37,083 nt of DNA from Thiomargarita sp. (lineage in GTDB: Bacteria; Pseudomonadota; Gammaproteobacteria; Beggiatoales; Beggiatoaceae). The notes below the pieces were generated by a model that saw only the letters and a program-made list of their open reading frames with translations, did not search any database and was not told the DNA's origin. Made by a program: the position numbers and the translations under genes. Within the stretch, counting starts at the first letter, position 1; each line of letters starts with the position of its first letter. Below are positions 1-37,083 of this stretch, in pieces. The stretch is taken from assembly GCA_020720115.1 (NCBI GenBank), contig DYPD01000032.1, positions 1 to 37,083 on the forward strand, read 5' to 3'.

Positions 1-184
1 ATCTTTCTGTATAAGATAACATTTTTTATGGAAATTTGTTAAGTTGATGCGTATGCCACCTTGCATGGCTAACGCAGGTGTTGTTCGATTTTCTGTGCGA
101 CTTCAGGCGGCAGGAGGATTCCTTAAACAAACTAGGGCTTAGATAAAAGTGTCACCATCAGTTTATTGAAAAGGAAATGTGCTG

Positions 185-1084
185 TTAGCTTTTCTTACAC
201 ATGGGAAATCCCAGTGTTTCACGTCGTGCATAGTAGGCTTCTGCCACCGCACGGGCGAGTGCCCGCACACGCAGGATGAAACGCTGACGTTCTGTGACAG
301 AAATGGCTTGGCGGGCATCCAATAAATTGAAGGTATGGGAAGCTTTCAGGGTCATTTCGTAGGCGGGTAATGGCAAATTGGCGGCAATCAATTTCTGGCT
401 TTCGTGCTCGCAGGTGTCAAACCAGGCAAACAATGCGGCAGTATCCGCATGTTCAAAGTTGTAGGCCGACATTTCTACTTCGTTTTGATGAAACACGTCG
501 CCATAGGTGATTTTACCTAAGGGGCCATCAGCCCACACCAGATCGAAAACGCTTTTCACGCCTTGCACATACATGGCAATGCGCTCTAAGCCGTAGGTGA
601 TTTCGCCTGTCACTGGACGGCATTCTAAGCCGCCAACCTGTTGAAAATAGGTGAATTGCGTGACTTCCATGCCGTTTAACCAGACTTCCCAACCCAAGCC
701 CCAAGCGCCCAAGGTTGGCGATTCCCAGTTGTCTTCCACGAAACGAATGTCGTGTTCTAGCGGGTCAAAACCTAAGATTTTTAATGAGCCTAAATACAGT
801 TCTTGGATATTTTTGGGCGAAGGTTTGATGACTACTTGGAACTGATAGTAGTGTTGCAGGCGATTGGGATTTTCGCCATAGCGCCCGTCTGTTGGACGGC
901 GTGAAGGCTGCACATAAGCCGCGCTCCAAGGCTCTGGACCGATGGATCGCAAAAAGGTCGCCGGATGAAAAGTGCCGGCGCCGACTTCCATGTCGTAGGG
1001 CTGTACTATGACGCAACCCTGCTGCGCCCAGTAGTTTTGCAGAGCTAAAATCAAGCCCTGAAAAGTTTGAATATCTGCTTGCAT
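185..1084 (-). CDS. glyQ: Glycyl-tRNA synthetase alpha subunit (GlyQ)
   Basis: Catalytic alpha subunit of the heterotetrameric class II glycyl-tRNA synthetase, which charges tRNA-Gly in the cytoplasm. The 299-residue product keeps family signatures: [18 protein letters not shown] near the N-terminus, [40 protein letters not shown] and the C-terminal [16 protein letters not shown]. Length matches the family. An upstream in-frame GTG at 1096 exists, but ATG at 1084 gives the usual N-terminus and has a GAGTGG Shine-Dalgarno-like sequence 8 nt upstream, so I choose ATG. It lies 52 bp after the beta-helix gene on the same strand and could be co-transcribed from mfd. The beta subunit gene glyS, normally right after glyQ, does not begin within the 184 bp left in the window. 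Confidence 0.97.
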
Positions 1085-1136
1085 AAGAAAATCCACTCAA
1101 AATCTTTAATCTGTTATTTGAAATATGTAATGAATA

Positions 1137-2843
1137 CTAAGCTTGTTTGCGCTGCTGTTGGCAAAAGAAAACCATTAAAGCACGCAAGAGCAAAGATACC
1201 AGTAGAACTGAGACCAGTAGCACTATCATGCCTTTCAATGACCACAGGCGTGATAAACAGGAAACGGGCGGTATTGCTGCTGGTTGCCAACTATTGCCGA
1301 TAATGCTGTTGAAATATTCAGAAGCAGATTCTAGCGGTGCCACGCGGAAATGCCGCACCTGATTATCGTAAACATCATTAAAAATCGCGCCTTTATCCAA
1401 CAGCACCCCAGCACGGTGAGCGCCGTAAATCAGATTGCCCGCCACGATATTTTCCAGCGGCGGCAAGAAATCCAGCGGATGTTTACTCATATCCTCACCC
1501 GCAAGTGCTTGTTCAATACCTGCACTGCCCAGCAAAATACCGAAAAACTGAAAACGACTGCTTGCCCCGCGATTATTCGCCGTAATGCTATTAAACAGGA
1601 TCAAATTGCGAAAGCCGCTGCGCACGATTTTAATCCCATCTCCGGCATTATCGCGCACTGTATTGGACAAAATCAGGTTTTGCGCAGCATTATCCAGTGC
1701 AATGCCAGGCAATTTCGCAATCGCTGAACCATCCGCCATACGCCCAAACTCCAACACCCAATCCAGTTTCAATTCCTCGTCCGTTTGCCGCGCACGCTGA
1801 CCATTGCCCAACACCGCATTTTCCATCACCAGATTATTCACCGCGCCAAAATCCAGACACAATCCTTCTTTATCATTGTTTTTAATCAGATTATGCTGAA
1901 TAACCACGCCATAAGCGCCATCCACATACAACCCTTGCGCCCGATTGTCCGACAATTCATTTTGCTCAATCAAAAGCGCGTGCGGCGCGGGCGCCAGCGG
2001 CAAAATCGCTTCCGCCAAGGCATCATGATGACTGTGTGCTTCCAAGCTCGGTTTATCCAGCGCATCTGTCAACAGCACCGCTGCGCCGCCATTATCCGCC
2101 CGCTGACTCTCGGTAAAACGACAATGGTGCAGCCATACCCGCGCCACGTCGCCCTGCGCCATTACCGCACCAAATTTTGCCTTATCCATGTGCAACTGTG
2201 CCAACTCGATAAAATCACTGCCGCCCAGTATTGTCACTGCACGACCACCAATAAAATCAATCTGTTGCAAGCGAATCTGCTGCGCGGCGCGTAACAGCAC
2301 CGCCAGTTCTGCTTCAATGCTCAAAGACACCAGCGCAGCACGGCGCGTACCTGCGGGAAATTCAAACACCGCCGCCCTAAACTCTGGCGGCGCACTCAGG
2401 TGCGTATTGCGTCCTTCAATTGAAGTATTGGAAGGTACAATAATGGTTTCATCTACCTTGATGACTTCACTTTCTAAAACAACTTTTTGCGGTTTTCCAG
2501 CCGCCGCTTGCAAAAAATCCTGCAATTCACGACTGGTAGCACCAGCAAACACTCTGGTTTCAACTTCATTAAATACCGGCAACTGCTGTTGAATTTCAGC
2601 CCGCAAGGCTTGCGCATACGCCTGTGGGTCTTCAATTTGTGGTATTCCAATAGCAACCTGATTTGCCCGTTCTATTGCCCTGGCATGAGTTAAAATAGTG
2701 CTGGCAATTGGATCAGCAGGATTTGCACGTTGCAGCGGCGGAATCTGAAAGGTTTGAAAAATGCTTTCAGCCGCAACTGAAGTCATCCCAGTTAAACTCA
2801 ATACTATGACTAACCACTGCACCAATATTCTATGATTTTTCAT
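1137..2843 (-). CDS. Secreted right-handed beta-helix protein with C-terminal membrane anchor
   Basis: Probable exported protein of 568 residues, function unknown. I place the start at ATG 2843 because MKNHRILVQWLVIVLSLTG followed by SVAA-ES is a typical signal peptide; an in-frame start at 2906 would add a second hydrophobic N-terminus. Residues about 130-500 contain recurring short strands with Asn-rich turns (for example NLVMENAVLGN, NLILSNTVRDNAGDGIKI, NLILFNSITANN), the pattern of right-handed parallel beta-helix (NosD/pectate-lyase-like) folds. Near the C-terminus a single hydrophobic segment (IVLLVSVLLVSLLLRALMVF) is followed by a basic tail QQQRKQA, so the protein is probably anchored with the helix outside the inner membrane. 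The family includes carbohydrate-modifying enzymes, but no catalytic site can be named here. It lies between mfd and glyQ on the same strand. Confidence 0.8.
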   Translation of the reverse strand: MKNHRILVQWLVIVLSLTGMTSVAAESIFQTFQIPPLQRANPADPIASTILTHARAIERANQVAIGIPQIEDPQAYAQALRAEIQQQLPVFNEVETRVFAGATSRELQDFLQAAAGKPQKVVLESEVIKVDETIIVPSNTSIEGRNTHLSAPPEFRAAVFEFPAGTRRAALVSLSIEAELAVLLRAAQQIRLQQIDFIGGRAVTILGGSDFIELAQLHMDKAKFGAVMAQGDVARVWLHHCRFTESQRADNGGAAVLLTDALDKPSLEAHSHHDALAEAILPLAPAPHALLIEQNELSDNRAQGLYVDGAYGVVIQHNLIKNNDKEGLCLDFGAVNNLVMENAVLGNGQRARQTDEELKLDWVLEFGRMADGSAIAKLPGIALDNAAQNLILSNTVRDNAGDGIKIVRSGFRNLILFNSITANNRGASSRFQFFGILLGSAGIEQALAGEDMSKHPLDFLPPLENIVAGNLIYGAHRAGVLLDKGAIFNDVYDNQVRHFRVAPLESASEYFNSIIGNSWQPAAIPPVSCLSRLWSLKGMIVLLVSVLLVSLLLRALMVFFCQQQRKQA

Positions 2844-2936
2844 CTTGCTTTGTCTGTTAGTTAAAATAAAGAAAACTGCGGTTGTGAGCATCAAACGCCG
2901 GTGCAAAGCATCGCTTCTAACGGCGATAAACCCAGG

Positions 2937-5900
2937 TTACAAACTGCTGCTTGCAAGGTAGGTAAACAAACCCTCTAGCAGCCGCTTTTTTGCTGCAAAA
3001 TCTGCTAAGGTCTGGTTAATGCGCAGATTATGCTCGGCATCTAGTTTATAGACTCGCGGCTGTTGCTGCATGAGTTTAATCACTTGTATTGGATCAATCG
3101 GTGGTTCTGGGGTAAATTGAATACGTCCGCCTTGTTCGCCAAGTTCGATTTTTTTCATTCCCAGCGGCGTGGCTTGCAATTTCAATTCAGTCACTTCAAA
3201 TAGGTTTTTTGCCGCAGTGGGTAATAAACCAAAGCGATCAATGAGTTCTACTTGAATTTCCTTCAATTCCTCAATGGAATTTGCCCCTGCAATGCGTTTG
3301 TAGAGAATGAGGCGGGTATGTACATCGGGCAAATAATCTTCTGGCAATAGACTGGAAATATGTAAATCAACTTCAGTGCCATGATCTAAAGGACGATCCA
3401 GTTGCGGTTGTTTGCCTTGTTTTAAGGATTCTACCGCCCGTTCCAGGAGTTCTGTGTATAAACTAAAGCCTATTTCCTGCATGTGTCCGCTTTGTTCATC
3501 GCCGAGTAATTCACCCGCACCGCGTATTTCTAAATCATGGGTAGCCAGAGTGAAACCGACGCCCAGTTCTTCTAAGGAACTCAAGGCTTCCAGACGTTTG
3601 ATTGCATCTTGGGTAATGTTTTTCTTTGGCGGTGTGATTAGGTAAGCGTAGGCACGGTGGTGCGAGCGCCCGACGCGCCCGCGTAGTTGGTAAAGTTGTG
3701 CTAAGCCGAAGCGGTCAGCACGGTTGATGATGATGGTGTTGGCGCTGGGTACGTCAATGCCGGTTTCGATGATGGTGGTGCAGACTAACACATTGAATCT
3801 GCGATGATAAAAGTCTTGCATGGCGTTTTCGAGTTCGCGTTCTGGCATTTGTCCATGCGCCACGCGCACTTTGGCTTCGGGTGCGAGTTCTTGGACTTCG
3901 CGTGCCATTTTTTCGATGCTTTCGACTTCGTTGTGTAGAAAATAAACTTGTCCGCCGCGCCGCAATTCGCGGTGAATGGCTTCAGATAGCGCGGGTTTGC
4001 GCCATTCCTGCACAAAGGTTTTGATGGCTAAACGTTTTGACGGCGGCGTGGCGATGATGGAGAGGTCGCGCAAATCCGCTAACGCCATGTTCAGCGAGCG
4101 CGGAATGGGGGTGGCGGTGAGGGTCAAAATGTCCACTTCGGCGCGTAGGGCTTTGAATTTTTCTTTCTGCCGCACCCCAAAGCGGTGTTCTTCGTCAATG
4201 ATGACAAGCCCTAAGCGATTGAATTTAATATTATCTTGCAGCAATTTGTGCGTGCCTATAATAATATCCGCCGTGCCCGCTGCCATTGCTTGCAGGGTGG
4301 CTTCCATTTGTTTATTGCTACGAAAGCGCGACAGTTGCTCGATTTTTACCGGCCAATCAGCGAAACGGTCCTGAAAATTCTGGAAATGCTGTTGTGCCAG
4401 CAAAGTGGTGGGCACCAGCACCGCAACCTGTTTGCCATCTTGCACCGCAATAAACGCCGCCCGCATCGCCACTTCGGTTTTGCCAAAGCCAACATCGCCA
4501 CACACCAGGCGATCCATGCTGCGCGGCGAGTGCATATCTGCCAGCACCGCATCAATTGCCGCCTGCTGATCCGGCGTTTCTTCAAAGGGAAAAGCTTGCG
4601 CAAAGGCTTGGTAAGCGGCTTTGTCATGGGAAAACACATGCCCAGGACGGGCTTCGCGGCGGGCGTACAAATCCAGCAATTCGGCAGCGACATCGCAGAC
4701 CTGCTCGGCAGCTTTGCGCTTGGCTTTTTGCCACTGCGGATTGCCTAATTTGTGCAAAGGCGCACGTTCGGGGTCAATGCCGGTGAAGCGGGAAATCAGA
4801 TGTAACGAGGTGACGGGCACATAGAGCTTGTCCTGGTTGGCATATTCCAAGTACAAAAACTCGGCTTTCATGCCGCTGACTTCCAGGGTTTTTAGCCCCA
4901 AATAGCGCCCCACGCCGTGATCTTCGTGTACCACTGGTGAACCCAGATTGAGTTCGGTGAGATTGCGCACCACCGAATCAGAATCCCGCGCCGCCTCGCT
5001 TTTGCGCCGCCGCCGTTGCGCCACGCGCTCGCCAAATAGCTGGGTTTCCGTGATCAGCGCGAGCTTGGGTTCGTCTAACACCAAGCCGTGCTCAAGCGGG
5101 GCGACGGTTAATCCTAACTTACTGTTGCTGGTGTAGAAATCTTGCCAAGATTCAAAGATTTGGGGTTTTAACAAGGCATGTTTGCTGAGGAGTTCTAGCA
5201 GGGTTTCGCGCCGTCCGGTGGTTTCGGCACACAGCAACACGCGCCCATTGAATGCGCTAATAAACTGTTGCAACCGTGCCAACGGCTGCTCGGCGCGAGA
5301 ATCTGCGGGAATCGCCGGCGGCGTGTGGGTGGCGAACTCAAACGTACCCGCTTTGGGAGGGCTAAGCGCCTGCTTAGCTTCATCGCCTACGGCGGCGTGG
5401 CTGACGTAGCCGTCAGTCGCGCCCAGAGACACTTGCGGATAAGCTTTGAAATACCCAAACAATTGATCTACCGGCAAATAAATCTCACTTGGCGGCAATA
5501 ACGGGCGCTCAATATCGTGCCTGAGTTGTTCATAACGGGTATTAATTTCTGTCCAAAAGGCTTCAGCGGTTGGCACCGCGCCATCCCACAAGCACAGCAA
5601 CGCCGAATCGGGCAAATAATCAAACAGGGTTTGGGTATGAGTAAAAAACAGCGGCAAATAAAACTCCGCGCCAGGCGGCGGAATCTGGTGCGTCACATCA
5701 TGGTAAACCGAGCAGCGATTAGGATCGCCAGGGAAAGTTTTGCACCAAGACTCACGGAAATGCCCGATGCTGTCCTTATTCAGCGGATATTCGCGTGCTG
5801 GCAACAGACGCACCTGCGGCACTTCAGCACGAGAACGCTGGGTTTCGGCATCAAAAATCCGCAAGCTATCAATCTCATCATCAAATAAATCAATGCGATA

Positions 5901-6449
5901 GGGATGCGCACTACCCATTGGAAACAAATCCAAAATCGAGCCGCGTACAGAAAACTCGCCGTGCTCCATCACCTGATTCACCGCCCGATAACCGCTCATC
6001 TCTAGCCGCAGCCGCAGCTTTTCACGATCAAGCGGTTGACCTTTTTGCAAAATCAAGCTATTAGCCTGCACATATTCCTGCGGCGGCAAGCGTTGCATGA
6101 GCGTCGTAATAGGCAAAATCAGTAAGCATTTTTGCACATCCGGCAGACGATACAGCGTCAGCAGGCGCTCAGAAACAATATCCTGATGTGGTGAAAAGAC
6201 ATCATAAGGTAGCGTTTCCCAATCTGGAAAATTCAGTAAAATCAAATCATTACCCGCAAAAAAGCGGATTTCTTCACTGACGCGCTGGGCGCTCAAGCTG
6301 TCTTGTGTCACCACCACCAGCGGCCCCCTATGCGCCTGCATCGCATGACTTAACGCCAAAGCGGCGCTGCTGCCATGCAGGTTGTTCCAGGTATAGCGCA
6401 AGTGGGTTTTCGGCGGAAGCGGCGGATTAAAGGGGGTGGGGCTATTCAT
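2937..6449 (-). CDS. mfd: Transcription-repair coupling factor Mfd
   Basis: Mfd removes RNA polymerase stalled at DNA lesions and recruits UvrA for nucleotide excision repair. The 1170-residue product has the whole architecture: N-terminal UvrB-like region, RNA-polymerase-interacting CarD-like domain near residue 500 (SPVVHEDHGVGRYLGL), Walker A GDVGFGKT near 650, DEEH box VIIDEEHRFGVRQKEK near 750, motif TATPIPRSLNMAL, helicase motif VI region QLRGRVGRS, and a C-terminal TRCF domain. The start is ambiguous. ATG 6503 has little Shine-Dalgarno support. ATG 6449 (MNSPTPFNPP) gives a more usual N-terminus and overlaps the stop of a short upstream ORF by ATGA. It is the first gene of a possible minus-strand unit with the beta-helix gene and glyQ. 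Confidence 0.97.
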   Translation of the reverse strand: MNSPTPFNPPLPPKTHLRYTWNNLHGSSAALALSHAMQAHRGPLVVVTQDSLSAQRVSEEIRFFAGNDLILLNFPDWETLPYDVFSPHQDIVSERLLTLYRLPDVQKCLLILPITTLMQRLPPQEYVQANSLILQKGQPLDREKLRLRLEMSGYRAVNQVMEHGEFSVRGSILDLFPMGSAHPYRIDLFDDEIDSLRIFDAETQRSRAEVPQVRLLPAREYPLNKDSIGHFRESWCKTFPGDPNRCSVYHDVTHQIPPPGAEFYLPLFFTHTQTLFDYLPDSALLCLWDGAVPTAEAFWTEINTRYEQLRHDIERPLLPPSEIYLPVDQLFGYFKAYPQVSLGATDGYVSHAAVGDEAKQALSPPKAGTFEFATHTPPAIPADSRAEQPLARLQQFISAFNGRVLLCAETTGRRETLLELLSKHALLKPQIFESWQDFYTSNSKLGLTVAPLEHGLVLDEPKLALITETQLFGERVAQRRRRKSEAARDSDSVVRNLTELNLGSPVVHEDHGVGRYLGLKTLEVSGMKAEFLYLEYANQDKLYVPVTSLHLISRFTGIDPERAPLHKLGNPQWQKAKRKAAEQVCDVAAELLDLYARREARPGHVFSHDKAAYQAFAQAFPFEETPDQQAAIDAVLADMHSPRSMDRLVCGDVGFGKTEVAMRAAFIAVQDGKQVAVLVPTTLLAQQHFQNFQDRFADWPVKIEQLSRFRSNKQMEATLQAMAAGTADIIIGTHKLLQDNIKFNRLGLVIIDEEHRFGVRQKEKFKALRAEVDILTLTATPIPRSLNMALADLRDLSIIATPPSKRLAIKTFVQEWRKPALSEAIHRELRRGGQVYFLHNEVESIEKMAREVQELAPEAKVRVAHGQMPERELENAMQDFYHRRFNVLVCTTIIETGIDVPSANTIIINRADRFGLAQLYQLRGRVGRSHHRAYAYLITPPKKNITQDAIKRLEALSSLEELGVGFTLATHDLEIRGAGELLGDEQSGHMQEIGFSLYTELLERAVESLKQGKQPQLDRPLDHGTEVDLHISSLLPEDYLPDVHTRLILYKRIAGANSIEELKEIQVELIDRFGLLPTAAKNLFEVTELKLQATPLGMKKIELGEQGGRIQFTPEPPIDPIQVIKLMQQQPRVYKLDAEHNLRINQTLADFAAKKRLLEGLFTYLASSSL

Positions 6450-6487
6450 AAAATGTTGGCTTGCTGTGGTTTTGCAAAAAAACGCAT
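6446..6487 (-). CDS. Candidate 13-codon leader ORF overlapping the mfd start
   Basis: The mfd leader contains ATG at 6487 preceded by a strong purine-rich GAAGGAAGG, encoding MRFFAKPQQANIL and ending in a TGA that overlaps the mfd ATG at 6449 (ATGA). The arrangement would allow translational coupling. The same DNA can be read as the N-terminus of an extended Mfd from ATG 6503, so the ORF may be fortuitous. Confidence 0.3.
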   Translation of the reverse strand: MRFFAKPQQANIL

Positions 6488-6559
6488 TATAACCTTCCTT
6501 CATTATTTTTCATCATTAAACCTAAAATAGGCACGGCTGATAATGAGTGATTAGACTTG

Positions 6560-6589
6560 TTGCAACATAAGAAATAATTACAATATAGC
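6560..6589 (+). promoter_or_regulatory. Candidate sigma70 promoter stranded upstream of the mobile elements
   Basis: TTGCAA at 6560-6565 and TATAGC at 6584-6589 are separated by 18 bp and point toward the LamG-domain gene at 7056. Before the mobile elements inserted, this promoter would have lain only about 30 bp from that gene's Shine-Dalgarno. It now reads first into the MITE and the IS630 remnant. Prediction by eye only. Confidence 0.25.
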
Positions 6590-6594
6590 TATTG

Positions 6595-6687
6595 TATAGT
6601 AGGATTACTCAATAATTATATTTTTATAATTATTAAGCATATGATTTTATATATCTTTTATTTTAAAGATTCAGTAATCCGACTATA
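6595..6687 (+). mobile_element. 93-bp MITE, copy 1 (IS630/TA type)
   Basis: Non-coding element with terminal inverted repeats TATAGTAGGATTACT (6595-6609) and AGTAATCCGACTATA (6673-6687), including the TA target bases at each end. It has an internal perfect hairpin: AATAATTATA (6611-6620), TTTT loop, TATAATTATT (6625-6634). It differs at only 2 of 93 positions from the inverted copy at 36296-36388 and is identical over 53 bp to the copy cut by the window end. It directly abuts the end of the IS630 remnant, sharing TATA. Confidence 0.92.
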
Positions 6688-7031
6688 TAGTGAAATTCCT
6701 ATAAATTTGTTATATTTATTTCAAATACTTCATTGAAAACAAGCTTTAATTTATCTTCAATTGACAAGTAGGTGTTCTGGCATTTTCTAATAGGCTGTTT
6801 CATCACTGCCCAATAATTTTCAATTTTATTTAGTTCTGGTGAATAAGGCGGCAAATAAAGTACTTCACACTCTTTTTGCTTTAGATTCGCTGAGTTCCTT
6901 TATTTTCTTACCGTTTAGAACGGCATTTACAACCCGTTTTCTAAACTCTGCTGAGTAAGCCACAATGACCTCCTTTATAAATGAAAAATATATATGATAA
7001 TTATAAACATTTTTTAGGTAATCTTACTATA
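6686..7031 (-). mobile_element. IS630-family insertion sequence, internally deleted (346 bp)
   Basis: A minus-strand deletion derivative. The transposase-start end reads TATAGTAAGATTACC inward from 7031 and the far end TATAGTGAAATTCC inward from 6686; these are imperfect inverted repeats of each other. The first closely matches the MITE ends (13 of 15 positions). Between them lie the beginning and end of an IS630-type transposase joined by a large deletion. A full IS630 is about 1.1 kb, so roughly two thirds is missing. TA flanks are consistent with IS630/Tc1-mariner target choice. Confidence 0.85.
6699..6963 (-). pseudogene. IS630 transposase remnant (N- and C-terminal pieces, frameshifted junction)
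   Basis: The 5' piece starts with GTG at 6963 behind a strong GGAGG and encodes MAYSAEFRKRVVNAVLNGKK and so on, the helix-turn-helix start of IS630-type transposases. It terminates at 6865 after 32 codons. The 3' piece, in another frame, reads CEVLYLPPYSPELNKIENYW from 6869 and ends with TAG at 6699-6701. YLPPYSPELNKIE is the diagnostic C-terminal DDE segment, with the catalytic Glu in KIE. The two pieces meet around 6865-6895, so the central DDE region is deleted and the junction is out of frame. No active enzyme can be made. Confidence 0.88.
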
Positions 7032-7055
7032 CGCCAAAACGGAGGTTTTAAGACG

Positions 7056-8303
7056 ATGACTAGCAGGAGAGTGTTAAGGGAATGTTTGCTGTTGTTTGGG
7101 GTCTTGAGTTTTGCGCCATTACAGGCGGAGTTGAGCGACGGGCTGAAGCTTTACCTGCCTTTAACGGGGAATGCGCAAGATTACGGAGCGCATCAGTACA
7201 AGACTTTGCAGAGTGGGGCAAATCTGACCAGTGACCGTTTTGGCTATAGTACGCAAGCCTATGATTTTTCATCTCAAACGGATTTTATTCAAGTACAAGG
7301 CGATGATGCTTTGGGCGTGGGGCGCGAAGATTTTGCCCTGAATTTGTGGTTAAAACCTGATCTGGCGGCTTTGGCGCTCACACCAACGGACTTAAATACT
7401 TTTTTAGAACTGCACAGCCGAGATCGCTTTAGTCTGTGCTGTTATTTTCAAGCCGGTTTGGCGCTGGCGTTGGATCATGCGGGGCAGTTGCAAGTCATGC
7501 TGATGTCGCCGCAAGGAGCGGCGGCTGGGGTAGCGGCTTGTCCGACCGAGGCTTGTGCGCTGTACCCCAGCGGGGTGTTTTTGAACGAGGCGCGTTGGTA
7601 TCACTTGCTCTTGAATGTTGACCGCGATGATCCGCAAGGGTTGCGGATTTTCCTAGATAATCAATTACAAGCGCAACTTGATCCGAGTGCTTATCCGCTC
7701 CTAAGTACTGAGCCGCAAGCGGATTTAAGCGGCACTCGTAGCAGCAGCTTATCATTGGGACGCGGCATTACGCATTTTGGTGATAACCGGCAAATACCTT
7801 ATTTTGTGGGCAGCCTGGATGAGGTGGCGCTGTTTGGGCGGCAACTGAATCGGGAAGAGATAACGGCGCTATTTAGCCAACCCCTTGATGCACCTGCTTT
7901 ACCGCAACAGCCCGCACGCCCTGGGCAGTTATACAATATTTCGGCACGCGGTTGGGTGGGCGGCAACGAGGTGTTGATCGCGGGTTTTATTATCCAACAT
8001 CAGCCGCAAAAGGTGCTGATGGTGGTGAACGGTGGGAGTTTACGGGCAATGGGTTTGCAAACGGTGGTGTTAGACCCGCTGCTTAGTGTGTATCAAGGCT
8101 CGAAGGTGTTGTTTAGCAATGATAATTGGCAAGATTCCCCAGAGCGTAGCGCCATTGAAGCAACGGGCATTGTCCCGCAAGACCCGCTGGAAGCGGCGCT
8201 ATTGGTGGAATTGCCGCCAGGGGAATATACAGCGGTGGTGCATAGCAAGGGCAATTCAGGCACGGCGCTACTGAGTGTGTTTAACGTAACGTCAGTGCAT
8301 TAG
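7056..8303 (+). CDS. Secreted LamG/concanavalin-like protein with C-terminal prepeptidase-like beta domain
   Basis: Probable exported protein of 415 residues, role unknown. The start is ATG 7056, with GGAGG at 7041-7045 and a signal peptide MTSRRVLRECLLLFGVLSFA followed by PLQA; the earlier in-frame ATG at 6981 lies inside the insertion sequence. Residues about 28-290 form a LamG/ConA-like jelly roll (LKLYLPLTGNAQDYG, ALNLWLKPDLA, WYHLLLNVDRDD, VGSLDEVALFGRQLN, the usual LamG closing motif). Residues about 300-415 (YNISARGWVGGNEVLIAGFI, SNDNWQDSPE, LPPGEYTAVVHSKG) resemble beta domains found after adhesive modules in many secreted bacterial proteins. An adhesin or carbohydrate-binding role is inference. 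The IS630 remnant ends 24 bp before the start, so its native promoter has been displaced. Confidence 0.8.
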   Translation: MTSRRVLRECLLLFGVLSFAPLQAELSDGLKLYLPLTGNAQDYGAHQYKTLQSGANLTSDRFGYSTQAYDFSSQTDFIQVQGDDALGVGREDFALNLWLKPDLAALALTPTDLNTFLELHSRDRFSLCCYFQAGLALALDHAGQLQVMLMSPQGAAAGVAACPTEACALYPSGVFLNEARWYHLLLNVDRDDPQGLRIFLDNQLQAQLDPSAYPLLSTEPQADLSGTRSSSLSLGRGITHFGDNRQIPYFVGSLDEVALFGRQLNREEITALFSQPLDAPALPQQPARPGQLYNISARGWVGGNEVLIAGFIIQHQPQKVLMVVNGGSLRAMGLQTVVLDPLLSVYQGSKVLFSNDNWQDSPERSAIEATGIVPQDPLEAALLVELPPGEYTAVVHSKGNSGTALLSVFNVTSVH

Positions 8304-8307
8304 CAGC

Positions 8308-9294
8308 TTAATGAAGCTTTGCCAATTCTTCTTGCAACACAGCATAAGGCAGGAGAATGTAACCATCTTTAACAACAATTTCTTGCCCTGGTTTGGATAA
8401 GATCATGCCGAGAAATTCGTGTTCTAACGGCGGTAGTGGTTTGCCAGGTGGCTTATTGACGTAAATGTAAAGAAAACGCGATAGCGGGTATTTGCCAGTG
8501 GCGGCGTTTTCTGCATTCACTGAAATAAACAACTGAGGTTTTTTTGCAATAGCGAGGGTTTTCACGCCAGAAGTGCGGTAACCAATACCTGAATAGCCAA
8601 TACTGTTTAAGGATGCGGTGACGGATTGCACGACTGAAGCAGAACCCGGTTGTTCATTGACGTTGATCTTAAAGTCACCTTTGCACAAAGCTTTTTGCTT
8701 AAAGTAGCCATAGGTGCCGGAAACCGAATTACGTCCAAACAATTGAATAGATTTGTTGACCCATTCGCCTTTTAAGCCGACTTGTCCCCAAGTCACTACA
8801 TCTTGTGCATGTCCGCATTTGCGCGTGGCAGAAAAAATGGCATCCAGTTGTTCAATGGTTAACCCATCCAGCGGATTATCTTTGTTGACATAGACTGCCA
8901 GTGCATCTACTGCAACCCGAATCGGTTGCGGCGCATAGCCGTATTTGCGTTCAAAGGCTTCAATCTCACTTTCTTTCATAGTGCGACTCATAGGACCTAG
9001 ATTACTGGTGCCTTCAGTCAATGCGGGAGGCGCGGTGGATGAACCTGCGGCTTGGATTTGAATGTTGATGTTTGGGTAATAGCGTTTGAATGTTTCTGCC
9101 CACAGCGTCATGAGATTTGCCAAGGTATCAGAACCCACGCTGGATAAAGTGCCGTCTACACCGGTGGTTTTTACATAATCTGGTAATGTCAAGGGGAGTT
9201 CTGCGCTTATGTCTTCCATTGCCCAGAGATTCATTGAAAGGGTTAAGAACAAGCACGGCAGCCAATTTTTAAGTATGAAAAATCTATAGATCAT
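8308..9294 (-). CDS. pstS: PstS-type periplasmic phosphate-binding protein
   Basis: Extracytoplasmic phosphate-binding protein of 328 residues, expected to deliver phosphate to a PstCAB ABC transporter. The N-terminus [20 protein letters not shown] plus MNLWA is a signal peptide. Family features are [42 protein letters not shown] (a phosphate-contacting SxxT/GSS region), [46 protein letters not shown] and [17 protein letters not shown] sits just upstream of ATG. No pstC, pstA, pstB or phoU lies beside it; its neighbours are a convergent LamG gene (5 bp away) and an unrelated membrane protein gene. A Pho box lies upstream, so expression under phosphate starvation is likely. Confidence 0.9.
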
Positions 9295-9345
9295 GGTTTT
9301 TTCCTAAACATCTAAAGTTTGTTTTATGTACTAAGAGCAAGCTTT

Positions 9346-9379
9346 ATTATCCGCAGTCGGCATGACATGGGCATGACAT
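9346..9379 (-). promoter_or_regulatory. Pho box and -10 element of the pstS-like gene
   Basis: Read on the minus strand, two perfect heptamers ATGTCAT (9379-9373 and 9368-9362) are separated by GCCC. This is the 7-4-7 direct-repeat geometry of the PhoB operator (consensus CTGTCAT). A -10-like GATAAT (9351-9346) follows 10 bp after the second heptamer, as in PhoB-activated promoters where the box replaces the -35. The predicted transcript would start near 9338, giving a leader of about 45 nt before the pstS ATG at 9294. Confidence 0.82.
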
Positions 9380-9535
9380 GCAGTGACGCAAAGGAAAATA
9401 CCGGCTAGGCGCGAGATAGCGCATCAGGAATCACTGCGTAAAGACAACAGAGAAGAGAATGATGAAGAGAAAGACAAGCAAGCAGTAGCAACAAGCGGAA
9501 GCGTTGGCAGTAGCACAACGCTGCCGTATGTTAGC

Positions 9536-9946
9536 TTAATGTCCTAAATTAATATCGCGTCGGGCGGAAGAGACTGTCACCGTAAAACCCGCCATTACGT
9601 CTAAGAATTGCAGAGCAGTCAAAATCAGAAAAGTGCTATTACCTGCTTGTTTAACCAGCAAAAATTCTACTAAAAACACTACAAATAGAACCATAGAGGC
9701 GGCTTGTTCAACCATAGAAGCTTGACTAGCGCGTGTAGATTTGAAGATTTCAATGTATAGCAAACCCAAACCCACCAAAATGAACATCTCATTACTGCTG
9801 AATTGTAGCCGTGCGCCCGACATCATGCCGACATCCAGCAAAGGCTGTGTCAGCAACTGCGCATCGCCATTGAAAATCGCCAGGTTATAGGCAATTAACA
9901 AGAACACCAGGGTTGGGATGTTTCTCAGTATGGACATCATAAACAT
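9536..9946 (-). CDS. Small integral membrane protein, function unknown
   Basis: A 136-residue protein I do not recognise by name. Hydropathy by eye shows about four membrane segments: SILRNIPTLVFLLIAYNLAI, the region around FILVGLGLLYIEIF, SMVLFVVFLVEFLLV and STFLILTALQFLDVMAGFTV, with a short polar tail ARRDINLGH. The start ATG at 9946 has GGAG 5 nt upstream. It stands alone on the minus strand between the LysM gene (divergent) and pstS (same strand, 241 bp away, behind the Pho promoter), so it is probably not part of the pstS transcript. Confidence 0.65.
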   Translation of the reverse strand: MFMMSILRNIPTLVFLLIAYNLAIFNGDAQLLTQPLLDVGMMSGARLQFSSNEMFILVGLGLLYIEIFKSTRASQASMVEQAASMVLFVVFLVEFLLVKQAGNSTFLILTALQFLDVMAGFTVTVSSARRDINLGH

Positions 9947-10172
9947 AGGTTCTCCAAAACAGGATTAAAGTTGACGAAATTGATAAATATGCAGAAAATG
10001 AGCGGGCTTTTAAGGCTGAATGGAGCACCAAACAAGCGCCAAACTTTATTGCAAAACACGGCAAAAGTATAAAGTAAGGCATTGTTTTAATAAAGTTTAA
10101 CTTTGTTTTTTGTGCCTGTTCGCTACACCAAAAAATCCGCATGACAGCTTGCTATGTAAACGGGAGGATACC

Positions 10173-10928
10173 ATGTATAAACAACTCATTGGAGCAGGGC
10201 TGGTGATTTTTTCCACCTCGGCTTGGTCTGACGTCACTCACACAGTCACCGCCGGCGATACGTTTGAAAAAATTGCCACTCAGTATTATGGCGATGCCAA
10301 GCAGTGGAACAAAATTTACCAGGCAAACAAAAGCCTAATCAGCAGTCCTGATCATCTACAAGCCGGCTGGGTAATTACCATCCCTGGCGTCAATGCCGAA
10401 GCCGCCGCACCCGCCGCGCCGGAAACCGCAGCAGTTGAAGTAGCACCCACCGCAACTGCTGCGCCGGAAACTGCACCTGCTACAGCAGCAGCGCCTGCTG
10501 AAACCACACCTGCAACACCCTCGACGGCTGAAACCGCACCAGTTGAAGCCGCACCCGCTGAAGCCGCACCCGCTGCCACAACCGCCGCTCCACTGGAAAC
10601 TGCGCCTGCTACAGCAGCAGCCCCGACTGAAACCACCCCCGCCACTGCCTCACCGGCTGAAGCCGCGCCTGTTGCAGCGGCAACGCCTGAAGCAAGCACC
10701 ACAGAAGACCCGCAAGCCGCCATTGATGCCGCTATTGCCGCCACCAAAAAAGCGGACGCCGAGGGCTTTGAATGGCGCGATACGCAGAAACTGATTGAAG
10801 AGGCGCAAGAAGCCACTAAACAAGGCGATGCCGCTAAAGCAATTGCACTGGCTCAACAAGCACAGCAGCAAAGTGAACGTGCTTATGAGCAATCTGTTGC
10901 GCAGAAAAACGCCGCGCCACATATTTAG
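10173..10928 (+). CDS. LysM-domain envelope protein with Ala/Pro/Thr-rich repeat linker
   Basis: Exported protein of 251 residues that probably binds peptidoglycan. ATG 10173 has GGGAGG 7 nt upstream and opens a signal peptide MYKQLIGAGLVIFSTSAWS. A single LysM follows (VTHTVTAGDTFEKIATQYYG to LQAGWVITIPG, about residues 21-70). Residues about 75-175 form a low-complexity linker of Ala, Pro, Thr and Glu with an internal duplication. The last 70 residues are helical and charged (ATKKADAEGFEWRDTQKLIE, GDAAKAIALAQQAQQQSERA), resembling small lipoprotein-like coiled segments. The role (cell-wall organiser or enzyme regulator) cannot be determined. A strong terminator follows the stop. Confidence 0.82.
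   Translation: MYKQLIGAGLVIFSTSAWSDVTHTVTAGDTFEKIATQYYGDAKQWNKIYQANKSLISSPDHLQAGWVITIPGVNAEAAAPAAPETAAVEVAPTATAAPETAPATAAAPAETTPATPSTAETAPVEAAPAEAAPAATTAAPLETAPATAAAPTETTPATASPAEAAPVAAATPEASTTEDPQAAIDAAIAATKKADAEGFEWRDTQKLIEEAQEATKQGDAAKAIALAQQAQQQSERAYEQSVAQKNAAPHI
10467..10655 (+). repeat. In-frame duplication in the LysM-protein linker
   Basis: A segment beginning GAAACTGCACCTGCTACAGC at 10467 recurs at 10596 as GAAACTGCGCCTGCTACAGC, 129 bp (43 codons) later. Both encode ETAPATAAAP followed by an ETTPAT block. The spacing keeps frame, so linker length could vary by recombination without breaking the gene. Confidence 0.7.
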
Positions 10929-10951
10929 TTATTCTTTACGTTTTGACACAA

Positions 10952-10988
10952 AAACGCCCTCTTGCAGCACGGCTGCAAGAGGGCGTTT
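10952..10988. terminator. Bidirectional rho-independent terminator
   Basis: A perfect 17-bp stem AAACGCCCTCTTGCAGC (10952-10968) with 3-nt loop ACG pairs with 10972-10988. A T-rich tract follows on the plus strand and runs of A precede it, so it can end both the LysM gene and the convergent KamA-family gene. Confidence 0.93.
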
Positions 10989-10999
10989 GGTTTTATCTT

Positions 11000-12376
11000 C
11001 TAAACCTGTGATACAACACGCAATTGCGCCTTTGCCTGTATATGCGCAAATTCTTCAGCAAAAAAGAATTTTTCTTCACCAAACGCTGGTTTGAGTTGAT
11101 CTAACCAGGTTGCACGTTCATCAAATTGGGCAAAAAATGGACGTTGCACCCAGTCAGGATTGCGCCCTTGAATAAAGCGCAATGCCAAGACTTTTTCGCC
11201 GCAAATCTCTGTTACGCCTTGGATTTCTACCTTTCCTGGTGCGGCGCTCATGGAGGGTCCCCGTGCACTACGCGCCAAGCCTGAAACCTGCTTAATGGCA
11301 TCGCGGTAAATTTCCCAAGTACGCACCAGCGGCAATTGAAAATAATGCTTAGCCCCGGTGTCACGTTCTACAAACATATAGTAAGGATAAATGCCCAAAT
11401 TGACTTGGGTGCGCCACATTTGCGCCCACACTTGCGGGTCGTCGTTAATGTGCGCGATCAGCGGCGATTGGCTGCGAATGATCGCGCCCGTGTTGCGAAT
11501 GCGGCGAATCGCTTCCTGTGCGATCTCGGTATCCATTTCTTGCCAATGGTTAAAATGCGCCATGATTGCTACCTGTTTGCCGGCATTGGCTAAACGCTCC
11601 AACAAGCGCAACAGCTCATTGGCGTCCTCGTCGCTGACAAAACGCTGGGGCCAGAAAGTCAAGGCTTTAGTGCCGATGCGAATGTTTTCGACATGCCACA
11701 AACGCGGGTGTAGTAAGGGTTCTAAATAGCTCTGCAAGTGCTTGGTTTTCATCACCATAGGATCGCCGCCAGTGAGTAGTAGATCGCTGACTTCGTGATG
11801 CCGCTCTAAATAAAGGTGTAGTTTTTCTGCTTCATTCATGGCAAAACGCAGGTCTTTGTCGCCTACAAATTGCGCCCAGCGAAAACAAAAAGTGCAGTAA
11901 GCATGGCAGGTTTGTCCTTGACTGGGAAAAAATAGCACTGTTTCTCGATACTTATGTTGCACACCCGACAAGCGTTCGTCGTCTAGTAGGGGTACATTTA
12001 ACTCGCGCTGTCCCGACGGATGTGGATTCAATTCGCCGCGAATGCGCTGGATACTGGTACTGATTTTGGCGGTGTTGCTGCTATGCAGGGCATCTGCCAT
12101 ACGCTGAAATTGGTCATCCGATAACATGCCAGGCTGAGGAAAAGTCAACTGAAAAATCGGATCATCTGGGACTTTATCCCAGTCAATTAACTCCTCAATC
12201 ACATAACGATTGACGCGAAAGGGCAGCACATGCGCCACTACACGCATGTTAAAACGCTGCTCAGCAGATAGACGGTGAATGTGCGGAATTTTCTCTAACT
12301 GACGTTCGGTATAGACCTGAAACTGTTCGATATTGCTCAATGTCAGACGTTCTGCTGTGTTATTTTGTCTCATCAT
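11000..12376 (-). CDS. KamA-family radical SAM aminomutase-like protein
   Basis: A 458-residue radical SAM enzyme of the lysine 2,3-aminomutase (KamA/EpmB) superfamily, expected to use a 4Fe-4S cluster, SAM and possibly PLP. The cluster motif is CHAYCTFC (Cys157, Cys161, Cys164), followed by FRWAQFVGDKDLRF. Other conserved features are DLLLTGGDPMVMKT, IRIGTKALTFWPQRF, MAHFNHWQEM, RSQSPLIAHINDDP and NLGIYPYYMFVERDTGAKHY. It is longer than EpmB (about 340) and the sequence after the cluster (FCFRW) differs from the usual HCTRR of lysine aminomutases, so the substrate is uncertain. The start has AAGGAG 9 nt upstream of ATG ATG. It is transcribed alone, divergent from nnrD. No lysyl-EF-P ligase is adjacent. 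Confidence 0.85.
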   Translation of the reverse strand: MMRQNNTAERLTLSNIEQFQVYTERQLEKIPHIHRLSAEQRFNMRVVAHVLPFRVNRYVIEELIDWDKVPDDPIFQLTFPQPGMLSDDQFQRMADALHSSNTAKISTSIQRIRGELNPHPSGQRELNVPLLDDERLSGVQHKYRETVLFFPSQGQTCHAYCTFCFRWAQFVGDKDLRFAMNEAEKLHLYLERHHEVSDLLLTGGDPMVMKTKHLQSYLEPLLHPRLWHVENIRIGTKALTFWPQRFVSDEDANELLRLLERLANAGKQVAIMAHFNHWQEMDTEIAQEAIRRIRNTGAIIRSQSPLIAHINDDPQVWAQMWRTQVNLGIYPYYMFVERDTGAKHYFQLPLVRTWEIYRDAIKQVSGLARSARGPSMSAAPGKVEIQGVTEICGEKVLALRFIQGRNPDWVQRPFFAQFDERATWLDQLKPAFGEEKFFFAEEFAHIQAKAQLRVVSQV

Positions 12377-12662
12377 AAGATCGTGCTCCTTAACGTGCGA
12401 AAAGCCTTAAATACACTGGAAAATACAGTGCAAATGAGGGCTTCTCTGGTGCCGAGGGATGCTGTGCCATAAAGCCAGCTTTTCCCTGCTTTAGGGGTGC
12501 GTCAGTTTTTAGCTATCTATTTGATTTTGAAAAGTATGTAGACCAGCGGCAGGGCGTAGTGTGGGATTTGCAGAGGTTGTCTCTACAAGATACCCTTTTA
12601 AGGCTTGCACGCTGTCTCCTTGGTGGCTGCTCCTGTCGTTAAAGCCCGACAAAAAACAAAAT

Positions 12663-12713
12663 AAAACCTTAAAAATCAAAAATATAATTATTTTTGAGTG
12701 ATTTTAAGGTTTT
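12663..12713. repeat. 51-bp AT-rich two-part palindrome
   Basis: The outer arms AAAACCTTAAAAATC (12663-12677) and GATTTTAAGGTTTT (12700-12713) are complementary with one missing base. Within them TCAAAAATA and TATTTTTGA form a second inverted pair around TAAT. It could form a cruciform or serve as a bidirectional terminator or operator between divergent genes. No matching terminal repeats or target duplication indicate a transposon. Confidence 0.6.
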
Positions 12714-12761
12714 CCGCTCTATATTCCAGACACTCCATTTTTAGCAATGGATTGTTATTAT

Positions 12762-12788
12762 TTGACGATCATAACAGAAAGCTAGAAT
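12762..12788 (+). promoter_or_regulatory. Candidate promoter of nnrD
   Basis: TTGACG (12762-12767) and TAGAAT (12783-12788) are separated by 15 bp, slightly shorter than ideal, 46 bp before the nnrD start. Prediction by eye. Confidence 0.35.
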
Positions 12789-12834
12789 TTCCCAGTATTC
12801 GTATAGACTCTTAAATTGTCAGGAGCGGTGCGCA

Positions 12835-14319
12835 ATGAAACATCCCCTTAATTTATACAGTGCTCAAGCCGTAAAAGCCTTGGATGCCGCGGCGATTGAA
12901 CAGCAGCAGATACGCGGTTTGACGCTGATGGAACGTGCAGCACAAGCGACTTTTCAAGCGGTGTGCAGCAATTTTCCCGTTGTAACCCAGGCACAAGCGC
13001 ACTGGGTGCTGGTGTGCGGTTTGGGCAATAATGCCGGTGATGCGTATGTGATTGCACGTTTAGCGCATGTAGCGGGTTACGCGGTGAGGGTGTTGCAACT
13101 GGGCGATGTGCAAAAATTGCGTGGCGATGCGCGAGCGGCTTACCAAGCGCTTTGCGCTCTGGGCGTTACTGTACAGGCATTTTCGCCGGCGCTTTTAACC
13201 CCGGCGACAGTGATTGTGGATGGAATTTTTGGCATCGGGCTGGACCGTCTGGTCAGCGACGAGTGGGCGGCGGCGATTGAAGCTATTAACCAGCATCCAG
13301 CGCCCGTCGTGGCGGTGGACATCCCGTCCGGCTTGCACCCAGATACAGGTTGCGTGCTCGGTGTTGCCATCAAAGCCCAGTTGACGGTCAGCTTTATTGG
13401 CTTAAAGCAAGGCATGTTCACCGCTGAAGGCGTTGAATACTGTGGCAAAATTCACTTTGATGATCTGCAAGTACCAGCGCAAATTTATGCGCAAGTGCTG
13501 CCCAGCGCACGGCGTTTGGATGCGGACAACCGCTTGCGCCTACCACCGCGTCCGCGCCAAGCACACAAAGGCGATTTTGGACACCTACTCTTGATTGGCG
13601 GCGATTTGGGTATGAGCGGTGCGATTTTGTTGGCAGGACAAGCCGCCGCCCGTGCCGGCTGCGGTAAGGTCACTATCGCCACACACCCAGAACACGCCGC
13701 TTGGCTAACGCTGACGCAGCCCGAACTCATGTGTCGCGGCGTGTACACACCAGAAGACTTACAGCCCTTATTGCAACACGCCAGCGTCATTGCGATTGGA
13801 CCGGGTTTGGGACAATCCGACTGGGCGTGGATGCTGTTCAACGCCGTTATTCAGCAGCACAAACCCTTGGTGCTCGATGCAGACGCGCTAAATCTGTTAG
13901 CCAAAGCCCCCATCAAACCCATGCAAGCGGTGCTGACCCCACACCCCGCCGAAGCAGCGCGTTTGCTGCAATGCCATACCGCACAAATACAAGCGGATCG
14001 CTTCGCCGCCGTGCGACAGATACAACAAAAATTCGGCGGTGTTTGCGTGCTCAAGGGCGCCGGCACCCTGATTGCCAACGCACAAGATGGCATTAGCCTA
14101 TGCAGCGCAGGCAATCCTGGCATGGCAAGCGGCGGCATGGGCGATCTACTAACGGGACTCATCGGCAGTTTAGCCGCGCAAATCTCAGACCTCCACACAG
14201 CAGCACTCATGGGCGTGTGTTTGCACGCTGCCGCTGGCGATCTGGCAGCACAAGAGGGCGAACGCGGCTTATTGGCAAGCGACTTATTGCCCTGGATTCG
14301 CCATTTGCTCAATACTTAA
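12835..14319 (+). CDS. nnrD: Bifunctional NAD(P)H-hydrate epimerase/dehydratase
   Basis: Metabolite-repair enzyme of 494 residues that converts damaged NAD(P)HX back to NAD(P)H. The N-terminal half (about 1-215) is the YjeF_N epimerase domain with CGLGNNAGDAYVIARLAHVA and VDIPSGLHPDTG. The C-terminal half (about 225-494) is the ribokinase-like ADP-dependent dehydratase with GGDLGMSGAILLAGQAAARA, AIGPGLGQ, VLDADALNLLA, VLTPHPAEAARLL and the catalytic GNPGMASGGMGDLLTG. The fused arrangement is standard in bacteria. AGGAG lies 9 nt before ATG. In many gammaproteobacteria this gene precedes tsaE and amiB; here those genes are absent. Confidence 0.95.
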   Translation: MKHPLNLYSAQAVKALDAAAIEQQQIRGLTLMERAAQATFQAVCSNFPVVTQAQAHWVLVCGLGNNAGDAYVIARLAHVAGYAVRVLQLGDVQKLRGDARAAYQALCALGVTVQAFSPALLTPATVIVDGIFGIGLDRLVSDEWAAAIEAINQHPAPVVAVDIPSGLHPDTGCVLGVAIKAQLTVSFIGLKQGMFTAEGVEYCGKIHFDDLQVPAQIYAQVLPSARRLDADNRLRLPPRPRQAHKGDFGHLLLIGGDLGMSGAILLAGQAAARAGCGKVTIATHPEHAAWLTLTQPELMCRGVYTPEDLQPLLQHASVIAIGPGLGQSDWAWMLFNAVIQQHKPLVLDADALNLLAKAPIKPMQAVLTPHPAEAARLLQCHTAQIQADRFAAVRQIQQKFGGVCVLKGAGTLIANAQDGISLCSAGNPGMASGGMGDLLTGLIGSLAAQISDLHTAALMGVCLHAAAGDLAAQEGERGLLASDLLPWIRHLLNT

Positions 14320-14546
14320 CACCAATTTGGCATTGGTATTAAAACAGCCAGGTAGCCAGGACTAAAACTGAACAGTGTGCCTGGATTTTCTGCAAAACGG
14401 TTGCTGCTGGTGCGGATCGGCTCACCAAACGCATCCTTGTTGCGATATGCTTGACGTAAGCGAATGCCGTCACTGTTGATGGTAACATCCGTGCCCGCCA
14501 AGTAATTCATCGCATCGCCAGTGCGACAGGATTGGTAACTCGGCAT
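14316..14546 (-). CDS. Uncertain small ORF, possible gene remnant
   Basis: A 76-codon frame on the minus strand from ATG 14546 (MPSYQSCRTGDAMNYLAGTD and so on), extending to an in-frame GTG at 14600. Its codon choice resembles the neighbouring genes and the VTINSDGIRLRQAY stretch vaguely recalls bacterial SH3-like repeats. There is no good Shine-Dalgarno, and its 3' end runs into the end of nnrD. It may be the tail of a decayed gene. It fills most of the 330-bp gap between nnrD and the DUF2384 gene; nothing else is visible there apart from a weak hairpin ACCAAT/ATTGGT at 14321-14337. Confidence 0.3.
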   Translation of the reverse strand: MPSYQSCRTGDAMNYLAGTDVTINSDGIRLRQAYRNKDAFGEPIRTSSNRFAENPGTLFSFSPGYLAVLIPMPNWC

Positions 14547-14649
14547 ATCTACCCAAAATAGCCCCCTAGCTGGAGGGAAAACATCAGTGAACCTAAGCAC
14601 CTGTTTCGTGCAAAGTTCTCAATTCACTTTAAATCTCAGGATTATTTCC

Positions 14650-15039
14650 ATGTCTAACTTGACTGAACAAGACCGCATTGATTTAGCGCAATCCATCTTA
14701 ACCCTGTTTGAGTTCTGGAAAATAGAGCCTGATCAGCAAGTTAATCTGCTGGGTTTACCTTCAGATACGCGCCCGCGTTGGCTCAAACGCTACCGTGAAG
14801 GCACCCCCTTTCCTGACGATCAAGAATTGCTCAAGCGCGCAGAAAATTTTCTGGAAATTGACAGCGCCTTGTTTACCACTTTTCCTCATAACCGCAGCAT
14901 GGGTAAAATCTGGCTCAAAACACCCAACCGCAGGTTTGGCAACCAAACTCCGCTTGCCCTCATGTTAGCCGAAGGTTTGCTCGGTATTAACCAAGTCAAA
15001 TGCCATCTGGATTGCACCCACAACTGGATTGAATTCTAA
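14650..15039 (+). CDS. MbcA/ParS/Xre antitoxin-like (DUF2384) protein
   Basis: A 129-residue cytoplasmic protein. The C-terminal segment IWLKTPNRRFGNQTPLALML followed by AEGLLGINQVKCHLDCTHNW matches the DUF2384 (MbcA/ParS/Xre toxin-binding) pattern of antitoxins paired with RES-domain toxins. The N-terminal part (RIDLAQSILTLFEFWKIEPD, GLPSDTRPRWLKRYREGTPF) resembles the helix-turn-helix part of these proteins. I chose ATG 14650 (MSNLTEQDRIDLA) because the longer frame from 14587 adds a non-conserved leader. No RES or other toxin gene is adjacent; the next gene is mlaA. Stand-alone DUF2384 proteins are common, so toxin-antitoxin function is not shown. Confidence 0.75.
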   Translation: MSNLTEQDRIDLAQSILTLFEFWKIEPDQQVNLLGLPSDTRPRWLKRYREGTPFPDDQELLKRAENFLEIDSALFTTFPHNRSMGKIWLKTPNRRFGNQTPLALMLAEGLLGINQVKCHLDCTHNWIEF

Positions 15040-15172
15040 CGATAATGGCTTTTTGTTTGAAAAATCTATTGTTGCCTTGCTGTTCAGATCAGCACTGGTT
15101 ACAATTCCGCTTGATTTTGCATACCCTTATGAGCGCACGGATGTGGCAAGGCATAACAGAGGAGTTTATCGG

Positions 15173-15925
15173 ATGCGAACCAGCAAAAACTTATTGATTT
15201 TCAGCTTAGGTCTTCTATCCCTAGCCTTACAGGGCTGTGCTTCTTTGCCTAATGGCAAACCCGCATCTGATGATCCGCTAGAATCCATGAACCGAGCAAT
15301 TTTCAAATTTAATCAAAGTGCTGACCGCGTTGTCTTAAAACCGGTGGCGGAGGCTTACACCAGTACCCTACCAGAGCAACTGCGCATCAGCATCAGCAAT
15401 TTTTTTGGCAATATCGGTGAAGTAGGCTCTGTTGCCAACGACTTACTGCAATTGAAATTTAAACAAGCAGGGCGCGACAGCGGACGCTTTTTACTTAATA
15501 CCACTGTGGGCTTTTTTGGATTTTTTGATCCCGCAACAGAATATGGCATACCCCGCAATGATGAAGATTTCGGACAAACCCTGGGGTATTGGGGTGTGCC
15601 TGCGGGACCCTATTTAGTATTACCTTTGCTTGGACCCAGCAATTTACGCGATACTGCCGGTTTAGTTGCGGATGCGCAGGTTGATCCACAGCGTCAAGTG
15701 GCTGATACAAGAGCGCGCACTTGGTTGCTATATGGCGGTGGTGTTGTTAATGCCATAGATGCCCGTGCGCGGTATTTGGGCGCAGAACGCACGCTAGATT
15801 CGGCTGCAACTGACCCTTATCTGTTTCTTAAAAATGGCTATTCTCTAAGACGCAAGTCACTGATTCTTGATGGAAAAATACCAGAAGAAGGCGCAGTCAG
15901 TGATAAAGACCTGTTTGGTGATTAA
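15173..15925 (+). CDS. mlaA: Outer-membrane lipoprotein MlaA (VacJ)
   Basis: MlaA takes misplaced phospholipids from the outer leaflet of the outer membrane and passes them to the MlaC/MlaFEDB system. The 250-residue product has a lipoprotein signal ending LSLALQGC (lipidated Cys22), then the family core DDPLESMNRAIFKFNQSADR, SNFFGNIGEVGSVANDLLQL, GRFLLNTTVGFFGFFDPATE, EDFGQTLGYWGVPAGPYLVL and PLLGPSNLRDTAG. ATG 15173 has GGAG 9 nt upstream; the longer frame to 15029 is not conserved in composition. The other mla genes are not in the window. The zapB-like gene begins 6 bp after its stop. Confidence 0.95.
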   Translation: MRTSKNLLIFSLGLLSLALQGCASLPNGKPASDDPLESMNRAIFKFNQSADRVVLKPVAEAYTSTLPEQLRISISNFFGNIGEVGSVANDLLQLKFKQAGRDSGRFLLNTTVGFFGFFDPATEYGIPRNDEDFGQTLGYWGVPAGPYLVLPLLGPSNLRDTAGLVADAQVDPQRQVADTRARTWLLYGGGVVNAIDARARYLGAERTLDSAATDPYLFLKNGYSLRRKSLILDGKIPEEGAVSDKDLFGD

Positions 15926-15931
15926 TACGCT

Positions 15932-16141
15932 ATGAGCCATGCTGCTTTAGCCACTTTGGAGCAAAAGCTTGACGAGCTTATCCGCGTGTGCGAACAGCTC
16001 ACAGAGGAAAATCGGCGTTTACGCGAAGAGCAGCACAGCCTTAAAGCCGAGCGCAATGCTTTGTTGGATAAAACCGCGCAAGCACGCAACCGCATTGAAG
16101 GCATGATTGAACGTCTCAAACTATTGGAGCATGAAGTATGA
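15932..16141 (+). CDS. ZapB-like small coiled-coil protein (TIGR02449 type)
   Basis: A 69-residue protein, nearly all heptad-like coiled coil (LATLEQKLDELIRVCEQLTE, ENRRLREEQHSLKAERNALL), ending in an Arg/Leu-rich helix. Such proteins precede zapA in many gammaproteobacteria and are thought to act with the Z-ring. Its stop overlaps the zapA start by ATGA, indicating translational coupling. Confidence 0.85.
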   Translation: MSHAALATLEQKLDELIRVCEQLTEENRRLREEQHSLKAERNALLDKTAQARNRIEGMIERLKLLEHEV

Positions 16142-16443
16142 GCCGCAATCGCCAAGTGACTTTACACATTCTCGACAAAGACTATGTGGTTGCCTGCCCC
16201 GAAAACGAACGTGAGGATTTACTGGCGTGTGCCGATTACCTTAGCCAAAAAATGCAGGAAGTTAAAGAACGTGGCAAAGTGGTTGGTACTGAGCGCCTGT
16301 TGGTCATGACTGCGTTAAACATTATTCACGAATTGTTACATAAAAATGAAAAAAGCAGTTATAATGAAGTCACAGACGTAGAAATAGAGCGATTACAAAA
16401 TAAAATCAATAAAGCGCTAGCTCAGCAGCAGTCTGTAGTTTAG
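16138..16443 (+). CDS. zapA: Cell division protein ZapA
   Basis: A 101-residue FtsZ-binding protein that crosslinks Z-ring protofilaments. The N-terminal fold VTLHILDKDYVVACPENERE, then DLLACADYLSQKMQEVKERG, the conserved GTERLLVMTALNIIHELL and a C-terminal coiled coil (DVEIERLQNKINKAL) match ZapA. Gene order zapB-like, zapA, 6S RNA, fau is the classic gammaproteobacterial linkage. Confidence 0.94.
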   Translation: MSRNRQVTLHILDKDYVVACPENEREDLLACADYLSQKMQEVKERGKVVGTERLLVMTALNIIHELLHKNEKSSYNEVTDVEIERLQNKINKALAQQQSVV

Positions 16444-16446
16444 TTC

Positions 16447-16626
16447 TTGGCGTTGCCCATACATTGGGGGCAAAAAGATGCTTGAACCTATTCTTATACG
16501 CCTGGGGACGGAGAAATTTCTTGGTGTGCATACCCGCTAGACGGGGAGTCTAATAAGAAATTCAGATGTTCCCACTTGAGCTTCCGGTTCAAGGCGAGTA
16601 GTTTCTGGTGCATGGGTGACGCCCTT
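16447..16626 (+). ncRNA. ssrS: 6S RNA (SsrS)
   Basis: The segment between zapA and fau is the conserved site of 6S RNA, which mimics an open promoter and sequesters sigma70 RNA polymerase in stationary phase. A terminal stem forms between GGCGTTGCCCATACA (from 16449) and TGCATGGGTGACGCC (ending 16623), with G-U pairs and one mismatch. Inner pairings include AATTTCTT with AAGAAATT, CCCGC with a G-rich partner (GACGGGG), and the TTGAGCTTCCGGTTCAA hairpin like the TTGAACCAAGGGTTCAA region of E. coli 6S. Length about 180 nt fits. The exact ends are estimated. The 3' end lies about 25 bp before the fau start. Confidence 0.82.
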
Positions 16627-16651
16627 TATCCTGCCGGTTTTATCTTTCTCT

Positions 16652-17236
16652 ATGTCCCTTAGCAGTCTAGCCTTACTGCGCAAACAAATGCGCCACCAGC
16701 GCCGCGCCCTATCCACACAGCAGCAGCGCCAAGCCGCACAGCGCATGGCACAGCAACTCTTCCGACAACCTCGCTTTCGACAAGCACAACAGATTGCCTG
16801 TTACCTGGCAAATGATGGCGAAATCAATCTAAATCCGCTCATCCAACGCCTTTGGCGCCAGCATAAACAGCTTTACCTACCCGTGTTACACCCCCGCAAA
16901 CGCAGCCTCTGGTTTTTGCCCTATACAGCCACTAGCCGCTTGCACAACAATCGTTTCGGCATCCCTGAACCCGCTCAGCGACATCAAGCACGTCCAGTTT
17001 GGGCGCTCGATTTAGTGTTACTTCCCCTCATTGCCTTTGATAATGCGGGTAATCGCCTGGGCATGGGCGGTGGTTTTTACGACGCTACTCTAGCCTGCCT
17101 GCGCCGCCGTCAGCGGCGTCCACAGCTAGTCGGCGTTGCTTTTGAATTTCAACACCTGGCGCAGTTACCCGTAGTCAACGCTTGGGATATTCCCCTACAA
17201 GGCGCAGTGACCGACCGCGCCTATTACCGCTTTTAA
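16652..17236 (+). CDS. fau: 5-formyltetrahydrofolate cyclo-ligase
   Basis: Converts 5-formyl-THF to 5,10-methenyl-THF using ATP. The 194-residue product begins MSLSSLALLRKQMRHQRRAL, typical of YgfA/Fau, and contains the ATP/phosphate loop GNRLGMGGGFYDATL plus VWALDLVLLPLIAFDNAG. The in-frame start at 16616 would overlap the 6S RNA 3' end, so ATG 16652 is preferred. It is probably expressed from the ssrS transcript, as in E. coli. Its stop overlaps the stop of the convergent small gene by 3 bp. Confidence 0.94.
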   Translation: MSLSSLALLRKQMRHQRRALSTQQQRQAAQRMAQQLFRQPRFRQAQQIACYLANDGEINLNPLIQRLWRQHKQLYLPVLHPRKRSLWFLPYTATSRLHNNRFGIPEPAQRHQARPVWALDLVLLPLIAFDNAGNRLGMGGGFYDATLACLRRRQRRPQLVGVAFEFQHLAQLPVVNAWDIPLQGAVTDRAYYRF

Positions 17237-17439
17237 AGCGCGTCACCAAACAGCTTACGCATTTCCATCTCTGCAATCTCACCGTGTAGCACCTCTTCAG
17301 ACAAGGTTTCGCCGCATCCAGGGCAAAAGTGCAATGCCTCTTGCGTGACTGGATGACGATAGCAAACCTGCTGAAGCAGCCCTGTCCAGCTATATTCCAG
17401 CAAAATTTTTTGCCCGCAGGCGGGAAACATGGTTTTCAT
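17233..17439 (-). CDS. Small four-cysteine protein, possible zinc ribbon
   Basis: A 68-residue protein with four Cys residues (PACGQ, QVCYRH, FCPGC), the last two as CxxC, which could bind zinc. I do not recognise a family. A second start at 17430 (MFPACGQ) is possible; neither has a good Shine-Dalgarno. It is convergent with fau and lies downstream of the ftsH terminator. Confidence 0.5.
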   Translation of the reverse strand: MKTMFPACGQKILLEYSWTGLLQQVCYRHPVTQEALHFCPGCGETLSEEVLHGEIAEMEMRKLFGDAL

Positions 17440-17492
17440 AGCAAGTAAAGCAGTTAAGTAAATGGTTCAAATAATTGACAGCAGTTGTAAAT

Positions 17493-17521
17493 AAAAAAAG
17501 CCGCCTTAGGCGGCTTTTTTT
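17493..17521. terminator. Rho-independent terminator of ftsH
   Basis: AAAAAAAGCCGCC, TTA loop, GGCGGCTTTTTTT: a perfect inverted repeat with A and T tracts on both sides, so bidirectional. It lies 18 bp after the ftsH stop on the minus strand. Confidence 0.95.
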
Positions 17522-17538
17522 AAGTTTTAAGAGCGGGC

Positions 17539-19473
17539 TTAATGCAAACTGGCAGGACCACCAATAGTTCCCTTGCCTGAATCCTCTTGAGGTTTCTTTT
17601 GCATCAGCTCATCATCGTCATCAGAAGAATGTCCATTGCCATGATCTCGATCTTCCCAATCTGCGGGGGGGGATACAGGGCGGCGTTCCATCAGTGCATC
17701 AATCTGTTCACTATCAATGGTTTCATATTTGATTAAGGCTTCCGCCATTGAATGTAGAATATCCATATGTTCTTTTAACAGGCTTTCAGAACGTGAATAG
17801 TTGCGATCAATCACTGAGCGCACTTCTTCATCAATCACATGCGCGGTGTCATCAGACATTACTTTGTGTCTGGTAACACTGTGTCCTAAGAAAACTTCGC
17901 CTTCTTCTTCTTCGTAGCTTAAAGGACCTAAGCGTTCAGATAAGCCCCATTTAGTCACCATGTTGCGAGCAATGCTGGTGGCGCGTTCAATGTCGTTACT
18001 GGCGCCAGTGGTCACTGCTTCCACACCAAAAATCAACTCTTCAGCAATGCGTCCACCAAACAAAGAAGAAATCAAGCTTTCTAAATGTTCTTTGCTCAAA
18101 CTATAGCGGTCTTCTTTCGGCAAAAACATGGTGATACCAAGCGCCCGCCCACGCGGAATAATGCTGACTTTGTACACAGGATCGTGGGCTGGCACTAAAC
18201 GCCCGACGATGGCATGACCTGCTTCGTGGTAAGCGGTGAGTTTTTTCTCTTTTTCACTCATGACCATTGAACGGCGTTCTGTACCCATCATGATTTTATC
18301 TTTGGCTTTTTCAAATTCTTCCATTTCTACTAGACGCTTGTTAGCACGGGCAGCAAACAAGGCGGCTTCATTGACCAAATTGGCTAAATCTGCACCTGAG
18401 AAACCGGGAGTACCCCGCGCAATAATTTTCGGATTGACGTTATCGGAAATCGGCACTTTGCGCATATGCACTTTAAGGATTTGTTCACGACCACGAATGT
18501 CGGGCAGCGGTACAACCACCTGACGATCAAAGCGCCCTGGACGTAGCAACGCGGGGTCTAGCACGTCAGGGCGGTTGGTGGCGGCAATCACAATCACGCC
18601 TTCATTGCCTTCAAAACCGTCCATTTCTACCAGTAATTGGTTTAAGGTTTGTTCGCGTTCGTCGTGACCACCGCCTAAACCCGCGCCGCGATGCCGCCCT
18701 ACGGCGTCAATTTCGTCAATGAAAATGATACAAGGCGCGTGTTTTTTGGCTTGTTCAAACATATCGCGCACACGAGAAGCACCAACACCGACGAACATTT
18801 CCACGAAATCTGAACCGGAAATGGTGAAGAAAGGTACTTTTGCTTCGCCCGCAATGGCACGCGCCAGCAGGGTTTTGCCAGTACCTGGTGAGCCAACCAT
18901 CAACACGCCGCTGGGAATTTTGCCGCCAAGATTTTGAAATTTGCCCGGATCGCGTAAGAAATCTACTAATTCCGAAACCTCTTCTTTGGCTTCGTCGCAA
19001 CCTGCCACGTCATTAAAGGTTACTTTGACTTGATCTTCTTCTAACATGCGGGCGCGGCTTTTACCGAAAGATAAGGCGCCACGTCCACCGCCGCCCTGCA
19101 TTTGGCGCATGAAAAAAACCAGCAAGCCAAACAACAGCAGCATGGGGAACCAGGAAATAAAAATTTGCATCAAAAGCGATTGTTGCTCTGGTGCTCGTCC
19201 TTCTACCATAACATTTTTATTCAACAAATCGTTGATAATCATGGGATCACCAGGACTGTAAGTGGTAAAAACTTCGCCCGTTTTCATTTGCCCGCGAATG
19301 GTGCGCCCTTCAATCACTACTTTCTGCACTTGCCCTTGCTGCACGGCTGAATAGAACGCGGAATACTCCATTTGCTGGGTAGTCGCCGTGTTCGTACCAA
19401 AATTATTAAAGACCATCATTAGCACTAGGGCAATTACGACCCAGAGCAGGAGATTTTTGAGCATGTCATTCAC
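17539..19473 (-). CDS. ftsH: ATP-dependent zinc metalloprotease FtsH
   Basis: Inner-membrane AAA+ protease that degrades misassembled membrane proteins and regulators such as LpxC and sigma32. The 644-residue product has two N-terminal membrane segments ([20 protein letters not shown] and [20 protein letters not shown]), Walker A GSPGTGKT near residue 195 (Ser replaces the more usual Pro), Walker [13 protein letters not shown], the second region of homology [20 protein letters not shown] and the zinc motif HEAGH near 413. I chose GTG 19473 (reading [10 protein letters not shown]) because AGG lies 8 nt upstream and many gammaproteobacterial FtsH proteins begin MNDM. Unusually, rlmE (ftsJ) is not its upstream neighbour; ispH is, about 245 bp away. 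Confidence 0.97.
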
Positions 19474-19717
19474 TGTGTTTGCCTCATTAGGTTTGAAGAT
19501 AAAATTTGTTTGGTTCAATCCATCTATATGTTTAAACCAGTAAGCTTTCCAGGGTATCGGTTTTCAAAAGAAAAATCTATGGCATTTATGGCATTAAAGC
19601 TTGGTAATGTGCGGGCGCATCTGCTGCTTTGCTGGCATTTGTTGGATTGATGGATCAGCAAAGCAGGCAAAATGTTGCACGCCAAGCGCCAATTGCCAGT
19701 GCTTTGAAAGCTGACTT

Positions 19718-20665
19718 TTAGCAAGATTGACGCACCTCGGTGAGTAATTGTGCGGGGATTCTAAAGGTTATTTGCTCTTGAATGCCGTCCATTTCTTGCA
19801 CATCAACGTTGCCCAGTGCCCGCAATCGCTCTAACACGCCTTGCACCAGCACTTCTGGAGCGGAAGCGCCAGCAGTAACGCCAATACGCGGTTGCCCTTC
19901 TAACCAAGCGGGTTGGATGTCATTGGCATCGGCAATGAGGTAGGCAGTAATGCCTATTTGCTTGCCTAATTCGCATAAGCGATTGGAATTGGAGCTATTA
20001 TGTGCGCCCACCACTAACAATAAATCTACCGAGTGGGCGAGTTCGCGCACGGCATTTTGACGATTTTGCGTTGCGTAACAAATATCTTGTAAATCAGGTC
20101 CTTGAATCTTCGGAAAGCGTTCACGCAAAGCATCAATTACAGCGCGGGTATCATCAATGCTGAGTGTGGTTTGCGTGACATAAGCCAGTTTTTCGGCATC
20201 TGCAACCTGCAATGCTTGCACTTCTGCGAGGCTACAAAGCACATGCACTGTACCTTCGATTTGCCCGCGTGTACCTTCGACTTCTGGGTGCCCGCTGTGA
20301 CCGACAATAATCAAATCAAAACCTTGTTGCTGGTAGCGTTTGGCTTGGCTGTGAACTTTGGTGACCAGTGGACAGGTGGCGTCAATGGCTTGTAAATGGC
20401 GCGTGGCAGCTTGTTTAACGATGGTTTGCGCAACCCCGTGCGCACTGAAAATGCAGATCGCGCCTTCGGGCACAGCGTTAATGTCTTCCACGAAAATTGC
20501 GCCACGCTCATGTAAGCTTTCAACAACATGGCGGTTATGCACAATTTCGTGGAACACATAAACCGGCGCGCCGTGTACGGCTAAAGCGCGTTCGACAATT
20601 TCGATAGCGCGTTCGACGCCCGCGCAGAAACCGCGTGGTTGCGCCAGAGTAACTTTTAGCGTCAT
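19718..20665 (-). CDS. ispH: 4-hydroxy-3-methylbut-2-enyl diphosphate reductase (IspH)
   Basis: Last enzyme of the MEP isoprenoid pathway, making IPP and DMAPP with a 4Fe-4S cluster. The 315-residue product has the three cluster cysteines in PRGFCAGV, DATCPLVTKVH and DICYATQNRQ, plus VYVFHEIVHNRHVVE and VVGAHNSSNSNRL. ATG 20665 (MTLKVTLAQPRGFC) fits the family; a GTG at 20683 is possible. It begins just beyond the rfbB stop (20670-20672), with the GTG alternative overlapping it, so translation is probably coupled to rfbB. Confidence 0.97.
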   Translation of the reverse strand: MTLKVTLAQPRGFCAGVERAIEIVERALAVHGAPVYVFHEIVHNRHVVESLHERGAIFVEDINAVPEGAICIFSAHGVAQTIVKQAATRHLQAIDATCPLVTKVHSQAKRYQQQGFDLIIVGHSGHPEVEGTRGQIEGTVHVLCSLAEVQALQVADAEKLAYVTQTTLSIDDTRAVIDALRERFPKIQGPDLQDICYATQNRQNAVRELAHSVDLLLVVGAHNSSNSNRLCELGKQIGITAYLIADANDIQPAWLEGQPRIGVTAGASAPEVLVQGVLERLRALGNVDVQEMDGIQEQITFRIPAQLLTEVRQSC

Positions 20666-20669
20666 GCCT

Positions 20670-21731
20670 TTATGCTCCGTCACCCAAGCCTAAGCGTTCG
20701 CCACGATAACTGCCATCCGTTACGCGCTGACACCAGGTGTCGTTGTGCAGATACCATTCAATGGTTTTGCGCAAACCGGTTGCAAAGGTTTCCTGCGGTG
20801 TCCAGCCAAGTTCGCGCTGAATTTTACTGGCATCAATGGCATAACGCAGATCATGACCTGGACGATCCTTGACAAAGTGAATCAAACTGCGATGTGGCTT
20901 ATATGTGGCGTTTGGCAATAAATCATCCAGGGTATCACACAGGGTATGCACTACATCCAGGTTGGTTTTTTCGTTGTGTCCGCCGATGTTATAAGTCTCA
21001 CCCAAGCGCCCTTCGCGCAAGACCAGCCACAGCGCCCGCGCATGATCATCCACATACAGCCAATCGCGGATGTTTTGCCCATTACCATACACCGGCAAAG
21101 GCTTGCCAGCCCGCGCATTGAGAATCATCAGCGGAATGAGTTTTTCTGGAAATTGGTAAGGTCCATAATTGTTAGAGCAATTAGTGGTCACGACCGGCAA
21201 GCCATAAGTATGATGCCAAGCCCGCACTAAATGGTCAGATGCCGCCTTGCTGGCAGAATAAGGTGAATTAGGCTGATACGCAGTGGTTTCTGCAAATAAG
21301 CCGGTTTCGCCCAGGCTGCCATACACCTCGTCGGTGGACACATGATGAAAACGAAACTGCGCCTTGCGCTGTCCATCGAGTTTTTGCCAGTATTGCCGAG
21401 CACTTTCCAGTAAGCTGTAAGTGCCTATGATGTTGGTCTGCATAAATTCGGCAGGACCATCAATGGAGCGATCTACATGCGATTCCGCAGCCAGGTGCAT
21501 AATAGCATCTGGTTGAAATTGCTGAAAAATCTCCGCCATCGCTGCTGCGTCTACAATGTCGGCTTGGACAAAATGATAGCCTGGATGTTGGGCAACGCTG
21601 TCAAGCGAGTCCAAATTGCCCGCATAGGTTAATTTATCAACATTGATAATCTGGGTGTCGGTGCTGTTGAGCAATAAGCGAATAACCGCTGAACCAATAA
21701 AGCCAGCGCCGCCAGTGATAATAAGTTTCAA
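20670..21731 (-). CDS. rfbB: dTDP-glucose 4,6-dehydratase (RfbB/RmlB)
   Basis: Second enzyme of dTDP-L-rhamnose synthesis, feeding O-antigen or exopolysaccharide. The 353-residue SDR protein has the NAD-binding [24 protein letters not shown], catalytic [15 protein letters not shown] (YxxxK) and [20 protein letters not shown]. The start is TTG 21731 with AAAGGAG about 9 nt upstream. The usual partners rfbA, rfbC and rfbD are not beside it; ispH follows with overlap or a few bases spacing. Confidence 0.95.
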
Positions 21732-22329
21732 GAAATGTTTCTCCTTTAGAGTTGTTGCCCCCAGGCTGTTGCATAAAACCTGGACATGATGTTAAAACCC
21801 CAACAGCCTATGCAACAGGTGTGCTGATGTTAAGAGCGTATGCAGGGGTTCAGCACAACGGCTTAGAACCCTCGCTTAGCCGCATAAAAAATAACTAACA
21901 GTTTGTTTTTACTTAAATTCGTCTTTATTCATCAGTGGCGTTATTATAAGCCGAATTTCAGGTTACGCACGGCACAAAGGCACACGAAGTTCCTGTCAAT
22001 GGCATAATAGTGCATAACGCAATGCTCACCGTTATCAGCCAACGCGAATACCCAACAGCCGCCGGATTCAGAGGCTTGGCATAATCCGTGCTCCCAGTTT
22101 CAGGGTGTAAACTGAGACAGTTTATACTCAAACCAACCTTGCAACGGCGTTTTTTAGTCTGCAAGAATCATCTTAACCCATTGGTATTTCATGTTTTTAA
22201 TCCTGTTTGCCGAGCATTGAGGGGGAGTTTGAGCCACCTTAAAGCAGTCTCTAAAAACAAGACAACCCATTTTATATCAGTCAGTTGAAAATATTTGACC
22301 GGAGTTTATGCCAAGTTTTCCGAGGCTTC
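21732..22329. other. Long intergenic region upstream of rfbB
   Basis: About 600 bp with no supported gene. It holds the rfbB leader with competing inverted repeats (21763-21818). A minus-strand frame of about 45 codons ending near 21955 is aromatic and Cys-rich but lacks start and ribosome-site support. Rightward lies the small-ORF cluster before the histidine kinase. Confidence 0.5.
21763..21818 (-). promoter_or_regulatory. Mutually exclusive hairpin arms in the rfbB leader
   Basis: AGGCTGTTG (21763-21771) can pair with CAACAGCCT (21801-21809), while the overlapping CTGTTGCATA (21766-21775) can pair with TATGCAACAG (21809-21818). The two pairings cannot coexist. They lie about 32-87 nt upstream of the rfbB TTG, so a leader switch is possible but unproven. 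Confidence 0.3.
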
Positions 22330-22383
22330 ATGAGTAAAAAACCGGTTTCGGCACTGATAATGGCAATTGCAGGAAGGCAATAA
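22330..22383 (+). CDS. Candidate 17-codon small ORF
   Basis: ATG 22330 follows GAGG by 5 nt and encodes MSKKPVSALIMAIAGRQ. The stop lies 3 bp before the next small ORF. It resembles a short amphipathic or hydrophobic peptide. No homology can be stated. Confidence 0.3.
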   Translation: MSKKPVSALIMAIAGRQ

Positions 22384-22386
22384 ATT

Positions 22387-22482
22387 ATGTTTTTGTACGA
22401 ACCCCCTTGCACCTTCGGGCAGCTTTGCCTAGGCAACACAATTAACGCGGGTGACGTACCAGCAAACGGTGGAGATTGCTAA
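22387..22482 (+). CDS. Candidate 31-codon small ORF overlapping the histidine kinase start
   Basis: ATG 22387 follows AGGAAGG and encodes MFLYEPPCTFGQLCLGNTIN then AGDVPANGGDC, with three Cys residues. Its TAA overlaps the kinase ATG as TAATG at 22480-22484, an arrangement that often means translational coupling. It could be a real small protein or a leader peptide. Confidence 0.35.
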   Translation: MFLYEPPCTFGQLCLGNTINAGDVPANGGDC

Positions 22483-24785
22483 TGTCCGTACAAAATCGCT
22501 TCTGGAAGCAACTCTGGCAGCAGGCAGCACGAATCTGGAATGTCCTCTATACTGCTTTGGGTTTGCAACGGCTGCATTATTTAGTGAATTTTTACTTTGT
22601 CCTCACCCTATTACTACTCCTGGCAATAGGGCTGGCGGGTATCCTGTGGTACATAGACGGGCACTATCAGCAACAGCAAACCCAACTCGCACAGCAGCAA
22701 TTAGCCGCCCGTGCCGACGCGGAAATCACACGTCTGAATGCGCAAATCGAGCAAGCACAAGGTTCAGTGCGGCGTTTGCGTGGTTATGTCTCTATTTTTG
22801 AGCAAAACCAACCCGTCAGCCAAGCCGATCTCGCCCACTTAAAAGATCGCATGACGCAGGACTTGAGCCTGCACCCCCAACAATTCAGTCAATATTACGC
22901 TTTTGAAAGCCAACCCGCACAAAGCTATTTTGGCGAAGAAGCCATGTTGGGTGTGCTCTATAAAAACCTACGCCGGGTTAAAACACCTAATTACAATGAT
23001 CCAGATTCCATGCGCTTTAAAACCTGGCGCGATCTGCATTACTTAAAAAATGAACGGGAAATTTGGTATCACATTAACAAAACCAACCAAGAAGTACATT
23101 TTACTCCAGTGTATTTTGATAAAAACTACACGCAAGCCGAAGTTTTCAGCATAACCCAAGGGATTTATAACAACAAACAATTCCAAGGCATAGTTGGTGT
23201 AAATATTTTAAGCGACAGCTTTTTTGCCCCCATAGAAACGCAAAAAATTGGCGAAACGGGGGGGTTCTTTTTAGTAGACTATACCGAAGGCTTACAACTG
23301 AGCCGTAACGGTTTTACCGAAGAAGAACAATACGCACAAGCCAGCCTGCTAGAACCCCATAATCGCATGAGTTACAACCTCTATCGCGGCAATAACAAAC
23401 AGGTGGAACAATGGAAAAAACTCCTGGTAACAACCACAAATGGCGCGATCCTTGTCGGCGTGGATGGACAGCAATACCTGGTTTACACCCGCTTACTAGA
23501 ATCCCAGCCTTGGACACTGGTGCTCTACCAAGCCTTAAATGAAGCACAAAGCTCAGAACAAAGTAGTTATATCTACTTCTGGAGTTTAACGCTGCTGTTT
23601 CTCATGCTGCTCGTTGGTTGGTTGCTGTTTTACCACTTTGCCAAACCTTTACAGCAAATATTACAGGCTTTGCACGAACTTAGCCGAAATCCAGAATTAC
23701 AACTCCCTGACATTCTAGCCATTCCTGGCAATGGATCCTATGAACTACAAAAACTCAACACCCAACTGCTACAGGTACTCAATAGCCAAACGCACCAGCT
23801 TCAACGCGGCATTGCCGAAGTGCTAGAATATCAACAAAACCTCACTGAATGCGAAGAACGTGAAACCGGTTTAGCCACTTCTTTAGCCGAACAAACTCGC
23901 CGTTTGAATCATGCTGAACTGGAAAACGAAAAATTTAAAGCCTTTGTACGCAAAGCAAAAGCGCAACTACAGCAATTGAAAGTGCAAGGACAAAGATTTA
24001 AAGCACATGCACAAAAAGCTGAATTAGATGCTCAACAAGCACGCATGGAAGCTAATCATGCAGGTCAAGCCAAAGCACAATTTCTTGCCAACATGAGCCA
24101 TGAATTACGCACCCCCATGAATGCCATTATCGGCTACACCGAAATTCTGCAAGAAGATGCAGAAGACTTAGGACACTTTGATTTCATCCCAGATTTACAA
24201 AAAATTCATGGTGCGAGTTATCACCTATTAGATTTAATTAACAACCTATTTGATTTATCCAGAATCGAATCAAGCCAAATGGATTTGTACTTAGAAAACT
24301 TTGACATCACACCCATGCTGCAAGATGTCGCCAATACCGTACAACCCTTGATAGAAAAACAAGACAATATTCTCAAGCTAGAATTACAAGGGGCGCTAGG
24401 GACTATGAATGCCGACATGACCAAAGTGCGGCAAAACTTGCTGAATTTATTAAGCAATGCCAGTAAGTTTTCCAAACAAAGCATCATTACCCTATTCTCC
24501 ACCCGCCAACGGCGCGACGGTATAGACTGGATCATCTTCAAAGTCAGCGACGAAGGTATTGGTATCAGCCCAGAACAAATGAACAAACTCTTTCAAGCCT
24601 TCACGCGCATGGATGAATCCGCACCCTCTGGCGGCATGTTTGGTGGTAGCGGCGTTGGGTTAGCCCTAACTAAACAATTCTGCCAAATTATGGGCGGTGA
24701 CATCGCAGTAGAAAGCGAATTGGGCAAAGGCAGCATCTTTACTATCACCCTGCCTGCTGATGTCTCCGCTATGATTCACGTTTAA
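22482..24785 (+). CDS. Membrane sensor histidine kinase
   Basis: A 767-residue sensor kinase. TM1 (about residues 33-57) and TM2 (about 361-386, FWSLTLLFLMLLVGWLLFYH) bracket a periplasmic sensor domain of about 300 residues, with Cache-like features such as FFLVDYTEGLQLSRNG. A HAMP-like linker and a long coiled coil (about 430-535) follow. The HisKA box NMSHELRTPMNAIIGYTEIL has the phospho-acceptor at His540. The ATPase has N box NLLNLLSNASKFS, G1 VSDEGIGIS and G2 GGSGVGLAL. There is no receiver or HPt domain, and no response regulator gene adjoins it, so its partner is elsewhere. ATG 22482 has GGAG 8 nt upstream. The ligand is unknown. Confidence 0.93.
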   Translation: MSVQNRFWKQLWQQAARIWNVLYTALGLQRLHYLVNFYFVLTLLLLLAIGLAGILWYIDGHYQQQQTQLAQQQLAARADAEITRLNAQIEQAQGSVRRLRGYVSIFEQNQPVSQADLAHLKDRMTQDLSLHPQQFSQYYAFESQPAQSYFGEEAMLGVLYKNLRRVKTPNYNDPDSMRFKTWRDLHYLKNEREIWYHINKTNQEVHFTPVYFDKNYTQAEVFSITQGIYNNKQFQGIVGVNILSDSFFAPIETQKIGETGGFFLVDYTEGLQLSRNGFTEEEQYAQASLLEPHNRMSYNLYRGNNKQVEQWKKLLVTTTNGAILVGVDGQQYLVYTRLLESQPWTLVLYQALNEAQSSEQSSYIYFWSLTLLFLMLLVGWLLFYHFAKPLQQILQALHELSRNPELQLPDILAIPGNGSYELQKLNTQLLQVLNSQTHQLQRGIAEVLEYQQNLTECEERETGLATSLAEQTRRLNHAELENEKFKAFVRKAKAQLQQLKVQGQRFKAHAQKAELDAQQARMEANHAGQAKAQFLANMSHELRTPMNAIIGYTEILQEDAEDLGHFDFIPDLQKIHGASYHLLDLINNLFDLSRIESSQMDLYLENFDITPMLQDVANTVQPLIEKQDNILKLELQGALGTMNADMTKVRQNLLNLLSNASKFSKQSIITLFSTRQRRDGIDWIIFKVSDEGIGISPEQMNKLFQAFTRMDESAPSGGMFGGSGVGLALTKQFCQIMGGDIAVESELGKGSIFTITLPADVSAMIHV

Positions 24786-24818
24786 TCATCCACAGCTTTA
24801 AGCATGTAATATTCAAGC

Positions 24819-24845
24819 AAACCCCGCTACTGCGGGGTTTTTTTA
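24819..24845 (+). terminator. Rho-independent terminator after the histidine kinase
   Basis: AACCCCGC (24819-24827 region), loop TACT, GCGGGGTT followed by a run of T to 24845. It ends the kinase transcript before gph. Confidence 0.93.
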
Positions 24846-24956
24846 TGTTTTATCTGTTCTAACCTGCACATCTTCTTGCCAAGTTGAAAAAGCGTCCTTG
24901 AATGTATAGCATTAACAGCCTATGGAACAAATAACCCAATAAAGCGAAAACACGGC

Positions 24957-25619
24957 ATGAATAGACTTGAGTTGATTTTGATTGATGTGGACGGCACGCT
25001 GGTGGACAGCGTGCCTGATTTGGCGTTTTGCGTAGACGAGATGCAAAAGCGTTTGGGACTCCCTGAGCGCGGAGAGGCGCAGGTGCGCCATTGGGTAGGC
25101 AATGGTGTGCCGCGTTTGGTTGAACGCGCCCTAAGCGGTGCATTAAACGGGCGCCCGGACCCCCTGCTGTATGAACAAGCCTATCCGATTTTTCTGGAGC
25201 TTTACGCAGTAAACGTCAGTCAACGCAGCTTTTTGTTTCCGGGTGTACAGGCAGGTTTAGAATGGCTAAAACAACAGGGATTTGTTTTAGGTTGTATCAC
25301 CAATAAAGCAGAACAATTTACCTTACCTTTGTTAAAAGATTTGGGTATTCAAGATGAATTCGGCATCATTATTTGTGGCGATACACTACCAAAAAAGAAA
25401 CCTGATCCTTTGCCTTTATTACACGCAGCACAGCATTTTAAGCTCAAACCAGAGCAGTGTTTAATGTTGGGTGATTCTATTAGCGATGTGAAAGCCGCAC
25501 GCGCTGCGGGTTTTCGTATTGTCTGCGTGAGCTATGGCTATAATCATGGCGAAGATATTCGCCTGGCACAACCAGATGCGGTGATTGATTCTTTTATGGA
25601 ATTACCTGCTTTGTTATAA
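24957..25619 (+). CDS. gph: Phosphoglycolate phosphatase-like HAD hydrolase
   Basis: A 220-residue HAD-superfamily phosphatase with motif I DVDGTLVDS, the Gph-type cap region VRHWVGNGVPRLVERAL, motif II TNK (GCITNKAEQFT), motif III Lys in KKKPDPLPLL and motif IV GDSISDVKAARAAGF. Gph removes 2-phosphoglycolate formed by DNA repair or Rubisco oxygenation. Substrate specificity within the family cannot be fixed from sequence alone. No strong Shine-Dalgarno is visible. It is convergent with the DUF1318 gene, about 80 bp apart. Confidence 0.88.
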   Translation: MNRLELILIDVDGTLVDSVPDLAFCVDEMQKRLGLPERGEAQVRHWVGNGVPRLVERALSGALNGRPDPLLYEQAYPIFLELYAVNVSQRSFLFPGVQAGLEWLKQQGFVLGCITNKAEQFTLPLLKDLGIQDEFGIIICGDTLPKKKPDPLPLLHAAQHFKLKPEQCLMLGDSISDVKAARAAGFRIVCVSYGYNHGEDIRLAQPDAVIDSFMELPALL

Positions 25620-25699
25620 GCACAAATCAATGCAAATGCTGGAAAAGGTAATGCGGGTTAGAAACACTGCTAGCTCAATTAAAAACAGCGCTTGAGCCA

Positions 25700-26344
25700 C
25701 TATTTTTCTAGCCACTGACCGCTCGTATTTTGATACCACCAACCTTTTTGCGCATTGCTAATCCAGCGTTGGGCAAAGGTGCTACGGATTTGCCCAACCC
25801 ATTCAGGATGCCCGTTGGCATCGGCAATGGCTTGATACAGCGCCAAACGATCACGGTTTTCAGCGTCGCTTTCTTGGGTAATTTTGTTGCGATTGCGCAA
25901 GGGCACGGCGGCAGCATTGCGCAACACAATCAGCGCATCATTGCTTAAACCCAGCGCACCATGATTATAGTAGGCTTCAAGTACGGCAAAGCGTTGTTTC
26001 ATACGGGTTTTCAAGGCTTCAATCGCAGGCGTGGAAACATTGAAATCCGCCGTTGCGGCTTGGGCTGGCACAACCAGCCATTCCAGCGCATGTCCCAACC
26101 ATAGCGGCGCATTGAGACGGCTTTGTGGCTGTTCTGGGTTGGCTTTAGGTTTTTCTGGGGCTTTTTCCGGCGTTTCAGTGGGCGCGGGCGTGGCGCTGTC
26201 GCGTTTGCTATCCCACACTTCTTGAATTAACCGATCCGCAGCTTTCTCGGCGGCGGCGGCAGGAAAATAGACGTTGATGGTCACGCAGGCGCTTAACAGC
26301 AGCAGACCAAACAAACCGGCAAACGGCATTTTTAACCTGAACAT
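25700..26344 (-). CDS. DUF1318 (YdbL-like) lipoprotein
   Basis: A 214-residue predicted lipoprotein with signal peptide ending LLLLSAC (lipidated Cys20), then VTINVYFPAAAAEKAADRLI, the usual start of DUF1318 proteins. A Pro/Glu/Thr-rich linker (about 50-75) follows. The second half (IEALKTRMKQRFAVLEAYYN, ALGLSNDALIVLRNA, YQAIADANGHPEWVGQIRST) is the DUF1318/YdbL core. Function is unknown; in other genomes it lies with an intermembrane-bridge AsmA-like YdbH and small YnbE. Here neither is present. It follows the preceding lipoprotein gene by 28 bp. Confidence 0.85.
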   Translation of the reverse strand: MFRLKMPFAGLFGLLLLSACVTINVYFPAAAAEKAADRLIQEVWDSKRDSATPAPTETPEKAPEKPKANPEQPQSRLNAPLWLGHALEWLVVPAQAATADFNVSTPAIEALKTRMKQRFAVLEAYYNHGALGLSNDALIVLRNAAAVPLRNRNKITQESDAENRDRLALYQAIADANGHPEWVGQIRSTFAQRWISNAQKGWWYQNTSGQWLEK

Positions 26345-26372
26345 GAGGGAATTTTCCTTTTAGTTGAAGGTG

Positions 26373-26906
26373 TTAAGGGCAATTAGCAAAACCTGTGGTA
26401 AAGGTACGCGAGTAGTCATAGGCTTCGCTGCCGTCCGGCAAGCGCACCCGCGCTACTGGGGTAAAACTTTCGTAGCCCTGAGTTACGCCTTGCTTTGGGG
26501 TTAGTTGCACTGCAATCCATTCACAGCCGCCCGTGCGCACCGTGTTGCCCAAACGGTCACAGCCTTGCTGCACGATGCGTCGTGCGTATTGCTGACAGGA
26601 AGCTCCGCCCCAGTGTATTTTGCCGTTGCTCAGCAAGCGCCCGTTGCCAGAAATGCCGTCTTGGTTATTATCCATTGGCTGCTGGGTATCCTGATTCATA
26701 CCTTGAATCGGCACATAATTAAAATACTGATTGGCTTTACTCATATCCAAATCAACATAACAAACATCCAAAAAAGCTTGTCCACTTTTGGGTCCCAAAG
26801 CCCAAAACAAGGTGTGCGGTGCGCAACCTTCATAATCCACTTTTTGCGGTGTACTAGAACACCCAGCAATGAATCCCACCAGCAGCAGCACAATAAATTT
26901 TTGCAT
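26373..26906 (-). CDS. Lipoprotein of unknown function
   Basis: A 177-residue lipoprotein: MQKFIVLLLVGFIAGC has a lipobox with Cys16. The mature part is rich in Gly, Asn and aromatic residues with seven further Cys (EGCAPH, DVCYVD, ASCQQY, QGCDRL, GGCEW, ANCP), suggesting disulfide bonds. I do not recognise a family. It starts 30 bp after the FimX-like gene stop and precedes the DUF1318 gene, so is probably in the same transcript. Confidence 0.7.
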   Translation of the reverse strand: MQKFIVLLLVGFIAGCSSTPQKVDYEGCAPHTLFWALGPKSGQAFLDVCYVDLDMSKANQYFNYVPIQGMNQDTQQPMDNNQDGISGNGRLLSNGKIHWGGASCQQYARRIVQQGCDRLGNTVRTGGCEWIAVQLTPKQGVTQGYESFTPVARVRLPDGSEAYDYSRTFTTGFANCP

Positions 26907-26936
26907 GACGCTTTCCTTGCTCGCAGTTAAATGAGT

Positions 26937-29024
26937 TTATTCAGTAAAATCATAATCCATCGTATTAATGGGTTCTTGAATGTAATGCCCTTGTGCGAAA
27001 TCCGCTTCACATTGAAACAACACAGCTAAACTATTGGCATCTTCTACCGCTTCGGCAATCGTCTGCTTTTCATAGCGATGCGCTAGTTCTACAATTTGTT
27101 TAACCGAAGTTTGATGTTCAGTGCTAGACGATAAGCCTTTAGCATAAGAAGAATCAATTTTAATGTAGTTTACTGATAGATGCTTAAGCAAAGTTTCCGA
27201 ATTTAAACCAGTGCCAAAATGCTCTATCGCTGAACGACAACCAATGCGTTGTAATTGGCTTACAAAGGCTTTGGCATGTTTGATCTGGCTAATCGCAGTG
27301 GCTTCGCTGATTTCAATGGTTAGGCGATCAGCCGAGACTTGCGCGGCTTTGAGCAATTTATTGATATGTACCAATAGGGCTTCATCTTTAACGGCTTGGT
27401 CTGAGAGTTTAATAAAGAAATGCGTGTTGAATTTTTCTACTTCACGTTGTTTCAAAATCCGCACTGCTTCTTTTAACACCCATTTATCCAGGTGCATACT
27501 CAGATTGGCTTTTTCTGCGGCGGCAAACAGAGTGCCCGGGGGTACGGGTTTACCTTCAGCATCCACCATACGCAAAAAGACTTCATAAATTTCTTCTTCT
27601 TCGCCACGCAAACTTACTATCGGTTGATAAGCTAAATGGAAACGCTTTTCTTCAATTGCAGTTTCAATCATTTTAGCAACATCTTGCAAAGCGGCGTCGC
27701 CGGCGTTGTTTTTCACCATTGCTTTGTAGACTTCAATGCGGTTGCCGCCCTGTGATTGAGCGGATTTGCAAGCTGTGTGTGCATCGCCGAGCACATTTTG
27801 CGGTGTGCCTGCTGAAGCTAATACTTGTGCAATGCCGATGCTACAGGTAGCAATGACTGACTGTTCCTCTAATTCTGTTACGCAAGCTTCTACGGTTTTG
27901 CGGATTTTTTCGGCAAATTGTTGAGCTTGTGCTACATCTGTATCGTGGAGCAAGAACACGAATACATATTCGCTGAAACGCGCTAAAGTGACTTCTCCGG
28001 CTTCTTCTTTGAGTGCTTTGGCAATGTTTTTAATGATGGGATCACTGTTGCCAATGCCGACGCGTTCACGAATTTCAGTAAATCTATCCAACGCCACATA
28101 GAGCACCATGCTGCGTATGTGGGTTTCCATGGTTTTCGTCAGCGCTTTTTCGACTAATTGGATAAAGTGGGTGCGGTTGTAGAGTTCCGTCAGCTGATCC
28201 AGTTTGCCAAATTTTTCTTTGAGTTTTTTCTCTAGTTCTTTACTATCCGTTTGATCTCGAATAATGATTTGAATACATTTTTCATTCTCGTAGAGTGCTT
28301 GGCTAACTTCCATTTTTAAGCGGAATTTGCTGCGCTTGTTTTTTTGTACACGCCAGCCCATTAATTCAATATCTCGGTCTTCTTCATTTTCATCCGTCAT
28401 GTATTCGCGCATGAAATCTTTGAATTTGACATGATCTTCGGGGGTGACTAAATCCATGACCGGCATACTTTCTAAGTCTTCTAGGCTTTCGTAGCCAAAC
28501 ATTTCTAAATAAGCCGGGTTGGCGTGAATGTGCATTCCATCATGCACATAGCTAATGGCGTCGCGCGAAGTTTCTAACAGCATTTTATTGTGCTGTTGGC
28601 TTTGCCGATACATTTGTTCTAAATGGCGTAAGTTCTGCCGGTTAGAGAGATCGTAGAGTTCTTTTTTCACCGCATGTTGCAGACAGAGGTCGTGACCGCC
28701 AGGAATGACATGGCGTGCGCCCGCATCCATGAGGTCGCCCATACACTCGGCGCTGAATTTATGACAGAGCACGATAATGGGGATGTCTTGGTTAGAGGTT
28801 TTGACCAGTTCGCAGGCTTGCCGGGCGCTAAATTCTCCAACTTCCGGCACGGTGATAATGAGGTCCCATTCCTGGGCGCTGAGGGCGTTTTGTAAATCTT
28901 CGGCGTCTTCCACATGCTTGGGGCGAATGGGATAACGGGCTTTGCGCAAACTGTTCAGGATCACTTCAGCATCATTAGCGGATTCTTCAATCACTATGAG
29001 CCGAATAATATTGTCCTGTATCAC
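26937..29024 (-). CDS. fimX: FimX-like REC-PAS-GGDEF-EAL protein with degenerate catalytic sites
   Basis: A 695-residue cytoplasmic protein with the size and order of FimX, which binds c-di-GMP and controls type IV pilus assembly and twitching. A REC-like domain (1-125) lacks the phospho-acceptor: the strand reads DLIITVPE, with Thr58 where Asp is expected. A PAS domain (about 150-265) and a GGDEF-like domain (275-435) follow; the GGDEF site is replaced by RFSEYVF (349-355). The EAL domain (445-690) has EVF for EAL and EHFGTG for DDFGTG. Both enzyme activities are therefore probably lost and the protein likely acts as a receptor. GTG 29024 has AAGGAG 7-8 nt upstream. It lies 151 bp after the AAC(3)-like gene. 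Confidence 0.88.
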   Translation of the reverse strand: MIQDNIIRLIVIEESANDAEVILNSLRKARYPIRPKHVEDAEDLQNALSAQEWDLIITVPEVGEFSARQACELVKTSNQDIPIIVLCHKFSAECMGDLMDAGARHVIPGGHDLCLQHAVKKELYDLSNRQNLRHLEQMYRQSQQHNKMLLETSRDAISYVHDGMHIHANPAYLEMFGYESLEDLESMPVMDLVTPEDHVKFKDFMREYMTDENEEDRDIELMGWRVQKNKRSKFRLKMEVSQALYENEKCIQIIIRDQTDSKELEKKLKEKFGKLDQLTELYNRTHFIQLVEKALTKTMETHIRSMVLYVALDRFTEIRERVGIGNSDPIIKNIAKALKEEAGEVTLARFSEYVFVFLLHDTDVAQAQQFAEKIRKTVEACVTELEEQSVIATCSIGIAQVLASAGTPQNVLGDAHTACKSAQSQGGNRIEVYKAMVKNNAGDAALQDVAKMIETAIEEKRFHLAYQPIVSLRGEEEEIYEVFLRMVDAEGKPVPPGTLFAAAEKANLSMHLDKWVLKEAVRILKQREVEKFNTHFFIKLSDQAVKDEALLVHINKLLKAAQVSADRLTIEISEATAISQIKHAKAFVSQLQRIGCRSAIEHFGTGLNSETLLKHLSVNYIKIDSSYAKGLSSSTEHQTSVKQIVELAHRYEKQTIAEAVEDANSLAVLFQCEADFAQGHYIQEPINTMDYDFTE

Positions 29025-29175
29025 GGAGTTCTCCTTGGCGTAAAAAGTTTGGGAGGGGAATTGCGACAGTATATCGGGTTTTCAATAAAAGATTTGAGCA
29101 AAAAGTACGCGAGAACAGTGGCTCTGCTGGGTTTGCTAAAAACTTCAAACGCGCACTCTACCTCACTATTTTGTT

Positions 29176-29982
29176 TTAAGTGAGCCAGGGATTTGCGGGA
29201 TCGCGCTTTAAGTGTTTGGCAGCCAGCAAAAAACACGCATCCGTGCTCAGCGCTTTACTGATGCTATGAGCAAAAGTCTGTATCTCTCCCCAACTGAAAT
29301 ACATATCGCCTTGCTGGTGGACGTGCAATATCTGTTCTTCTAGCAAGAACTGCCAGCGTTTGCGCTGATCGTAAAGCGGATAAGCATGGCAATTGGCGTC
29401 CATGTTGCGCACATAGGCGGTGTAATTCACTGATTGCCAATGGGTTTCATCAAGGTACAGAATCCCGCTGACTTGGCGCAAATGGCGGTAATTCACCTGA
29501 TGGCGCAGTTCTATGGCATGTATTGGCGTTGCCCAAAAACCAGGCATATCAATGTTGAGAATAATGGCATTCTGCTGATACAGGTGCTCAAATAACCCCC
29601 CAGGCGCAAAGGTGGCGCTGTAATCCAGCGCAAGTTGCGGCACATAGTCATTGAGGTCAAGCAGGCTGTACATGGGATCAGGAGAACGCCAACAGGGAAT
29701 ATGCTGGCGGATTTCTTCAGAAAAGCGTCCGGTTTCGGACAAGGAAAAACGGCGGTGAAATAAGCGCGAGCGCAAAAAACCATAGATGGTATAGGCAGGT
29801 ACGAGCAGACTCAGCGGACGATAAGCTTGTAGCCCAGCCACCAACGTCTGGGTGAGTGCACCATAAGACAAGCCGGTGTACGCTTGTAAACCTTTAATGC
29901 GTGCATGAATAAGGATAATGCGCCCAGAGGGTAATGCTAACGAATCTAGCAATGCCCTTAATCCGTGAGTGGAAGGAATCAT
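29176..29982 (-). CDS. AAC(3)-family N-acetyltransferase-like protein
   Basis: A 268-residue member of the aminoglycoside 3-N-acetyltransferase fold. Recognisable features are IILIHARIKGLQAYTGLSYG, LSLLVPAYTIYGF, the SETGRFSEEIR segment and SPDPMYSLL, corresponding to the family's SxxGxLxE and SxHPxxS motifs, with Asp where the usual His-Pro context sits. Genomic relatives often acetylate amino sugars in surface polysaccharides or glycoproteins rather than antibiotics, so resistance should not be assumed. ATG 29982 overlaps the preceding gene's TGA (ATGA), indicating coupling to the ABC_sub_bind gene. Confidence 0.8.
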   Translation of the reverse strand: MIPSTHGLRALLDSLALPSGRIILIHARIKGLQAYTGLSYGALTQTLVAGLQAYRPLSLLVPAYTIYGFLRSRLFHRRFSLSETGRFSEEIRQHIPCWRSPDPMYSLLDLNDYVPQLALDYSATFAPGGLFEHLYQQNAIILNIDMPGFWATPIHAIELRHQVNYRHLRQVSGILYLDETHWQSVNYTAYVRNMDANCHAYPLYDQRKRWQFLLEEQILHVHQQGDMYFSWGEIQTFAHSISKALSTDACFLLAAKHLKRDPANPWLT

Positions 29983-31445
29983 TTACTAGGTGGTGCGGGA
30001 GGTGGCGGATAGATTTCTTGGTAAATGATGTCTGCTGCGCCCAAAATTTCGATAGGCGGGTCGTAATCAATTGCTTTAGCGGTCGCTAGATTGATAGCAA
30101 TTGTCGGCGGACTTTCAAATAATTGCGGCAACTCGCGGGGTTTTGCGCCATTAAAAATTTTAGCCATAGTAGTGGCATAAAACACCCCCAATGGACGGTA
30201 GCTAGACAACGCCATGCTCAACAATACGCCTTCTTTGACTTCATCAGCGCCCGTTTGGGAAAAAGTCGGGATGTGTTTTTCAAATAGGGGTTCTAAACAA
30301 ATTGGCAAGTTTTGCAGAGTAATGATGGGATGGCGTGCAATGTACAGCGCATCTACTTTCTTAGATAAATACTTGAAACAACGAATGAGATTTTTCTCTG
30401 CTTGTGCCTTATCAATATTTATATTTTTAGCATAGCAAGGCACTATTTCAAAATCTTCGTGCTGGGCAACGCGCTCAACGCTCTCTATCGCACCAAAATT
30501 GCGCCCATCTGGGGTGTTTTCGTAAATCAAGCCAAGGCGCTGAAAGCCAATGATTTGCTTGAATAAAAAAACTTGATTTTCATGACGTTTAGGATCAATT
30601 TTGGCGTGAATGTGGTCATAACCCGAATCTTCCACGCTTTTGATGATATTTGCCGCCAGCGCATCAGTGGTCGAACCTATAATGGAAGGCACTGAATGTT
30701 CATTGTTAGCAATGCTTTGTCCCGCCCAAGTGCCCATCACCAGCATTAAATCAATATCGCCTACTTTGTTAAGACGCTCTAAAAGCTGCTGACGCACTTC
30801 TGGTTGTTGGCTAATATCTTCTGGGCTATAAAAAGCATCAGCAACAAATTCAATATACTGGCTAGAAAGATTTTCTCCTAACCAATCCCACACCGGACGC
30901 GCCGCTTTAGGGTCTTCTGGGGTTGGAATAATAGCGGTTTCTATCCAACCTAATTCCATTAAACCCTGCACAATAGCAATCAGACTTTTTTGATAAGAAT
31001 CATAATCATTGCCTTGAAAATAACCAATGCGCCACTTTTTATCCTGTTTGGTCACGGGAGTAGTGAGAAACTCTTTTCGCTCTTCACCCACCTCTTCTTT
31101 TTGGAGTTCTTGCTCTTGAGCCAGTTCTTCTGCATTCACCGGGGGTTCTGGGGGCGGTGGCGGTGGCGGTGGCGGCAGGGGCACAACAGGGGCGGGTTGT
31201 GGCGCAGGCATGTCGTTTTTAGGCAGGGGCGAGGGACTGCTGGCACCAAGACGTAGAGACTTTTCCAGCGTTTTAAGTTTTTTTGGCTTTTTTGGGGCAC
31301 TCTCAACAGCGGCTGTCTGCCCACGCTGAGCATCAGTGCCAACGGCTTTTTCTGTGGCAGACGGTGGCTGGTTAGCAGCCGTTGCCGTTAGGGATAATAC
31401 GGCAAATAAAATAAGGTAAAAACCCCTAAACCTTTGTATAAACAT
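29979..31445 (-). CDS. ABC_sub_bind-family periplasmic protein with proline-rich linker
   Basis: A 488-residue exported protein. ATG 31445 has AGGA 7 nt upstream and begins a signal peptide MFIQRFRGFYLILFAVLSLT then ATAA; in-frame starts at 31463 and 31508 would bury it. Residues about 25-130 are a charged, proline-rich linker that includes nine consecutive Pro. From about residue 140 (WRIGYFQGNDYDSYQKSLIA) to the end lies a two-lobed periplasmic binding fold of the uncharacterised ABC_sub_bind type (LMLVMGTWAGQSIANNE, GLIYENTPDGRNFGAIESV, VDALYIARHPIITLQNLP, SLSSYRPLGVFYATTM). The ligand is unknown and no permease or ATPase is adjacent, so it may be a sensor rather than a transporter subunit. 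It heads the run to the AAC(3)-like and FimX-like genes. Confidence 0.82.
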   Translation of the reverse strand: MFIQRFRGFYLILFAVLSLTATAANQPPSATEKAVGTDAQRGQTAAVESAPKKPKKLKTLEKSLRLGASSPSPLPKNDMPAPQPAPVVPLPPPPPPPPPEPPVNAEELAQEQELQKEEVGEERKEFLTTPVTKQDKKWRIGYFQGNDYDSYQKSLIAIVQGLMELGWIETAIIPTPEDPKAARPVWDWLGENLSSQYIEFVADAFYSPEDISQQPEVRQQLLERLNKVGDIDLMLVMGTWAGQSIANNEHSVPSIIGSTTDALAANIIKSVEDSGYDHIHAKIDPKRHENQVFLFKQIIGFQRLGLIYENTPDGRNFGAIESVERVAQHEDFEIVPCYAKNINIDKAQAEKNLIRCFKYLSKKVDALYIARHPIITLQNLPICLEPLFEKHIPTFSQTGADEVKEGVLLSMALSSYRPLGVFYATTMAKIFNGAKPRELPQLFESPPTIAINLATAKAIDYDPPIEILGAADIIYQEIYPPPPAPPSK

Positions 31446-31649
31446 ATAAAATTCCTTTGGCATTGCCACACTATCAGGGAACGGAAAAGCGCTTTTATAA
31501 AAGTGCATACACCTTGAAAAAAGGCTTGCGAGTATACCAATTAGTGCGTTTTCATGTCGGTTCTAAAAACGCGTCTAAGGCATAGACAGAAGTGATCCAA
31601 CTGACGCAAAATAACCCGTGTTTTAACCTATTTTGCCAGGGAGAACATC

Positions 31650-31856
31650 ATGATAACGCACGACATTCAAGTAGATAACTGTCTGGAAACCCTCTGTGCC
31701 CAAGGCTGCCGCCAAGTCTACATACTCATCACGCTGTTAGAAAGCGGCAAACCCTTACCTCAATGCCGCTTAAACCCCGCACAATACGGGGTATTGTTAG
31801 AAGAACTCAAGGGCATTATGGCGGTTTACCAAGAAACTGGAAGCTGTTCTTTATAA
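31650..31856 (+). CDS. Small conserved-looking protein, function unknown
   Basis: A 68-residue protein (MITHDIQVDNCLETLCAQGC and so on) with four Cys residues in the N-terminal two thirds and one near the C-terminus. AGGGAGA lies 8 nt upstream of ATG, and codon use fits the neighbours, so it is likely expressed. It is divergent from the ABC_sub_bind gene and convergent with the Cys-rich lipoprotein gene. Confidence 0.65.
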   Translation: MITHDIQVDNCLETLCAQGCRQVYILITLLESGKPLPQCRLNPAQYGVLLEELKGIMAVYQETGSCSL

Positions 31857-31877
31857 AGCATTTAAGCTTTTAGTGGT

Positions 31878-32345
31878 TCATTGTTGAACTGCTTCGCACC
31901 CGCTGACGCAGCGTTGCTCGTAACGAATATGCCCGCCACAAAGTTGAAAACAGCGTTCAAAATCCGTGTCGCAACCGCAGTCTTCTCGACAATGTGCAGT
32001 GCTGACATAACTGTGACTTCTGGGTTCATCTGCATCCCCGCACACGCTCTCGCCTTTTACCTGGGCTTTTAATTTGCTTAAACAATGCTCGCGTTTATCT
32101 AACCAATCTTCTTTAGCGTTTAAGTAATCCCGCTTGCCTTGAAACTCGGCTTCTTGCACACAGCCGTCGTAGTTGATTTGACAGTCACTTTGGCAGTTTG
32201 CGCGTTGTTGGTCGCATTGGAAAACGCAGTTTTTACCCTGTTTGCCTGCTGGCGGGTCGTAAAAAGTAAAGGTGCGGTACATAGGACCGCAGCCCGTTAA
32301 ATGAAACATCACAGCTAAAAATAACAGAGCGCGGCAAGGGATCAT
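31878..32345 (-). CDS. Cysteine-rich lipoprotein, function unknown
   Basis: A 155-residue lipoprotein with a lipobox LTGC (Cys19) after a hydrophobic leader. The mature part holds about fourteen more Cys in two clusters: CVFQCDQQRANCQSDC then NYDGC near residues 40-62, and HCREDCGCDTDFERCFQLCG then RCVSGC near 118-150. The two clusters look like repeats of one module separated by a charged helix (LNAKEDWLDKREHCLSKLKA). Disulfide bonds or metal binding are possible; no family is recognised. It starts 34 bp after the ZorA-like gene on the same strand. Confidence 0.7.
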   Translation of the reverse strand: MIPCRALLFLAVMFHLTGCGPMYRTFTFYDPPAGKQGKNCVFQCDQQRANCQSDCQINYDGCVQEAEFQGKRDYLNAKEDWLDKREHCLSKLKAQVKGESVCGDADEPRSHSYVSTAHCREDCGCDTDFERCFQLCGGHIRYEQRCVSGCEAVQQ

Positions 32346-32379
32346 GGTAGCTCTTCAACAATTCTAAACGGGGAAGTGG

Positions 32380-33897
32380 TTAATGGGTAATTTCAGTCGG
32401 TTTTTTACGCGCTTGATTCTGCATTTCTTCTAGGGCTTCAACTAATTCACTCATAACTGAGTTTAAGGCTTTAACAGATTGATTTAAGCTGTCATCTAAA
32501 CGCTGGGTAAAGCTTTCAACTTGATGACGATAATGGTCTAAACCACTAGAAAGTTCTTTGAATACTTGCCCTAAATCCTGGTCTACATGTTCAAAACGCT
32601 GTTGATAGTTGTTCCACACTTGCTGTACCTGTTGCTCAGTCTGGCGCAGATTTTGTGCCGCTTCGCGTTGGCTTTGTGTCAAGGCATTGCCCACATGTTG
32701 TAAGCTCTGCATGAGTTTTTGCAGTTGTTCTAGGCTCTGTGCAAAGCGGGTGGCGGTTTCCGCTAAAGGTGCGGCAGAAGCCTGAAGATTTTGCGAAGTT
32801 TGGTGCAATTGCTCACTGGTTTGCGCCAATCGCTGCAAAACATTGTCGCCAAGCTGGGCAAAACCGCCCTGCACCTGGTTGAGTGTGCTGGCAGCTTGTT
32901 GCATTTGCGTGCCCACGCCCGCGCCAGTTTGTTCAAAACCTTGCTTAAATTCGTTTAAAGCAAACACCAGATGCCGCAAGGTATCTGCCAATTGCTTGAG
33001 TTCGCTGCCCGCTGCGCCCTGTACTTGTTGGCTAAAGCGTTCTAGCAATTCGGTGAGCGCGTCTTGATTGAGACGACTGATTTTGTCACCTAAACCTTCA
33101 ATTGCGTGTGCCAGTGGTTGCACTGCTTGTTGCAAATGCACTCCGACGGTTTCTCCTAATGCTTGTCCAAGTTGTTGATGAAATTGACTTAATTGCTGTG
33201 TTTGCCGTTCTGCTTCCTGGAGTTGCAAGGCTTCTAATTGGGCGCTGGTGCGCAACAACATGCAGCGTTCCATGTGTTGTGTAAGTTTATCTAGATGTTT
33301 ATGCAGACGATGCAAAGCGGCTTTTTCCGCCCAGGAAAATAGGATTGAAGCTAAGAGTCCGGCAATGGAAGTGACAAATTTGAAAGTTGCCGCGTGCAGC
33401 AAATCGCGTAAAGATTGCTGCGCCTGGCTAATGTCGGCAGCGGAGACACCCTGGCTGGCAAACCAGAGTGCTGCGACTAAGCCTAAAAAAGTAAACCAGA
33501 TACCGACGCCAACCAGCATATTTGGCACTGCTTGGTAAAGCCGCAGGTTGATGTGCGGTGCAATCAGGGCGTTTTGGTTAAAATACTGGTCGGGGCGTTG
33601 CGTGTAGTACACTGGCATTCCGGTCTGGCGCGGCGGCAACAGGGTTTGACGGAAACTTTGCCAATGCTGGGTCAGCAAAACCTGCTTTTGCAATTGAGCG
33701 TCAATCTCGGCATAGTTCTGCGCAAAACTGTGCGGCGTATGCGCGGCAAAGAGTGCTGCAATGCTTTGTAATTGGCGCGTGAGGCGAGCCAGCGCAACGG
33801 CAAAACCCAACCACAGCAGCATCGCCACTAATACAATGGCAATGGCAATAAGCCAGGGAATCTGCGGTTGATTAATAAAATCTAAGAGAGCATCCAT
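32380..33897 (-). CDS. MotA/ExbB/ZorA-like inner-membrane protein with long coiled-coil tail
   Basis: A 505-residue protein. TM1 spans about 14-38, then a cytoplasmic stretch, TM2 about 124-148 (AVPNMLVGVGIWFTFLGLVA) and TM3 about 171-192 (FKFVTSIAGLLASILFSW). The paired segments with GxxxTFLGL and FxTSxxGLxxS match the MotA/TolQ/ExbB stator fold. Residues 193-505 are a Gln-rich coiled coil. This architecture is that of ZorA of the anti-phage Zorya system. The usual partner ZorB (MotB/OmpA-like) and ZorC/D are absent; the next gene is a Cys-rich lipoprotein. The function may therefore be unrelated to defence. Its ATG overlaps the divergent gene's ATG in CATG; AAGG lies about 10 nt upstream. 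Confidence 0.78.
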   Translation of the reverse strand: MDALLDFINQPQIPWLIAIAIVLVAMLLWLGFAVALARLTRQLQSIAALFAAHTPHSFAQNYAEIDAQLQKQVLLTQHWQSFRQTLLPPRQTGMPVYYTQRPDQYFNQNALIAPHINLRLYQAVPNMLVGVGIWFTFLGLVAALWFASQGVSAADISQAQQSLRDLLHAATFKFVTSIAGLLASILFSWAEKAALHRLHKHLDKLTQHMERCMLLRTSAQLEALQLQEAERQTQQLSQFHQQLGQALGETVGVHLQQAVQPLAHAIEGLGDKISRLNQDALTELLERFSQQVQGAAGSELKQLADTLRHLVFALNEFKQGFEQTGAGVGTQMQQAASTLNQVQGGFAQLGDNVLQRLAQTSEQLHQTSQNLQASAAPLAETATRFAQSLEQLQKLMQSLQHVGNALTQSQREAAQNLRQTEQQVQQVWNNYQQRFEHVDQDLGQVFKELSSGLDHYRHQVESFTQRLDDSLNQSVKALNSVMSELVEALEEMQNQARKKPTEITH

Positions 33898-34414
33898 GCT
33901 GGAAAACCTTGAACAATACCGGATTGGTGAAAGCGACGCACTGTTAGTTTGTCAGGGAGCGCAGGAGAGTCAAGCAGCAGCAAGCGCCCTATTGCGTCAA
34001 TGCGAACGTCAGGTGCTTATTCTAACCCATGATTTTGAACCAGGCATTTATGATAACCAGGAATGCTTAGAAGCGTTAGAAGATTTAGTGCTACAAGGAC
34101 GCCAACATGTGCAAGTACGCTTTCTCATTCAACAACCTGCCTTAGTAGCACAACGCGGACATGCGTTACTGCGCTTAGGGCGGCGCATGAGCAGCTACAT
34201 TCAAATGCGCTGTCCCGCCGAACAATTTCGCAGCTTGCCGCACAGTTTTTTACTGGTAGACGGCGTTGCACTGCTGCACCGCCCCTATCAAGACAGCTTC
34301 AAACTGCGGGCAAATTTTAAAGACCCAGAAGCAGTGCGGGAACTCACCCTAGAATTTGAAATGCTCTGGCATGAAGCACAAGAAGACCCGTATCTGCGTA
34401 CCCTGGTTTTATGA
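33896..34414 (+). CDS. DUF7931-type protein with phospholipase D-like fold
   Basis: A 172-residue soluble protein. The pattern [58 protein letters not shown] and [20 protein letters not shown] resembles DUF7931, a degenerate PLD-like domain often fused to GNAT acetyltransferases. The HxKxD catalytic motif is not present (HSFLLVD). Function is unknown. Its ATG shares bases with the start codon of the divergent ZorA-like gene, and AAGAGAG upstream can serve as ribosome site. The 3' end overlaps yaiI (convergent) by 6 bp. Confidence 0.7.
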
Positions 34415-34870
34415 GCGAAGTGCCAGAGCCGTCCGCGCTAATAATGCATCCAATTGATTAGCAAAGGCTTTGCGATCACATTGACTCAAAGCGGGCGGAC
34501 CGCCGGTATGCACGCCACTGCTGCGCAAGGTATCCATAAAATCGCGTAGCATCAGGCGTTCGCGGATAGTTTCAGTCGAAAACAACTCACCACGCGGCGT
34601 CAGTGCATAACCACCTTTATCTAACACCTCGGCTGCCAACGGAATATCGCTGGTAATGACTAAATCCTTAGCATTTAAGCGTTTAACTATTTCATTGTCC
34701 GCCACATCAAAGCCCGCTGCCACCCGCAACGACTTAATATAAGGCGAAGGCGGCACGCTCATCACGCGATTTGCCACCAAGATGACAGGCACTTTCACTC
34801 GCTCTGCTGCACGAAACAAAATCTCTTTAATTACCACCGGACAAGCATCCGCATCTACCCAGATTCTCAA
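34409..34870 (-). CDS. yaiI: YaiI/YqxD family protein (UPF0178, DUF188)
   Basis: A 153-residue member of a widespread family with NYN/PIN-like nuclease fold and no fixed role. Signatures: [60 protein letters not shown] and [19 protein letters not shown]. Length fits the family. A MITE lies 57 bp upstream. Confidence 0.93.
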
Positions 34871-34926
34871 TTTAACGCCCTCTACTATTATTAGACTTGT
34901 CCTATTGTAATTTTCAACTAAAACAG

Positions 34927-35229
34927 TATAGTCTGATTACTGGATTTTTATACTAAAAATATATCAAATCATATACTTAGGACTTTCGCTGTCAACTTCC
35001 TAACCTATTGATGTACAAAAGAGGGTAGTGGTGCAATAAGAATGTTTTTGTCACGATAGAACGCGGCTTCCAAGCATAAATATCATCCTGTATGCACCAC
35101 TACCCAAAAGAGTATGTTTTTGCGCTGCACAATAGTGTTTCTTTGTAAATCAATAAGTTAAATTCTAGACTGCGAAAGTCCTAATACTTAATATCTATGA
35201 AAACATAATTATTGAGTAATCCTACTATA
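34927..35229 (-). mobile_element. MITE copy 4, diverged and split by a second element
   Basis: The outer ends TATAGTCTGATTACT (34927-34941) and AGTAATCCTACTATA (35215-35229) are the MITE inverted repeats. Removing 34978-35183 and one ATACT copy leaves a 92-bp element aligned along its length to the 93-bp copies, but more diverged, so it is the oldest copy in the window. It lies in the same orientation as the copy at 36296-36388. Confidence 0.88.
34978..35183. mobile_element. 206-bp palindromic element nested in MITE copy 4
   Basis: Terminal inverted repeats TAGGACTTTCGCTGTC (left) and GACTGCGAAAGTCCTA (right) match at 15 of 16 positions. The flanks are the direct repeat ATACT (34973-34977 and 35184-35188), a 5-bp target duplication that occurs once at the same place in the intact MITE. 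There is an internal perfect 13-bp inverted repeat GGGTAGTGGTGCA (35023-35035) and TGCACCACTACCC (35093-35105). It contains no credible ORF, so it is non-autonomous. No transposase with these ends is present here, and I cannot assign the IS family. Confidence 0.88.
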
Positions 35230-35476
35230 AAAACATCTGTAATTCATAAAATCCCAAAATGAGGCTTTAAGATATGAGTAAACATATCAATCGCCTAACA
35301 ACTATAGTCCCGATAAATGATAACCAGACCTAGCTTAAATTCTAGGTGTCAGCATATCGTAAAAATATCCGATGACATGTCCGTATAACATTTACGGGGA
35401 CGATAACAACACCTGACCCAGATACATCTGGGCATTTCAATTTATCTGCACAGCATACGCAAAAAGGTACATCAAA
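35230..35476 (+). other. Leader region of the vWA pseudogene
   Basis: About 250 bp between MITE copy 4 and the vWA gene. A 19-codon frame starts at 35274 (MSKHINRLTTIVPINDNQT) after GAGG about 8-10 nt upstream, but has no further support. The rest presumably carried the vWA gene's promoter. Confidence 0.35.
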
Positions 35477-37030
35477 ATGTTGAGTTTAACCAGATTATAC
35501 CTCTACATACTATTTGCTCTGTTTTTTGCCCCGTCATAGTTGAGCGCCCAAACCAGCGAGTCACAGGCGGTTGTATTTGTTTTAGATAGATCAGGTTCTA
35601 CATTGCAGAGTGACCCAAACGGGCTACAGGGGGTTGCGGCTAGTCTGATGCTGGACGCATTAGAATTAGTCGCAACGGATTTGGAGGTAGGACTGATTTA
35701 CTTTGAAACCGGAGTGTCCACTGAAAATGGTGGCACTTTGATGAGTAAAGAAGCAGCACGGGAAAAATTGAAAAAACTGCCACCTGCCAACGGTCTCACA
35801 AATATGGAACCCGCCCTAGAGCAAGCACTGACACTTGTCAGTCAAGCGCAATCCGTGCAGAAAAAGATTGTGTTGATTACTGGCGGTATCCCACAAACTC
35901 AACAAAATCGGGCTGATAGCCAACAAATCACCTCAATTCCTCAAGGATTTACTCAGAAAGCTAAGGCAGCCGGCATTAAGGTGTTTGTGCTCGGGTTTTC
36001 AGGCAACACCGATGAGGCTTTTTTAAGGCAGGTGGCGACCGAAGAAAAATATGCGCTTACTGCTGCCAATACCATGGAATTGCTGAAAAGTGCAAAGAAA
36101 TTATTTTTTAACTCGGATAATTTGATTGAAATTAAATCGGCGGAAATCCTGTCAAATCAGGATACGTTTGAATTTGAAATGCCAGACGGCCTAGATCGGG
36201 CAAGGGTTACAGTTTTATTTGAGAACCAGCAGCGCTATGTAGACGGCGATATTGAAGTTAGTATCCAAAGGCAAAATGCTACGGATTGCGAATTTTATAG
36301 TCGGATTACTGAATCTTTAAAATAAAAGACATATAAAATCATATGCTTAATAATTATAAAAATATAATTATTGAGTAATCCTGCTATACTATGGGGATAA
36401 CAAAGACCCAAACTTTGCCGGAAATCCGATTGTCGGTTGCAGCAGTTTTATTGAGTCACCGAGCAAAGGCGCTTACAACATAAAAATCACGGTAAATAAC
36501 ACTGGACCCGAACATGGGGGAGCAATTGTATTTATTGAAGGCCGTTCTAACTTAAAAACAAAAATAGAGTTTCTTCCAGCCAAAAAAGATTTTTATGAGT
36601 TTGAAGAAGAGGTAACTATACAAGCAACGGTACATGACCCCGCGAATAAATCTATACCGGCAAGGTTCAGCGGTAAAATAATTGCAACTGACGGATCATC
36701 CGCTACAGTTTCTTTTGGCGCTGACGGTAAAGGCTCTTTTAAACCACTAGCAATAGCTGGTAAGCAAAAAATTGAAATAAACGCGAACGTAGATACACTT
36801 CCATTCTTACCATCGTTACAGATTGAGGATATTTATCAAGTGCAGCCAGCGGTACCGTGCGAACTAAAGCTAGGAAAAAATTCACAAGCACTAAAATTTA
36901 CCCTTTCACCGGAATCATCTGATGCTAAAAAGGAAAATACCTTTAAGCTGTTGTTGACAGCACAAGATACAGGCGAACCTTGCAAAAAAACTCAGGGGAA
37001 CTATGGGTAGACTGGAATAAATCTCCGACT
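35477..37030 (+). pseudogene. Broken gene for a secreted von Willebrand factor A-domain protein
   Basis: The original gene starts at ATG 35477 with AAGG 9 nt upstream. Its signal peptide MLSLTRLYLYILFALFFAPS is followed by an in-frame TAG (codon 21, 35537-35539), then LSAQTSESQAVVFVLDRSGS with the MIDAS DxSxS motif. Later MIDAS elements are NGLTNMEPALEQAL and ITGGIPQ, with Gly where Asp is usual. At codon 274 (36296) a MITE interrupts it. Deleting 36298-36388 restores frame as ...CEF-YYGDNKDPNFAGNP..., continuing about 200 codons of beta-rich sequence. A stop at 37008 comes just after a run of seven A (36984-36990); one more A would give KKNSGELWVDWNKSPTY up to the next MITE at 37031. Three or four lesions make loss of function nearly certain. 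Confidence 0.9.
36296..36388 (-). mobile_element. 93-bp MITE, copy 2, inserted in the vWA gene
   Basis: Reverse complement of copy 1 with two mismatches. It begins TATAGTCGGATTACT and ends AGTAATCCTGCTATA. The insertion duplicated TA: the host codon TAC (Tyr) is split into TA at 36296-36297 and C at 36389. The high identity to copy 1 indicates recent movement. Confidence 0.95.
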
Positions 37031-37083
37031 TATAGTAGGATTACTCAATAATTATATTTTTATAATTATTAAGCATATGATTT
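37031..37083 (+). mobile_element. MITE, copy 3, cut by the window end
   Basis: The first 53 bp of the element (TATAGTAGGATTACTCAATA and onward) are identical to copy 1, in the same orientation. It follows CCGACT of the vWA reading frame at a TA. The other end and the rest of the gene lie beyond the window. Confidence 0.92.

Follow-up and report, generated by a model that had tools for sequence, protein, structure and literature searches.

Among the closest described systems, RUP of Streptococcus pneumoniae resembles the element considered here in its small size (107 bp), its terminal inverted repeats, its TA-containing targets and its 108 copies (PMC2229807). In the passages cited, RUP is often found at IS elements, and its movement is tentatively attributed to a resident IS630 element whose ends resemble its own; a likely helper is named for it, which sets it apart, and the likeness noted between the two elements is one of description (PMC2229807). 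A second comparison is offered by a MITE of Candidatus Thiomargarita nelsonii Bud S10, longer copies of which carry TATAG on both sides and are hairpin-forming, and which was likened by its authors to IS630-derived MITEs and Correia elements (PMC4853749). Unlike the present copies, however, it lies in a group I intron of dsrA, its hairpin part occurs on more than 100 contigs, mostly in intergenic positions, and its parent IS is not named in the sections cited, where the likeness is again one of description (PMC4853749). Another MITE family splits the hydrogenase gene hupL in Ca. Thiomargarita nelsonii (PMC4853749). Finally, the Correia (NEMIS) elements of Neisseria are similar in having a length of ~107 or 155 bp, terminal inverted repeats, TA ends and TA as the commonest duplication, but they differ in their 24-bp terminal inverted repeat, their sizes and their host, the comparison being by description in the parts of the sources cited (PMC2229807, PMC9330008). 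A literature search of partial coverage returned no paper recognisably concerned with the exact 93-bp element.

The window analysed here comprises 37,083 nt and is the whole of one contig (DYPD01000032.1; G000:C48) of a 3.86-Mb Thiomargarita genome (GCA_020720115.1; G000), position 37083 being the contig end. The unit at 36296-36388 is very probably a non-autonomous DNA transposon (MITE) of the IS630/Tc1-mariner type. It is short, carries no transposase gene, has many near-identical copies and consists of TA + 89 bp + TA, reading TATAG...CTATA, with imperfect terminal inverted repeats in which 17 of the first 19 bases are identical. The terminal sequence of Correia elements appears to resemble this TATAG end. 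RUP is described as intergenic, and its host belongs to another phylum than Thiomargarita. The 93-bp MITE is an ordinary, known kind of element, and the copy inside fabD is the one surprise. The features at the right end of the window are as follows:

35477-35539, plus strand: start codon and signal-peptide-like part of a vWA gene, ending at the in-frame TAG 35537-35539
35540-36295, plus strand: vWA gene upstream of the MITE, 252 codons, with a VWA domain (PF00092, E 1.4e-15)
36296-36388, plus strand: complete MITE copy, 93 bp including both target TAs (36296-36297 and 36387-36388)
36389-37007, plus strand: continuation of the vWA gene beyond the MITE, about 206 codons up to TAG 37008-37010
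37031-37083, minus strand: second MITE copy in inverted orientation, truncated by the contig end after its first 53 bp

Removal of 91 bp (36298-36388) joins TGC GAA TTT TAC TAT GGG in frame, exactly as the original prediction held, and produces a 459-codon frame from 35540. The gain amounts to 207 codons, ending at TAG 37008-37010, in good agreement with the roughly 200 codons that had been expected to reopen. When deletions of 86-96 bp from 36298 were compared, a long frame was obtained only with 91 bp (459 codons) and 94 bp (458 codons); with each of the other nine lengths the frame stopped at codon 252-285. The vWA frame contains two TAG codons independently of the MITE, one (35537-35539) between the signal-peptide-like start and the vWA domain and the other at 37008-37010. 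Removal of the MITE therefore reopens a stretch but gives no intact gene, and the MITE as sole cause of the damage is not supported. The part downstream of the MITE had only an Ig-like match, below the cut-off. A homologue without the insertion was found in genome G279, where an open frame encodes a vWA protein of 906 aa that aligns to joined residues 2-387 (28% identity, E 1e-43). The alignment shows no insert at the residue 252 junction, the nearest gap being of two residues and about ten residues downstream, so this comparison, which had been set beforehand, indicates that the 93 bp are not an ancestral part of the gene. Because the G279 protein aligns through the first TAG (35537-35539) into its own start, that codon looks like a lesion. 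Judging from the length of the G279 protein, much of the vWA gene may lie beyond the contig end. At E 1e-15 or better, only G279 besides G000 itself matched the joined protein among 369 genomes of the class, and none of the seven weak vWA matches among relatives crosses the junction. Since the MITE shifts the frame (91 = 1 mod 3) and two further TAG codons are present, we conclude that this copy sits in a decaying gene.

The original prediction also placed two near-identical inverted copies, 642 bp apart, within one gene, bracketing coding sequence. The inverted arrangement and the spacing stand, with 52 of 53 bases complementary (98%) between 36296-36388 and 37031-37083 and 642 bp between them. 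The common location is not supported, since the second copy begins 20 bp beyond the in-frame TAG 37008-37010, cannot be placed within the same open vWA frame and is a contig-end stump. Assemblies break at long repeats, and the contig stops 53 bp into this copy, as it might if the copies at contig ends, including 37031-37083, were the ends of a longer, autonomous element with MITE-like ends. We regard this as unlikely: counted from the left end the stumps extend for up to 55 bp (L132) and from the right end for up to 53 bp (the window), which sums to more than 93 bp. The two therefore overlap in their central bases, as expected of the 93-bp element; a longer element would need those central bases repeated at both ends.

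Genome-wide, a 20-nt pattern of the MITE end (two mismatches or fewer) gave 150 matches in G000, and the same pattern written backward as a control gave none. Complete copies, defined by both ends matching with at most two mismatches each and lying 61-139 bp apart, number at least 51 distinct cases, every one of them exactly 93 bp long and reading TATAG...CTATA. Among the matches listed, 34 of the 51 complete copies are letter-identical, eight others have one common base change, and all 51 are flanked by TA on both sides. The proposed check by copy number and flanks thus came out in favour of the element. At contig ends, at least nine additional copies are present as stumps of 50-55 bp. The abundance of near-identical copies suggests recent transposition, and we infer that the burst was recent. 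Older, diverged copies also occur, at least two in number, namely L101 and a split copy in the window (34927-35229):

34927-34979, plus strand: left part of the older diverged MITE copy, which is interrupted by nested inserts
35184-35229, plus strand: right part of the same copy (partner of 34927-34979)

Three elements are nested in 34927-35229. An element with GGACTTTCGC ends interrupts the old MITE, and an element with GGGTAGTGGTGC ends has in turn entered the GGACTTTCGC-ended one, of which uninterrupted copies are present in contigs C132 and C90.

A unit of this kind could conceivably be a domesticated regulatory or RNA feature held by selection rather than a mobile element, and the predicted RNA fold is indeed good (-24.1 kcal/mol, z -6.3), with a strong internal hairpin that 0 of 300 shuffles equalled. 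Nevertheless, most copies are letter-identical at unrelated sites and some split conserved genes, the end pattern occurs in just two of 42 genomes of the family, the second being only a contig-end stump, and the older copy L101 lacks the inner hairpins in its predicted fold. These observations make selection for an RNA function very improbable and favour the transposon.

The borders of the MITE were examined in the 51 complete copies among the matches listed, 42 of which have sufficient flank, by joining the flanks under three border choices. When the frame had to stay open for 100 codons or more on either side, 10 copies gave a long frame with one TA kept, two with none kept and one with TATA kept, as compared to control values (200 flank re-pairings) averaging 1.9 and never exceeding 6. 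The respective counts were 12, 2 and 1 at 80 codons (control mean 2.5, maximum 9) and 14, 2 and 2 at 60 codons (control mean 3.4, maximum 10). One copy, L042 (G000:C35:2498-2590), is alone in yielding a long frame with each of the two rival borders but not with the TA border, and the copy L013 has a long frame under more than one border choice. The one-TA border performed best in this test, which, together with the uniform length of at least 51 complete copies, bears out the predicted unit of 93 bp including both TAs.

An empty site is provided by fabD of the congener G001. When compared with the joined fabD of G000, its alignment is gap-free at the join and continues beyond the gene end, corresponding to a net gain of 91 bp in G000 and hence to a 2-bp duplication. 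At the position of the TA in the joined site G001 reads CG, so the alignment establishes how long the duplication is, and TA as the target is deduced from the copies; TA flanks in 51 of 51 listed complete copies and the fit of the empty site to 2 bp agree with the predicted TA target duplication. Removal of the MITE from an ammonium transporter gene yields a single unbroken PF00909 match (E 1.7e-111), and joined FabD aligns to the solved FabD structure 6smd without a gap. In-frame joining and the empty site thereby define the element borders to the base, so that annotation has a well-defined unit to refer to. With 185 contigs, the assembly is fragmented, and it breaks at the MITE repeat and at IS630, which raises the question of whether the in-gene copies are chimeric joins at the repeat. 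A chimera, however, would not unite the two halves of one gene in frame with a precise TA duplication; here both the ammonium transporter and FabD are restored to full domains when their halves are joined, and the joined fabD remains alignable to G001 beyond the end of the gene. An assembly artefact is accordingly extremely improbable, and insertion by transposition is the reading we retain.

The copy in fabD (L127, G000:C35:19658-19750) splits the gene directly after the conserved PSHC motif, and the occupied frame continues into unrelated residues. This motif presumably holds the catalytic histidine of FabD. The gene is whole in G001 (78% protein identity), and a FabD match was present in all 36 genomes searched. 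fabD is normally an essential gene, and its copy of the MITE presents a concrete case of a bacterium coping with a transposon in such a gene. A literature search on miniature elements in fabD as an essential gene turned up one paper, on meningococcus. Weaker FabD-like matches remain in G000, in frames of 821 aa and 2143 aa (37% identity each) and of 356 aa (27%), and any of the three might stand in for FabD, so that its function need not be lost. We consider it very unlikely that the cell lives with the frameshifting insert itself, whether through mixed chromosomes, an insert that is removed or skipped, or a split enzyme. One possibility of this sort is that each cell has many non-identical chromosome copies, with intact and split fabD together. 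Mixed genome copies have reportedly been found in a study of the giant sulfur bacterium Achromatium, an analogy by which mixed chromosomes become conceivable here, although it provides no evidence on G000 itself. Alternatively, removal or skipping of the insert could occur at expression, assisted by its inverted repeats folding the ends together, and a third possibility is that the two FabD pieces act as a split enzyme. Ribosome hopping over the insert was rejected for fabD, whose left-edge codon, TGT, has no counterpart at the right edge. In the vWA gene a ribosome could formally hop from TAT to TAC, both of which encode tyrosine, but a pair of this kind arises by chance about half the time when TA fills the first two codon positions; as a general mechanism, hopping is not supported by the edge codons of the two genes.

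Remains of an IS630-family element are found in the same window, where a complete MITE copy abuts an IS630 relic:

6595-6687, minus strand: complete MITE copy; one TA is common to it and the border of the IS630 relic
6686-7031, minus strand: internally deleted IS630-family element, 346 bp, with ends TATAGTAAGATTACC and TATAGTGAAATTCC

In the relic, the final part of a transposase is retained (DDE_3, E 9.8e-10), as apparently is its first part (HTH, E 0.024, below the cut-off). The relic accounts for the one DDE_3 match in the whole G000 assembly, in which no intact transposase was found. A search of G000 with the relic, in which 40 of 54 candidates were scored, gave 36 matches, and 27 of these are 50-55-bp stumps lying exactly at contig ends (L055-L081), as would be expected if a multi-copy IS630 had been collapsed by the assembler. 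An intact IS630 is therefore probably present in the cell and absent from the assembly, and the data suggest that many G000 contig ends come from collapsed IS630 and MITE copies. The ends of the MITE agree with those of the resident IS630 at 11-12 of the first 15 bases and with those of the relic at 11-13. Over the first 16 bases, 10-11 agree in the comparisons that are in register, a level equalled by 7-70 of 20000 shuffles. Beyond about 15 bases, six of eight local alignments were matched by 14-82% of shuffles, and for the other two, both involving the right end of the MITE, 12 and 32 of 1000 shuffles were as good.

The resident IS630 is the putative helper of the MITE. An IS630-family transposase supplied in trans would recognise the terminal inverted repeats, cut the MITE out and insert it at a TA, which would be duplicated in the process. 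Movement would thus be by cut-and-paste, as described for ISY100, an IS630-family element that inserts into TA and duplicates it according to the passages cited (PMC2170065). A parent of the MITE was also sought among 30 DDE_3 loci drawn from matches in 37 of 42 genomes of the family; TATAG...ATT motifs on both strands were present only at L190, and by eye these are not MITE-parent ends. In 35 other genomes, with no more than 20 candidates scored in each, a search with the relic DNA yielded three short hits and no long match. The congener G001 has 26 DDE_3 matches and no match to MITE or relic DNA, so that parentage is not traceable there.

With one mismatch or fewer allowed, the end pattern occurs in two of 42 genomes of the family, G000 and G005, the latter at one contig end. 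This locus (L032, G005:C102:19780-19834) carries 55 bp of the MITE at 98% identity in another genus, on a MAG contig (DYPE01000047.1) labelled SulCav_GS09_5. The stump may reflect transfer, or the contig may have been binned to the wrong genome. When the MITE DNA itself was searched, nine of 57 genomes gave a match with an E value of 0.001 or less, G000 and G005 among them. The other seven gave partial matches (27-48 bp, E 3e-8 to 9e-4) that were taken as chance in AT-rich DNA, and the family members among them had no end-pattern match. In public collections, in scans that may omit the window's genome, the end pattern was found in no stretch of viral_contigs and in four stretches of genome_contigs (L200-L203). 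One of these (L202) is the G005:C102 contig end again, the length of 19834 being shared, and L203, which lies inside a permease-like reading frame, was taken as chance. The other two, L200 and L201, are from Aquimarina and have a single end each. With Rfam at gathering scores, no intron was found in the window and the only match was to 6S RNA, the gene for which lies at 16450-16623 (RF00013, 50.2 bits).
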